From the NCBI GenBank assembly GCA_030323885.1, contig CM059187.1:135945239-136009238 (forward strand): a DNA stretch of 64,000 bases, in the 5' to 3' direction. The position numbers were made by a program, and so were the translations under genes. The notes beneath the pieces are model-generated. The model saw only the letters and a list, made by a program, of their open reading frames with translations, made no database searches and had not been told where the DNA came from. Within the stretch, counting starts at the first letter, position 1; the number at the start of each line of letters is the position of its first letter. This DNA is from Branchipolynoe longqiensis. Its lineage: Eukaryota; Annelida; Polychaeta; Phyllodocida; Polynoidae. Of the stretch, positions 1 through 64,000 are shown piece by piece.

Positions 1-220
1 CGGGGGAGGGGACGGGTAGGGGAGGGGAGGTGAGAGGAGGGGAGGGGAGGGGAGGGGAGGGGAGGGGAGGGAGGGAGGGAGGGGAGGGAGAGGGGTGGAA
101 GGGAGGGGAGGGGAGGGGAGGAGATGGGAGGGAGGGGAAGGGAGGGAGGGGAGGGGAGGTGATGGGGAGGGAAGGGAGGGGAGGGGGGGAGGGGGGAGGA
201 GGTTAGGGGAGGGGATGGGT
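1..220. repeat. G-rich low-complexity array (GGGA/GGGGA)
   Basis: Almost pure purine sequence made of irregular GGGA and GGGGA units. It begins before the window. Open frames through it are composition artefacts. It is G-quadruplex and triplex prone. Confidence 0.95.
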
Positions 221-558
221 AAGCATAATACAATGGCGTTGATTTGTGATACGGTAAGCCGAACGGGCATGACTAAGAATAAAGCATAAGCATATATATA
301 CATGCAGTGTTAGGTGCATAATACTTAGGGCCGCATCAGTAATGAATGAACAGACAATACGCAGCGCTGAGCTGAAATATGAGAAACCCGAGCAGAGATC
401 AGGACTGCGCGACATAATGTGCGCCATTATGGAGCCACACAGCGAAAAGACCTGGTGTTGACAAGTGGCGAGGGACCACAACCCTACAGTGCCCGCAAGT
501 GATACAGGCATGGAACGCTGGAGAGAAGAGAAGAGAAGGGGAGAAGGGGACCACAATT
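221..558. other. complex sequence, no gene seen
   Basis: Non-repetitive stretch between two G-rich arrays. No coding-like frame, RNA gene or known repeat was recognised. Confidence 0.5.
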
Positions 559-885
559 GTGTGAATGAGGAAGGGAGGGGGGGGAGGGAAGGGAGGGAAG
601 GAGGAGGGAGGAGGGAGGGAGGGGGGAGGGGGGAGGGAAGGAATGAAGGGAGGGTGATCTGTTGGGTTGGGTTATTTATGGTTGGTTGTTGGAGTTTTAG
701 GTCCTGGCAACATCTAAGGTGATATCTTAAGTGTGTGAATGAGGAAGGGAGGGAGGGAGGGAAGGAGGGAGGGAAGGTGGGAGGGAGGAAGGGAGGGAGC
801 AGATGATTTGGTGGGTTGGATTATTTATGGTTTGTTGATTGGTTGTTGGAGTTTTACGTCCTGGCAAAATCTAAGGTCATATCAG
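559..885. repeat. tandem duplication of G-rich tract plus SINE-A tail
   Basis: Two adjacent copies (559-730 and 731-885) both begin GTGTGAATGAGGAAGG, run through GGGA repeats, then GGTTATTTATGG-like sequence, and end in the 3' tail of a minus-strand SINE-A. The first copy holds only a tail fragment (about 681-726). The second leads into the long SINE. Confidence 0.75.
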
Positions 886-1160
886 GACGGGTACCAACTT
901 GTGACAGTGCTCACTCATGGTGACTTTATAGTGCTGCCCCACTGGGAGACCAAGTTGCCAGCACCATGACCTGATATTCCAATCAGTCAGTCCCATTATC
1001 CTGACACTAATCCAGCCCACCTCCCACCCACTAACCCCACCATACAAATACTCAACGCCAGGTGAGGTAGCGTTAAATTGTTACTCAGCCGGGGTTCGAA
1101 CCCGCGACGAACCACCCGGAGCACGGGAGGCGGACTGTGCACCAGCTAGTCCACCCTAGT
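841..1160 (-). mobile_element. SINE-A copy, near full length
   Basis: Read on the minus strand, a tRNA-like head with a clear B box (GGTTCGAACCC at 1093-1103) is followed by the SINE-A body. That body includes the block complementary to GGTCATGGTGC and the tail complementary to GACGTAAAAC. The head differs from the Ser/Leu-like head seen at 54371, so it may be an alternative head on the same body. Confidence 0.85.
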
Positions 1161-1393
1161 CAGTGCGTGTGGGTGTGTGATATGAGGATAATGAGTAGAG
1201 CGGGTGATGAGGGGACAAGGCTCGGAGGTGTCGGCGGCTGAGGGGGAGGGGGGGGGGGGCGACGGACCATGACCATTGAAATAAGCACGCGTGCTTAGCC
1301 GTGATACAGAGGGTTTCAGACTAGGCGTGACCAGTGATATTGAATAGGATAAGACCTGCGGGCCATGGCATCATAATTTAGGTCCAGCCACTG
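1161..1393. other. complex sequence with a poly-G run
   Basis: No gene or known repeat seen. A G-run lies near 1240-1260. Confidence 0.4.
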
Positions 1394-1880
1394 GTGATGG
1401 TGGTAGTGGTGGTGGGGGGGGGTAGTGGTGGTGGAAGTGGTGGTGGTGGTGGTGATGGTGGTGTGATGGTGGTGTGGTGGTGTGATGTGGTGGTGGTAGT
1501 GATGGTGGTGGTGGTAGTGGTGGTGGTGGTGTGGTGGTAGTAGTAGTGGTGGTAGTAGTAGTGGTGGTGGTAGTGATGGTGGTGGATGGTAGTGTGGTGG
1601 TAGTAGTGTGGTGGTGGATGGTGGTGATGGTAGTGGTGATGGTAGTGGTGATGGTGGTGTGGTGGTGGTGGTAGTGGTGGTGGTGTGGGGGGGGTGGTAG
1701 TGGGGATGGTGGTGGTGGTAGTGGTGATGGTGGTAGTGGTGGTGGTGGTGGGAGGGTGGTGTTGGTGGTGGTGGTAGTAGTGGTGGTGGTGGTAGGGTGT
1801 GGTGGTGGGCGGGTTAGTGGTAGTGGTGGTAGTGGTGGTCGTGGTGGTAGTGGGGTGGTAGGTGGTGGTAGTGGTAGTGG
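1394..1880. repeat. GGT/GTG trinucleotide-like array
   Basis: Imperfect GGT repeats interspersed with GTA and GAT. G/T-only sequence on the plus strand. It grades into the 20-bp minisatellite that follows. Confidence 0.9.
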
Positions 1881-3322
1881 TTGGCGGATTAATGTAGTGG
1901 TGGGCAGGTTAGTGTGGTGGTGAGCGGTTAATGTGGTATGGGTGGGTCAGTGTGGTGGTGGGCGGTAGTGTGGTGGGGAGCGGGTCACTGTGGTAGTGGG
2001 CGGCAGTGTGGTTGAGCGTTAATGTGGTAGTGGGTGGGTCACTGTGGTAGTGGGCGGGTTAGTGTGGTAGTGGGTGGGTCAATGTGGTGGTGAGTGGGTT
2101 AGTGTGGTAGTGGGTGGGTTAGTGTAGTGGTGGGCGGATTAATGTGGTAGTGGGTGGGTCAGTGTGTTGGTGAGTGGATTAATGTGGTAGTGGGCGGGTC
2201 AGTGTGGTGGTGGGCGGGTTAGTGTGGTAGTGGGTGGGTCAATGTGGTGGTGGGCGGGTTAGTGTGGTAGTGGGTGGGTTGTGTAGTGGTGGGCGGATTA
2301 ATGTAGTGGTGGGGGGTTAGTGTGGTGGTGAGCGGTTAATGTGGTAGTGGGGGTCAGTGTGGTGGTGGGCGGGTAAATGTGGTAGTGGGTGGGTCATGTG
2401 GTAGTGGGCGGGTTAGTGTGGTAGTGGGTGGGTCAATGTGGTGGTGAGTGGGTTAGTGTGGTAGTGGGTGGGTTAGTGTAGTGGTGGGCGGATTAATGTG
2501 GTAGTGGGCGGGTCAGTGTGGTGGTGAGTGGATTAATGTGGTAGTGGGCAGGTCAGTGTGGTGGTGGGCGGGTTAGTGTGGTAGTGGGTGGGTCAATGTG
2601 GTGGTGGGCGGGTTAGTGTGGTACTGGTAGTGGGTGGGTTAGTGTAGTGGTGGGCGGATTAATGTAGTGGTGGGCGGGTTAGTGTGGTGGTGAGCGGGTT
2701 AATGTGGTAGTGGGTGGGTCAGTGTGGTGGTGGGCGGGTTAGTGTGGTGGGGAGCGGGTCACTGTGGTAGTGGGCGGGTCAGTGTGGTGGTGAGCGGGTT
2801 AATGTGGTAGTGGGTGGGTCACTGTGGTAGTGGGCGGGTTAGTGTGGTAGTGGGTGGGTCAATGTGGTGGTGGGCGGGTTAGTGTGGTAGTGGGTGGGTC
2901 AATGTGGTGGTGAGTGGGTTAGTGTGGTAGTGGGTGGGTTAGTGTAGTGGTGGGCGGATTAATGTGGTAGTGGGCGGGTCAGTGTGGTGGTGAGTGGATT
3001 AATGCGGTAGTGGGCGGGTCAGTGTGGTGGTGGGCGGGTTAGTGTGGTAGTGGGTGGGTCAATGTGGTGGTGGGCGGGTTAGTGTGGTACTGGTAGTGGG
3101 TGGGTTAGTGAAGTGGTGGGGAGGATTAATGTAGTGGTGGGCGGGTTAGTGTGGTGGTGAGCGGGTTAATGTGGTAGTGGGTGGGTCAGTGTAGTGGTGG
3201 GCGGGTTAGTGTGGTGGGGAGCGGGTCACTGTGGTAGTGGGCGGGTCAGTGTGGTGGTGAGCAGGTTAGTGTGGTAGTGGGTGGGTCACTGTGGTAGTGG
3301 GCGGGTTAGTGTGATGGTGGGC
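1881..3322. repeat. 20-bp minisatellite, about 70 copies
   Basis: The unit resembles TTAGTGTGGTAGTGGGTGGG. Variants alternate at fixed places (TTAG/TCAG/TTAATG starts; GGGCGGG, GAGTGGG or GAGCGGG ends). Blocks of several units recur in the same order, for example near 2080-2300, 2430-2640 and 2880-3090. This points to amplification of multi-unit blocks. Confidence 0.9.
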
Positions 3323-3330
3323 CCGTTTAT

Positions 3331-3464
3331 GCATCATTGCCTATTGGACGTCAAATATACGGTCATTCTGACATATTTCTTTGGGAGGAAACCCACTGTC
3401 GCCACAGAGGGCTACTCTTTCCGATAAGCAGCAAGGGGTCTTTTATATGGACTTTACCACAGGA
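3331..3464 (-). mobile_element. SINE-B fragment
   Basis: Resembles the middle of the longer SINE-B at 13551-13876: shared CTATTGGACGTCAAA-like, GATAAGCAGCAAGGGGTC and TTTTATATG blocks. Head and tail are missing. Confidence 0.7.
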
Positions 3465-3577
3465 TATATAATTAGATATATATATAGCAAGAGCGAAATG
3501 CACAGACATACTATTAATTAGATGCTTAGATGTAATTAGATACGGATATATAATATATATAATATATATAATATATA

Positions 3578-3755
3578 CAGTAAGACCTCTCTAAATCGAC
3601 CGACCATGGGACCGACTTTAAGTGGTCCATTTAGGGAGGTGGTCGGTTTAGAGAGTTAGAATATCCTTAGAATGGTATTGTTGGCACCCAAATAAAGAGA
3701 TCCATATAGGGGAGTGGTCGATCTATGGAGGGGTCGGTATAGAGAGGTTTTACTG
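3578..3755. mobile_element. pogo/Tigger-like MITE, 178 bp
   Basis: Terminal inverted repeats begin CAGTAAGACCTCTCTA on the left and, reverse complemented, CAGTAAAACCTCTCTA on the right. The element is flanked by TA on both sides (3576-3577 and 3756-3757). TIR and TA target fit Tc1/mariner-pogo non-autonomous elements. There is no transposase. Confidence 0.8.
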
Positions 3756-3865
3756 TATATATATTACACATACATTTAATTCACCTGAGAGAGGGCATAA
3801 GAGTGTGAGAGGTGAAATGCTCATATTTACGACACCTTTAGATATATAGGGACGTATATGATGTA

Positions 3866-3966
3866 TATAACGTATTATGCGAGTATAAATGTACGGAACG
3901 TTATTTGACATCATCTAGATACCTTTTTATACTAAACTGTACGGGTGGCGCCACCATCCGCCCACC
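3866..3966. repeat. fragment of dispersed GGTGGCGCC repeat
   Basis: Contains ATTATGCGAGTATAAATG, then TATACTAAACTGTACGG and GGTGGCGCCACC. The same blocks recur near 21998-22150, 29810-29960, 36105-36410, 44290-44480, 48000-48230, 57240-57400 and 61195-61280. Element type not recognised. Confidence 0.5.
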
Positions 3967-4143
3967 TTTGCGCCCACTGTGTCTTATTGTTTAGCGAGAG
4001 GAGTGGGCAAGTAAAATGAGAGAGGAAATGAGAGAGTCGGTGGAAACACGAGTGGACAATTCAACTGATCCACCCTGAAATACAAAATGGCTAGGCAAAC
4101 AACACAGCCATCCCACCTGGCCGCAGTCCTAACGGGTCCAATA

Positions 4144-4339
4144 TAGAGCAAACCCTCTCTAAATCGACCAACCATGGGACCGACTTTGAATGGTCCATTT
4201 AGGAAGGTGGTCAGTTTAGGGAGTCTTTTTTTTTTATCATTACAATGGTATTGTATGGGCGATTGTTTGTGACCCAAATAAAGCGATCAATACAGGGGAG
4301 TGGTCGATCTATAGAGGTGGTCGGTTAGGGAGGTTTTAC

Positions 4340-4343
<4 letters not shown>
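4144..4343. mobile_element. pogo/Tigger-like MITE, second copy
   Basis: Same family as 3578-3755: internal CTAAATCGACC and GGGAGTGGTCGATCTAT blocks shared. Ends are TAGAGCAAACC and (right, reverse complemented) CAGAGTAAAACC, flanked by TA. It is fused to a TA microsatellite on the right. Confidence 0.75.
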
Positions 4344-4378
<35 letters not shown>

Positions 4379-4421
4379 AATATATATATAAATCAATATT
4401 ACAACTACAGCTATATAATAT

Positions 4422-4460
<39 letters not shown>
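4344..4460. repeat. TA microsatellite tracts
   Basis: TA runs at about 4345-4375 and 4425-4460 flank a short AT-rich spacer. Confidence 0.95.
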
Positions 4461-4464
<4 letters not shown>

Positions 4465-4719
4465 CCTGTCTCAAAAGGTGCTAACTCTTCGGTTTTTTTT
4501 GTCCATAGTAACGATTGACACAAAAAAGCACAGAAACAGTTACACTGAAAACACAAGGACATTTGCTTCAAATCAATATGTATTCTATTGGGATTATGAA
4601 CCACCATGTAAAAAACAAATCAGTTTATCCTGAGCAAATGCATAAGTAGATAGTGTGTTGATCGTTACTATGGACACAGTTTTGTCCCATATAGCTTAGC
4701 ACCTTTTGAGACAGTCTCA
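4461..4719. mobile_element. MITE with long TIRs, 259 bp, TA target
   Basis: The left end TGAGCCTGTCTCAAAAGG matches the reverse complement of the right end (TGAGACTGTCTCAAAAGG). Inverted similarity extends inward (GTCCATAGTAACGAT against ATCGTTACTATGGAC). TA flanks both ends (4459-4460, 4720-4721), suggesting a Tc1/mariner-class non-autonomous element. Only one copy was seen here. Confidence 0.8.
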
Positions 4720-4784
4720 TAATTATATATATATATGGTACTATATATACTATATGTAATATATACAGTAAACCTACAGTAAAA

Positions 4785-4831
<47 letters not shown>

Positions 4832-4860
4832 ATATATATATAGGGTAGTTGTTATATAGA
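4720..4860. repeat. TA-rich hairpin
   Basis: ACTACCCTATATA on the left pairs with TATATAGGGTAGT on the right across a TA-repeat loop. It may be a tiny foldback element or a TA-expanded palindrome. Confidence 0.55.
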
Positions 4861-4980
4861 TGATAACGAATCGCTTAAACACCCGACAATAATAGCAATT
4901 GTGCCCTGCCACAATCGATTAGCCGACTACAAACAAGGCGTATTATTTCCTTGTTGGGCTGAAGAGGAGGCCTGCTAGGC

Positions 4981-5155
4981 GGGGGGGGGGGGGGGGGGGG
5001 GGGGGTACGTGTGTGGGGTGAAAGTGTGGGTGGGTGGGAGCGGAGCCGAGGTGGGTGGGTGGGGGGTCCGGGAGTATGTGTATGTGTGTGGGGAAAGTAG
5101 GGGTTGGCGAGAGCGGAGTGTATGTGTGTGTGTGTGGGGGGGGGGGGGGGGGGGG
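4981..5155. repeat. two poly-G runs with G/T-rich spacer
   Basis: Uninterrupted G runs at about 4981-5005 (25 nt) and 5136-5155 (20 nt), each next to GTGTG-rich sequence. Run lengths in such sequence are error-prone in assemblies. Confidence 0.9.
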
Positions 5156-5406
5156 TACTGGTTCTATATTACTTATGGATGATATCGGAATTGCGGAGTT
5201 CTGAGGGTGTAAAAGTCCGACGCGCGGAGTAGACGCCTACCTCTCCGTACACGGACGCCTGCCTCTCCGTACACGGACTCCAGCCTGCAAGTTGCAGCGC
5301 AGTGCCAAGCGGATATGAGAAATGTTCCATGTGGCCAGCGTCCAACACGGCTCGGCTGCGTTCAGGGACAGGCGGGGCGATAACATCCACTGTCAGGGCC
5401 TTATTT

Positions 5407-6170
5407 ATTCCGCGTCTACGCATGCGCGATTTATGTGTACAACATACAGTATGTGTGACGTTGCAAGTTGTGGCAGTCGCGCAGACCGGATGGGCTACTG
5501 ACGCCCGAATTGGTTAAGGATAAGAGCGGTGGCTGGCTTCCCACGGGGAAGAAGGTTGGTTAGAAAACCCGAGCAGGTCAAAGTAACGACTTACTAAATT
5601 TATACTTGCCACTACCTAGCTTGGCGACTGGATGTAATTGCCAAATGAGTTGAGTGTCAGTCTCCCATATTGGTAGATCGTGGGATTCAAACCCCTGGGT
5701 TCTATCCCTGATCGAATCAAACCAATGACCTAAAAACTGATAATTGTCACGTCCTAGCCAGGCATTATTAGAATAGGACAAGGACTGGTTGGCTCAGTGT
5801 CAGGGTAATGTATCTGAGTGGGATATCAGGTCATGGTGCTGATGGCCTGATCTCCCAGTGGGGCAGCACTATAGTCACCATGAGTGCACCCTGTCACAAG
5901 TCGGTACCTTAGATGTCACCAGAACATAAAACCCCAACAACTAACCAAGTCCACTCCGCATCTGCGTATGAGCGATTTATGTGTACAACATACATGTGTG
6001 ATGTTGCAAGTTGTGACAGTTGCGGAGACCGGATTGGCTACTGACATGCGAATCGGTTCAGAGCAGTGGCTGGCGTCCCGCACGGGAGATGGTTGGTTAG
6101 AAAACCCAAGCAAGTCAAGGTAACGACTTATTAAATTTATACTTGTCACTACCTAGCTTGACACTCAGCA
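5407..6170 (+). repeat. direct repeat pair with SINE-like sequence
   Basis: About 5407-5627 recurs at about 5955-6170. Shared blocks are GCGATTTATGTGTACAACAT, GTTGCAAGTTGTG, GGTTGGTTAGAAAACCC and CACTACCTAGCTTG. The first copy is interrupted by a complete SINE-A at 5628. The second runs into a SINE-A 3' body (6171-6325), so this looks like an alternative 5' part joined to the same tail. Confidence 0.65.
5628..5945 (+). mobile_element. SINE-A copy
   Basis: tRNA-like head (ATTGCCAAATGAGTTGAG, then a degenerate B box near 5690), then the body (GGTTGGCTCAGTGTCAGG, GGATATCAGGTCATGGTGC, GGGGCAGCACTATA) and a diverged tail ending ACATAAAACCCCAACAA. It is inserted within the sequence duplicated at 5955. 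Confidence 0.8.
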
Positions 6171-6325
6171 TTAATAGCATCGGACAAGGACTGGTTTGCT
6201 CTGTTTTACAATAATGTGATTGAAGAGGAAACCGGGCCTGTGGGACAGCACCGTGAGTCGCTGTCACAAGTCGGAAGCTGTCCTGATATGGCCATTAAAG
6301 TTGCTAGAATGTAAAACCCAACACA
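6171..6325 (+). mobile_element. SINE-A 3' body, diverged
   Basis: CATCGGACAAGGACTGG, CTGTCACAAGTCGGA and GTCCTGATATGGCC match the SINE-A body. It ends in GTAAAACCCAACACAC and leads directly into a tandem array of tails. Confidence 0.65.
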
Positions 6326-6660
6326 CAAACAGCACACTGCTGCAAGCCGGTAGCCGTCCACGTGACCTTAGATGTTGGTAGGACGTAAAACACCATCAAA
6401 CAGTGCACTGATGCAAGTCGACAGCATTCCTGGCATGACCTTAGATGTTGCTAGGACGTAAAACACCAACAAACCAACAAAAAAACAGCGCACTGTTGCA
6501 AGTCACTAAACCTTCGTGACATGACATTAAATGTTGCTAGGATGTAAAACAACAACAAACAAACAACACACTGTTGCAAGTCGCTAAATCTTCCTGATAT
6601 GACATTACATGTTGCTAGGACGTAAAACACCAACAAACAAACAATGCACTGTTGTAAGTC
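6326..6660 (+). repeat. tandem array of SINE-A tails
   Basis: Four to five units of about 80 bp. Each contains CACTGTTGCAAGTCG, a TGACCTTAGATGTTG-like block and GGACGTAAAACACCAACAAA. This is the last ~80 bp of SINE-A repeated head to tail. Confidence 0.8.
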
Positions 6661-6683
6661 GCTGAGAGGGCTGGGGGAGGCTG

Positions 6684-6985
6684 GGTGGTTGGTGTAGTTT
6701 TACGCCCCAGTAAGACCCTAGGCCACACCAGGACATGCACCAACTTGTGAAGCGCGCACTCATGGCGACTTTATAGTGCTTCCCCACTGGGAAATCAGGC
6801 CGCCGGCACCATGACCTGATGTCCCACACAGTCACATTATCCTGACACTGTGTGCCCAGTCCCTGACCTGACCTCATAACGCCAAGGGCCGAGCAGCAAC
6901 AGGTACCTATTTTTTAAGTCATCGGTTTGACTCGACCAGGATCCAAACTTCAGTCCCTCCAGATTCACCGGTATGAGGATGAAGT
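6684..6985 (-). mobile_element. SINE-A copy
   Basis: Minus-strand copy. The tail complement is GTTTTACGCCCCAG, followed by ACTTTATAGTGCTTCCCC and ATGACCTGATGTCCCAC, with a degenerate head region (TCGACCAGGATCCAAA). It lies head-out, facing away from the tail array. Confidence 0.75.
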
Positions 6986-7299
6986 GAAGTGAGGATGGGA
7001 TTAGTTAGGCAGTGGGTGGGGTTAGCTGTTAGTTGTTAGTGATAATTAGTGGTTAGTTGGTAGTGGTGTCCCGTCCTGACATGTTGCTAGGACGCAACCC
7101 CCGCCAAAAAAAAAAACACAAAAAAACAAGACAGTCGCGCATTCGCGTCACGGTAAGTAGAACCATCGCGCTAACGTCGTGTACGATCGACGGGGGCGAG
7201 GGGGGAGAGGGGGGCGTTAATTAACAACACGACAAATTACCGGCGGGAGTCGGTAGGGGATGGTGGTAGAGGCTGTATGTGTGTGTGTGTGTGGCGAGG
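6986..7299. other. low-information spacer
   Basis: Contains GTTAGTTGTTAGT-like repeats, a short SINE-A tail scrap near 7075-7105, an A-run and a GT run near 7277-7293. No gene seen. Confidence 0.4.
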
Positions 7300-7590
7300 G
7301 GAGGGAGTGAAATTAACGGCAGCGCAGTGTCGTATCTAATTTGAGACGTGATAGATTCCGATATTGAATCTTCGCGCGGTGTGACCTATTATAAGGAAGG
7401 GGGGCTATTCTAATTTCACCATCAATCAAGAAGGAGCCTGCTTCAAAATTAAATTCCCGCGTCAAAAACGATTTATGGGGTTTAATTAGATGGTGCGCAC
7501 GCGTCGTCGATATGACATAACGCGCCCTTTTAAGTGGGTGATTTAAATTCACGACAAGAAGCGACGGTTGATCATCTCGGAACTCGTAGC
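7300..7590. promoter_or_regulatory. enhancer-like island
   Basis: Complex sequence with a PBX/HOX-like site ATCAATCA (7421), a posterior-HOX/PBX-like site GATTTATGG (7470), a homeodomain site TTTAATTAG (7481) and AT-rich cores around CpG-rich patches. No coding signal was found. The assignment rests on motif density only and could be chance. Confidence 0.25.
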
Positions 7591-8170
7591 TTATGTCTCA
7601 CCCACCCACCCACCCACCCACCCACATACTCACGCTCCCAACATCCACATCCATTTCCATTCGCACCTCCAGTATCATTCCTACTACAATTTACAAACTC
7701 CGACTTCTACTTCCAACTACACTCACAACTTGACCTCCACTTCCACTCCCATCCCCAACATCACCTCCATCAGCACATCCATTCTAACCTCCACTCTCAC
7801 GTCCACTTCCACTCCCATCCCCAACCCCACCTCCACTCTCACATCCACTCTCACATCCACTTCCTCTCCCATCCCCAACCCCACCTCCACCTCCACTCTC
7901 ACATCCACTCTCACATCCACTCTCACATCCACCACCACCTCCACTCTCACATCCACTCTCACATCCACTTCCTCTCCCATCCCCAACCCCACCTCCACCA
8001 CCACCTCCTCTCTCACATCCACTCTCACATCCACCACCACCTCCACTCTCACATCTCACATCCACTCTCACATCCACTTCCTCTCCCATCCCCAACCCCA
8101 CCACCACCTCCACTCTTAACATCCACTCTCACATCCACTCCCATCCCCATCCCCCCCCACTTCCCCACCC
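7591..8170. repeat. 12-bp minisatellite, C-rich
   Basis: CACC repeats, then units like ACATCCACTCTC and TTCCTCTCCCATCCCCAACC. The 12-bp period keeps several frames open on both strands, giving His/Ser/Thr-rich artefact ORFs. Confidence 0.92.
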
Positions 8171-8840
8171 CACCCCCCCCACTGCCACTTCCCACAGAAA
8201 GGGGGGGAAATGAAGGAAGGAAGTAAGGAGGGAAGGAGGGAAGGTGAGGAAGGGGGAGAGAGGTAGGACGGCAAGAAGGGGGAGGTTGGGGAGGAGGTGG
8301 AGGTGGGAGAGTGGGGGGGGGGGGGGGCCAAGGAAGGACGGAACAGAGGAGGGAAGGCGGGAAGGGAGGGAGAGGACGGAGATGGACGAAGGATGGAGAT
8401 GGGAGGCGAGTGGAGGGAGTGGGAGGGAGTGGTGAAGCAAGGAGGGGGGAGGGCGGGAGAAGGAGAAGGGAGGAGGAGAGGGATAGGAGAGGGATAAAGA
8501 GGGGAGGTGAGGAAGGCGATGGGAGGAGAGGGAGGGGGAAACAGGGGAGATGGAGGGGAGGGGGGGGGAAGGGAGGGGAGGGGGAGGAGGGAGGGGGGAG
8601 GAGGGGAGGGGGGGGGGAGGGGGAGGAAGGAGAGAAGCCCGGGGAGGGGGGCTTGAAAGAAGGTCAGAGGGAAATACCAGGGGAAAGTCGGGAGGAAGAG
8701 GTGGGCGGAGGCGTGAGGGAGGGAGAGAGGGAGACGGGGGGAAGGAAGGACAAGAGAGAGGCTGTGGGATGAAGGGAGGAAAGGAGCAGGAAGGAGGGGG
8801 AGCAGTAGGAAAGGAGGGGGGGGGGAGAGCAAAGAGTATA
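8171..8840. repeat. polypurine G-rich array
   Basis: GGGGA, GGAGG and GAAGG units with few pyrimidines on the plus strand. The base bias switches from C-rich to G-rich at about 8195. Confidence 0.92.
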
Positions 8841-8929
8841 ACAGGATGAGGATGAGGAAAAGAGGTGTGTGGGGTGTTAGTGTGGTGCTTGTATGGAGCA
8901 AACTCATGCTCTTAAAGGTGCTTGGTGGA

Positions 8930-9180
8930 TTTGTATTTTTTTTTTTAACACATGAAAAGCCACCACCAGGCGGCAGGCCGAGCACATGTCTCCGTACGGC
9001 ACTTGCCGGCAGACAGCCCCGGCGTGGCGCGTCACGTGACTGCCGCCTGGTAAACGACGCGATTATACAGACTACCGCTCGGATTGATTTCAATTTCATT
9101 AGTGGTTTCAACTTCAATAACACCACCACCCGGCGCTCTACCCCTCACCCCCGGGAGCTCATTACTGAGCCTCGTTCTCA
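8930..9180. promoter_or_regulatory. complex island, possibly regulatory
   Basis: Contains a perfect palindromic E-box GTCACGTGAC (9031-9040), CpG-rich sequence around it, and an AT-rich block with GATTGATTTCAATTTCATTA (from about 9082). No ORF in it has protein-like composition. Confidence 0.2.
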
Positions 9181-9554
9181 GCGCGCCTCCCCCCCCCCCT
9201 TCCCCCACCCCTCTCCACTGCCCGCCTCCCTCCCTCCCTCGCCCCCCCCCCCCTCGCACGCAACTTACGACGCCCACATGACATGCTCAAATGAATTTTT
9301 TTTTTAACCCACCTTCCCCTTCCGCGACCAATTTGTCGCCGCTCGGGGGGAATCATGTGTGTGTATGTGTGTGTGTGGAGGGTGGGTTGGGGTGGGTGGG
9401 TGTGGGGTGGTTGTATGTGTGTGTGTGGGGGGGGGGGTTGTATATGTGTGTGAGAGAGCTGTGGGGGTGGGTTGGGGTGGAAGTGGGGGAGTGGGGTGGG
9501 GTTGTGTGTCAATGGGGGCTAGTTGTATGTGTGTGAAGGCGGCGAAAGGGTGGT
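9181..9554. repeat. C-runs followed by G/T-rich simple sequence
   Basis: C-rich runs to about 9255, then from about 9355 GTGTGT and GGGTGGGT tracts. Confidence 0.85.
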
Positions 9555-10552
9555 AAGTGGGGGGAGGGGTGGTGGTGGTTGTGGTGGTGGTAGTGGTAGT
9601 GGTAGTAGTGGTAGTGGTGGTGGTGGTGGTAGGGGTGATGGTGGTAGTGGTAGTGGTGGTGGTGGTTTTAGTGGTGGTAGTAGTGGTGGTAGTGGTGGTG
9701 GTAGTGGTAGTGGTGGTAGTGGTGGTGGTAGTGGTAGTGGTGGTGGTAGTGGTGGTAGTGGTGGTAGTGGTGGTAGTGGTGGTAGTGGTGGTAGTGGTGG
9801 TAGTGGTGGTAGTGGTGGTGGTGTTAGTGGTGGTAGTGGTAGTGGTGGTGGTAGTGGTGGTGGTTGGTGTAGTGTGTGGTAGGTGTAGTGTAGAGGTGGT
9901 AAGTGATGAGGTGGTAGTGGGGTAGTGGTGTAGGTGGTGGTGGTGGTGGTAGTGGTGGTCGTGGTGGTGATGGTGGTGGTAGTTGGTGTGTGGAAGTATG
10001 GTGGTGTGGTAGTTGGTATGGTAGTGGTGTGTAGTGGTGGTGGTGGTAGTGGTATTGGTAGTGGTGGTGGTAACGGTGGTAGTGGTGGTGTTCGTGGTGG
10101 TGGTAGTGGTATTGGTAGTGGTGGTGGTAATGGTGGTAGTGCTAGTGGTGGTGGTGGTAATGGTGGTGGTGGTGGTAGTGGTGGTGGTAGTGGTGCTAGT
10201 GGTGGTAGTGGTGGTAGTGGTATTGGTAGTGGTGGTAGTGGTGGTGGTAGTGGTATTGGTGGTAGTGGTAGTGGTGGTGGTAGTGGTATTGGTAGTGTTG
10301 GTGGTAGTGGTAGTGTTCATGGTGGTGGTGGTGGTAGTGGTATTGGTAGTGGTGGTGGTAGTGGTGGTAGTGCTAGTGGTGGTGGTGGTAGTGGTAGTGG
10401 TGGTGGTGGTAGTAGTGGTGGTGTTGGTGGTGGTAGTAGTGGTGGTGGTGGTAGTGGTATTGGTAGTGGTGGTGGTAGGGGTGGTGGTGGTAGTGGTATT
10501 GGTAGTGGTGGTGGTGGTGGTGGTATTGGTAGTGGTGGCGGTAGTGGTGGTA

Positions 10553-10591
<39 letters not shown>

Positions 10592-10610
10592 GTGGTGATC
10601 GTTGGTGCGT
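9555..10610. repeat. GGT trinucleotide array with (GGC)n end
   Basis: Over 1 kb of GGT with interspersed AGT. It ends in about ten perfect GGC units (about 10558-10588). Frames read as poly-Gly/Ser, poly-Val or (reverse) poly-Thr, hence long artefactual ORFs on both strands. Confidence 0.95.
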
Positions 10611-10629
10611 GTGTGTAGTGGGATGGCTT

Positions 10630-10990
10630 AAAATCAGTACGGCGCAATAAAAACAATGTTTTCACTTTATCGACTCAGTCATCATATCACCCTAATTGAC
10701 TTCCATCAGTTTTATATGACGGGGCGAAAAAAAGAGATGGGAGGCAATTCTTGGCAAGGTTTTATATTTCCTGCTGATGTGGGTGTGGCATGTTTTTGTT
10801 GGTGTGGGTTGTTTTGATCACCACCACACACCCCCTTCCGCCTCCCCTATCAGACTCTTTTTTTTTTAACGCTGGGATTAATCACCTGATAAGCGGCACT
10901 TAAGGCTTTCTGTAAGCCATCACCTCAAAGGAAATTGAATTATCAATATGGTAATACCCCTGGCGTTCAACACTAAAAAAAAATGCACGC
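10630..10990. promoter_or_regulatory. enhancer-like island
   Basis: Site-like motifs in order: GCGCAATAAAA (10642, CDX/posterior HOX), AACAATGTT (10652, SOX), GACTCAGTCA (10672, AP-1/MAF), GGATTAATC (10875, OTX/paired), CTGATAAG (10886, GATA), CACTTAAG (10897, NKX2) and ATCAATA (10942, Onecut). The last four lie within 75 bp. No coding signal. Confidence 0.25.
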
Positions 10991-11225
10991 AAAGACAAAT
11001 TCATGACACCCCCCCTCCTCCCCATACACATACACATTGTGCCCAGAGGGAATTGTGTGTGTGTTTGTGTCGGTGTGTATGTGTGGGTGGAGGGGGGGGG
11101 GAGGTAAATGGAGGTTGGTAACTGCATACATCCCCATAAGGCACTTACAAGACAGTGTCGGTCTCAAAATGAAACTTAATTACACAATCCCCACTTAAGC
11201 CTCCATAATGAAAGAGCTTCCTATA
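10991..11225. other. spacer with G- and C-runs
   Basis: GTGT and G-run simple sequence near 11055-11102, then complex AT-rich DNA. No gene seen. Confidence 0.4.
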
Positions 11226-11903
11226 CCCCTGTCACACTATGACGTAAGGAGCAAACGTAAGCCTGACGTGATCATGTTTCATCATTATGTTGACCTACAT
11301 TGGATTACGTTATGATGACTTCAGAATGACGTCGAGCTACGTCACGTTACATCGTGTTACGTCGGCGCGCGTAAAGGTTTTGAACCTGTTCAAAACTTTC
11401 GACGTGATGCGAACGTAAGGGTTTACGTTCGCCATACGTTCTGTACACGTTTGGCGAACGTCAATGACGTTAAACAGATGTTAGTCAAACGTTCCTCACT
11501 ACGTTCCACTCGTTGACCCACATTAAAGCCGGTGGAAACGTCCATGCGGCGTAATGGGAACGTCAGGAGAACATCAGGAGAATGTCAGGAGAATGTCAGG
11601 AGAACATCAGGAGAACGTGCATTCAATGTACGTTCAACGTCTCATGACGTATATAACGTCACGTAACTTTCTTCTGGCGAGGGAATAACGTTCATAACAT
11701 TCCGTGAGCGTCATTACGTTGTCCTCTCTCGTTGAATGACGCTATCACTACGCTATCACTACGCTTTACCGCCATTACTCTCTCGTCCACTATGCTGCAT
11801 CCACGTTCAACTTGTGCCCAAATTTGCATACTACGCCGAGAAGTTCAACGTTCTTCACGTTCTCCCTACACCGACGTCGTTACGTCGTAGTGTGACAGCC
11901 CCA
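11226..11903. mobile_element. GTCACAC-type MITE, about 680 bp
   Basis: Ends are CCCCTGTCACACTATGACG and, from the right reverse complemented, GGGGCTGTCACACTACGACG. The interior is crowded with ACGT and ACGTTC/AACGTC motifs. No clean target duplication can be read. It shares its TIR core (GTCACAC) with the elements at 12966, 24064, 40053 and 59345. Confidence 0.7.
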
Positions 11904-12225
11904 TTATGGATCTACGTCTTTGGCGCGCACCCTCCACCCGCGCACATACCACTACCACCACCCCATCCCTCCTCACACACGCCCCCATCAGCACCACCAC
12001 CATACACCGCCCCACGCAACCCCACCCCCACCCCCACCTCTTCCTTTTGATGGAAAGATGCGAGTGGAGAAATAAATGACGCCATTCCAATTTTCATACC
12101 CCTCGTAAAGAAAGAGAGAGAGAGAGCAATTAAAGAGATAATAAAAAGATAAAAAGATTGGCAGCGCGAATCAATTTTGAAACACTATACACATCCAATT
12201 AACTGCTTAAAAGCGGATAGATCGG
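11904..12225. other. C-rich then A-rich complex sequence
   Basis: CCACC-rich to about 12045, then sequence with AAATAAATGACG and CAATTAAAGAGATAATAAA. No gene seen. Confidence 0.35.
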
Positions 12226-12550
12226 AATGCACTGGCCGAATCGATAGAGCGCGGGCCTCCGGTACGGAAGGATGGGAGTTCAATTCCTGGTTGAGTCAAG
12301 CACACTGACTTAAACAGTGATATTTGTTGCTTCCTAGCCTGGCACTCGGCATTATTAGGATAGGGCAAAGACTGGTTGGCTCAGTGTCAGGATAATGTTA
12401 CAGATTGGGATATCAGGTCATGGTGCTGGCAGCCTGGTCTCCCAGTGGAACATCATTATGAAGTCGCCATGAGTGCACACTGCCACAAGTCAGTACCCGT
12501 CCTGATATGACCTTAGATGTTGCTAGGACGTAAAACTCCAACAAGCAAAA
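12226..12550 (+). mobile_element. SINE-A copy
   Basis: Head GCACTGGCCGAATCGATAGA (A box), B-box-like GAGTTCAATTCCTGG, complete body and tail GCTAGGACGTAAAACTCCAA. The head differs from the 54371 type. Confidence 0.85.
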
Positions 12551-12940
12551 GGCAGACAGCGGGTGGGTCTACTACAGGCGGTGGTGTGGGGATGGTGGTG
12601 ATGGTGGCGGAAGGCGGCTTCATAGGTTTGTTGCCCCGCGCGAGGAAACAAATATGAAATTTGTTTCCGGTAGCACCACGTGACCTCCGCCAGGCTTGTT
12701 TATAAGTGGCCGAAGTGGGGGTGGGGTGGGGGTGGAGGTGGGGTGTGTGTGTGTGCACTGAGAGGACCCCGCCCACCTTGCTTACCCCTTCATTCTACCC
12801 CCTCCCACCACCCTCTACCCGCTCCTCCTGCCCTTCCGGAACCCCGGACCGCCCCCCCCCCCCTCCGTGGGCCTTCCGCTCTCCGCCTTCCACCCCCCCC
12901 TCAACCCCCCACTCTCCGATCGTCCACTCATCCCGGCGGT
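12551..12940. other. GT/C-rich spacer
   Basis: GTGGGG-rich to about 12755, then CCCC-rich. A short CpG-containing complex patch lies at 12600-12690. No gene seen. Confidence 0.4.
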
Positions 12941-12965
12941 GAAAGTTGTACAGCTCGATGGCTAA

Positions 12966-13235
12966 AGCCCCAGTCAGACATCACCGGATTAAGGAACCAG
13001 ATAGAAAACGGACACTCTCCGGTAAAATATGGCAATGTCCGGTTTATATATGGCTGGCATCCGGCGTGTCCGTTATCTATCTGGTGGTGTCCGGCGGTGC
13101 CCGGCACAAGTTTTGAACATGCACAAAACTTGTACCGGACACCACCGGACTGAAGTGTACGACACCGGACACCACCGGACTAGACAAGTGTCCAGTGGTG
13201 TCCAGTACTCAGTATGGTAAGGTCTGACTGGGCCT
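12966..13235. mobile_element. GTCAGAC-type MITE nested in TTAA element
   Basis: TIRs are AGCCCCAGTCAGAC and, reverse complemented, AGGCCCAGTCAGACC. Flanks are TAA (left) and TTA (right). The interior is packed with CCGGAC and GTCCGG motifs. It interrupts the host element between CGATGG and GAGTTTCTGACA. Confidence 0.75.
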
Positions 13236-13340
13236 TTAGAGTTTCTGACATTTTCTATGATAAATTCGAGATATTTGAAGTGAAAACGATGTCAAAATGG
13301 ATTCTATTAAAGAGACTTATATGTGGTAACAAATGCTTAA

Positions 13341-13936
13341 AGTTGCACAGTCCGATGGTTTTTGAATCTCTGATTTAGTTTGAAGTAACTTTGATTTTAA
13401 ATGGCTAACCTTCGAGTTATTTGAAGTACAGACATGCACATTAATTTTTACCAAGCATGCCAAAGGTCTGAAGCCATAGGCTTTTGCTGCAACATATTCT
13501 ATTAAATTCTCTCAGTATTTCCTTATATGCGGCAACAAATGTTCAATAAACAGAAAGTTTGTTTTATTTAACGACACCTCTAGAACACATGGATTTTTTG
13601 TCATCGGCTATTAGACGTAAAACATTTGGTCATTTTGACACATTTCCTGCTGCCACCACATAGACTACTCTTTCGATAAGTGGCAAGGGGTGTTTTATAT
13701 GCACTTTCCCACATACAGGACAGCACATACCAGAGCCTTTGATGAACCAGTAGTGAACCACTGGTTGGAACGGAAAATGGCCCAAACTGCAAACGTGTCA
13801 ACTGAAGCAGGATCGATTGGAAGACCCACACCTACACGGCTGGACATGCTACCGTCTGACCTACGTCCCGCTCCCCACAAATCTAGATAATTGCTTTGGT
13901 TTTGAAAATTTGCTATTTTCATCAGACTATGCAGCT
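13341..13936 (+). mobile_element. TTAA-target element, inner copy
   Basis: Starts AGTTGCACAGTCCGATGG directly after TTAA (13337-13340) and ends GACTATGCAGCT directly before TTAA (13937-13940). The outer copy's sequence stops at AACAAATGC before it and resumes as TTAGTGCGTCAC after it. It is itself interrupted by SINE-B. Confidence 0.85.
13551..13876 (-). mobile_element. SINE-B, near full length
   Basis: On the plus strand the tail reads TTTATTTAACGACACC, then CATCGGCTATTAGACG, GATAAGTGGCAAGGGGTG, TTTTATATGCAC and a terminal CTACGTCCCGCTCCCC, which is the complement of a tRNA-like head. I recognise this overall pattern as a SINE common in molluscs. No coding capacity. Confidence 0.85.
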
Positions 13937-14047
13937 TTAATTAGTGCGTCACTATCGAAGTTGGATCTGTAGAATCAAATATAAATGATTGTGTTGGTTT
14001 TGAAAGTTTTAAAAAGGTGTTGCGTTCGTCTGACTATGCAGCTTTAA

Positions 14048-14284
14048 CGACACCTTTGTGGACAAGAAGTAGACTGAGGGCCACCCGGGAACAGGGCCAC
14101 CGGAAGCAGTTTCACCACAACACACATGCGCACATCACACGTGCATACATACACACACAAACACACACTCAGGTACCGGTCAAAGAGAATAGCAATGCAT
14201 TAATTACGGAATGCTGTTGTTCATAAATGAATCATTTAAATATCAATTATGTTAACCCCTCGCCACCTGAAACAAACCCTTCAT
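14048..14284. other. complex spacer
   Basis: No gene or repeat recognised apart from a CA-rich patch near 14120-14170. Confidence 0.35.
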
Positions 14285-14285
14285 T

Positions 14286-14358
<73 letters not shown>

Positions 14359-15260
14359 ACCACTGTTACTTCTACTACTACTTCTATTACTACTACTTTA
14401 CTACTACTACACTGTCACTTCTACTACTACTACAGTGTCACTTCTATTATTACTACTAGTGTTACTACTACTACACTGTTACTTCTATTACTACTACTAC
14501 ACTGTTACTTATATTACTACTACTACACTGTTACTTCTATTACTATTACTCCTACACTGTTACTTATATTACTACTACTACACTGTTACTTCTATTACTA
14601 CTCCTACACTGTTACTTATATTACTACTACTACTACTACTAGTACTACTACTCCTACACTGTTATCTCTATTACTACTACACTGTTACTTCTACTACTAC
14701 TATTATTAGTATTAGTATTACTACTACAGTGTCACGTCTACTACTCATACACTGTTACCTCTATTACTACTACTACACTGTTACTTCTATTACTACTACA
14801 CTGTTACTTCTATTAATACTACTACACTGTTACTTCTACTACTAGTATTAGTATTACTAATACACTGTCACTTCTACTACTACACTGTTATTTTTATTAC
14901 TACTAGTAGTACTACTACTCCTACACTGTTACTTCTATTACTACTACTACACTGTTACTTCTATTACTACTATTATTACTACAACTCCTACTATTGCTAT
15001 TGCTACTACTACTACATTATTAATACTACACAGTTACTAGTATTACTACCACTACTACTACTATTATTACTCCTACTCCTACTATTGCTATTTCTACTAC
15101 TGCATTATTACTACTACACTGTTACTACTACTATTAGCACTACTATACTAATCCTATACTACTCCTACTATTGCTACTGTTACTACGACATTATAAATAC
15201 TACTACACTGTTACTACTATTACTACTACTACTAACAATAATAATAACAATAATAAATTA
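14285..15260. repeat. TAC trinucleotide array and derived minisatellite
   Basis: Perfect (TAC)n at about 14285-14358, then irregular units built on CACTGTTACTTCTATTACTA. Tyr/Thr/Leu-rich ORFs here are artefacts. Confidence 0.95.
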
Positions 15261-16435
15261 CTCTTTTCTCATCTCCCTCAGAAAGGATCTTAGTGTCATT
15301 TAGTGCTGCGTGTGCGGAAGGTCTTGGGTTCGATCCTTAAAGTTCGATAGTTAAAATTACATAATCAGATAGTTTTGGGGTTTTGCCATATTTATTTTTA
15401 GATCAATATGGGTTGGTCATTATAATGTACTTGACTTAGGTTGGGGTAACTTTGATTAAAAATGGCTTGCTTGAGGTGTAGTGAAAACATCCCAAATCAC
15501 GATTTTCGCAACGCATGCGCAGAGCGTAATCCAGACCGGACTTGTGGGTCACAGAGTCTGTGGAGAGGCAATTGAGGCTCTATTAACACTGGCTTCATAT
15601 TGAGCAACTGGCAGTCTTTTCGGCACAAATGTGGATTTATAGAGAAAATATACTTACCATGTTTTAATAATTTTCAATAATTATAGCTGATTGATTGATT
15701 GAAAAGCTTGATCATCAGTGTAAAACAATACAGTGACACACTGTCGACCCACAATACGAGTGTTGTTGCCTATCACCAGGTGTCGTACTAGTCGCGGAAA
15801 TTGTGTATTGATATGACATGCAGAGGGGGAGGGTAGTGCACTTCCCGTATTAAGTTCTAGTGAATCGACTTGTTAAAGAGAGTGTTTATAACAAATAAAT
15901 GTTTAATAAATGCACCAGTATCTAAGTTGGGCAATGATCATCAAATGTAGGCAAATGATTTGGTTGTTAAATTGTTATAGTTTCATCAGATTGTATAACT
16001 TCAATCAAAGACTTGATAGGGAACTAGCATCTGTCATGGGTTGCAGGAATAAAGTAGGACTGGATCAGTGTCAGCAGAATATAGCTGAGTGAGATATCGC
16101 ATCAGGGCACCGACATCATCAGATCTATAGATCGCTGGTGTTCTATTACTACCACTACACTGTTACTTCTATTACTACTACTACACTGTTACTTCTATTA
16201 CTACAACAGTCTTACCTCTATTACTACTACTCCTACACTGTATAGATCTACCGCATTCTACTTTCAAATATTTGTCATAATTTAATGGTGTTGTTATTGC
16301 TATTAATAAATATTCTTGGCAATGATTAACTAAATATTCCGAGCAAATCAATTAGCCATAGATTAAAATCACTTCAATGGTGCATCGGAATAAACACTCT
16401 CAATTGCTTAGGAATATATTGACCATTAAATTAAT
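15261..16435. other. AT-rich spacer with repeat scraps
   Basis: Holds a strongly diverged TTAA-family piece (about 15338-15500), a SINE-A body fragment (about 16040-16130, CTGAGTGAGATATCGCATCA) and a short block of the TAC-derived minisatellite (about 16139-16245). No gene recognised. Confidence 0.45.
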
Positions 16436-16806
16436 AACCAAGAAACATTTGGTTCTACATCTCGAATTTAGATACTAGTGCACTTATTTAACATTTGTTG
16501 CTGCATACAAAGGAATATGGAGTCAATTTAATAGAATGTACTATTGCTAAAGCCAATGGAGTGAGCGTTTTTACAAGAACGCACAAATTAATTTAGCTTA
16601 GCATGTTTACACTTCAAATACCCCCAAATCTAGACATGTAAAAGAAAAGTTACTTCAAATCAAAGTGAAGTAAATCATACTTGTTTGTTTGTTATTGGGG
16701 TTTTACATCGTGGCAACATCTAAGGTAATGGGGCATATTATATTGATCAATCTAATATATTTATCCAGAATAAAACCGACACAAACTGAAAACCATCGGA
16801 CTATGC
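16436..16806 (-). mobile_element. TTAA-family element, 5' end of plus strand lost
   Basis: Minus-oriented: TTTAGATACTAGTGCACTTA, AACATTTGTTGCTGCATAC, then AACCATCGGACTATGCA at the right. A SINE-A tail fragment (about 16682-16734) lies inside it. Confidence 0.7.
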
Positions 16807-16945
16807 AATACAATTTTAAATATAATTTTAGACACAATTTTAAATACAATTTTAAATACAACCTTAAATACAATTTTAAATACATTTGTTAATACAATTT
16901 TAGATACAATTTTAAATACAATTTTGTTAATACAATTTTAATTAC
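16807..16945. repeat. 12-bp AT minisatellite
   Basis: About eleven units like ACAATTTTAAAT. Confidence 0.85.
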
Positions 16946-17059
16946 CATACGCGCATCTACCACGAATTATAACATCCAGAATGAATTTAAACAAAACGTC
17001 CCCTAATAGAGTAAGACACCCAAGCTGGTTCAATACGAGACGCCCAGAAAATTAGGCAT

Positions 17060-17410
17060 ACATACATACACGCGTACACACATACAGACCGAGTTCAGAG
17101 AGAGGCTGGTGCTCTTTCTGTCGGACACTTCTTTGGGCCAGGGGTTGCGCCGGGTTGCGACGTTGTGACACCGGGGCTTCTCTGGCCACCTGACGGCCCA
17201 CACTGCCACATCGACCGGCCTTTGTCATCCCGACATGACCAGCACCCCCCCCCCCTCCCCAAGCCTGCTCCCCCCTCCTCCCCCCGTTTGATGCGGACGA
17301 ATCTATTTTATCGCCTTCTGTGGCGCCGGCGGAGGTGGGTGGTGCCGACGAATGAAATGAAAGTGAAAACCATGCAGCTGTTAGCTGGCAGGGTATGAAT
17401 GGTGTACGGT
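17060..17410. promoter_or_regulatory. GC-rich complex island with ISRE-like motif
   Basis: CpG-containing unique sequence. GAAATGAAAGTGAAAAC (17354-17370) matches the IRF/PRDM1-type pattern. A C-run at about 17250-17285 interrupts it. No coding signal. Confidence 0.2.
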
Positions 17411-18125
17411 CATCTCGGTGGTACCAGATCCCTGACCCCCCCCCCCCCCTCTCCTCTCCCCTTCCTCCCTCCACTCCCTCACCCCCTCCTACATCTCCTC
17501 ATCCTCTTCCTTCCCACCACCCTCCCACCCCACCCTCCGCCCACCACCCACAATACACGTTCCGTCATCACCCACTCACCCACCATCACCAACACCAACA
17601 CCACCCCCCATCACCCCCACCAACATCCCCACCATCACTACCACCATCACCCCCCCACCCCATCATCCCCATCCATCACTTCCACATCACATCCCACCAT
17701 CACCACCACACCCATCACCACCCACCAACATCCCCCCACCACCAACACACCACCAACCACGACCATTCTATCCATAACCACCACCACCACAACCACCACA
17801 ATCACAACCACCACCACCACCAAACCACACCCCCATATAACACCACCACAACCCCCCACAACACCACCACCTTCATATCCACCACCACAACACCACCATC
17901 ATAAACCACCACCATCACCGCACCACCACATCACCCCACCACCCCCACCACATCACCACCACCACCACCATCCCCACTACATGTCCCCACCAGAACTTCC
18001 CCCCATCACCAACCCCACACCCCCCCCCCCATTACCACCACCAGAACACCCACCAACACTCACCTCCCATATCTACCACCCCCAACACCATCACCACCAC
18101 CACCACCCCCGGCAACAAAAGCATT
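17411..18125. repeat. CAC/CCA-rich simple-sequence array
   Basis: C-runs then CAC, ACC and CATCACC units. Frames read as His/Thr/Pro-rich artefacts. Confidence 0.93.
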
Positions 18126-19075
18126 GTGTTCGACCGTGAACTTTAACAGCAGTGACCAGCAGTGTCGACACTAGAAGGCGCTGCTTCAGAGAAGTAGAGC
18201 ATTGGACACTCACTCACCCCCCACCCACCCACATCCACACACGTGTGGACACCTCCCACTCCTAGATCCACACACGTACACACACATACATCAACACATA
18301 CACAGCTCCCTCACGCATATATGCCCACTCGCACATACACGCTCCATACCACTAGATAGATATCTGCACCTCGCACACATATACAAACACACTCCCCCCA
18401 CCACCACATTCACCCATATATACACCCTCCTCACACCCATTCACCCATATACACCCTCCTCACACCCACTCACCACTCCATAACCTCCCCAAACCCCCAC
18501 CCATCTAGACACATGCACACACCATCAAACATGCACACTCGACACACACACTTACAAACCCTCATCCCTACCCACTCCTCCCTTACAACCCAACCCCCCA
18601 CACCCTCCCCCCACCCATTCACCCATCTATCCACTTCCCCCACCCATTCACTCATCTACACACACCACACACATGCACACCCCATCCTACATTCACTCTC
18701 GGCACACACACTTACAACCCTCCACCCCCTACCCACTCACCCCTTACAACCCCCACCCCCTTCCCCCACCCATTCACCCATCTACACACACGTCCCCCAC
18801 CCATTCACCCCTCTCTACACACACACCACACACATCCCCTCCCCCATCCTACATTCAGACTCAACACACACACATACAACCCCCCCACCACCCCCTACCC
18901 ACCCTCCACCCCACCCCCCCATAACCCTGCCCCCTACCCCCCCCACCCCCACACCCTTGCCCCCTACCCCTTTCAACCCCCATACCCTTCCCCCCACCCA
19001 TTCACTCATATAACCACCCCCTCCCACCTATCTAACACCCCCCCCCACCCCCCCCCCCCACCCCCCAACAAGCAC
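18126..19075. repeat. C-rich minisatellite (CACCCATTCACCCAT...)
   Basis: After about 70 bp of complex DNA, recurring blocks such as CCCACCCATTCACCCATCTA and ACACACACCACACACATGC in duplicated order. It ends in C-runs. Confidence 0.9.
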
Positions 19076-19089
19076 ACACCCAACATGTG

Positions 19090-19560
19090 GCCGGATCCGG
19101 CCCAAGGCCTCCAGTTACACACCTGACTCATAAAAAACCCAAACCTGCCAAGTCGCACCCATAATGAGACTGGACACTCCCACCTGGCAAAGGCTTTTAA
19201 GATTTAAGAGCACCCTCGCCCACCACGCCACTCCTAACCTTTCATGCGTGTTACCATTTCTTTTCCCGCCTCGGCAACTACTTGTCCAAGTATAGGCAGC
19301 CCGTACATATTTGAAGGGTCTCTGGAAGCTGTCCAGCAGCAGCACAACCCTAATTTACTATATCAGCAGGAAACTGCTTAAATAAATGGCGGTTTAATTA
19401 ATTTTGGATTTTAAATATTTTTTAAGATGTTTTCTTTTTTAGCGAGTAGGATTTAAGCTGGAACTTATGTCGGCTATTCTTTTATGGATATTTTCCATAT
19501 CGAGGTCAAGGCCTGTGGTCATGGCATTGACGTGATACGCTCTGACCTTGTCTGCCCCAA
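19090..19560. promoter_or_regulatory. enhancer-like island with nuclear-receptor-like sites
   Basis: Complex sequence with TTTAATTAATTTT (19393), AGGTCAAGG (19503-19511) and the inverted TGACCTTG (19543-19550). The last two resemble extended monomer sites of ERR/NR5-type receptors. No coding signal. Confidence 0.22.
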
Positions 19561-20000
19561 CACCCACAACACCCACAACCCCCCCCCCCCCCTCCATCAC
19601 TGCCCCCCCCCCGCCCCACAGACCCCCTCCTTCACCCCCTCCCCATACCCCCTCCAGCACATACTGGCTAGCATTGACTGGCCAGGGGCCACGTTGCCTG
19701 CCCGAAGCCTATAGCCAGGCCCGATATGGTTCTGATTGATTCAATTAATCTTTTGAGTTTGATGGCGGCGGATTTAATAAGGTATCTGTCATTTCTGCGT
19801 GCAGCGCGTGCGTGCGTTCCCCAATTATTATTAGGGCGGTCACCGACGTCTGGCTGGCCGGCCTGACCCTCCCCAACCCACCCCCACCCCCTCCCCCACC
19901 CTACCCCCACCTTAACACCAGCCGTCCACCACACAGAGGAATCAATACTCTTAGTACCACACCCGAAATCAATAATTAATTTTCTCCTTTCAAAAAAAAA
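19561..20000. other. C-runs, then complex AT/CpG sequence
   Basis: C-rich 19561-19660, then complex DNA including TGATTGATTCAATTAATC (about 19733-19750, PBX/homeodomain-like), then a CCCCAC patch at 19868-19910. Confidence 0.35.
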
Positions 20001-20561
20001 GAAGAAAGAACCTAAACATTTCTACTATTTAACAAAAACAACTAAAACTATCACACACAAAAAAAACACCCCCGCAAAAAAAAAAATATATATATATCGA
20101 GGTATTCCCTGTAGGTCTCTGTTGATGGTGAGATTGGGAATGCTAGAGTAGTACTAGAAAGCATCGACTGGGGAAGCTTCAGGCTTTAAGTCTAGGGAAG
20201 CTTCAGGCTTAAATATCCAGTCACGTGGTTTTACCACTTCCACTCCATCCTTACACAAATATTCCTTATATTCTATTAATTTAATATTCATATACTACTG
20301 ATCCCAATTACATAATCTCATTATACCTTTCAAGACTATCGCTGCGATGTTAGGTCTATAGTTACTACCTTGTGCCAGTTCGCTCTCATGTGATGTATAA
20401 GAGCTTATGCCAATATAAACAACGGAAGGTTCCACATCCTGGTTATTCACCAAATCTGACCGGTGGCACCACCACGGTGAGTCCCGCCTAACTAACCGCT
20501 GTCGACTCTGACTGTCAGCGGCAAAGAAGTGGCAGCTGGAATTACGTGTATTAGTTAGTTT
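20001..20561. other. AT-rich spacer
   Basis: A-runs and TA at 20050-20100, two direct AAGCTTCAGGCTT copies near 20174-20210, and a GGTGGCACCACCACGG motif near 20462. No gene seen. Confidence 0.4.
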
Positions 20562-20872
20562 GGTTGGCTGGTTGTTGGAGTTTTACGTCCTGGCAACATC
20601 CAATGTCATATCAGGATGGGTACCGACTTGTGACAGTGCACATTCATGGCCACTTTAGAGTGCTGCCCCAGTGGGAGACCAGGCCACCAGCATCATGACC
20701 TGATATCCCACTCAGTCACATTACCCTGACAACCAATCCTTGCCCTGTCCTAATAATGCATAGCGCCTGGCTAGGAAGCGAGAAATATAACATTTTATGT
20801 CAGGGTTCGAATCCCACGATCTACCAAAACGGTAGATGGACGCTCAACTCATTCGGCCATCCCGTCTGGTCC
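20562..20872 (-). mobile_element. SINE-A copy, full length
   Basis: Complete minus-strand copy: tail complement GGAGTTTTACGTCCTGG, body, then head complement with B box GGGTTCGAATCCC and ending GGCCATCCCGTCTGGTCC, which is the Ser/Leu-like head. Confidence 0.9.
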
Positions 20873-21201
20873 TTTTGTGTCTATTATAAGACACAAGAAG
20901 AGGACTTCAAGCTAACGATGGCGATGCGATACTTTATACTCTTTACTATTTTAATCAGCGTAAATAATTAGTGTTCTACTTCTATGAAACCTTAAACAGA
21001 ATATTATTTCACAGATAAATGTAATCAATATATATGATTGTTCTCTCGTCTATATCGCTCTACTAATAGTAATATAATACTACTAGATCATTTCAGGGAG
21101 CATTCCCATTTATGTCAACTGTCCCTTAATAGAAACAGCTTGGCTCCCCCCCCCCCCATATATATATATGTGCTGTATAAGGATTATTCGAGTATAAATA
21201 C
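20873..21201. other. AT-rich spacer
   Basis: No gene or repeat recognised. A C-run followed by TA lies near 21145-21170. Confidence 0.4.
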
Positions 21202-21204
21202 CTG

Positions 21205-21960
21205 GGGCCATATGCATGGAGCAGTGTTAGCGGCGTGTGGTGTTATCGCTCTAACACAGGGTAGCTAACACCGGTTATCGGCGGCGTCGAGAACTATGTC
21301 AAGCCGTATGCATGGGCCCTTAAACGGTGAGTGTTAGATAAGCGTGAATGTATTTATAGATTTGGGAAATCCCTCTGCGTTTGTAGCCATATATTAGGCT
21401 CAAATCTATTAAATACTATCATATTTAACAGAATTACATACGCAATAAGTGAAATTTTATCAATTTAACCCAAAATTCGAAGCGTTATTAAGGCTACCGC
21501 CGCATTGGCGGTGATATTAATAGTTATATTTTCGAATCGACGAACATAAAGTAAACAAATCGCCACCGCCGCCGCATCGACGTCGCTTTCCATACTGGCG
21601 GCGGCGGCGGTTTGTTTACTGTACGTTTGTCGATTCGAAAATATAACTATTAATATCGCCGCCAATGCGGCGGTAGCCTTAAGGACGGTTCGAATTTAGG
21701 GTTAATTTGCTTAAATTTCACTTATTGCGTATGTAATTCTGTTAAATATGATAGCATTGAGTAGATTTGGGTTCCATCCTGACACTAACCTAACACTAAC
21801 ACCGCTGTAAACCAGATATGAGCAGGTGTTAGAATCTCCGACTTTAAACGCGCGGTGTTTGCCTAACACTGCTCCACGCATACCAACTTTTCCACGCTAA
21901 ACCAGAAATCCCGCGCTAAACGCGTTTTGCCTCCCTAACACTGCTCCATGCATATGGCCC
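21205..21960. mobile_element. 756-bp foldback element with CTG target duplication
   Basis: Both ends read GGGCCATATGCATGGAGC inward, flanked by CTG at 21202-21204 and 21961-21963. The inverted arms extend nearly to the centre: TTAAATACTATCAT... and TTACATACGCAATAAGTG on the left pair with their complements at about 21715-21760, and GCCGCCGCATCG faces GGCGGCGGCGG across a short loop near 21595. A 3-bp CWG duplication is known from some PIF/Harbinger elements. No transposase. Confidence 0.8.
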
Positions 21961-22236
21961 CTGAAGTGCACTACCCTCCCCCTCAGCAGTTCCCGACTGT
22001 ATCACTCTGACCCTAACAGGTCGACTGGTGGCGCCTCCTATGTGTGGTTACCTCGATAACTATTCATCCAATCCTGTACCAGTCTCTTTGATATATATAT
22101 GTATATATGATGTATAATAAATTATACGGGTATAATTACACAGAGGGAAATACATGTTTGCTATACATATAATATATATCCTCTATATGGAGTCCCCACA
22201 TTTCTAAATTATACCATAAATAAACCCACTAAGAAT
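21961..22236. other. spacer with GGTGGCGCC-repeat remnant
   Basis: GGTGGCGCCTCC near 22028 and ATAATAAATTATACGGGTATAA near 22112 match the dispersed repeat listed at 3866. Otherwise AT-rich. Confidence 0.45.
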
Positions 22237-23030
22237 AGTTCAATTCAAACCATACTAAACAAGAAAAGATGGTAATTATAAATGTTCAATTCAAACCATA
22301 CTAAACAAGAAAAGATGGTAAATATAAATAAATGTTCAATTCAAACCATACTAAACAAGAAAATACGGTAAATATAAATATTCAATTCAACCATGCTAAA
22401 CCAGAAAAGACGGTAAATATAAATATTCAATTCAAACCATACTAAACAAGAAAAGACGGTAAATATAAATAAATGTTCAATTCAAACCATACTAAACAAG
22501 AAAATACGGTAAATATAAATATTCAATTCAACCATGCTAAACCAGAAAAGACGGTAAATATAAATATTCAATTCAAACCATACCAAACAAGAAAAGACGG
22601 TAAATATAAATAAATGTTCAATTCAAACCATACTAAACAAGAAAATACGGTAAATATAAATATTCAATTCAACCATGCTAAACCAGAAAAGACGGTAAAT
22701 ATAAATAAATGTTCAATTCAAACCATACTAAACAAGAAAAGACGGTAAATATAAATAAATGTTCAATTCAAACCATACTAAACAAGAAAATACGGTAAAT
22801 ATAAATATTCAATTCAACCATGCTAAACCAGAAAAGACGGTAAATATAAATATTCAATTCAAACCATACCAAACAAGAAAAGATGGTAAATATAAATAAA
22901 TGTTCAATTCAAACCATACTAAACAAGAAAATACGGTAAATATAAATATTCAATTCAACCATGCTAAACCAGAAAAGACGGTAAATATAAATATTCAATT
23001 CAAACCATACTAAACAAGAAAAGACAGTGA
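22237..23030. repeat. satellite array with higher-order structure
   Basis: Seventeen units of 45-50 bp, all starting TTCAATTCAA. Three unit types alternate: about 50 bp (ending AAATAAATG), about 46 bp (AAAATACGG) and about 45 bp (CCATGCTAAACCAG), giving a roughly 141-bp trimer repeated about five times with one variant register. Not CRISPR: there are no unique spacers. Confidence 0.95.
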
Positions 23031-23399
23031 GACCAAATAATTTGTTTAAAGTTGGTGATCATTCTTTTGATCACACAAATCAGGTTCGGGCGGGCGGTTT
23101 TGATTTATATTTGTTATTTTTCTGATGTATGACGTATATGTAATGCATAACTATGTTCAATGTTGCACAGATTGTGTGCTTACAAAAGTTGAATTGCCGC
23201 TAGCCCCATTACATTTTTAACAGCTTTAAAAAAAAAATTAAATAGACAAAAAATCAGGCACGGTCGATTTTTTCAGGCAAGGGGCTGGACGATCACCAAT
23301 TTTAAATTTTTTATATTTGGCCAACATATAAATAGCCATATTCGACACATTGGATTAGTGTTACTTGTGAATATGTAGCATTGTCTCGGGTCACGGTTT
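23031..23399. other. AT-rich spacer
   Basis: No gene recognised. Confidence 0.4.
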
Positions 23400-23715
23400 A
23401 GTGCGCATTTACAAGCCTGGGCTGGAGAGCTCCTGTCCGGCCGCCCTATAACGAGGGGTGATTGCCCGCTGGCCGCCCACCGTGTGCCGGCGGGCGGGGG
23501 CCGGGTGCCGGGGCGCGCTGCCCGGCGCCGCCCGTGTCGCCCGTGCTTGTCATACTAGTCATAACGCCGCACACCGCGCCGTCCTTATATGGCCCGCAAC
23601 AAAATATAACTGGCAACCGCAATGGCCCCGTACACACAGGTAGTACATTACGCGCGTCAAGCTATGGCCCTATAAGGGCGGCGGTACGACCTGTATAAAG
23701 CGGCCCGGGTCGAGG
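23400..23715 (+). promoter_or_regulatory. CpG-rich, promoter-like island with CArG boxes and TATA
   Basis: Abrupt change to CpG-dense sequence. CCTTATATGG (23583-23592) is a perfect SRF CArG box, CCCTATAAGG (23668-23677) is a one-mismatch second one, and TATAAA lies at 23694-23699. CArG boxes just upstream of a TATA box are typical of actin-type and immediate-early promoters. No recognisable exon follows: G-rich repeat begins at about 23715. A relic or a first-exon promoter with a distant gene are both possible. Confidence 0.3.
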
Positions 23716-23995
23716 TGGCGGCGGTGGGAGGTTGGCGATGGGCTGATGGGTGGGAGGGTGGGTGGGTAGGTGGGGGGATGCAGCATGTGGTGGTGAAGGA
23801 AAGGGGAAGAGGGAGATGGGGAGGGGGTGGAGCTGAGATTGGGAGAGAGGGGAGGGGTAGCGGAGGGGTAGATAGGGGTGGAAGGAGGATGAGGAGGGGG
23901 AGCGGAGAGAGGGGAAGGGAGTGGAGGAGGAGGGCAGAGATGGAGGGGAGAAGGGCGGGTGTAGAGGGGGAGGAGAGGGGGCGGAGGGGGCATGT
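23716..23995. repeat. G-rich polypurine tract
   Basis: GGAGGGG and GGGTGG units with few C or T. Confidence 0.88.
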
Positions 23996-24063
23996 TGACG
24001 GCAGCACAGATGGGGGTGGGTTGTCACTCAGAATGGTTCTGTTCTGTTCACCGGGTTAGCTAA

Positions 24064-24480
24064 TGTGCCTGTCATACTATGCCGGATTGAGCAACGGACA
24101 GAATTTTCTAGTCCGGTGGTGTTCGGGTGGGATAAGTATCAAAATGTATTAAAATGTGTCAAAATGTTGCGATATCGGGTCAAAGGTTGCCGGACGAACG
24201 GACATGAAACAGACATGAAACGGACATGAAATGTACATGAACGGATAGCCAACGGAAGATAAGTGGACTAAACAAACTCAAACCAGACAAGAACCGTAGA
24301 CGTCAATCTAACGGCATCCGTTCCAAGTTTGTGCATGCTCAAAACTTTTAACGGATCGGGCCAGATATCAATGGATATGCAACGGATATAAAACGGACAC
24401 AAATTGGACTTTGCCGGATATCAACAGACTTTGTTCGGTTTCTTTCCGTTTCCCCAATCCGGTGATGTGTGACAGAGCCT
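24064..24480. mobile_element. GTCACAC-type MITE, 417 bp
   Basis: Ends TGTGCCTGTCATACTATGCC and, right end reverse complemented, AGGCTCTGTCACACATCACC. Both lead into CCGGATTG. Flanks are TAA (24061-24063) and TTA (24481-24483). The interior repeats ACGGACATGAA-like and CGGAT motifs. The left half matches 59345-59488. Confidence 0.78.
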
Positions 24481-24494
24481 TTACAGACTAAAGC

Positions 24495-25165
24495 TATTGC
24501 TCCAATACCTCCCCCAATACATCTCCGAATACCTCCCCCAATACCGGCACCAATCCCAGCACCAATACACAGTCAGTCATAAAACCTCCCTATTAGTAAT
24601 AGTATTACATTTCCCAATACCTCCCCCAATACCGCCACCAATACCTCCACCAATACCTCCCTAAGACCTCCACCAATACCTACCAAATACCTACCCAATA
24701 CCCCCCCCCCTAATACGTCCACCAACACCTTCACTAACACCTCCCACTACCTCCACCAATCCTTCCTCCACTACCCCCCCCCCCAATACCGCCATCGATA
24801 GGTCCACCAAAACCTCCCCAATACCACCCTAATACTTTCCCCAATATCTACCACAATACCTCCCCCAATACCGCCACCGATAGCTCCATCAATACCTTCA
24901 CCAATACCTCCACTAATGCCTCTGCCAATAACGATATATATACCTCCACCAATACCTCCCTAATACCTGCATCAATACCTCCCCAATACCTCCTCAATAC
25001 CTCCTCTAATACCTCAACCAATACCTTCACTAATATCTCCCTATACCTCCATCAATACCAACCCTAATACCTCCCCCAATAACAATACCAATATCGATAC
25101 CTCCACCAATACCTCCTTAATACCTCCAAACCCGACCCCAGTATCTCCTCAATGCTTTTACCAAT
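24495..25165. repeat. 12-bp-like minisatellite CCAATACCTCCA
   Basis: Irregular units of CCAATACCTCCA/CCCC over about 670 bp. Confidence 0.9.
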
Positions 25166-25763
25166 ACCTCTCCCACCTCCCTCCTCTCCTCTCCTCTCCC
25201 TCTCTCAGGCGTGCCAACACACATATCCACACATACGCGCACACCCACAACCTCCATTGGTGACATAACTTCCGGTTCATGTTCTTCAGTTAATAGGAGG
25301 TCTTGGCATCCTCAACCATCTTAGGCCACGCCCAGCCCCGGTCTCTCCCACCCCCCACACCCCTCACCCTGTCTCCGTCCCTCACTCCCCCCACCCTCCC
25401 GGTCTCCCGCCCCTCACCCGGTCTCCATCGCTCACTTCCTCACGCACACTCTCCCGATCTCCACCCCCACCCCCGCCACCGTCCCCCAGCTTTCCGCCCA
25501 TCTCCCCACACCCGACCAGCCTGACCCAGCCATAGATGAGCCCAATGACATTTCCATCTCCATACCTCTTGCAACTCTCACATCGCACCCCCCCCCCGCA
25601 CACTCTCCTCCACCTCCACCCCAACCCCCACACAGCTATGACCTCCTTCATCACATATTTTAGATATCCAAGTAAGAAACTATACTGGCCCAGCATATCG
25701 ACACCAGAATCTATCCACTTAATCCGCGCGTATTGAACGCCGCCCATTCAATCACTCACTTAG
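25166..25763. other. C-rich low-complexity then complex sequence
   Basis: CTCC, CACC and CCAC-rich to about 25630. ORFs are Pro/Ser/His artefacts. The remaining 130 bp are complex with no gene seen. Confidence 0.5.
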
Positions 25764-26246
25764 AGCTGCATAGTCCGATGTTTTTGGTTGGTTGGTTGTT
25801 GGGGTTTTACGTCCTGGCAACATCTAAGGTCATATCAGGACGAGTGCCTACTTGTAACAGTGCACATGCATAGCGACTTTATAGTGCTGCCCCACTGGGA
25901 GACCAGGCCACCAGCACCATGACCTGATATCACATTATCCTGACACTGAGCCAACCAGTCCTCACCCTATCCTAATAATGCCAAATGCCTGGCTAGGAAG
26001 CGACAAGTATCAAATTTTAAGTCATTGATTTGACTCGAGCAAGCTTCCGTCCTCCAAAACGGGGGACGGATGCTCAACTCATTTGGCCATCCTGTATGGT
26101 CCCGATGCTTTTGAGTTTCTACTATTTTGTGTGATAAATACATGACATTGATCATTATAATCTACTTTACTTTAGTTTGAAGTATTTTTTATCTTAAGTG
26201 GTTACCCTTGGAGATATTTGAAATGAAAACATGCCAAATAGTTTTG
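25764..26246 (+). mobile_element. TTAA-family element, 5' half, split by SINE-A
   Basis: AGCTGCATAGTCCGATG at the left end, interrupted by SINE-A, then CTTTTGAGTTTCTACTATTT, TTGATCATTATAATCTAC and GATATTTGAAATGAAAAC. It stops where LINE sequence begins. Confidence 0.78.
25787..26102 (-). mobile_element. SINE-A with target duplication
   Basis: Complete minus-strand copy. The 11-bp flanks CGATGTTTTTG (25776-25786) and CGATGCTTTTG (26103-26113) differ by one base and lie in the TTAA element, so the insertion is into known sequence. Confidence 0.88.
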
Positions 26247-27267
26247 CGCCTGTCTGGACATGTTCTTGCGAGACCTCTATTTGCTCCCCGAGAGAGTGCC
26301 GCTGGTAATTTTAACTTTTGCAGGCAGCTTTCACGAAATGTACAACCGCACAAATATACAGTCCAGACAGAGCGCTGACCAATTCAATGTCACACACTTC
26401 AGAGCGAAGACCAAGACTACTCGGATACTGGTGAGAGAGAGATGCTATTCGCAGATGACAGTGCACTGGTTGCCCACTCTGCTGAAGAGATCCAGAAAAT
26501 AGTGGGCGCTTTCTCAGATGCGTCAAAGAAGTTCGGCCTGAAGATTAACATCAAGAAGGCGGAGATTCTGTACCAACCCAACTCTACAAGAACCCGAGAG
26601 GAGGATATCATGGTTGACGGAAACAAGCTGAACTCTGTTCCGGAATTCACTTACCTCGGAAGCACTATATCGAGTGATGGACGCATTGATGCTGAAATAC
26701 AGAGGAGGATGGCCAAGGCTAGCACATCTTTCGGCCGACTACGCCAGAGACTCTGGAACAACCACCATGTGTCCATGCGGATCAAAGCCAAGATCTACCG
26801 TGCAATCGTGCTATCCACCCTACAATATGGAGCCGAGGCCTGGACAGTGTACAGACAACAGGTGGAAATGCTGCATGCCTTCATGATGCGACATCTGCGT
26901 TCGATCATGAGGCTAACCTGGAAGGACAAAGTGACAAATAAGGAAATACTCGAACGGACAGTGCTGCCCTCTAAGGAAGATCTTCTGATAAAAAAGAATC
27001 TCCAGTGGACTGGACACTTCATGAGGATGTCATCAGATAGGCTACGAAAGCAGATCCTCTACTCTGAACTGTCTTCTGGTTACAGAAAGAGTGGTCGCCC
27101 TCATCCCGGTTCAAGGATACCATCAAGAGAAACCTGAAGCTGAGAGACATTAAGACCGACTCATTGATATCACTCTCACAGCAGAGAGCTAAATGGGGAG
27201 CGACAGTCAAGTAATGAAAGCAGTCTTTGTTGCATCATGACCGACAGCATGATGATGATGATGATGA

Positions 27268-27268
<1 letters not shown>
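26247..27268 (+). mobile_element. 5'-truncated LINE (non-LTR retrotransposon)
   Basis: Holds the later part of a reverse transcriptase and C-terminal region, a short 3' UTR and a terminal (ATG)n tail (about 27249-27268), as in many invertebrate LINEs. Endonuclease and early RT blocks are absent. The 3' end matches the minus-strand copy at 33600-33965. Clade not assigned. Confidence 0.85.
26260..27213 (+). pseudogene. broken LINE reverse transcriptase fragment
   Basis: The catalytic box FADD appears as LFADDSALVAHSAEEIQ (about 26445). Downstream are FTYLGSTISSDG, RLWNNHHVS and LSTLQYGAEAWT, and near the end LTWKDKVTNKEI and LQWTGHFMRM, all typical of LINE RT C-termini. Residues before FADD (QSADQFNVTHFRAKTKTT) are in another frame, so there is a frameshift at about 26440. 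A second lies near 27105, after which KRNLKLRDIKTDS continues to a stop at about 27213. It cannot make a working enzyme. Confidence 0.9.

Positions 27269-27311
<43 letters not shown>
27269..27311. repeat. TA microsatellite at LINE tail
   Basis: TA run directly after the (ATG)n tail. Confidence 0.95.
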
Positions 27312-27316
<5 letters not shown>

Positions 27317-27319
27317 CAC

Positions 27320-27605
27320 ATCACCTTGGATGGACTATTGGTTAGAGCGCCTAAGTGTGAAGGGCATTAGTGGTTCGATCTTTGGCCTAGTCAAACCTAA
27401 TTAGATGCACAAATCGAACACCTTGCCTGCTACATGGCAATCCCATGATGGAGCAAAGGACTTTGTTAGCCCAGAGTCAGGACAATATGACTGAGCGGAG
27501 CAGCACTATACAGCCACCATGATTGCGCACTGCCAACAGTCGATGACCGTTTCTATATGACTTCAGATGGTGCTAGGACGTAAAACTTCCAATTAATTAA
27601 CCAAT
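27320..27605 (+). mobile_element. SINE-A with alternative head
   Basis: Head TGGATGGACTATTGGTTAGA (A box) and AGTGGTTCGATC (B box), then a diverged body and tail GCTAGGACGTAAAACTTCC. The head is unlike the 54371 type. Confidence 0.8.
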
Positions 27606-28376
27606 CAACACCCCATATGACCTACTCACCCCAGCCCACCCCCGCCCACCTCCCAGCCCCGCCCGTACAGAATCGCCCACAACTCGTCACACTCTACTTG
27701 TCGCCCGGGTGGATCCAGGAGACTGCCGCCACCTCCATAGCCCCAGGCCATTATTCGCCAGGGGGTGTGGTTTATCAACAGCTCGTCGAGCATTCCCTCC
27801 AAATAAACATACCTATTGTATTCCACACACAAATAACTACCGGATATCAATGCTAGTGGTGTGTTCTGAATTCACGTGGAGGGTAAGCCCTTTATTATTA
27901 TTATTATTGGTATCAGGACTGTTGTTTTTCCCCCGAATTTATTATTTTTGTGAGCAATTAACGTTGATGAGTTAGTAAAATGTTCCCGTGGTGATCAGCA
28001 CCGGGTGAACTCACACTCACAGGTTCATCCCGGCGTTGTCTCCCTGCCCACACCATCATACACCCCCCCCCCCTCCAACCCCATCACACCTCCCGCACAC
28101 CCCTATCACTCCCCACCCACCCACCCACCCACCCACTCACCCATTAAACTTTAATACTTCTCATGACCGGTTTGATCTCTGTCCGTCCAATACCCCCTCA
28201 TTGCCCTAGTTGACCCTCCCATCCAATCCATCCACTTTTAAGTACCACAATAGAATGTCAGTGATGGATGTTATTTATTCATTTATTTATTTTAAAGGAG
28301 GGGGGGGGGGGTAAGGGACGAAAAAAAAGAGTGGCGACGAAAATGGCCCTTCAAATGTTGTTGTTGTTGTAATTAT
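27606..28376. other. complex and C-rich spacer
   Basis: Proline-coding C-rich tracts at 27610-27670 and 28060-28145. Complex DNA at 27840-28050 includes a TTATTATTATT run and AGCAATTAACG. No gene recognised. Confidence 0.4.
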
Positions 28377-28600
28377 CCCCCAAAAATACATCCATATTAA
28401 AGGAATGTGATAAGGGAATGACGGGGAGAAATGAATATCCCCCCTCGGTGGAAAAAAGGGAAAAAAGGAAATTCTCCTCCAAAAATACATCCATATTAAA
28501 AGAATTGAATAAGGGAGTGACGGGGGGAAATGAATATCACCCCTCGGAAAAAAGGGAAAAAAAGGAAATTCTCCTAAAAAAATACATCCATATTAAATAA
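28377..28600. repeat. tandem repeat, about 98 bp, 2.3 copies
   Basis: AAAAATACATCCATATTAAA recurs at about 28381, 28480 and 28578, with ACGGGGAGAAATGAATATC-like sequence between. Confidence 0.88.
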
Positions 28601-28929
28601 AAGCCAATAAAAAATAAGCCCCGACCATCATTAAATAGTATTATTTATTATTACTTTTCCGGATTATATATATATTTTTATCAGTGGGTGCCAGACGGTG
28701 AGCACACATGCTGAGTGCATGCTTGTGTTTTGCACGCGTTCTGTGTGTCGGGGTGAGTGGGTGCTGAGAAGGGCTGGGTGGGTGGGTATTGAGAGAGGGC
28801 GGGAGGGGCTAGATACACTGAGTGCAGCTGGTACAGTCAGGGGGTGACCGCCCCCTATCCCTACCACTACCCCCCCCCCCCATACCTACCTAACTTGGTT
28901 TCTCCCCCCCCCCCCACACACACACACAC
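28601..28929. other. spacer with GT/GGGT-rich patch and C-runs
   Basis: No gene seen. GGGTGGGTG simple sequence near 28750-28790 and C-runs near 28870 and 28910. Confidence 0.4.
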
Positions 28930-29300
28930 CCCGCGCTTTCACCATCCCTTCTGCACCCGTCAAAATCATTGAACCCGTGACCTTTCTGATGAATTTAATG
29001 CCACCGCCATCGCCAACAACCAACCTTTGAAGAATTCCTCGAACAATGCGCCTCGGAGAACAAAAAAAAACAAAAACACCCAAAATGAAATAAAACTAGG
29101 AGTGTGTGTGTGGTGGGTAGGTGGGTGGGTGGGTAGGTGGGGGGGGGGGGGACTCGTGCATGTTCGAATGCTATTGTCATGCAAATGTCCACTGGGCAAG
29201 TTTTCGTCGCAGGGGACACAATTCTAGCGCATTAATAATGTAATGCACTGCCCCTGGGACCCTGCCTCATTAAAGTGTGGAAATGATGCTTGGCCAGCGG
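28930..29300. promoter_or_regulatory. enhancer-like island with SOX-OCT-like site
   Basis: TATTGTCATGCAAAT (29172-29186) is one base from the canonical SOX-OCT composite site, with a perfect octamer ATGCAAAT. An 18-bp near-palindrome, GCATTAATAATGTAATGC (29229-29246), follows 43 bp later and resembles POU/homeodomain sites. A G-run (about 29140-29151) splits the island. No coding signal. Confidence 0.3.
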
Positions 29301-29497
29301 CCAGGGAGGCAGGCCGACCCCTCTACCAACCCCCCCCCCCCCCCCTTGCAACACCTACCGGGAGCAATGGGTGGACGGTAAAACAAAATAACAAACCACA
29401 AATAAAATTAAAGTGGTGAAGCAAAGCTTGGAAAAAAAAACATAGTACATACACACACAATTTTGCGTGTATATTTGAATTGAAAGCAGTGATTGTA

Positions 29498-29761
29498 TCA
29501 AGCGGAATATAAGAAAATGTCAATCTTATCCCGACACCTTGTGATGATGAAGTCGATCACATGCCAGAGTCTGGAACGAGGATGCATCCAAGTGGTCTTG
29601 CATTCATCCTTCCGCTTAAACATGGTGTTTGTCACTATCAGTTCGAACTCAGAGCACAAAGCCAGTAGGAGCTCACCATTGCAGTTGTGTTTCCCGATTC
29701 CATGTTTGCCCATGACCAAGGGCCACTTGTTTATATTCCCATAATATATTATAGAGCACAC
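29498..29761 (-). pseudogene. LINE AP-endonuclease fragment
   Basis: An 87-residue minus-strand frame contains GKHGIGKHNCNGELLLALCS, FELIVTNTMFKRKDE, TTWMHPRSRLWHVIDFI and RCRDKID, which are characteristic of the C-terminal part of the LINE endonuclease domain. It ends abruptly, with no RT downstream on the minus strand. Probably the same LINE group as 26247-27268, but they are separate insertions because the strands differ. Confidence 0.88.
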
Positions 29762-29980
29762 ACATATACATATACAGTGTTGACAGTGTTATACAGTTAT
29801 ACAGTATAATGACAGTGTTAAGCGTCCGTGGTTAGGACAGCTGGCGGTGGTGGTGCCAGTGGTCACGTGGTACTCCGCACCAAATGTATCAACGAATAGC
29901 AGTAACAAATAGAATAGTAATTAAAACAACTCAGTTCCGCTACTTTATACTCATATATATATATATGCATAATACATGTG
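29762..29980. repeat. GGTGGCGCC-repeat remnant, AT-rich
   Basis: TGGCGGTGGTGGTGCCAGTGG near 29842, TTTATACTCATATATA and ATGCATAATACATG near 29943 resemble the dispersed repeat. Weak. Confidence 0.35.
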
Positions 29981-30104
29981 TGTTGTTTGTTGGGTATGTA
30001 CAACCTAGCAACATGTAAGGTAATATAAGGACGGATGCCGACTGGTGACAGTGCACACTCATGGTGACTTTATAGTGCTGCCCCGCTGGGAGACCAAGCC
30101 CCCA
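29981..30104 (-). mobile_element. SINE-A 3' fragment
   Basis: GGTGACAGTGCACACTCATG and GACTTTATAGTGCTGCCCC match the body. The head side is missing. Confidence 0.75.
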
Positions 30105-30227
30105 GTGTGGTCATCATGCAATGTTGTACTTTACTTTGAAATACTTACATATTTATATGTATATGCATGTTTTTAAGAAAAGGTATTGCCGAACGCCAGA
30201 ACCATGGACAATACAACTTTAAGTTAA

Positions 30228-30572
30228 AGCTGCATAGTCCGATGAAATATCAAATTTTCAAAACCAAACCAATTATCTAGATTTGATTTTACATATCTAA
30301 CTTAGATACTGATGCACTTATTAAGCATTTGTTTCTGTGTAGAAGGCAATACTGAGTCAATTTAACAGAACCTGTTACTGCAGAAGTCTATGGGGTCACA
30401 GTTTTGGCAAGCTTGCCAAAACTAATCTTCCATGTTTGCACTCAAAATATCTCAAAAGTTTACCATTTAAAATAAAAGTAACTTTGAACTGTAAAGTAGA
30501 TACCAGTGATCGATCTAATATATTTATCTCAGAAAAAAATACAGAAATTCAAAACCATCCAACTATGCAACT
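30228..30572 (-). mobile_element. TTAA-family element, intact 345-bp copy
   Basis: TIRs AGCTGCATAGTCCGATG and (reverse complement of right end) AGTTGCATAGTTGGATGG. TTAA at both ends (30224-30227 and 30573-30576). The interior matches the copies at 13341, 16436, 54968 and 57698. Non-coding. Useful as the family reference. Confidence 0.88.
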
Positions 30573-31479
30573 TTAAAGTTTAACACAGGGAGTAGCATGA
30601 GTCGCACCGATTGACCCCCACCCCCTCCCACCACCACCCCCCACCACCCCCACCCAGCAGCTACAATTGTCATCGATGGACGCAAGGTCGGAGGCTGTTT
30701 AAAAAGTGTTCCGTTAACGAGATTCATTTGTGAAAAGCATGGAGCGAAAGAAAAGCGCGGGTGTGTGGAGGGGAGGGGGCAGGGGGGGGGGGAGGGGAGG
30801 GAGGAGGGAGGGGGAGGGGGAGTGAGGGGGGGAGGGAGGGTGGCGGCGGCCGTGGGTGTGGAGCCGTTGAAGGTTAAGGAGCGAAACATGAATGGTTCAG
30901 GACCCGGTGTATCGACGTGGCCCGGCGCCTTGTCCCCAGAGGGCCGGTCTGCTCACCCCCCCCCCCCCCCGCAAACAAATCCACCATTATAAATTCACAT
31001 ACTTCTTTTCAAATATTCATACAACTACCGGGGGAAGGGGGGGGGGGAGGGGGAAAGAGAAAGATGGAATTTAATATTCATCAACAACTCACACCACTCA
31101 CTGAGGGAGTGCCTCGACATGAATGGATGTCGAAAAATATGTGACGAGTTGATAGTGTGAGGATCCAGAGGGTTAGATATTTTGGTGTTTTTTTATTTTG
31201 TTTTGTTTTTGATGGGTTTTTAAATGGGTTGTTGCTTGTCTTTGTGTGGGTTTTGTGTGTGTGTGTTGGTTTTTAGTGTTTTTTTCCTGGGGTCTTTTTT
31301 GTTTGTTTGTTTGTTTGTTTGTTTGGGGGGGGGGGGGTTTCAGGTTGGTGTGGTATTGAGATGTGTTAGTAGTCTGCTCCCCTGGAGAACTCCGTGACCC
31401 GCAGTTGTGTTCATTGTACAGGGAATACTTCAAAAAGAGCATCAATTCCTGGAGGCGCCATCTTTTAAGAGAGACAGTG
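30573..31479. other. mixed low-complexity spacer
   Basis: CCACC tract near 30615-30655, G-rich 30755-30840, C-run near 30957, G-run near 31035, (GTTT)n at about 31296-31325, G-run near 31326. The complex parts between show no gene. Confidence 0.5.
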
Positions 31480-32225
31480 TAGGTTGTGGAGGGGGTGGGG
31501 GTGGAGGTGTAGAGGTGGGGGTGGGATAGGGGGTAGGAAGAGGATGAGGGGAAAGGGTGGTGGAGAGGGACGGGGGGAAGGGATGAGAGAAGGGTGCGGA
31601 GAGGAGAGGGGAGGAGGGCGGGGAGGGAGAGGAGAGGAGGAGAGGGGAGGGGAGAGGAGGGGGTGGAGGGAGGGGAAGGGAGAGGAGAGGAGGGGAGGGG
31701 AGAGGATGGGGGAGAGGGGAGGAAGAGGAGAGGAGGGGAGGGAGGGGAAGGGAGGGGGAGAGAATGTGATGGGGAGGGGAGGGGAGAGGAGAGGAGAGGA
31801 GAGGAGAGGAGAGGAGAGGAGAGGAGAGGAGAGGAGAGGAGAGGAACGAGGAGATGAGAGAGTGGCGAGGAGCGAGGGGCGAGGGGAGAGGGGAGAGGGA
31901 AGCGGGGAAAGGGGGGAGAAGTGAGAATGGAGCAGAGGGGAGAGGGGAGGGGAACGGAGGGAACAGAGGAGAGGGACCAGAAGAGAGGAGGGCGGACTAG
32001 AGAGGAGGAGAAAGCAGAGGGAGGGTAGGAAACGAAGGAAAGGAGAGAGGAGTAGATGAGAAGGATGTGAGGGCAAGGGGGAGGGTAGCGAACAGTGGGG
32101 AGGAGAGAATAGAGGGAGCAAAGGAGGAGGGTGGAGGGGATTGCGGTACCGGGGAGAGGGTGGAGGGAAACGGAGAGGAGGGGACGGGAGGGGAGGGGGG
32201 GCGTAGGGGGAGGTAGTGGACAGAG
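31480..32225. repeat. polypurine array with (GGAGA)n core
   Basis: Nearly pure purine for about 700 bp. A regular GGAGA pentanucleotide core lies at about 31785-31845. The reverse strand gives a Pro/Ser/Leu-rich artefact ORF of 389 codons extending beyond the array. Confidence 0.93.
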
Positions 32226-32454
32226 CATATGGGCGTTCACATGTCCTTCTCCTGTGTATGAGGGTGAGGGGGCGGGTATTGAAAGATGCGCCCCGTTCAC
32301 TACCCTTTGACCGGAGCCCCAACAAGCAAGGCTGGGCGGCACAATGAGCGAATGTCCAGCTACCAGCGACGGACAGTAATAGAATCGGCGCTAACTGCTA
32401 AGACACGTGGCGAGCCGAACTCACTCGCAGCTGGACACAATGGGTGGGTGGACG
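32226..32454. other. complex spacer between polypurine arrays
   Basis: No gene or repeat recognised. Confidence 0.4.
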
Positions 32455-33110
32455 GGTGGTGAGTGGGGGGAGGGGGGGGGGGGGGGGAGGGGGAAGGGGG
32501 TCTAAATACAGGAGATGCTGGCTGGGAGGTGAGGCTCTGTCCGTGCTGGGTGAAACTTTGTACTGGACGTAGATAGGGGTGAGAGGGGTGGGTAGGGCGG
32601 TAGGGGAGTGGGGAGGTAGAGGGGAGAGGGGGAAGGGGAGGGGAGGGGGAATGGGGAAAGGGGGAGGGGAGGGGATAGGGGCAAGGGTTGAGGTGGGTTT
32701 TCAATTGACTGACCCACCTGGTGGTGAACGGGGTGACCGGGTGGCGAGGGGTCGGGAGGGGCGGTGAGAAGGGGGGGGAGGAGGGGGGGGGAGGGGAGGG
32801 GAGGGGGAGGGAGGGGAGGGGGGGGGAGGGGAGGGAGGGGAGGGGAGGGGATGGAAGAGGAGGGGACGGGAGGAGAGGGGAGGGGGGAGGGGAGGGGAGG
32901 GGAGGGGAGGGAGGAGGAGGGAGGAGAGGAGAGGAGAGGGGAGGAGAGGAGAGGAGAGGAGGGGAGGGGAGGGGAAGGGGAGGGGAAGGGGAGGGGAGGG
33001 GAAGGGGAGGGGTGGAGGGGAGGAGGGGAAGGGGAGGGGAGTAGGGGGGGGGGGGGAGGGGAGAGGAGAGGAGGGGAGGGGAGGGGAGGGGAGGGGGGAG
33101 GGAGGAGGGT
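32455..33110. repeat. polypurine array (GGGGA), including ~146-nt pure purine run
   Basis: GGGGA and GGGAGG units. The run at about 32867-33012 has no pyrimidine. A complex patch at 32500-32575 and a short one near 32700-32740 interrupt it. Confidence 0.92.
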
Positions 33111-33599
33111 GGCGTGTGCGCGGACACCTGGTCACCGTGAAACTAATTACCACACTCAGCGTGACCCTGTCACCTTGGGTGTGATCTAATCTCCACATGC
33201 TAGACACAATTATTACTCAGATAGGTAAAGGACGTCACTGTCTGCGGGCTTTACTGCATGTGTGTGTGTGGTTATGTGTGTGTGGGATGGGTGTATGTGT
33301 ATGTGGGGGGGGGGGTGTATGTGTATGTGGGGGGGGGGGGCGGGAGTGTGTGTGTCAGAGATTCCAACTGCTCCGAATTTGCAGGAAGACTTCCTAAGTT
33401 GGCTACTCTCTTCCAATATTACGATTCCATGTGCAAATCACCCGATTTTCACTCTCACCCACCTAAAAAAGAATCAGCTAAAACGAAAGGCAAACTCAGC
33501 TACTTACAGTTACAGCAGCTTAAAGACATCACAGAGCCTAGACACATACTGACATAGACACATGGTGGAAAACATGGAAGGACTTGTATAAAAAAGTAG
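33111..33599. other. GT/G-run sequence and unassigned complex DNA
   Basis: GTGTGT and G-runs at 33255-33350. Then complex DNA with two overlapping open frames (to about 33557) whose products resemble no family I know. I treat them as chance. Confidence 0.4.
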
Positions 33600-33965
33600 A
33601 GCATAATTATCATTATTAGACTCGGGTCGTCATCATCATGCTGTTGGTTGCGAAGCGACAAAGACTGCTTTCATTACTTGACTACCGCTCTCCATTTAGC
33701 TCTCTGCTGTGAGAGTGATGTCCATGAGTCAGTCTTAATGTCTCTCAGCTTCAGGTTTCTCTTGATGGTATCCTTGAACCAGAGATGAGGGCACCCTCTC
33801 TTTCTGTAACCAGAAGACAGTTGAGAATAGACCCCATGAGGTGTCCAGCCCACCAGAGATTCTTATTGATCAAAAGATCTTCCATAGAGGGCAGCCCCAT
33901 CTGTTTGAGTATTTCCTTATTTGTTACTTTGTCCTTCCAGGTTAGCCTCGGGTAAATGAGGCCTA
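33600..33965 (-). mobile_element. LINE 3' end, 5' truncated
   Basis: Minus-strand LTWKDKVTNKEILKQMGLPS and MEDLLINKNLWWAGH match the RT C-terminus at 26247-27268. The 3' UTR (GAAAGCAGTCTTTG) and an ATGATGATG tail at about 33635 are shared. The frame shifts after AGHLMG near 33840, a different place from the first copy. Confidence 0.88.
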
Positions 33966-34213
33966 AAAAGTGTTTTCCGGTTGTAGGCACGCAAAAGAAA
34001 AGTAGGGTTGATAGGCTTTACTTTTTCTTGTTTTACCATGATTCATTTACGGGGCTGTAATTCGAAGTATTATTCCTATAAAGATTAAATAATTTTATCA
34101 AAATTAGTTCTATGGTCAACAACAATACTTTCTGCAGTGTCAGTGCATTTTGTTGTTGTTGTTAGGCCTAACCATCACTGCCTATGACCGGAAGACCACT
34201 GGTTTACTGCTCA
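33966..34213. other. AT-rich spacer
   Basis: No gene recognised. Confidence 0.4.
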
Positions 34214-34275
34214 TTGGTTGGTTGTGGGAGTTTTACGTCCTGGCAACCTCTAAGGTCATATCAGGACGGCCACCG
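34214..34275 (-). mobile_element. SINE-A tail fragment
   Basis: GGGAGTTTTACGTCCTGG followed by AAGGTCATATCAGGACGG. The rest is missing. Confidence 0.75.
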
Positions 34276-34352
34276 CTTCAGTGCTGATGAATGATGTATT
34301 CTGACAAATGAACGATTTACATTTAATTTGTTTTTATTAAAGAAAAAATACA

Positions 34353-34540
34353 GGTCAAGGACTGGACGCACAGTGTCAGGATAATGTGACTGTGTGGGAC
34401 ATCATGTCATGGTGCTGGTGGTCTGATTTCCCAGTGGGACAGCACTATAAAGTCACCATGAGTGCATGCTGTTACAAGTCGGTGAAAGTCCTGGTATGGC
34501 CTAGGGTCATACTGGGGCGTAAAACTACACCAACCACCCA
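34353..34540 (+). mobile_element. SINE-A, head missing
   Basis: Body from CAAGGACTGGACGCACAG through CACTATAAAGTCACCATG to a diverged tail GGGGCGTAAAACTACACC. Confidence 0.78.
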
Positions 34541-35350
34541 GCCTCCCCCCCCCCACTCACAATTTCTCTGACCACTACCCATCAGAAGCCAACTCTCGAA
34601 CATATGGCACCGCTTTCAGCGGTGCCCATACAGTGCTGCAGATTTGCAGCCTTCAGCGCACCAATGCGACTGAAAACTCCCCCAAAACAAACAAATGTTT
34701 TTAATGTTGTGGTGGCAACCCTAAGAGGAACCACCAGGTAGAGGGGCTGGGGCTAGGGCTGGGACTGGGGCTAGGGCTAGGGCTGGGGCTGGGGCGGGGC
34801 GCGGCGGGGGCAGTCCAAGGTGCGTCAGCCCGGAGGGGAGGGCGCGGTGATGGGGGTGTCGGGGGTGTCAGGGGGGGGGGGGGGCGTGTCGGCGGGGTGA
34901 CGGGTGGGGAGAGGTGGGAGGCGGGGCAGGCTGGGTGGCCCCCGGGGGTGGTCAGGGGTCGGGCGGGGCGGGGAGGGGGAATGCTTTGTGGCCGGGGTGC
35001 GAGCAGGACATGCTACTTTCTGCGCATGCTCCCGTTGCAGCTGGGCCGTCTGGTGCCAATCAAGGTGAACCGAGGCCGGGTGTGTGTGTGTGTGTGCCAG
35101 TGTGTGTGGGGTGGGGGAGGGCGCGCTCTCAGCCTCACCTGACCAGCACCTGTGACGAGTCGGTGACCCCCGCTGCGACGAGTCGTCGTCACGAGACTCA
35201 GTCACCTGGCCGGACCTTACACTTTACAGCGGTTAGTAGCGGGCCGCGGGAACCCTTCAAGGCGCATGTACCGTACACACAGCCAGCGGCAGTCACCACC
35301 GCCCACACAACAGCTGCCAGCCGTCACCAACGCGCTGTCAAATCTGAAGT
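34541..35350. other. GC-rich complex sequence with G-hexamer repeats
   Basis: GGGGCT/GGGCTA hexamer-like repeats at about 34745-34795, G-run near 34871, GT run near 35081, otherwise complex CpG-containing DNA. A duplicated GACGAGTCG lies near 35153 and 35176. No exon recognised. Confidence 0.4.
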
Positions 35351-35364
35351 GCTTGTGATTTGGT

Positions 35365-35421
<57 letters not shown>

Positions 35422-35436
35422 ATATATTATATGTAT
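35365..35436. repeat. TA-rich microsatellite
   Basis: TA repeats directly abut the miniature LTR-like element. Confidence 0.9.
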
Positions 35437-35469
35437 TGTCATGGGGGTGATGAAAATGGGAAATACTCC

Positions 35470-35539
35470 GCCTAGAGCGGGACTCGAACCCACATCTCTT
35501 TGCATCCGGCCAGTGTGCTAACCATTACACCACCTAGGC
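35470..35539 (-). other. tRNA-like module in distal terminal repeat
   Basis: Minus strand begins GCCTAGGTGGTGTAATGG (acceptor strand and A box) and includes GGGTTCGAGTCCC (B box). The acceptor stem closes. The T-stem is GTGGG against CCCGC, with one G-T wobble. It is about two bases short in the anticodon arm. Probably not a functional tRNA. Confidence 0.7.
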
Positions 35540-35788
35540 TCCCTGATATCAATACACTCCCCACGCCTACCTGTCTATGTGGTTACTTGCCTGAGAGGTC
35601 AGTGCAGACCACTACACTCGTCCCCCTGGAATTGTAAGTCTTGTAATGCTTACAATTACATACATACAGGCAATGCACTAACACATACATACACAGGGTA
35701 GGTTCAACAACCATACAGCGCAAAGCTTGTACAGGATCCTGATCACGGCAACCAGTGTCATGGGGGGTGATGAAATGGGAAATACTGC

Positions 35789-35863
35789 GCCATAGAGCGG
35801 GACTCGAACCCGCCCATCTCTTTGCATTCCGGGCCAGTGTGCTAACCATTACACCACCTAGGC
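35789..35863 (-). other. tRNA-like module in proximal terminal repeat
   Basis: Same module as 35470-35539 but with a fully paired T-stem (GCGGG against CCCGC) and small insertions near the acceptor 3' side. A and B boxes are intact in the minus-strand sense, the same sense as the element. Confidence 0.7.
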
Positions 35864-35940
35864 TCCCTGATATCAATACACTCCCCACACCTACCTGTCT
35901 ATGTGGTTACTTGCCTGAGAGGTCAGTGCAGACCACTACA

Positions 35941-36181
35941 CTATATATATGTGCTATATAATTTATTATGTGGATATAAATAACGGCAGCCCCTGTTTCT
36001 CTCTAACCACCCTAACTTCATGTTATTCACTGCGGAGCGGGCATTCTCTCCTCCCCCGCCTCCTATACCCGTGAGCCAACTGTCACTCTGCTCACTTTCA
36101 AAATTGTTATGTATTGTGTTATGCATAATGCATTGTGCGAGTATGAAGGCACGGAATGGAATTATATGTTATTATATTATA
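35941..36181. repeat. AT-rich, GGTGGCGCC-repeat remnant
   Basis: ATGCATAATGCATTGTGCGAG and GTATGAAGG near 36122 match one half of the dispersed repeat. The other half (ACCGGTGGCGCCAC) lies at 36388, beyond an inserted MITE. Confidence 0.45.
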
Positions 36182-36342
36182 CAGTCAAACCTCCCTAACC
36201 GACCACCTCCAGAGCTTGAGTACTCCCCTATATCAATCGCGTTTGCGTCCCAACGATACCATTGTAGGATACGGACCACCTCCCTAAATGGACCATTTAA
36301 AGTCGGTTCCATGGTCAGTCGATTTAGAGAGGTTTTGCTCTA
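36182..36342. mobile_element. pogo/Tigger-like MITE, inverted copy
   Basis: CAGTCAAACCTCCCTAACCG at the left after TA, and GATTTAGAGAGGTTTTGCTC at the right. The interior is in the opposite orientation to 4144-4343. It splits the surrounding repeat. Confidence 0.75.
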
Positions 36343-37331
36343 TGTTATTATTCTGTACTATGCCTCATTGGCTCTACCCATGTGACCGGTGGCGCCACAA
36401 CTGGACGGACGCACCACATTGTCAGTCGCACTGGAGGCTTTTTTACTTTTTTTTAGGTAAGAGCAAATATTCCTTTGCCAGAGAATATATTTACTCATCC
36501 AACTATTATTGTCTTGTGTTCCTTCTGTACTGCAGCTGCTCTTCATATATATATATATATATATATATATACCTGCCATGACTGGATATTTTGTTGAATG
36601 TGTAAACTGTGTTTGTTTTCATTTGATTGATCCACCCACTCTACCACATTCTGTATCAGGACAATTGTTAGTCTAGATTCTGAGTTGTCTGTTTGTTGAA
36701 GACAAATTATTGTGTATATAATACATATGATATATGTAACATATATATAATAGTAATACATATAATATAGATATATACATTACATATATTATATATTACA
36801 TAGAATGTATGGAAGGCATATAATACATAGGATATATACACATAATGATATATATATATATACATATATGTATACTTACTCCACGATACTGAAGATAGAT
36901 AAGGAAAGTTATTAGCCATACTGAAAAATAAAAATAATTCTGGGGTGACTTAACATTTTTTTTTTTTATTGATGCTGTATTTATACTGTCCATAGCATGT
37001 AAGCCCAGGTACCTAGGCTTGTTTTCAATGCTGGCCAGCTGTAGTTTTGGTGTTGTCTTACCAAGCAGTAGCTGCTGATAAGTTATTTGATTGTTAGGTG
37101 TAGATGGGCAAAGCTACAACACTGGTGCACTTAGTGTACAATTAGTGTGCACAAGATACATATTGCCGAAACATGGATGTGATACTATTAATAAGTAAAG
37201 TCAATAGTTACACATACACTAAATATAAATATATCTACAGTTATTTATTTATATTTCTATAACAATCTGAGAATGAGGTGCAGTGAGGTTCTGGCCTTGC
37301 AGGTGCCAATCGGTAGGCATAGCCCATAATC
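36343..37331. other. AT-rich spacer with TA runs
   Basis: TA run near 36545-36570 and irregular TA/ATAC at 36715-36870. No gene recognised. Short ORFs are Ile/Tyr-rich artefacts. Confidence 0.5.
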
Positions 37332-37366
37332 ATGACCTACTTTGCTTGAAACAATAAGTAGGTCAT
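37332..37366. promoter_or_regulatory. inverted ROR/REV-ERB-like site pair
   Basis: ATGACCTACTT (37332-37342) and its exact complement AAGTAGGTCAT (37356-37366) form an 11-bp inverted repeat with a 13-nt spacer. Each arm fits an A/T-rich extended AGGTCA half-site. Two more TGACCC half-sites follow at about 37393 and 37410. Confidence 0.25.
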
Positions 37367-38066
37367 CTGACTGCGGATCATTAGCGCTGGTTGACCCTGT
37401 TAGTCATAGCTTGACCCCTAGAGGCACTGAGCCTAGATTAGGCCATAAATAACTCCCAGAGAATAGTCAGTGTCAAAATACACAATCTAGAAATAACCAT
37501 ATTCAATTATGACACTTCTCAATGTGCAAAGCTGTCTTTGTCATGTTAATACTGTTGGTCTGAGTATTGGGCCCCATATTAAAATTAGGTCACGTGATTT
37601 TCAAGGCAGTTGCATTCATATCATTTTCCACACAGCAAATCACTTTGTATCTAAACAAACTAAACAGGTACATGTAATGTTAACAATACATGTTTAAGCT
37701 GACAATACTAACCATGGTACAGCTGCTACGATACCCTTGAAACTAACTAATCACTGAAAGGATGACTTGAAGGAAATAGAAAAGGATTTGTTAATACCCG
37801 ATTTCCACCACCAATTCACCCATAGAGGTCCCCGTCCTGATATGACCTTAGATGTTGCTGGGACGTAAAACAACAACAAACAAACAAACAACCCATAGAG
37901 GTTAGTTGGTGAAGTGATGCAGTTCTGTCAGTAAACGCTGTGTATTACATGCCTAATTCTTTCTCAAAGCCTGCGCTCTACCAATTTGGACACCACATCA
38001 TATTCTGCTTTAAAGATGATGTACCAACTTAATGAACTACTGAGCCACTATTCCTCTGACTTCAGC
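37367..38066. other. AT-rich spacer with SINE-A tail scrap
   Basis: A SINE-A tail (about 37829-37886, CCTGATATGACCTTAGATG) is the only recognised element. No gene seen. Confidence 0.45.
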
Positions 38067-38069
38067 TTA

Positions 38070-38240
38070 TGGCCATGTCACATTACGACGCATCACGCAA
38101 GCGCGTGGCCAACGACTAAAATCACTTTCAAAACGTCGAGATGCATCAAACTTTTCGGCGCGGGGGGCAAAGTTGGATGTATACATTCCGTATATGCAAT
38201 GTAGTAGAGCGTATGGCCAACGTATGGCCAACTTATGGCT
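38070..38240. mobile_element. possible truncated GTCACA-type MITE
   Basis: After TTA, TGGCCATGTCACATTACGAC resembles the left ends at 46883 and 11226. The interior repeats GTATGGCCAAC. A matching right end is not found. Confidence 0.4.
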
Positions 38241-38414
38241 AATCTTATTTCCAGCTTCCATGTTGCGGCCTCCTGTATTAGTTCCCTACCATCGGCACGT
38301 GTCGGGGTGAATTGTCATATACAGGCGTTTTAACCAAATGCAGACTGAAGTGTTATACATTACCTCATTGCGTATATCATTCCCATCCATTAATTGTACA
38401 TGTCTTTATTTTAA

Positions 38415-38754
38415 ACCAGATGGGATGGCCGAATGAGTTGAGCGGCCATCTCTGGTTTTGGGAGATCGGGGGATCCGAACCCATGGGTTCAAACCCTGGT
38501 CGAGTCAAAGCAACGTAAAAATTGATACTTGTCACTTCCTAGTCAGGCGCTCGGCATTATGAGGATAAGGCAAGGACTAGTTGGTTTAGTGTCAGGATAA
38601 TGTAACTGAGTGGGATATCAGGTCATGGTGATATCGGCCTGGTCTGCCAGTGGGGCAGCATTATAAATTTGTCATGGGTGCACACTGCCACAAGTCGGTA
38701 CCCGTCCTGAAATGACCTTAGATGTTGCTAGGATGTAACACAACAAACAAACAA
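38415..38754 (+). mobile_element. SINE-A, full length
   Basis: Ser/Leu-like head (GATGGGATGGCCGAATGAG; B box GGTTCAAACCC), complete body and tail GCTAGGATGTAACACAACAA. Confidence 0.88.
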
Positions 38755-38826
38755 TCTTTACTATTAAAAAAAGGATATACATAGGCTCTCAAGCTCACTC
38801 TCTATCTCGTTCTCTCTCTACAATAA

Positions 38827-39091
38827 ATATATATATATATATATATATAATATAATATATATATACATATATATATATATATGTGTGTACAGTGAAACCT
38901 CTCTAAAGTCTAAATCGACAGACCATGGGACCGACTTCAAATGGTCCATTTAGGGAGGTGGTCGGTTTAGGGAGTTTATCATTTCATTACAATGATATTG
39001 AGTGGCCAATCGTTCAGGACCCAAATAAAGTGATCTATATAGGGGAGTGGTCGATCTGTGGAGCTGGTCGGCTACAGGGATTTTCCTGTAC

Positions 39092-39157
<66 letters not shown>
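38827..39157. repeat. TA microsatellites flanking a MITE
   Basis: TA runs at about 38827-38883 and 39096-39157 sit on either side of the MITE at 38890-39088. Confidence 0.93.
38890..39088. mobile_element. pogo/Tigger-like MITE, 199 bp
   Basis: Begins CAGTGAAACCTCTCTAAAG after TA and ends GGGATTTTCCTG before TA. The interior GGACCGACTTCAAATGGTCC and GGGAGTGGTCGATCTGTGG match the other copies. Confidence 0.8.
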
Positions 39158-39160
<3 letters not shown>

Positions 39161-39972
39161 GAATTCAAAACAGATATGATCGGAAACGCAGACTATTTAG
39201 GAGTCCGGCACAATGTGCTGCTTTTCTAATGACTCCATCTGCATTTGTTTAGCTTGCTGTAGGTTCCAATCGCTTTCACAGTAGTTCCAACATCTGCATG
39301 ATTATACACTACAATATTATGATAAATGTAATTAATTCAGCTTCAAGCTCGAGATGTGCCATGAAACTGGCAATCTGTAGTTGATGCTCCAGTCTGAATG
39401 CATAATATTATATTAATGCTAGCTTCGCCTGGGCTGACTGGCTCATTCGACGACTGTCGGCTGTGAGTCTGCTTAATGGGAGCTGGTGCAGGGCAGACGA
39501 ATAGAAGAAAGAGGGCAAGCAATGCCGATAAATATATGTTTGAATAATCCAGATTCAACTAACTTTATATGGCGCAATGATAAATATATTGCACCAGCAT
39601 GCTCACTCGCTGTCGGCAAGACGGTTGATGCCAGACATGAATCGGGTGCAGCTGGGGGGTCTGTCAGCCCGGTTAAAACCTAGCATTGAGATTCAGCACA
39701 CATGATTTGATACAACAGGACATACATCAGGAGGCAGATTCAGAGCACAGCATCAGTAGGCACTGGAACTGTTATCCAACATGGAATTTGATGGTGGTGA
39801 TGATGATGATGATGATGATGATAGTGGCCGTGGCGTGTGTTAGCCTTACCTCACTTAAACCAACCAGCCCAAAGTGAAGAATCTATGATGATGTTCTCCG
39901 CACTGCCAACCGTGAAAGTCAATCATTACCTCCATTTTCAAACACTGCCAACCATTCCTACAACTGGTACAA
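39158..39972. other. complex spacer with (GAT)n
   Basis: No gene recognised. A (GAT)n run at about 39795-39822 may be an old LINE tail. Confidence 0.4.
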
Positions 39973-40714
39973 GGTAATGACTTAAAACTTTTATACTTGT
40001 CGCTTCCTAGTCTGGTGCTCGGCATTATTATGATAGGGGAAGGACTGGTTTAAGCCCCAGTCACACCTACCCGGATCAGAGGCCGGACCATCCGGGGTGG
40101 TCCGTGGCGATCCGGGGTGATCCGTAGCTCGTCCGTGGCTCGTCCGGCATTATCCGGCGTGATCCGTGGCTGGTCTGGAGTCCGCCCTGGATGTTTTAAC
40201 ATGTTTAAAACATCCGGGGAGGTCCAGGGCATCCGGGCTCGACCCGGCATGGTAGTAATAGTAGTAGTAGCAAAACAGCCCCGGACCACCCCCGGACAGC
40301 CCGGACAGGCCCTGGTTCACCCCCAGTCTACACAGACCACCCCCGGACCACCCCCGGATCACACTGGCCGGGTAGGTGTGACCGCGAGGCAAAAAACGAC
40401 GAAAATAACGATTTTATCCGGGGCTGTCCAGGACAGTCCGGGCGACTGGTCCGGGGGTGTTCCAGCTCAAAATCCACGGCTCGTCCGGGTAGGTGTGACT
40501 GGGGATTTAGCTCAGTGTTGCTGTCAGGATAATAATGACTGAATGAGATATCGGGTCATGGTGCTGATGGCCTAATTTTCCAGTGGGGCAGCACCAAAGG
40601 TTTGCCATGAGTGTGCACTGTCACAAGTCCGTAGCCATCCTGATATGACCTTAGATGTTGCCATCCTGGTATGACCTTAGATGTTGCCAGGACGTAAAAC
40701 TCCAACAAACAACC
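39973..40714 (+). mobile_element. SINE-A split by a MITE
   Basis: Pieces 39973-40049 (TTATACTTGTCGCTTCCTAG ... AGGACTGG) and 40510-40714 (GCTCAGTGTTGCTGTCAGG ... GACGTAAAACTCCAAC) make one SINE-A interrupted at ACTGGTTA/GCTCAG. The head is missing. The 3' part has a short internal duplication of ATGACCTTAGATGTTGCC. Confidence 0.88.
40053..40506. mobile_element. GTCACAC-type MITE, 454 bp, TTA target
   Basis: TIRs AGCCCCAGTCACACCTACCC and (reverse complement) ATCCCCAGTCACACCTACCC. TTA flanks at 40050-40052 and 40507-40509. The interior is saturated with TCCGGG, GATCCG and CCCGGA. The host SINE proves the insertion points. TWA duplication suggests PIF/Harbinger-type mobilisation. No coding capacity. 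Confidence 0.85.
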
Positions 40715-41028
40715 CCACCCACCGGGGGTACCCGTCACTAGCAGGCCTGCAACCATGTGTGAAACCTGCAGTTATCGGCAGTGGTCATCTGTACACGGAG
40801 AATACCGCCATCATTCCCGGTTCGACGCGCCTGGCCTCAATCCGGGCTGACAGCTCGTCTGCTGCATGATGGGGAGAGAGAGAGGAGAGGATGGAGAGAG
40901 GTGGGGGCAGTTGGGGGGGGGGGGGAGCGAGAGAGAGAGAGAGGAGAGGATGGAGAGAGGAGAGGATGGAGAGAGGAGAGGGTGTGATGGTGAGAGAGCA
41001 TAGGGAGTGAGATGGTGAGTGAGCGGAG
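40715..41028. other. complex then GA-rich sequence
   Basis: Complex to about 40865, then GGAGAGAGG repeats with a G-run near 40914. No gene seen. Confidence 0.5.
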
Positions 41029-41268
41029 GAGGGTTTGTTTGTTTGTTTATTGTTTTACGTCCTAGCAACATCAAATGTCATATCAGGACAGGTACCGACT
41101 TGTGACAGTGCCCACTCATGGCAACTTTCTAGCGATGCCCCACTGGGAGACCAGGCCACCAGCACCATGACTCAATATTCCACATAGTCACATTATCCTG
41201 ATACTGTGCTAATTAGTCCTTGTCCTATCCTTGACCTATTAAAGCTGAGCGCCAGGTTAGGTAGCGAC
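41029..41268 (-). mobile_element. SINE-A, head missing
   Basis: Tail complement TGTTTTACGTCCTAGCAAC and body. It ends at GGTAGCGACAAT, where a minisatellite begins in place of the head. Confidence 0.82.
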
Positions 41269-41500
41269 AATAAAAAGGAATAAAGAGGAATAAAGAGGAA
41301 TAAAGAGGAACAAAGAGGACTAAAGAGGAACAAAAAGGAACAAAGAGGAATAAAGAGGAAAAAGATGAACAAAGAGGAACAAACAGGGGAAAAGAGGATA
41401 AAGAGGAATAAAGAGGAACTAAGGGGACTAAAGAGAAATGAAGAGGAATAAATAGGAATACAGAGGAACAATGAGGAATAAAGCGGAATAAAGAGGGTAA
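41269..41500. repeat. 10-bp minisatellite GGAATAAAGA
   Basis: About 22 units of GGAATAAAGA or GGAACAAAGA, starting exactly at the truncated SINE-A end. Confidence 0.92.
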
Positions 41501-41589
41501 GCGAGAATGAGCGAGTGAGAAGGAATAGAAACGAGAAAGAAAGAAGGAAAGAAGCAGAGATAGAGAGGAGGACAACAAAAATAATTGGG

Positions 41590-41860
41590 GTTTGCTAATC
41601 TGGGTGGACAATGGGCAGTGTCGATGCGCGCCGCAGACAATACGCCGGCCGCACGAGGGCGCCACCCGTCGGCGGGAAGCTTTAATTCCCGCCCGCTTCA
41701 CCTGAAATATAACTCGGGCCTTAATGGCGGCCGGCCGGCCACTCCACGCAGCCTTCATTTCCGTTCAACACAAACCAAAAATGGCCGTGACTCAAGGGTC
41801 GCGACCCAGTTCGGGGCGGGTCATATTTCATAATGGCCATATTGAGAGATGTTGTAATGT
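41590..41860. promoter_or_regulatory. CpG-rich complex island
   Basis: CpG-dense unique sequence with GCGCGCCGC, GCCGGCCGCAC and several AATGGCCG/AAATGGCC motifs (YY1-like). Open frames here look non-biological. A small CpG island is possible. Confidence 0.2.
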
Positions 41861-42230
41861 TTACGGGTGGGATGGTGTGGGGGTGTGTGGGGGTGTGTGG
41901 AGGTTGGTGGGGGGTGGTGGGAGTGGGGGGATGAATCACCACGGATCACCATCCCCTGAATCCCCCCCCCCATCCCCCTCACCATCATCCAAACACTCCC
42001 CCCCCCCCTACCTTCTTTTCTCTCCTTCACTCTCACCTCCACACTCCCTTCTTCCACCCACCCACCCCCCATAACCCCCAAGCCAGCCTCAGGCATGGAC
42101 ATCGTCTAAAGGAGGACGAACGAGACGTTTATTCTTGGGGGGGGGGGGGGGTTGATCGGGGAGCCCGGTTTCAAACTAACAGATGTTGTATAAATGAGCA
42201 GAATAGCACGCATATAAATAGGCTACTGTT
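41861..42230. other. G/T then C-rich low-complexity
   Basis: GTGTGGGG tract 41865-41930, C-runs 41960-42070, G-run near 42138. No gene seen. Confidence 0.55.
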
Positions 42231-42880
42231 GCTACTACTAGTACTACAAACTGCCCGCCGTGAGAGCAGCGCCAAACGGCCGACTGGCGGTCAGGGCGTT
42301 CACTATCGGCGGAAAGCTTATATTTGGGGGATTCGGTGCAAATGTGCAATATAGACAGGAGTGATCAACTGTCACATAATGTAGCGGATTTGCACATTCC
42401 GTGAGCTCAAAGTGGGATAAAGTCAAACAAATAAATCACACTTTAAAGCGGATATGTCAACGTGCTCTCTTCGTAAATACATTAAAGGCGATACCAATAC
42501 ACATGTCTATATTATTTTAAAGATACATATACATAGTATTTTTTAGAAATATATAGGTGTTTATCCATATTTAATATATTGATAAATAGACATATTTATA
42601 TAATATATAATATATAAAATGTATATAATATAAATAATATATATAATATATATAATACATACAATATATATAATTGTTATAAATATAGGTGTTTAGCTAT
42701 ATAAAATAAATAGACAAATACACATATTGATATAATACATATGATATGTATAATACATATGATATATATAATACAAATGATATATATAATATATATAATA
42801 TATATAATATATGTATTATATATTATATAATATATATAATATATACATAATATATATCATATATACATAATATACAATAC
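42231..42880. other. complex then TA/ATA-rich DNA
   Basis: 42231-42480 is complex with CTGTCACATAATG and TCAAACAAATAAATC motifs. After that ATATA repeats dominate up to the LTR-like element. Confidence 0.45.
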
Positions 42881-43202
42881 TGTCATGGGGGTGATGAAAA
42901 TGGGAAATATTGTGCCTAGAGTGGGACTCGAACCCACATGCACTAACACATACATACACAGGGTAGGTTCAACAACCATACAGCGCAAAGCTTGTACAGG
43001 ATCCTGATCACGGCAACCAGTGTCATGGGGGTGATGAAAATGGGAAATATTGTGCCTAGAGTGGGACTCAAACCCACATCTCTTTGCATTCCGGGCCAGT
43101 GTGCTAACCATTACACCACCTAGGCTCCCTGATATCAACACACTCCCCACGCCTACCTGTCTATGTGGTTACTTGCCTGAGAGGTCAGTGCATACCACTA
43201 CA
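42881..43202 (-). mobile_element. miniature LTR-like element, second copy with deletion
   Basis: Left terminal repeat is cut short (42881-42939). The internal part (42940-43020) retains the PBS-like end, and a complete terminal repeat spans 43021-43202. Outer ends are the same as at 35437-35940. ACAATAC occurs on both sides (42874-42880, 43200-43206), compatible with a 5-bp duplication AATAC, although it overlaps the repeat end by one base. Confidence 0.62.
43054..43125 (-). other. tRNA-like module, best preserved copy
   Basis: 72 nt that fold by standard tRNA spacing: acceptor GCCTAGG/TCTAGGC (one G-T), D-stem GTGT/GCAC, T-stem GTGGG/CCCAC with a 7-nt loop. The anticodon stem CTGGC/GCAAA is mispaired at two positions and position 33 is C, not T, so it is unlikely to be a decoding tRNA. 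A box TGGTGTAATGG is intact. The B box has one change (GGTTTGAGTCC). Confidence 0.7.
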
Positions 43203-43589
43203 ATACTATATATACTATATATAATATATACATAATATATATATATACTATATAATATATATATATTTGCATAAAGAATTTGACTGCATCTTATGAACGG
43301 GCATTCTGTAGTAGTATTCCTATAAAGGCTTTTCAAAGGAATAAATTATTGCAATTCATCTGCCAATGTCTGTCGTCAGCAAGAACTGGACACAAACAAG
43401 TAATATTGCTAGGGCTGAACGCACTGGTGTTGAATTGAAGAAGACAGATATTCCACTGTTAACGTGAGTAATTGGGTCGTGGAGGGAGTTCTGGTCCAAC
43501 GTGGCTAATATCGCTCTGGCTTGCCTAAACCGGAAGTACCATCAGCTAAATGGAACTAGTACCGTTAGAACTGAATGTCACACCTCTTT
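43203..43589. other. TA-rich then complex spacer
   Basis: No gene recognised. Confidence 0.4.
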
Positions 43590-44040
43590 TTATACATTCT
43601 CACACACACACAAGCACGAACACACGCGCACATGAGCATCAAACATAGCACCGTTTGTAGGGACTAGCCGGTGTAAATACACACACACACCAAACACAGC
43701 ACTGTTACTAGTGTTAGTATGGACTAAACCATGTAAGTACACACACACGCACCAAACACAGAACCGTTAGTAGGGACTAGCCTGTAAATACACACACATG
43801 CCAAACTCAGCACTGTTTGTATGGACTAAACAGTGTAAATACACACGCACCAAACAGAGCACCGTTAGTAGGGACTACCCAGTGTGAATACACACACATG
43901 CCAAACACAGCACTGTTAATAGGGACTAAACAGTGTACACACACACACACACACGAACCCAGACACAGCACCGTTATTAGGGACTAGACAGTGTAAATAC
44001 ACACACATGCACACCAAACACAGCACAGTTCTTATGGACA
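43590..44040. repeat. minisatellite of 50-60 bp, about 8 copies
   Basis: The unit contains AACACAGCACCGTTAGTAGG, GACTAGCCAGTGTAAATAC and a CA-repeat stretch of variable length, which explains the varying period. Confidence 0.88.
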
Positions 44041-44481
44041 ACACACTCTACTGAACAAAATATCAATAACCCTATTCATGTCTGAATATATAGCGTGTTC
44101 TGCAGCGCGATCTGATTACATTTAGAAATTTGCGTAGTTTGGTTCTTCACTGCTCGGGGTTATAATTATAAATATATGTATTTATATATATCTATCCTTA
44201 GTGGCCAACATCCAGTTGAGGAGAGGTGGGCCAAGATTGTGCCACTGGTACAGTTTTGCGTCTTACGTAGTATAACAATAATCAAAATAATAAGTAATAT
44301 TCCCTTTTGTATCTTTATACTCGCATTATACACTATACATTATATATATATATAATTCTTCCATATGTGGCGCCAGGGGGGCCCACCCACCAATTACCGG
44401 GGGGGGGGCACTCCACCAATGCACCAAGGAGGAATAGATATATAAAGTATATGTTTTATACTCGTATAATGCGTTATGCAT

Positions 44482-44514
<33 letters not shown>

Positions 44515-44582
44515 GATATATATATATATCTATATATATAATATATATATATATATCTATAGATATAATATATATATATATC
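44041..44582. repeat. GGTGGCGCC-repeat remnant and TA microsatellites
   Basis: TTTATACTCGCATTATACAC (44319) and TTTATACTCGTATAATGCG (44455) flank TGTGGCGCCAGGGGG (44368). TA runs follow at 44493-44582. 44041-44300 is AT-rich with no gene. Confidence 0.5.
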
Positions 44583-45020
44583 CCCCAGCGCTACTACATA
44601 CCCATTGTACCGTATCAAAAACAAAAGACATGTGACCAATGTTGCCCCCCCCCCCGCCCCACACACATACCCTCCCACCCATGCACGCCTACTGGCAGCA
44701 GCACCCCTGGCGGCCACAAAACGTAACAGCATCTTGCAAGTAATTCCGGGCGAGGCGGGCCGGCGGCCTAGCGCTCATTTCCCACCCCGTAGTCTCGGCG
44801 GCCCGCGTTTCATTTCTATGTTAATTTTTTCCCGGGGAGAGACTCTGAGACTGCGACAGTCGGCGCCGACTGTGATCAGTGGGTGCGCTGGGAGCGGCGG
44901 ATTAAATGTAATGATGGCCCTTTACAGGTAGGAGAGACAGAGCCGTGCTGGATGGGTGTAGGTGTGTGTGTGCGTATGTGTGTGTGTGTGTGAGGGAGCT
45001 GGAGGAGGTTGGTTGGTTCA
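44583..45020. other. CpG-containing complex sequence, GT run at end
   Basis: Complex DNA at 44690-44930 includes CGGCGCCGACTG and ACAGGTAGGAG. The frame here (to about 44931) is not protein-like enough to call an exon. GT run at about 44960-44992. Confidence 0.35.
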
Positions 45021-45355
45021 TTGGTTGGTTGTTGGGAGTTTTACGCCCTGGCAATATCTAAGATCATATCAGGACGGGTACCGATTCATGACAGTGCGCA
45101 CTCATGGTGACTTTATAGTGCTGTCCCCCCTGGGAAATCAGGTTGCCGGCTCCATCACCAGATATCCCACTCAGTCACATTATCCTGACACTGAGCTAAC
45201 CAGTCCTTGCCCTATCCTATTATTAATGCCGAGTGCCAGGCTAGGAAGCGACAAGTGTCAATTTTGTATGTCATTGGTTTGTCTTGATGGGGAACTGAAC
45301 TGCTGATCTCCCGCACGCGAGGCCCATGTTTTACCGACCCTGCCACCGTACCCTG
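45021..45355 (-). mobile_element. SINE-A with alternative head
   Basis: Tail complement GGGAGTTTTACGCCCTGG, full body. The head reads, on the minus strand, GGTACGGTGGCAGGGTCGG, unlike the Ser/Leu-type head. Confidence 0.85.
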
Positions 45356-45419
45356 TAATGGAGGAGTTGCCAGGGAGACCGGGAGGGTGGGGATGGATAG
45401 AGGGACGGGGAGACAGGGA

Positions 45420-45600
45420 AGGGGGCGAGGAAAGAGGAGACATTTGACATCCTTGGCGGAGACGCGACCGACTGCAGCTGGACATATTTTATTGTTCTGT
45501 CATTAGGATTAATGATGATCATTTCCAGGAAGCAGCGGCTGAAATTGACGTGCTTAATTTGGGCTGTGGCTGCTTGTCACTTCCCATAGGTGGAAGCATC
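45420..45600. promoter_or_regulatory. enhancer-like island
   Basis: Within 60 bp: CAGCTG E-box (45475), TTTTATTG (45487), CTGTCA (45497, MEIS-like), GGATTAATGA (45506, OTX/homeodomain) and TTCCAGGAA (45523-45531, STAT-type palindrome). Complex, non-coding. Confidence 0.28.
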
Positions 45601-45625
45601 AAGATGCGCAACGCTCCGCTCCGCA

Positions 45626-45680
45626 CCCACCGCCGCCCGCCGCCCGCCGCCCGCCGCCCGCCGCCCGCCGCCCGCCGCAC
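45626..45680. repeat. 7-bp repeat CCGCCCG
   Basis: About seven perfect units of CCGCCCG. Confidence 0.92.
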
Positions 45681-45952
45681 ACAGCATCAAATATACATAC
45701 ATCACAGTACTTACTCAACTTTGATCAAACTCGCCGTTCCATTAAAGCACCCTGCCATGCAGCCAACCAACACCAGGCGCGTGGCTCCCACCGCAGTGCT
45801 CACCCACCCCGCCCGCCTTATACTTCCCCGCCCCAGCCCCCACCGCCCCGCTCCCCCAACTCCACCCGTCCACCCAACTCCTACTTCACTCGACACGCAG
45901 CAATCTTACATTTACAGCGACCCAAAAGCGCAACGAAGCGCACATTTTAAAG
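45681..45952. other. complex spacer
   Basis: No gene recognised. C-rich at 45800-45880. Confidence 0.4.
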
Positions 45953-46040
45953 CTGCATAGTCCTATTAAAGCATCACATTTTCTTAGTCAAAACACATAC
46001 CTAGATTTGAGCCTATATATTTAACTGAACCGTTTGAAGA
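45953..46040 (-). mobile_element. TTAA-family end fragment
   Basis: TTAA then AGCTGCATAGTCC, followed by diverged CACATTTTCTTAGTCAAAAC and ACCTAGATTTGAG. Confidence 0.65.
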
Positions 46041-46099
46041 ACCACAAAGCCCTCCTAGTTGGGATTTGTTCAAAGCTGGTGATCGTGGTCAACAACATG

Positions 46100-46700
46100 T
46101 GAAACACTCCCGGGACTAAAGAGTCATTGTATACCCACTTATATATCACCCTGCTACAGACTTCCAAGTGCATTTACACTGACTCTATTGAAACAGACTT
46201 CTAAGTGCATTTACCATAACTCTATTGCTACAGACTGCCTAGCACATTTACCCCAACTCTATTGCTAGTGTTACAGACTGTCCAGCGCATTTACACTGAC
46301 TCTATTGAAACAAGACTTCTAAGTGCATTTTCCATAACCCTATTGCTACAGACTGCCTAGCAGATTTAACCCCACTCTTTTGCTACAGACTGTCTCTGCA
46401 TTTATCCTGACTCTACTGCTACAGACTGTCCATTGCATTTACTGTAACTCTATTGCTACACACTGCATAGCACATTTACCCCAACTCTATTGCTACTGAC
46501 TGCCCAGTGCATTTACACTGACTCTACTGCTACAAACTTCTAAGTGCATTTACTATAACTCTATTGCTACACACTGCCTATCACATTTACCCCCACTCTC
46601 TTGCTACTGAATGTCCAGTGCATCTACACTGACTCTATTTCTACAATCTGCCTAGCACAGTTAACCTTCCTCTAGAAACTTCCTGATGCATCTCCCAGTC
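46100..46700. repeat. minisatellite of about 36-38 bp
   Basis: Units read ACTCTATTGCTACAGACTGC then CTAGCACATTTACCCCA, with alternating variants (TTCTAAGTGCATTTACC; GTCCAGTGCATTTACAC). Confidence 0.9.
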
Positions 46701-46880
46701 CAATGCTACACATTGCATACCCTACTCCCCTCCCTGCGCCCACCACCCTCTTCCACTCTTCATCCACAGTTTATCCCTTCATTCCCAAATTATTTCCCCA
46801 CCCACCCCTGTCAGAAGTGACTGCAATAATGCGCTCTGCAAATGTGGACTATGAACAACGTCGCAATTGTGGCCCACCGT
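46701..46880. other. complex spacer
   Basis: No gene recognised. Confidence 0.35.
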
Positions 46881-46882
46881 AA

Positions 46883-47157
46883 TGGCCGGTACACACCTAC
46901 CGTTTACGATTCGCGCACTAAAACTCGCGACTCGACCCGACCCGCTTAAAACTGAAAACAGGCCGATTCGTTTTTCGAATCGCGAATCGCAATCGTAAAC
47001 GGCCGCTTTTAGCACTAAAAACTTAGTTTTATGCGCGAATCGCAATCGCTAGGTGTGCGCGGGGTGCGCACACCTAGCGATTTTTGTGCGCGAAACGGGC
47101 AGTTTTCGATCGTAAACGGGAGGTGTGCGCGCACAAACGGTAGGTGTGTACCGGCCA
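46883..47157. mobile_element. MITE, 275 bp, perfect TAA duplication
   Basis: TIRs TGGCCGGTACACACCTACCG at both ends (right reverse complemented), flanked by TAA at 46880-46882 and 47158-47160. The interior repeats CGCGAATCGCAATCG and TTTTCGATCGTAAACGG. TWA target suggests a PIF/Harbinger type. Confidence 0.88.
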
Positions 47158-47160
47158 TAA

Positions 47161-47840
47161 CTAACACAAGTCCCGGCAGTCTCCCCTAGTCTTCACCGTC
47201 TCCATCGTCTCCCCGTCACAACTCCACTCTGGTCGCTACACTGGTCCCTCCTCCCCGAATTATCACCCACACCACTGCAGCGTATGCAAGAGGCCGCGGC
47301 GGAGTAGCATGGGCATCCCAATAACAACGCCACCACCCCTACCCAACCCAACCCATCTCCGCCCCACCCCACAACACACACACAACACACACACACACAT
47401 ACACATCACACACACACAACACACAAACGCAACACACACACAGGGGGCCGACCCACTCCACACGCGTGCAATGTCGTGGCGGCACAGCTCTCAGCGGCAG
47501 TGGTGGATGTGCTTCTTCTGCCTGTCCAAAACAGCAGGCTAATTTATCGCTGCTTCGGGATGGGCCTAAAAATATGGCTTATGATTGCGGTGGGCCAGGG
47601 GGATCACGTCCGGCCCACCGCGTGCTTATTACGACGGGGGGATCGGCGCCCCGCCCGTTGGGGGGGGGGGGGGGGAGCGGGATGGGTAGGGGGTGGTGTG
47701 TGTGTGTGAGTGTGCGTGGTATTGTACGTGGGTGCGAGGGTGGGAGGAAGGAAGAGCTAATCGTATGGTATATGCTACCCGACTGCAGCCTCATCGAACG
47801 TGCATGCCCAGATGGCGTCAAGTTGTCCTTCCATTAACAA
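47161..47840. other. complex GC-rich and CA/G-run spacer
   Basis: CA repeats at 47376-47442, G-run near 47660, complex CpG-rich DNA at 47455-47650 with CCTAAAAATATGG. No exon recognised. Confidence 0.4.
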
Positions 47841-48371
47841 GAGGCAGCCTTGGTGTGTTTATATATATAATATATATATGTATATAACATATATTATATA
47901 TATAATATATATATATATTATGTGTGTGTGTGTTTATATATATATACATACATTTACATATATATAGTTTGAAAGCGGGGCAGAGACTGACTGCCCGGCA
48001 AGCGCACAGGCCGGAAATGACCGGTGGTGGCGCTGGCATAGGCAAGACTGGGGCAAATATGGGCAAGTCAGCGATTGGACTAATAATAATCGAGCAAAGA
48101 ATAATAATAATAATAATAATAATCATAATTATTAGGCTAGAGCTCCGCCCCTTTTATATACGCATAATAAATTATACATTCTATATACATATGAAAACAT
48201 ATGTTATTACGCATAGCTGTGATGTAAAAGCATTATATATATGTACATACATGTATGTACATATATATGCATATATATAATATATATATAATATATATAT
48301 TTGCGTACATATATACACATATAGACATATACACACATATATATATATAATTAGATGCTTGGCTGATATTG
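47841..48371. repeat. TA/AAT microsatellites with GGTGGCGC repeat remnant
   Basis: TA runs 47860-47920 and 48275-48350, (AAT)n about 48100-48123, CCGGTGGTGGCGCTGG near 48022, and ACGCATAATAAATTATACATT near 48160. Confidence 0.6.
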
Positions 48372-48445
48372 TACTTAAGATTGCCTAGTCCGATGGGTTT
48401 GAGTTTCTGTCATTTTCTGGGATAAATATATTAGGTTGATGTAGC
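48372..48445 (+). mobile_element. TTAA-family 5' end fragment
   Basis: After TTAA: GATTGCCTAGTCCGATGGG and TTTGAGTTTCTGTCATTTTC. The rest is missing. Confidence 0.65.
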
Positions 48446-48851
48446 TATATATATATATTGAAACTCGATTTATTTAATTAATTTAAATATATATTGAAAT
48501 CTTATTTACTTAATGAAAATATTAAAATTACAAAATAATCAATGCCTCCCTTCGTTCGCATTCACTCCGGCTTGAACTATTTAGTCACGTGATTTTAACA
48601 TGTATTCCATCCTGAAACCTCGGTTATATCCTAACGAAATATTAACGACCTAGAAAGGGCAACTATGTTATGCTTAGACCTGCTTTGAATACCCGTGGGA
48701 TAGTCGTTTTAATGCTCTTGGAAGTCTCAATCCCTACTTACTGGGTTCTGGCTCCTATTTAGTGACGTCAAACAGGCAGGGAGAGGTGGAATAACATCGG
48801 TTATTAGACATCGCTCAACGGGTTCCATGCTCAATCACGTGAGGTATTGTG

Positions 48852-48854
<3 letters not shown>
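48446..48854. other. AT-rich spacer
   Basis: No gene recognised. Confidence 0.4.
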
Positions 48855-48913
<59 letters not shown>

Positions 48914-48927
48914 ATACTATATATTTA

Positions 48928-48973
<46 letters not shown>

Positions 48974-49013
48974 ATATTGTTCTACTACTGTGATGTGTGT
49001 GTGTATATATAAT
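48855..49013. repeat. TA microsatellites before assembly gap
   Basis: Two long TA runs (about 48855-48905 and 48931-48967). Confidence 0.95.
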
Positions 49014-49512
49014 NNNNNNNNNNNNNNNNNNNNNNNNNNNNNNNNNNNNNNNNNNNNNNNNNNNNNNNNNNNNNNNNNNNNNNNNNNNNNNNNNNNNNNN
49101 NNNNNNNNNNNNNNNNNNNNNNNNNNNNNNNNNNNNNNNNNNNNNNNNNNNNNNNNNNNNNNNNNNNNNNNNNNNNNNNNNNNNNNNNNNNNNNNNNNNN
49201 NNNNNNNNNNNNNNNNNNNNNNNNNNNNNNNNNNNNNNNNNNNNNNNNNNNNNNNNNNNNNNNNNNNNNNNNNNNNNNNNNNNNNNNNNNNNNNNNNNNN
49301 NNNNNNNNNNNNNNNNNNNNNNNNNNNNNNNNNNNNNNNNNNNNNNNNNNNNNNNNNNNNNNNNNNNNNNNNNNNNNNNNNNNNNNNNNNNNNNNNNNNN
49401 NNNNNNNNNNNNNNNNNNNNNNNNNNNNNNNNNNNNNNNNNNNNNNNNNNNNNNNNNNNNNNNNNNNNNNNNNNNNNNNNNNNNNNNNNNNNNNNNNNNN
49501 NNNNNNNNNNNN
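49014..49512. other. assembly gap (499 N)
   Basis: Run of N. Sequence unknown. Frames crossing it are meaningless. Confidence 1.
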
Positions 49513-50160
49513 AGAGAAAGAAAGAGAAAGGGAAAGCCTTCTGCTGGTGGTAGACCGATCCCCAGCTTTAGAAAAACGGGATCTATGCCATGTCCGTCCG
49601 CGCATAGAGAGACAGAGCGTCGGAGAGAGACAGAGAGACCGGCAGACAGACCAAACGATATACATGCGGATAGACAGAAAGCAGAGATAAAGGTGGAGAG
49701 AGATATAGGCAGGAAGGCAGAAATAGAGCCACAGAGAGAGAAATGGCAGACATAAATAACACATATAGTGGGATAGTCAAACTGCAGGCGAATAGACAGA
49801 GCAGAGAAAGGGGAACGAGGCATGCAAGCAGGGAGACAGATAGCAAACCGCAGATACAGGGGGAGAAAGAATGAAAGTGGACAGATAGAGGGGCAGGCAT
49901 GCGGTAAACAGAATCAAACAGACAGAGAGAGGAGAGAGAGGAGAGATGTACAGATGGCGAAAGAGAGAGGGCAGAGACACACAGACAGCGACAGAAAGAG
50001 GAGAGAGACATACAGACAGTGACCGAGAGAGGAGAGAGACACACATTCAGCGACATAGATAGAAGAGAGACACACAGACAGTGACAGAGAGAGGTGAGGG
50101 ACAGTGACAGTGAGAGGGGAGAGGCACAGACAGCGACACAGAGAGGAGATATATATACAG
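49513..50160. repeat. GA/CA-rich minisatellite
   Basis: AGAGAAAGA at the gap edge, then AGACAGA-rich sequence. Regular units near 49920-50150 read GAGAGACACACAGACAGTGACA with variants. Confidence 0.85.
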
Positions 50161-50337
50161 ACATCAACAGTGAGCCCTAAAGCCACTCGTGTTACTGTCA
50201 TCGGTGAGCCTCCACCCACTCCGCAAACAGGTGGGTCCAGCTGACGTCACTGATGCAGGAACCAGAGGCTGTCCTGTCCGCCCCACTCCTCATCCTCCAC
50301 ACACAGAGAAGACCAAGCTGCCACTCCAGTGGCACTG
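50161..50337. other. complex spacer
   Basis: Unique sequence with AGCTGACGTCACTG (CRE-like) near 50238. No exon recognised. Confidence 0.35.
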
Positions 50338-50925
50338 TCACAGCACACCCCAACACTGTCACAGCACACCCCAACACTGTTATATCACACCCCAACACTG
50401 TCAGAGCACACCCCAACACTGTCACAGCACACCCAAACAGTGTCATAGCACACCCCAACACTGTCATAGCACACCCCAACACCAGCATAGCACACCACAA
50501 TACTGTCATAGCACAGCCCACCACTGTCATAGCACACCCCAACACCACCATAGCACAACACATCACCTAACACAACACAGTCACAGCACACCCAAACACT
50601 GTCATAGCACACCCCAACACTGTCAGAGCACACCCCAACACTGGCATAGCACACCCCAACACTGTCATAGCAAACAACACCACTGTCATAGAACACACAA
50701 CACCATCATAGCACACCACAACACAGTCACAGCACACCCCAACACTGTCAGAGCACACCCAAACACTGTCATAACACATCCCAACACTGTCATAGCACAG
50801 CCCAACACTGTCATAGCACACCCCAACACTGTCATAGCACACCCCAACACTGTCATAGCACACCCCAACACTGTCATAGCACACCCCAACAGTGTCATAG
50901 CACACCCCAACACCGCCATAGTGCA
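50338..50925. repeat. 21-bp minisatellite, about 28 copies
   Basis: Unit CATAGCACACCCCAACACTGT. Because 21 is a multiple of 3 and the unit lacks stops in several frames, ORFs of up to 335 codons arise in overlapping frames and on both strands. None looks like a protein. Confidence 0.95.
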
Positions 50926-51139
50926 ATCCAACACCCAATCCACCACTTCCTCCTCACATCCACTCACGCCCAAGCTACACCCTCCCCACACACACACCTC
51001 TCTACACCCACTCACGCTCAACCACAACCCCTCACCACCCACTCCAAAATCCACCCCTCTCTACACCCTCCCACGCCCACACCCACCCCTCCCTCCACCC
51101 CCTCCTCCCACCACTCCGACTACCGCCCCCTCCACCCGA
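50926..51139. other. C-rich low-complexity
   Basis: CTCAC/CACCC-rich sequence. Confidence 0.7.
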
Positions 51140-51375
51140 GGCACCCTTCTCTTCAGATACATGCAAGTTCCTCATTCATCTCCGAGTTTAACATAGAAGT
51201 TGCTTTCGGGACTCTTTTATTCGGCGGTTAAAGAAATCAATTGTTCCTGGTGATAATTTTCATTGAAATAAATCCTTTTCAACTCGGTAAAGGATTCGCA
51301 CCATGCACATTGTGCATTATCTTTCTTTCATATATAGTAGACTGTGAAGCCATGTTGAAGGGCTTCCCTGAATAA
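51140..51375. promoter_or_regulatory. complex island, possibly regulatory
   Basis: Unique sequence with CTTTTATTCGGCGG, ATCAATTGTTCC, GTGATAATTTTCATTG and the near-palindrome TGCACATTGTGCA (about 51304). Non-coding. Confidence 0.2.
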
Positions 51376-52050
51376 TCACCCCATTGTTCCCCCCCCCCCC
51401 ACGCCCCCCCACACACACTCTCCCCAATGTTAGGCCTCTGTTCGGCTCTTTGATCCTGACTTGGTGGCAGTGTGCCTCTGTCTGCCTCCCCTTCACATTC
51501 ATCTTAAATAGCTTACGTGAGCGATTCGTTCTGTCCACCCACAAATATGGGCTGTCCACCATCACCCACCCTCCTCCACCCTCTCCCACCCTCTCACACA
51601 CTCTCACACCTTCTCCCATCTTCCCCCCTCCCCTCTCCCATCCTCTCCTACCCTCTCCAACCATCACCCACCCTTACCCACCCTACCCCACCCTCTCCTA
51701 ACCTCACCCACCCTCACCCATCCTCTCCCATCCTCATCTCTCCTCACCCACCCTGTCTCACCATCACCCACCTTTTCCCACCCTCTCCCACCCACTCCCA
51801 CCTTCTCCCATCCCCACCCACCCTTCACCACCCTCACCCACCCTATCCCACTCTCTCCCATCCTCACCACCCCTCTCCCACCCTCTCCGTCCTCACCCAT
51901 CCTCACCGACCCCCCGCCAGCCTCCCTCACCCTCCCCCACCCTCAGATACCCTCTTCCACCCTCCCCCCACCCGCCCCCACCCTCTGCTACCATCCGTCA
52001 CCACCCCCTCTATCCCCGACCTCCCACCATCTCCCCCGCCCCCCCACTCT
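51376..52050. repeat. C-rich array (CACCCTCTCC...)
   Basis: C-run near 51390. Complex 51425-51555. Then CCCACCCTCACCCA and CCATCCTCTCC units to about 52050. Confidence 0.85.
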
Positions 52051-52351
52051 CCCAATGGCTTTCTTGTATTGTCGGGGAGACGTCGAGGGAGTTTGAACCT
52101 TCGCGCAATGGTGTTCACAGCCCACCTTCTTATGACAATTCTTCCAGTGGTCTCTACTGAGGTTTTAGACTTGTATCTTGTGAACACGCCAATACGTAGT
52201 GGGACGCGTCAACAACAGGATGGCGATGGAGACGCCATCTCAGATTTGTCAATCCTGACACGAGCAATTCGGTCCGAGGGCCGCTCGTAATTAAACACAT
52301 TAAAGGGACAGTCACTGGCCACAGCTGGTGCAATGTTTCACTAATAACCCC
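52051..52351. other. complex CpG-containing spacer
   Basis: Unique sequence with GATGGCGATGGAGACGCCATC (inverted arms) and CTCGTAATTAAACACATTAAA. No exon recognised. Confidence 0.35.
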
Positions 52352-52685
52352 GACCAGACGGGATGGCCGAATGAGTTGAGAGTCTGTCTCCCGCTTTGGT
52401 AGATCGTCGAATCCTGGTCGAGTCAAACCAATGACATAAAAATTGTATACTTGTAGCTTACTAGCCAGGCACTTGGCATTATTAGGATAGGGCTAGGACT
52501 GGTTGGCTCAGTGTCCGGATAATGTGACTGAGTGGGATATCAGGTCATAGTGCTCGTGGTTTGGTATCCCAGTGGGGCAGCACTATAATGTCACCATGAG
52601 TGCGCACTGTCACAAGTCGATGCCCATCCTGATATGACCTTAGATATTACCAGGATGTAAAACACCAAACACCAACAACCAACCA
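52352..52685 (+). mobile_element. SINE-A, full length with target duplication
   Basis: Ser/Leu-like head GACCAGACGGGATGGCC, complete body and tail. Flanks ACTAATAACCCC (52340-52351) and ACTAACAACCCC (52686-52697) differ by one base. The B box region has a small deletion. Confidence 0.9.
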
Positions 52686-52697
52686 ACTAACAACCCC

Positions 52698-53339
52698 ACC
52701 CCAAACAGTAGGGTTTGTATTCGCTCGGAAGTGCCTATCAACACTCAAAGAAAGAGCAAACTACAACTAACAAACTCATATAACTAACCACGATGGGCTA
52801 GCATATGAATAATTAACGGTTCTACTTATGTGAGGCATAAAGCACTTATGTAAATATTATTCATGTATGTAATTCTCCTATTATTTTCATGATCTCGCCC
52901 ATATTTGCTGGCAAGTGACTATCAACAACAAAACAGAAAATTGCAACTAACAATCTCACATAGCTAACCACTATGGAGTAGCACTAGAATTTGCATATCG
53001 AACCTGACAGTGACACACTCTTTGTCTAACTCAAACTGATCCAGTCCTGCATTAAAACTTATTCATATATTGCCTAATTGAATACAGAAAATAGCTTCGA
53101 AACTAGTGTCATGAAGGTACTCACATTGATCCATTTAATGTTGATGTTGTCATATGACACTAGTGTTGCCATGTCACTGTGGTAATTGTAGGTAACAACT
53201 ATCAGAAATCCATCGTGTTAATATGCTTCAAATTGTGTATTTAACCGATATTGTTAACTCGATCTTTTAAAATAAACCCAAGCAAAAAACTAAATGAACG
53301 AAAAAACGAAAAAACTAAAGAATTGACCTCATAAAAAAT
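52698..53339. repeat. AT-rich DNA with a two-copy direct repeat
   Basis: GTGCCTATCAACACTCAAAG ... ACTAACAAACTCATATAACT ... ACCACGATGGGCTAGCA (about 52732-52805) recurs as about 52916-52988 with the same block order. No gene seen in the rest. Confidence 0.6.
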
Positions 53340-53652
53340 TGAAGCTCATTTTATTGAATTTTTTGCATTGATGTACATTTGATGATTGTTTGATGATTGT
53401 TTGATGATTGATTAATGATTGATTGATGACTGATGATAACAATGCTTTGTTCTTGATGATTGAAATGATCTGTAATTCGCATCTCACTATTATTCAGTAC
53501 CATAACTTCGCTTGAATGTCGGGCCTTGTTACCGGTCACTAACAGCTGCATTGAGTAGAGCTGAACTACTCAGCCAGTCACCCTGCCTGTCATGAAAATA
53601 AAGTTGTGTTATTCCCACCTCGTGCTTCTGACTTCTCTGTGCCCCGGGTAGC
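53340..53652 (+). repeat. LTR-like repeat, copy 1
   Basis: The part from ATAACTTCGCTTGAATGTCG through CTTGTTACCGGTCACTAACA and AATAAAGTTGTGTTATTCCC to GGGTAGCA matches the reverse complement of 58243-58480. AATAAA near the 3' side and a GTAGCA end would suit a solo LTR. The 5' boundary is unclear. Confidence 0.5.
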
Positions 53653-53816
53653 AATGACTGATAAAGGAGATCAATCCATCAGGATTATGACTACTACTGC
53701 ACTGCGGCGAAAGCAAGTGCATGCACTTAACCATTATGAGCGAATAAAACAAACAATCACACAAAAAAAGAAGGTTCTAAGAAATAACACGATTCCTAGT
53801 GGGAGTTATTTAGGGT

Positions 53817-54262
53817 TCAATCAAGGTTGGGGGTTCAAAGTCGTCAAGCTGTAACTACTAGACTATGCCAGCCCAAATGGCCATCCTCAGTCACATAATG
53901 AAGTAGGCGTTGTGACGTTCAGACTTACTGATTGATTGATTTGATTGAAGATTTATAATGCCTATTGTGGATAAGTCTGAAGACTAGTTTTCACCATTAG
54001 ACAGTTTGTCGATAGAAAGCCCGAGCCTACACTTTTACCGACCCAAGGGATTTTTAACCTCCCACATCAAATAGACATGGTATGAGAGCAACTGGCCTTT
54101 GATGACGCTGTAAGTTAACCACAGCGGTGGAAATCCAAATTGGCAGAGGTGGGGGCACGGGGATTCGATGTCGTCAAATGGCCTTCCTCAGTCAGCTAGA
54201 GTGACGTAGGCCATTGTGTGCTCACATAATGAAGTAGGCATTGTGAGATCAGACTTACTAAT
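53817..54262 (-). mobile_element. SINE-C copies or duplicated block
   Basis: A tRNA-like head complement (GGTTCAAAGTCGTCAAGC; CTACTAGACTATGCCAGCCC) at 53838-53875, then a direct repeat (AAATGGCCATCCTCAG..., recurring at 54177), flanking a body shared inverted with 61405-61640: CAATTTGGATTTCCACCGCTG, TCTCATACCATGTCTAT and CCCTTGGGTCGGTAAAAG on the minus strand. The tail ends in ATTGA repeats near 53930. Confidence 0.6.
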
Positions 54263-54370
54263 TATAGATACAGGCTATTAAGATGCAATTTACTACAATA
54301 AAGTTCCCCGAAGATAGAATCATACAGGCTATTTTGACTAATAGTAATAGTGAATTTGAACCTGGTTGGG

Positions 54371-54704
54371 GACCAGACGGGATGGCCGAATGAGTTAGAG
54401 CGTCCGTCTCCCGTGTTGGTAGATCATGGGATCGTGGGTTCGAACCCTGGTCGACTCAAACCAATGACTTACAAATTTATACGTGTTGCTTCCTAGCCTG
54501 GCGCTCGGCATTATTAGGATAGGGCAAGGACTGATTGGCTCGGTGTCAGGATAATGTGACTGAGTGGGATATCAGGTCATGGTGCTGGTGGCCTGGTCTT
54601 CCAGTGGGGCAGCACTATAAAGTCACCATGAGTGCGCACTTTCACAAGTCCGTACCCGTCCTGATATGACCTTAGATGTTGCTAGGACGTAAAACAACAA
54701 CAAG
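54371..54704 (+). mobile_element. SINE-A, full-length reference copy
   Basis: Head GACCAGACGGGATGGCCGAA with A box, B box GGGTTCGAACCCTGGTC. GACCAG and CTGGTC can pair as an acceptor stem, giving a Ser/Leu-like tRNA origin. Body blocks: GGATAGGGCAAGGACTG, GAGTGGGATATCAGGTCATG, GGGGCAGCACTATAAAGTC, CCTGATATGACCTTAGATG, GCTAGGACGTAAAACAACAA. Flanks ACCTGGTTGG and ACCTTGTTGG may be the target duplication. Confidence 0.92.
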
Positions 54705-54967
54705 CACCTTGTTGGTTTTGTAATTCCAAATAACCCTTCCATGCATGACGTCACAGATGGTTTGTTTGAGTTCCAACCGATTAGATAAGGACTGATCGAT
54801 TCAGTAACATTACACCAAGTATCTAATGGCTGTTCTAAGCGAAATACAGTTGGTATTTATAGAATATCTTAGTGTTATTGCATGCATAGACTGGTCGTAA
54901 GGTAAAGTGCATAGTCATGTACCGAACACAAGTAAAGGTCAAGTAACTGGATCTCTAAAGCAGATTA
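54705..54967. other. AT-rich spacer
   Basis: No gene recognised. Confidence 0.4.
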
Positions 54968-55505
54968 ATCCGATGAACCCTTCACATTTACGAAACTATG
55001 TTATGTCGCACTTGCCTAGAGTTTACTTACATATCTACCAAAGATACTGGTGTACTTATTAGACATGTGTTACTGCAGAGAAGGAATATTTAATCAGCAT
55101 TTCTAATTCCTTCCATAACAAAATAGGAGAACTACGCAGACATATTGGATCGAGCCTAACACTCTGGTTGGTCCATAAGACCTGCCATTACATTTTATTG
55201 AGTAAAATCAATGGTGGAATGGGCAGATAGTAGGCGGCTGAGGCGCCACCTGGAGGGCAGGAGGAGACTTAGGGGAGCTGCTTGGTAGCAGACCTCCTGA
55301 TCTCCAGGATGCTTCCTAGCCGCCAGGCATTTTGGTGTGCACACCAAATTTATTTTGTATGTTTTCAATTCAAATATCTCGAAAATTAGCCAATCTTAAA
55401 GCAATTCACTCTACATTAAAGTAAAGTAAATTATTATAATGATCAACCTAATATATATATTTACGGTAAAGGAAACCAAAAGTCATCAGAATATACAACT
55501 TTCAT
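54968..55505 (-). mobile_element. TTAA-family element with internal insertion
   Basis: ATCCGATGAACCC ... GATACTGGTGTACTTATTAG at the left. At the right TCTCGAAAATTAGCCAATCT, TTATTATAATGATCAACC and CATCAGAATATACAACTTT. About 55125-55330 does not match the family and is inserted or diverged. Confidence 0.68.
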
Positions 55506-55575
55506 CCAGGATTGTTCATACATCAGCTATATTTAGGTAATATGATCGTTCCTATAGAACAAGGAGCGATATTCC

Positions 55576-55946
55576 TGGAATACCCCGTCATGATATGACC
55601 TTAGATGTTGACAGGACATACAGCTCCAACAACCAACCATCCTTGAATAGCCCCCCCCCCCCTTTTCGCACTAACACCAACATCAACACAAACACCTGGA
55701 ATAACCCACCCTGATATTACCTTAGATGTTGCCAGGACTTAAAACTCCAACAAACAACCAGGAATAGCCTCCCCCCTTTCGCACCAACACCGACATCAGC
55801 ACCAACATCAACACAAACACCTGGAATAACCCGTCCTGATATGTCCTTAGATGTTGCCAGGACATAAAACTCCAACCGCCAACCAGGAATAGCTACCCCC
55901 CTCTTCACACTCACACCAACATCAGCACCAACATACACACAAACAC
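55576..55946 (+). repeat. tandem array built on SINE-A tails, about 125 bp x 3
   Basis: Each unit starts TGGAATACCC/TGGAATAACCC, holds the SINE-A tail (CCTTAGATGTTGCCAGGAC, AAAACTCCAAC), then CCCCCC, TTTCGCAC and CACCAACATCA...ACAAACACC. Units at about 55576, 55695 and 55821. Confidence 0.85.
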
Positions 55947-56302
55947 CTGGTCCAATAGATGAATAGGCACAACAATGATGGTGTTGTGGGGTGGTGGTGG
56001 TGGTGATGGTGGTGGTGGGGGATCACGAGACCATGTAGGTCCATACACAGCCTGTGTAATCCCCTCGATAGTACTATTAGTCTATAGGGCCTTTGCATGA
56101 TTTCTTCTCAAAGCAGCCCCAAGATCCCAGCTCAACATGAGCTGCGCCGCAAAGTGCCTTTGCCATAAAAGCCTTTCATAAAACATGTGCCCATATAAGG
56201 AACACTTCCGGCAAGAAAAAAAGAAATTCTATAGTTTTTCCAACACCATCATAATTCAAATAATTATCTGGATTTTAAAGAAGGGGAAATGCGAATATTC
56301 AT
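55947..56302. other. complex spacer with GGT patch
   Basis: GGTGGT simple sequence 55980-56022. No gene seen. Confidence 0.4.
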
Positions 56303-56560
56303 ATGAAGAGCTCTTTTCCAAAACGTGATAAGCCCTGATAAAAAATATTTGTTTAAAGCTCACAAAGTGAATGCCAAGCTCATATATCATGCTTTGGAAA
56401 AGAGTTCTTCATATATATATAAAGAGATTCTTCATATATATATACATATATGAAGAGCTCCTCTCAAAAACACGATCCACAAACCTGGCACTAGCATTGC
56501 AAACTCTTTTTTAGGACAGGCGCTTATCGCGTTTCGGAAAAGAGGTCTTCATATATATGT
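56303..56560. mobile_element. two tiny foldback elements (~115 bp each)
   Basis: 56303-56420 and 56445-56560 each begin TATGAAGAGCTC and end GAG(T/G)TCTTCATA, with inverted inner arms (TTTTCCAAAACGTGATAAG against its complement). Terminal TATGAAGAG is shared with the element at 57750. The two are separated by TA-rich DNA. Confidence 0.7.
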
Positions 56561-56578
56561 ATATATATATTTATATAC

Positions 56579-56630
<52 letters not shown>

Positions 56631-56813
56631 GACAAAAACTAACATAGTATATCTAGACTAAAACACTAATCTCATGCTTCCGCGCGAGTGATGAGTCCCA
56701 CCCCGCGGAGGGGGGGGGGGGGCGAGCGGATGCTGGTACCCGCCCCCCACCCCAACTGGAGGGGGGAGGACCACTACAGAGCTTATTACACGCGATAAAG
56801 GGTTTATCACTAT

Positions 56814-56850
<37 letters not shown>
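56561..56850. repeat. TA microsatellites with a GC-rich insert
   Basis: TA runs at 56555-56628 and 56815-56850. Between them CpG/G-run complex DNA (56690-56770) with no gene recognised. Confidence 0.75.
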
Positions 56851-56854
<4 letters not shown>

Positions 56855-57088
56855 AAGCCAGGCGCAAACACCACATAAACGCCAATCCAAAAATTGAATC
56901 TAAATAAAAGATCTTTACATGAAAATAAGATTAAAGTTCGCTAATTCCACTTTCCATATGATCACGTAGTTATGGAGTAATAAACAAAACAGTAGGAATA
57001 TAAAAAATATTAACATTTTGAAGGTATGATTCCGATGTTTCTCTCCATTTTGGGTTTGGCGTTTACGTGGTTTTGCGCCTGAATTCAG
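56851..57088. mobile_element. MITE of the CAGGCGCAAA family
   Basis: Left CCAGGCGCAAACACCACATA and right GTTTACGTGGTTTTGCGCCTG are inverted repeats. The interior contains AAAAGATCTTTA and ATGATCACGTAG blocks as in 57750-57991. Confidence 0.75.
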
Positions 57089-57239
57089 GTATATTTATTC
57101 CTGGATATTATATTGGAGATAAAGAACACAATTGGGCTAGGTACAAATATAATCTCTGACAAGATTACCAATAAAGATTACCAATAAAGACACACACAGG
57201 AATTCCCGTGGCGAATGACAGAGCTAGCAATAGATATTG
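57089..57239. other. AT-rich spacer
   Basis: No gene recognised. Confidence 0.35.
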
Positions 57240-57480
57240 AGTGAGGAAAGCCACCACTGTGGCACCAACAGTTAGTTTTGTATAAACAAGATACATATAG
57301 TGGGAACATGAACATGATTCCAAGTAGAATCCTGCGTTATTTATACTCGCGTAATAAATTATAAATCACATATTTATTAGACTCTGCTATATCCTGTTGC
57401 CCAGCTGGCCTCTGATGGTCTTTAAGTGTAACCTCCGGGTTTTATTTTCTAATCTTGTCCGACATAGTAAAGTGTGGATG
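57240..57480 (+). repeat. dispersed GGTGGC repeat, longest copy
   Basis: CCACCACTGTGGCACCAACA, TTTATACTCGCGTAATAAAT, CTGTTGCCCAGCTGGCCTCT and TTTTCTAATCTTGTCCGACA match the reverse complement of 61058-61280. Internal TTATACTCGCGTAAT links it to the shorter fragments elsewhere. Element class unknown. Confidence 0.65.
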
Positions 57481-57697
57481 AAGACGGTGCATACTGAGAG
57501 GGCTGCGCCCCAGGCCCCTTCTAAGTACCCCATTCTGTCAGGGGTTGTTAGCGCCTAAATGGCCCCATGGTGTTTGTCCACTTCACATGCATTAAACAAC
57601 AGCTATACAATCCTACCCTGACAGTGCCTGTCTCCCGAGACGCGCGTTACTTTGTATATTATATATATATTGATATACATATATAGTATCACCTTAA
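57481..57697. other. complex spacer
   Basis: No gene recognised. TA run near 57658. Confidence 0.35.
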
Positions 57698-57749
57698 AGG
57701 TGTGTAGTCTGATAGTTTTTACTTTCTGTCATTTTTCTAAAATAAATTA

Positions 57750-57991
57750 TATGAAGAGTTCAGGCGCAAAACCATGTAAACGCTAATCCAAAAGTGGAGA
57801 TAAACATTGGAATCCAACCTTCAACAAAATCTTTTATAATTATTCCTACTCATTTATTCATTGCGCCATAAGCACGTGATCATATTAAAAGTAGAATTAA
57901 TTAACTTAAAAATTATTTTCAGCTAAAGATCTTTTATTAAAACTACATTTTTGGATTTGTGTTTACGTGGTTTTGCCCTGAACTCTTCATA
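57750..57991. mobile_element. MITE of the CAGGCGCAAA family with TTA duplication
   Basis: TIRs TATGAAGAGTTCAGGCGCAA and (reverse complement) TATGAAGAGTTCAGGGCAA. TTA at 57747-57749 and 57992-57994. Inserted in a TTAA-family element, between AAATAAAT and ATTGATTATTATAATC. Confidence 0.82.
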
Positions 57992-58242
57992 TTAAATTGA
58001 TTATTATAATCTACCTTACTTTACTTTCAAGTAAATTGTATTTTAAATGGCTAACTTTTGAGATATTTGAAGTGCAAACATGTCAAATTGATTTTGGCAA
58101 GCAAACCAAAACTCTGATGCCATAGGCTTATGCAGTAAGTAACAGGGTTTATTATGTTGACTCAGTATGTCCTTGGATGCAACAACACATGCTTAGTAAG
58201 TGCATTAGTATCCTAAGTTAGATATGCAGAATCAAATTTAAC

Positions 58243-58480
58243 TTGCTACCCTGGGAACAGAGAAGTAGGAACCAGGAAGTGGGAATGACACAATTTTATT
58301 CCCATAACAGGCAGGGTATCCGGCTGACAAGTGCAGCTCTACTCAATGCAGCTGTGAGTGACCGGTAACAAGGCCCGACATGCAAGTGAAGTTATGCAGG
58401 AATAACTAATAATAGTTAAAATGACAAATGAATACATTTCAATGATAGTCACAGGACATTTCAATCATCATAAGAAGACG
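58243..58480 (-). repeat. LTR-like repeat, copy 2 (inverted)
   Basis: TGCTACCCTGGGAACAGAGA, ACACAATTTTATTCCC, GACCGGTAACAAGGCCCGAC and ATTTCAATCATCAT mirror 53440-53652. One end (TGCTAC) is sharp at the junction with the TTAA element. Confidence 0.5.
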
Positions 58481-58901
58481 TGTTGCTGCTACGGCGGGCC
58501 ATGTGTGGGTGTATATTCGGAGACTGCGGGGGTGAGGCTAGGGTTGGAGTTTTTAGGTTGAATTTGATTGGTCGAGGGGGTTTGTGGGCTTGACCAGTGG
58601 GGTGGCTTGTTGGTGTGAGTGGCAGGTGGGAGGGGCTGCTTCCCTGATCTCTGCACCCCCAACAATGACAGCAAATGAGCGCCACCCACTCATTCAACCC
58701 AATTAGTTTTGCAAGCATGCCAAAGCGCTGACCATAGGCTTCAGTATTAATAGTTTTATTAAATTGACTCAGTATTGCCTTCTATGTGGCAGCAAATGCT
58801 TAATAAGTGCATCAGTATCTGAGTTAGATATGTAGAATCAAATCAAGATAATTGTTTTTAGTTTTGAAAATGTGATGCTCCATCGGACTATGCAGCTTTA
58901 A

Positions 58902-59220
58902 TAGAATGGCCGAATTGGCAAAGAACACTGGCTGGCTTCACATGCGAAAGGTTGTGGGTTCTAACCACGACCAAGTCAAATCATTGATGCCTGTCTCTAC
59001 CTAGCCTGGGGTTCGGCATTAATAGGATAAGGCAACGTGTGGTATGCTCAGTATCAGGATAATGTGACTAAGTGGGATATCGGGCTATGGCGCTGGGTAA
59101 TTCGGTCTATCAGTGGAGCAGTACAATACAGTCGCGTTAAGTGCGCAATGACCCATGCCGGTAGCCATCGACATATGACCTTATATTTGCATAGGACGTA
59201 AACCACAAACAAACAAACAA
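58902..59220 (+). mobile_element. SINE-A, diverged, alternative head
   Basis: Head TAGAATGGCCGAATTGGCAA, degenerate B box (GTGGGTTCTAACC), body and tail CATAGGACGTAAACCACAA. It begins directly after the TTAA at 58901. Confidence 0.78.
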
Positions 59221-59277
59221 TTACCTTTGGACCAGGTCGTGATGGGTGTATTTGGGTTATGGCCTCCCGTTATATAT

Positions 59278-59343
59278 CAAACTCAACCACCGTTCGGTAA
59301 TAATATATATATATATATTAATGCCGAACAGTGGTTAAGTTTA
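59278..59343. repeat. 66-bp palindrome with TA loop
   Basis: CAAACTCAACCACCGTTCGG on the left faces CCGAACAGTGGTTAAGTTT on the right, two mismatches, across a TA-repeat loop. Confidence 0.7.
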
Positions 59344-59344
59344 A

Positions 59345-59488
59345 AGTGCCTGTCACACCTTACCGGATTGAGCACCGGACACAACCGGACAAAGAATGTT
59401 CTAGTCCGGTGGTGTTCGGTATCAAAATGTACCGAACTGTGTCGAAATTTTGCCCTATCGGGTCAAAGGCCAATGGACGAAATGGCTA
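59345..59488. mobile_element. GTCACAC-type MITE, left part only
   Basis: After TAA: AGTGCCTGTCACACCTTACC, then CCGGATTGAGCACCGG, TTCTAGTCCGGTGGTGTTCG and TATCGGGTCAAAGG, all shared with 24064-24480. The right end is missing. Confidence 0.75.
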
Positions 59489-60082
59489 GATCAAATTGTG
59501 TATAGTTGACACATTTGACACAGTCCGCCTCTCTCACATACACCTCGCCTATAACAACAGTAGTCTATATACAGCAATCCACTATGCTAGCCCATATTAT
59601 TTATATTATTTCGCAATTAAAAGGTAGAGACAATAAGGTCTGGTTGACCCCAAATGGCCCCTCCTTTATTAAAGTAAAACAAAGATGTGCGAGTGAGGAG
59701 GCAGATAGTGGGAATGCATGCGGTCACGTGACATTGTCCACAGTTTAAGTAGCATAGTTTAATGCAGTGGAGCAGCTAGTAACCCAAGGCGCTCAGGGCT
59801 TGGATAACAAGCAGTAGTGAGTTCAACCTTAGCATATAGCCAGTGGCTGGCAGGTAGAGAAAAAATAAGGTTACTGAGTAGAATATATAATAAACACTTT
59901 TCAAATTAATAATAAAGGTAACTTACCGACGGACCTGAATTAGCTAGGCAATGGTAGTGGAGTAGCAATAGACTATGGTAATCATCAACAGATAGACAAC
60001 CAATGCTTAGGCTGTACCCTAAATAATATTTGTATAACAGGTTATACCTCAGAATACTGAACTTACCCCTAATATCTAACCA
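59489..60082. other. AT-rich spacer
   Basis: No gene recognised. Confidence 0.4.
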
Positions 60083-60095
60083 CTAACCTCCATCT

Positions 60096-60434
60096 GTTTG
60101 TTTGTTGTTATTTTACGTCTTAGCAACATCTAAGGTCATATCAGGACGCGTACCGACTTGTGACAGTGCGCAGTCATGGCGACTTTATAGTGCTGCCCCA
60201 CTGAGATACCAGGCTGCCAGCACCATGACCTGATATCCCACTCAGTCATATTATCCTGGCACTGAGCCAACCAGTCCTTGCCCTGTCCTAATAATGCTGA
60301 GCGCCTGGCTAGGAAGCAATAAGCATCAATTTTTAAACCATTGGTTGACTCGACCAGGGTTCGAACCCACGATCCCATGGTCTACCAACACGAGAGACGG
60401 ACGCTCTAACTCATTCGCCCATTCCGTCTGGTCC
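60096..60434 (-). mobile_element. SINE-A, full length, perfect target duplication
   Basis: Minus-strand copy with Ser/Leu-like head complement (GGGTTCGAACCC; CCCATTCCGTCTGGTCC). The 13-bp flanks CTAACCTCCATCT at 60083-60095 and 60435-60447 are identical, so it is a comparatively recent insertion. Confidence 0.95.
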
Positions 60435-60447
60435 CTAACCTCCATCT

Positions 60448-61057
60448 TAATCTACGAACATGCCCCGCATATGTATGCCCAGAGCTACCGATTTACAATG
60501 TAATATACAGTGCCAGTAATTGTTTTTAAAAAGCATGTGCTGATGATTAAACTGTTCACCCCCAAAAAAGGTCCTTTATCATTACTTATACATGTGCTAG
60601 AAGCATTACAAATGCAATGTGTTCACGGCACCTCCTCAGTATAGCACATGCTATCTGGCTTCTTGTGTGGCTTCCATTATCGCTCACCTCGTAGCCACCT
60701 GAGGTGACTTCCGGTGGGGATTATGGGTGGCCTAGGTCTGTGCCTCTCCCCAGTTATTTTCTCTTCATTGCGCCTCCTATGACGTCATTATCCAGACGCT
60801 GAAACAACGGACATCTTCAGTGGAGCTCTTTGTGTAGCTTCCATGGTCTTTGCATACCAAGCACGTCCGCCCAGAATTTGGTCACGTGACTGGTGTGGTG
60901 AGCCGCTACATGGCTAACTTCGAATATGAATTGAGTGTTTTTGTAAGCTACCCACAAACTTATGGTGAAGTGTAAATAAGCAACACTAGCAATATGCCCA
61001 GTCTGTGCCAAGCCAGAGGTTATCAAGCATATTTGAGTCAGGTCAACATTGAACCAG
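60448..61057. other. complex spacer with promoter-like motifs
   Basis: ACTTCCGG (60707, ETS-like), TGACGTCA (60780-60787, CRE) and GTCACGTGAC (60881-60890, E-box/CLEAR-like) occur within 185 bp. No exon recognised nearby. Confidence 0.3.
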
Positions 61058-61280
61058 CTGTGGGGTATGTATATCCACGCTTTACTATGTTGGACAAGAT
61101 TAGAAAATAAAACCCAGAGGTTACGCTAAAAGACCATCAGAGGCCAGCTGGGTAACAGGATATAGCAGAGTATATGTGATAAATATGTGATTTATAATGT
61201 ATTACATGAGTATAAATGATTTTCATGTTCCCGCTATATTTATCTTGTTTATACTAAACTAACTGTTGGTGCCACAGCGG
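61058..61280 (-). repeat. dispersed GGTGGC repeat, inverted copy
   Basis: Mirror of 57240-57480, from TTTACTATGTTGGACAAGAT to GTTGGTGCCACAGCGGTGG. Confidence 0.65.
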
Positions 61281-61404
61281 TGGTTGGGGAAGGTGGGATG
61301 GGAGGGGGGATAGCAAATGGGGGTAGGAGTAGAGGTGAAGCACTAAGAACGTGGGCAGACCCCTAATCTGGAGTTTGGTGGTTTATTCCCCATCTCCCCC
61401 CCCC
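61281..61404. other. G-rich then C-run spacer
   Basis: GGGAGGGG and a C-run near 61397. No gene seen. Confidence 0.5.
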
Positions 61405-61640
61405 CCCCCCCCACAGACACCATCTCTGCCAATTTGGATTTCCACCGCTGTGTATGACTTACAGCATCATCAAAGGCTAGTTGCTCTCATACCATGTCTA
61501 TGTGGTGTGGGAGATTAAAAATCCCTTGGGTCGGTAAAAGTGTAGGTTTGGGCTTTCTATCGACAAACTGTCTAATGGTGAAAACAAGTATATTCAGAGT
61601 TATCCATGATAGGCAGTATAAATCTTCAAATAAATTAGAA
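61405..61640 (+). mobile_element. SINE-C fragment
   Basis: TGCCAATTTGGATTTCCACC, TTGCTCTCATACCATGTCTA, TAAAAATCCCTTGGGTCGG and TATCGACAAACTGTCTAATG match 53940-54170 inverted. The head is replaced by a C-run. The final part GATAGGCAGTATAAATCTTC resembles the tail. Confidence 0.6.
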
Positions 61641-62002
61641 TATTTGTATTGGGAAATTCCTGGATGTTATATATACTGTATAATGCAAATACAAGTATAA
61701 ACAAAGAAATTGTCTACGCTATGTTTCACCGCTATAAATATCACATGTAGTCACAGCAATACACCTGCTGTAAACCTCACTGCATCTAGACTAGTTCCTG
61801 CTTCTGCCACAGCGGCGCCACCTGCAACTGGGATTACTCTACCCGCTCGATACAATCGTCATTAAGAATGTACTGTATTTATAGTGAATGTGTTATATAT
61901 CTATAACAAATTTACTATACATAGCAAGTTTGCTATATAACAAATTGATTATATGTACAGTAAGGTTGTTAATGATAAATAACAAATTTACTATATTGAG
62001 AG
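61641..62002. other. AT-rich spacer
   Basis: ACAGCGGCGCCACC near 61808 recalls the dispersed repeat. No gene seen. Confidence 0.4.
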
Positions 62003-62320
62003 TTTGCTTGTTGGGGTTTTACGTCCTAGCAACATCCATTGTCATAACAGGGTGAGCACCGACTTGTGACAGTGCACACTCATGGCGGCTTTATAGTGCT
62101 GCTCCACTGGGAGACCACGCCGCTGGCACCATGACCCTATTTCCCACTAAGTCACATTATCCTTATACTGAGTAAAGCAGTCCTTGCCCTATATTGGTAC
62201 TGCAAAGTGCCAGGCTAGGTAGTAACAAGAAACAATTTTGTTAGCCATTGGTTTGACTCGGCAGGAATTCGAACTCCGCATGGGAAGCCTGCCCTCTACT
62301 GATTGGGCCAGTGCGCTCGG
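62003..62320 (-). mobile_element. SINE-A with alternative head
   Basis: Tail complement TGGGGTTTTACGTCCTAGC and body. The head on the minus strand reads CCGAGCGCACTGGCCCAATC with B-box-like GAGTTCGAATTCC. Confidence 0.85.
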
Positions 62321-62449
62321 TATCTCTCTATATATATAAATGAATAGCGAGGCAGTCAAATGTAATGTTTTTTCAAAATTCAATTGTCAGCCAACTTTTG
62401 CGAAGAACCTTTTGATAGGTACTACAACACACAGCGTAATGCTCACACT
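62321..62449. other. spacer
   Basis: No feature recognised. Confidence 0.35.
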
Positions 62450-62725
62450 CTTCCCGGTCGAGTCAGAACCAATGACTTACAATTTAGGACTTGTGACTTC
62501 CTAGCCTGGCACTCTGCATTATTAGGATAGGGCAATGGCTGGTGTGCTCAGTGTCCGGATAATGTGACTGAGTGGGGTATCAGATCATGGTGCTGGGCAC
62601 CTGGTCTCCTAGTGGGGTGGCACTATAAAAGTCACCATGAGTGTGCACTGTCACAAGTCGGTACCCGTCCTGATATAACCTTAGATGCTGTCAGGATGTA
62701 AAACTCCAACAATCAACCAACTCCT
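62450..62725 (+). mobile_element. SINE-A, head missing
   Basis: Starts at the head/body junction (CCCGGTCGAGTCAGAACC), full body, tail TCAGGATGTAAAACTCCAAC. Confidence 0.85.
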
Positions 62726-62985
62726 CACAATCACCTAAGCACATACACCTGCCACACCATCGCCATTAAGGTTCGCCTACATAGTCGGTGACCCCCAACC
62801 TATCCCCTGAGAAAGCTGTCCCAAGACTTCAGTATAAGAATCATGCAACATGGATTTTGCTAAACCATGCGTCATTAGCTCCCAGCCCCTAGCCCTCTCC
62901 AACGGTCCGGCAACCACCAGTGCAAACTAAATAGGCATCCCTCTGCTGTATTTTGTCAGCTTTTTGTGTGTGTGTTTTTTTAGTG
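62726..62985. other. complex spacer
   Basis: No gene recognised. Confidence 0.35.
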
Positions 62986-63375
62986 GGGGGGGGGGGGGGG
63001 GCGGGGCGGGCGGGGGACGAGGGCGGGCGGGCGGTGGATGGCTGGTACATGACGGGCCGGGTGGGGATATCTTTACCGTCTCCACTCCTCGTTGAGTGCG
63101 CGGATTTTGTGGGTATTTCCTGGTACTCGGTACAGGCGGTGATGGGATGTGGATGGGGGTGGGAGGGGGGGGGTGAGGGAGGAGAGGGGAAGGAGGGCGG
63201 CAGTACGGGGTAAGGGAGAAGGGGGAAGGAGGAGGGATGGAGAAAGGGGGGGGGGGGGGGGGAGGGGGGAAGGGAGGAGGGGAAGGGACGGGGAAGGAGG
63301 GAGATTTGGATCAGGGTAAAGGAAGGAAAAGCAACAGTGGGGAGCATGGAGCCAGGAGCGGGGAGCTGTTTGGGG
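62986..63375. repeat. G-rich low-complexity
   Basis: G-runs near 62984-63001 and 63246-63262 with GGGAGGG units. A complex patch lies at about 63060-63140. Confidence 0.85.
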
Positions 63376-64000
63376 AGTACAGGGAGCTGAGTGCGGGGCG
63401 CGGGACGTCGGGGGCGGGGGCGTGGGGAGGCGGGGCGTGGGGAGGCGGGGCGTGGGGAGGCGGGACGCGGGGAGGCGGGGCGCGGGGGAGGCGGGGCGCG
63501 GGGAGCAGGGTGCGGGGAGCGGGGTGCGGGGAGCGGGGAGGGGGAGCGGGGTGCGGGAAGCGGAAAGCTGGGATGCGGGGCGCAGGGCGCGGAGAGCGGG
63601 GAGGCGGGGCACAGGGAGCTGGGAGCGGGGAACGGGCGCGGGGCACGGGGAGCGGGGAGCGGGGGCGCGGGGCGCAGGGAGCGGGGAGCAGGGGCTGGGA
63701 GCGGGGAGCGGGGAGCGGGAAGCGGGGAGCGGGAGCGGGGAGGCGGGGTGCAGGGTAAGGGGAGCGGGAAGGCGGGGCGCAGGGCATGGGGAGCGGGGAA
63801 CAGGACGCTGGGAGCGGGGAACGGGGAGCGGGGAGCGGGAAGCGGGGAGGCGGGGCGCAGGGTGCGGGGAGCGGGGAGGCGGGGCATGGGGAGCGGGGAG
63901 CGGGGAGGCAGGGCACGGGGTGCGGGGAGCGGGGAGCGGGGAGCGGGGCGCGGGGCACAGGGCGCGAGGAGCGGGGAGTAGAGAGCGGGGCGCGGTGCGC
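63376..64000. repeat. G-rich minisatellite (GGGGAGC/GGGGCGC), runs off the end
   Basis: Units of GCGGGGAGCGGGGA and GGCGGGGCGCGGGGA. Arg/Gly/Ala and Pro-rich ORFs on both strands are artefacts. The array continues past the window. Confidence 0.92.

What the first reader, a model, noticed from the sequence alone, without database searches (positions are those of the whole stretch)
35437..35940. Miniature LTR-like element whose terminal repeats carry a tRNA-like (Pol III-type) module
Seen: two ~180-bp direct repeats (TGT...ACA) flank 139 bp. On the minus strand a TGG-initial PBS-like site starts one base after the 5' repeat and a purine run AGGGGGACGAG abuts the 3' repeat. Each repeat holds an A-box/B-box tRNA-like cloverleaf in the same sense. 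Known: plant Cassandra TRIMs carry 5S rRNA in their LTRs. Inference: this would be an animal parallel using a tRNA-like RNA, perhaps Pol III transcribed. I do not know of a described match, but could not search.
Basis: partly seen in the sequence, partly recalled or inferred. Interest (0 to 1): 0.82.

Follow-up and report, generated by a model that had tools for sequence, protein, structure and literature searches.

The report
Helenus-type mini-retrotransposon with tRNA-like LTRs
This is a real 504-base jumping element whose end repeats each carry a tRNA-like promoter, with thousands of copies in its genome; its kind was described in 2024, but its tandem chains and a satellite-like repeat grown from its LTR are worth following up.

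Summary
In detail: window 35437-35940 is a complete terminal-repeat retrotransposon in miniature (TRIM), read on the minus strand: LTR (185 bp), tRNA-type PBS, 139-bp core, purine tract, LTR (180 bp). Each LTR holds a tRNA-like module with A and B boxes (Rfam tRNA 27.1 and 45.0 bits). A second, internally deleted copy lies at 42881-43202. The genome has 4,788 exact PBS/LTR junctions and 22,298 exact LTR ends; perfect 4-bp target duplications flank 28 of 39 fetched copies (shuffled mean 1.65). The PBS is a slightly drifted tRNA-His site; a minority subfamily matches this genome's own tRNA-His over 18 of 18 bases.

Not new as a kind: Kojima (2024, PMC10886601) described it as Helenus. So: new member of a known kind; Pol III transcription remains inferred.

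Two extensions deserve notice. Duplication-bounded concatemers, (LTR-core)n-LTR with n up to 4, can mix cores of different subfamilies, which favours joining at the cDNA stage. And the first 99 bp of the LTR (5' part plus A box) has become a tandem repeat of up to 47 units before one LTR; two of eight such loci tested keep a perfect 4-bp duplication.

The parts
35756..35940 (-). 5' LTR in sense orientation, 185 bp, TGTAGTG...CATGACA
35437..35616 (-). 3' LTR in sense orientation, 180 bp
35617..35755 (-). core, 139 bp; no ORF of 110 aa or more lies within the element
35736..35754 (-). primer-binding site TGGTTGCCGTGATCAGGAT, tRNA-His type with a 1-base insertion and one C-to-T change relative to the genome's own tRNA-His
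35617..35627 (-). polypurine tract AGGGGGACGAG; 70 of 81 full cores end TACAATTCCAGGGGGACGAG
35789..35863 (-). tRNA-like module in 5' LTR (27.1 bits, below Rfam gathering; 2-base insertion near the B box)
35469..35539 (-). tRNA-like module in 3' LTR (Rfam RF00005, 45.0 bits)
35842..35856 (-). A-box region of 5' LTR
35800..35810 (-). B box of 5' LTR
35518..35532 (-). A-box region of 3' LTR
35480..35490 (-). B box of 3' LTR
35452..35460 (-). CCCATTTTC, the usual only TTTT of the LTR family, possible Pol III terminator (the 5' LTR of this copy has TTT at 35772-35779)
42881..43202 (-). second copy in the window, with an internal deletion joining the core to the 3' LTR; perfect 4-bp duplication ATAC at 42877-42880 and 43203-43206; tRNA-like module 43053-43125, 48.5 bits

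Best explanation
[quoted passage not shown] Inferred life cycle: Pol III, recruited by the tRNA-like module in the 5' LTR, makes an RNA that reads through a weak TTTT into the 3' LTR; tRNA-His primes reverse transcription at the PBS; the purine tract primes the second strand; the enzymes of an unidentified autonomous LTR retrotransposon (Gypsy by analogy) insert the cDNA with a 4-bp duplication, mostly in AT-rich DNA. Shown here: anatomy, constant ends, 4-bp duplications, solo LTRs, PBS match to the genome's own tRNA-His in a subfamily, low divergence of the boxes. Inferred: Pol III use, the partner, the order of steps.
For: Two LTRs, PBS, PPT. tRNA covariance hits. 28 of 39 top copies have perfect 4-bp duplications against a shuffled mean of 1.65, maximum 9 in 10,000; 14 of 20 in the LTR-query set; 8 of 20 in a set not picked by overall identity. 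Solo LTRs with perfect duplications L065 and L091. 4,788 and 22,298 exact k-mer copies, reversed-pattern control 0. The PBS TGGTGCCGTGACCAGGAT of a minority subfamily (9 of 81 full cores) complements tRNA-His plus CCA over 18 of 18 in two of three tRNA-His loci examined, of 16 found; a human tRNA-His reverse primer agrees over the first 12 bases. A box 0.66% and B box 0.57% mean divergence, against 1.72% for the 5' part and 3.64% for the 3' part, 127 LTRs. No AATAAA, ATTAAA, TATAAA or TATATA in the majority letters of the LTR. Flanks (50 bp each side) average 68% A+T; the window averages 53%.
Against: No transcription data. A TTTT follows the module in both LTRs of most copies, so Pol III could stop in the 5' LTR and make only a short RNA. 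The majority PBS (48 of 81 full cores) carries a one-base insertion against tRNA-His. Box conservation is modest (rank 4 of 182 circular shifts), and a stretch just upstream is equally conserved. The LTRs compared come from top-scoring, young copies. No partner was found: the 10 examined of 21 loci with this PBS not followed by the usual LTR letters are 9 copies of this TRIM with changed LTR ends and one that lacks that LTR. Some perfect duplications lie in TA runs, where matches come easily.
Confidence: 0.92

Rival explanations
1. An ordinary TRIM transcribed by Pol II, whose LTR merely inherited a dead tRNA-derived SINE.
For: No expression data; the window 5' module is decayed (27.1 bits); the TTTT would impede Pol III.
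Against: Both boxes diverge less than the rest of the LTR over 127 LTRs, another copy scores 48.5 bits, and no TATA or poly(A) signal was found by simple motif search.
Confidence: 0.2
2. A satellite DNA unit with period about 321 bp that only imitates a TRIM.
For: 13 of 39 top loci show three or more LTR matches, and 31 of 36 spacings between neighbouring LTR ends in clusters lie at 300-340 bp, though a single element gives that spacing too.
Against: 65 of 80 junction clusters in the listed sample have one junction, ends are fixed, and both singles and arrays are bounded by 4-bp duplications.
Confidence: 0.02
3. A dimeric tRNA SINE moved by a LINE.
For: tRNA-derived module, short, no long ORF.
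Against: Fixed 4-bp duplications, TG...CA ends, PBS and PPT, solo LTRs; a LINE mechanism predicts variable, longer duplications and a 3' tail (general knowledge).
Confidence: 0.01
4. On the concatemers: they arise after insertion by unequal crossing over between sister copies, with later gene conversion.
For: Solo LTRs, the reciprocal product, exist; several arrays have near-identical cores (L009, L012, L031, L071, L072, L076).
Against: L015, L069 and L074 keep perfect outer duplications yet carry cores of different subfamilies, some identical to cores elsewhere. Gene conversion could mimic this.
Confidence: 0.4

Closest known systems
Helenus (TRIMp3), Kojima 2024, PMC10886601
   Same: TRIM of 311-1263 bp with tRNA-derived A and B boxes in the LTR, PBS, PPT, 4-bp duplications in animals, tRNA-His among the primers of bivalve families, tandem arrays noted for LTR-11_DR
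   Different: Consensus sequences of the 2024 paper could not be compared here; a 99-bp LTR-derived repeat and mixed-core concatemers are not mentioned in the sections read
Cassandra (plants), PMC7215508, passages seen
   Same: Small-RNA gene in the LTR, long tandem arrays; template switching and crossing over both proposed
   Different: 5S rRNA rather than tRNA
biv-TRIM (bivalves), PMC6934838
   Same: TRIM with solo repeats and tandem forms
   Different: TDR 202-218 bp, core 77-80 bp, no clear PBS; the parts read (first of five parts, and passages) mention no tRNA-like module in the repeats
tRNA-derived SINEs (general knowledge)
   Same: Possible source of the tRNA module, as Kojima proposes
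   Different: No LTR, PBS or PPT

Membership tests
Helenus | Short LTR element (311-1263 bp described), non-autonomous | tested here: met
   504 bp; no ORF of 110 aa or more lies within it
Helenus | tRNA-derived sequence with A and B boxes in the LTRs | tested here: met
Helenus | PBS just after the 5' LTR and PPT before the 3' LTR | tested here: met
Helenus | 4-bp target duplications (animal members) | tested here: met
   28 of 39, 14 of 20 and 8 of 20 perfect
Helenus | Sequence similarity to a listed Helenus family | not testable with these tools
   Repbase not held; look-ups in supplementary files are capped at 0
Helenus | Working Pol III promoter | not testable with these tools
   no expression data; Kojima also leaves it unproven
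Helenus | Autonomous Gypsy partner sharing the PBS | tested here: inconclusive
   10 of 21 loci examined, no partner
biv-TRIM | TDR 202-218 bp, core 77-80 bp | tested here: not met
   180-185 bp and 139 bp
Satellite DNA | Tandem array without element ends | tested here: not met
   65 of 80 listed junction clusters are single; copies end in 4-bp duplications
SINE | No LTRs; variable duplications, 3' tail | tested here: not met

The most novel reading that the evidence does not exclude
The element copies itself as concatemers: short RNAs of different subfamilies are joined during reverse transcription (or at the cDNA stage) and inserted as one (LTR-core)n-LTR unit. A self-insertion at TTAG, LTR positions 96-99, created a new LTR form whose 5' part plus A box (99 bp) expands like a satellite, up to 47 units, while still being inserted as an LTR with its own 4-bp duplication: a mobile, self-expanding satellite seed biased to chromosome ends.
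Probability: 0.35. Interest if true: 0.6.

Novelty: new member of a known kind. Interest (0 to 1): 0.4.

Why it matters
It independently confirms that small-RNA promoters live inside LTRs, with thousands of copies in one genome and a primer site that can be matched to the host's own tRNA-His gene. It warns that a tRNA finder calls many of these LTRs tRNA-Ser(GGA) genes. The mixed-core, duplication-bounded concatemers make an open point testable: whether tandem TRIMs form before or after integration. The 99-bp LTR-derived repeat shows several steps from one LTR to a long tandem array within one genome.

Tried and rejected
Satellite-only and SINE readings were rejected on duplications and fixed ends. 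biv-TRIM was rejected on dimensions. Priming by the LTR's own tRNA-like module was not tested here; Kojima found no complementarity in his families, and the PBS fits tRNA-His. A search for an autonomous partner through the shared PBS gave only TRIM copies in the 10 of 21 loci examined; a second pattern for the same purpose did not complete. The TTT/TTTT difference between first and later LTRs was not significant (TTT in 9 of 57 against 3 of 66, p 0.064; 4 LTRs without a readable run left out). A direct count of LTR ends followed by the core did not complete, so the solo fraction is known only from samples. Of three window ORFs sent to Pfam two gave nothing.

Full report
What is there. Two direct repeats, 35437-35616 and 35756-35940, 94% identical, flank a 139-bp core. 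Read on the minus strand this is LTR, one spacer base, PBS, core, purine tract, LTR. Each LTR holds a tRNA-like module: Rfam tRNA 45.0 bits at 35469-35539 and 27.1 bits, under the gathering score of 29, at 35789-35863. No ORF of 110 aa or more lies within the element. The two LTRs differ by 5.6%; 34 other pairs, from top-scoring loci, have a median of 1.1% and a range of 0-6.6%, so the window copy is among the older of these.

Second copy. 42881-43202 has the same ends, an internal deletion joining the core to the 3' LTR, a 48.5-bit tRNA-like module and a perfect 4-bp duplication ATAC. The duplication of the finding's own copy is imperfect, GTAT/CTAT, in an AT microsatellite.

Genome test. The window lies in an unnamed 1.85-Gb assembly of 1,914 contigs; contigs 1-18 are 48-189 Mb and sum to 1.76 Gb. 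The 504-bp query gave 2,066 first-look candidates, of which the best 40 were scored; 34 of 40 match from base 1 to 504. I fetched 39 of these, the window copy left out: 28 of 39 have perfect 4-bp duplications; re-pairing the flanks at random gives a mean of 1.65 and at most 9 in 10,000. Edges were placed by BLAST; rereading three loci, L016 was counted with its edge one base off in a TA run and is not perfect, L033 was missed and is perfect (GTAA), L020 is not perfect, so the total stays 28. The 11 misses include N runs and arrays cut by the fetched stretch. From 40 hits of an LTR-only query I fetched 20 regions: 14 of 20 perfect, including a solo LTR (L065, ATAG); four of the six misses ran off the stretch, and all four proved perfect when refetched. 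A sample not chosen by overall identity, though each needs an exact 24-base LTR end and no second exact end nearby, is the first 20 of 36 single LTR ends listed on contig 1: 9 full or nearly full elements, 3 damaged ones, 4 plain solo LTRs, 3 loci with a duplicated LTR start of about 99 bp and 1 fragment; 8 of 20 have perfect duplications, two of them in TA runs. Exact counts: 4,788 PBS/LTR junction 25-mers and 22,298 LTR-end 24-mers, 0 for the reversed patterns.

Primer. 48 of 81 full cores begin CTGGTTGCCGTGATCAGGAT; 9 of 81 begin CTGGTGCCGTGACCAGGAT. Sixteen tRNA-His pattern hits were found and three read: two end GGTTCGAATCCTGGTCACGGCA, the third has a changed acceptor stem. With CCA added the complement is TGGTGCCGTGACCAGGATTC, an 18 of 18 match to the minority form. 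The majority form, as in the window, has one inserted T and one C-to-T change. A human tRNA-His reverse primer in PMC12217144 (one passage seen) agrees over the first 12 bases.

Promoter. Over 127 LTRs the A box diverges 0.66% and the B box 0.57%, against 1.72% in the 5' part and 3.64% in the 3' part; the pair of boxes ranks 4 of 182 circular shifts, but a stretch just upstream is as conserved. The module spans LTR positions 78-150 and a TTTT starts at 163, present in 111 of 127 LTRs (12 have TTT, 4 no readable run). Upstream of it 1 of 127 LTRs has a TTTT, and 2 of 81 cores have one. Pol III transcription is thus plausible but unproven, and a full-length RNA would usually have to read through this TTTT once. 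ARAGORN calls many of these LTRs tRNA-Ser(GGA): 26 of the 27 tRNA genes that it reports in the window and nine loci.

Concatemers. 13 of 39 top loci have three or more LTR matches; in a few a match is a fragment outside the main chain. Nine loci were refetched wider: L069 and L073 are LTR x5, core x4; L071, L072 and L074 are LTR x4, core x3; all five have perfect outer duplications; L070 (five LTRs) and L075 do not show one, L076 borders an N run, L077 is not an array. Among the first 100 junctions listed on contig 1, 65 of 80 clusters (same strand, under 1,400 bp apart) have a single junction, 13 two, one four and one five. Cores within an array can differ: L069 holds two majority cores, one identical to cores of L030, L055 and L066, and a fourth 3% or more from any other; L074 holds cores identical to L050 and to L066 plus a third type; L015 holds a majority core and one close (1.5%) to L045. 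L041, L044 and L047 also mix, but one core in each has no close relative in the sample. L009, L012, L031, L071, L072 and L076 are uniform or nearly so. On average cores differ by 2.7% within arrays and 3.2% between loci. Mixed cores with an intact outer duplication are not expected from exchange within one insertion; they fit joining at the cDNA stage (template switching, or recombination of cDNA with a resident copy), with gene conversion as the main alternative. Kalendar and colleagues discuss template switching and crossing over for Cassandra arrays (PMC7215508, passages seen); yeast Ty1 cDNA is also found in arrays (PMC5295604, passages seen).

The 99-bp repeat. Some loci carry LTR positions 1-99 (5' part plus A box) directly repeated before a full or partial LTR: L099 has three units and a perfect duplication ACAG, L123 sixteen units and CATG, L122 forty-seven units without a perfect duplication, L084 one unit with 3 of 4. 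Of nine loci examined (L084, L099, L112, L113, L115, L117, L121, L122, L123) eight were tested for a duplication and two are perfect; in L112, L113, L117 and L121 the last LTR is decayed or cut and its right edge uncertain; L115 was not tested. The junction 19-mer occurs 230 times, control 0. L112 appears to carry the unit in both LTR positions. LTR positions 96-99 read TTAG, like the xTAG duplications seen at several insertions (ATAG, GTAG, CTAG), so a self-insertion there followed by loss of the rest is a simple origin (inference).

Comparison with the literature. Kojima 2024 (PMC10886601; abstract, methods, results, discussion, legends and tables read) defines Helenus as TRIMs with tRNA-like LTRs, with 4-bp duplications in animals and tRNA-His among bivalve primers, and notes tandem arrays of LTR-11_DR. 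The element meets the four defining features that I could test. A search for Helenus or TRIMp3 from 2023 on listed 18 papers: I opened Kojima's, a meeting report that cites it (PMC12859917, two passages) and a plant paper that means a butterfly (PMC13319329, one passage); the other 15 I judged by title only to be unrelated. For LTR-derived satellites of tRNA-bearing TRIMs one six-term search found nothing, which is weak evidence of absence; listings show TE-to-satellite cases in general (listings only). Hence: new member of a known kind, with two aspects that go somewhat beyond the sections read.

Noticed in passing
L123:1-3001, L122:1-7101, 230 junctions genome-wide: 99-bp tandem repeat made of LTR positions 1-99, up to 47 units before one LTR, in clusters that seem enriched near contig ends
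   Followed up: partly
window 43052-43125 and nine loci: ARAGORN reports tRNA-Ser(GGA) in many of these LTRs, a likely annotation artefact
   Followed up: partly
window 26379-27137: Reverse transcriptase fragment (RVT_1, 27 bits, just under the Pfam cut-off of 29.6)
   Followed up: no
window 36180-36345: By eye, an interspersed element with partly inverted ends (CAGTCAAACCTCCCTAACC ... AGAGAGGTTTTGCTCTA) in a TA-rich site, MITE-like
   Followed up: no
window 22234-23025: Tandem array with period about 141 bp, built of units of about 50 bp
   Followed up: no
L079, L080: tRNA-His genes followed by an encoded CCA; L080 has changes in the anticodon-arm and acceptor-arm letters
   Followed up: no
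window about 49013-49550: Run of N in the assembly, seen as X in the ORF list
   Followed up: no
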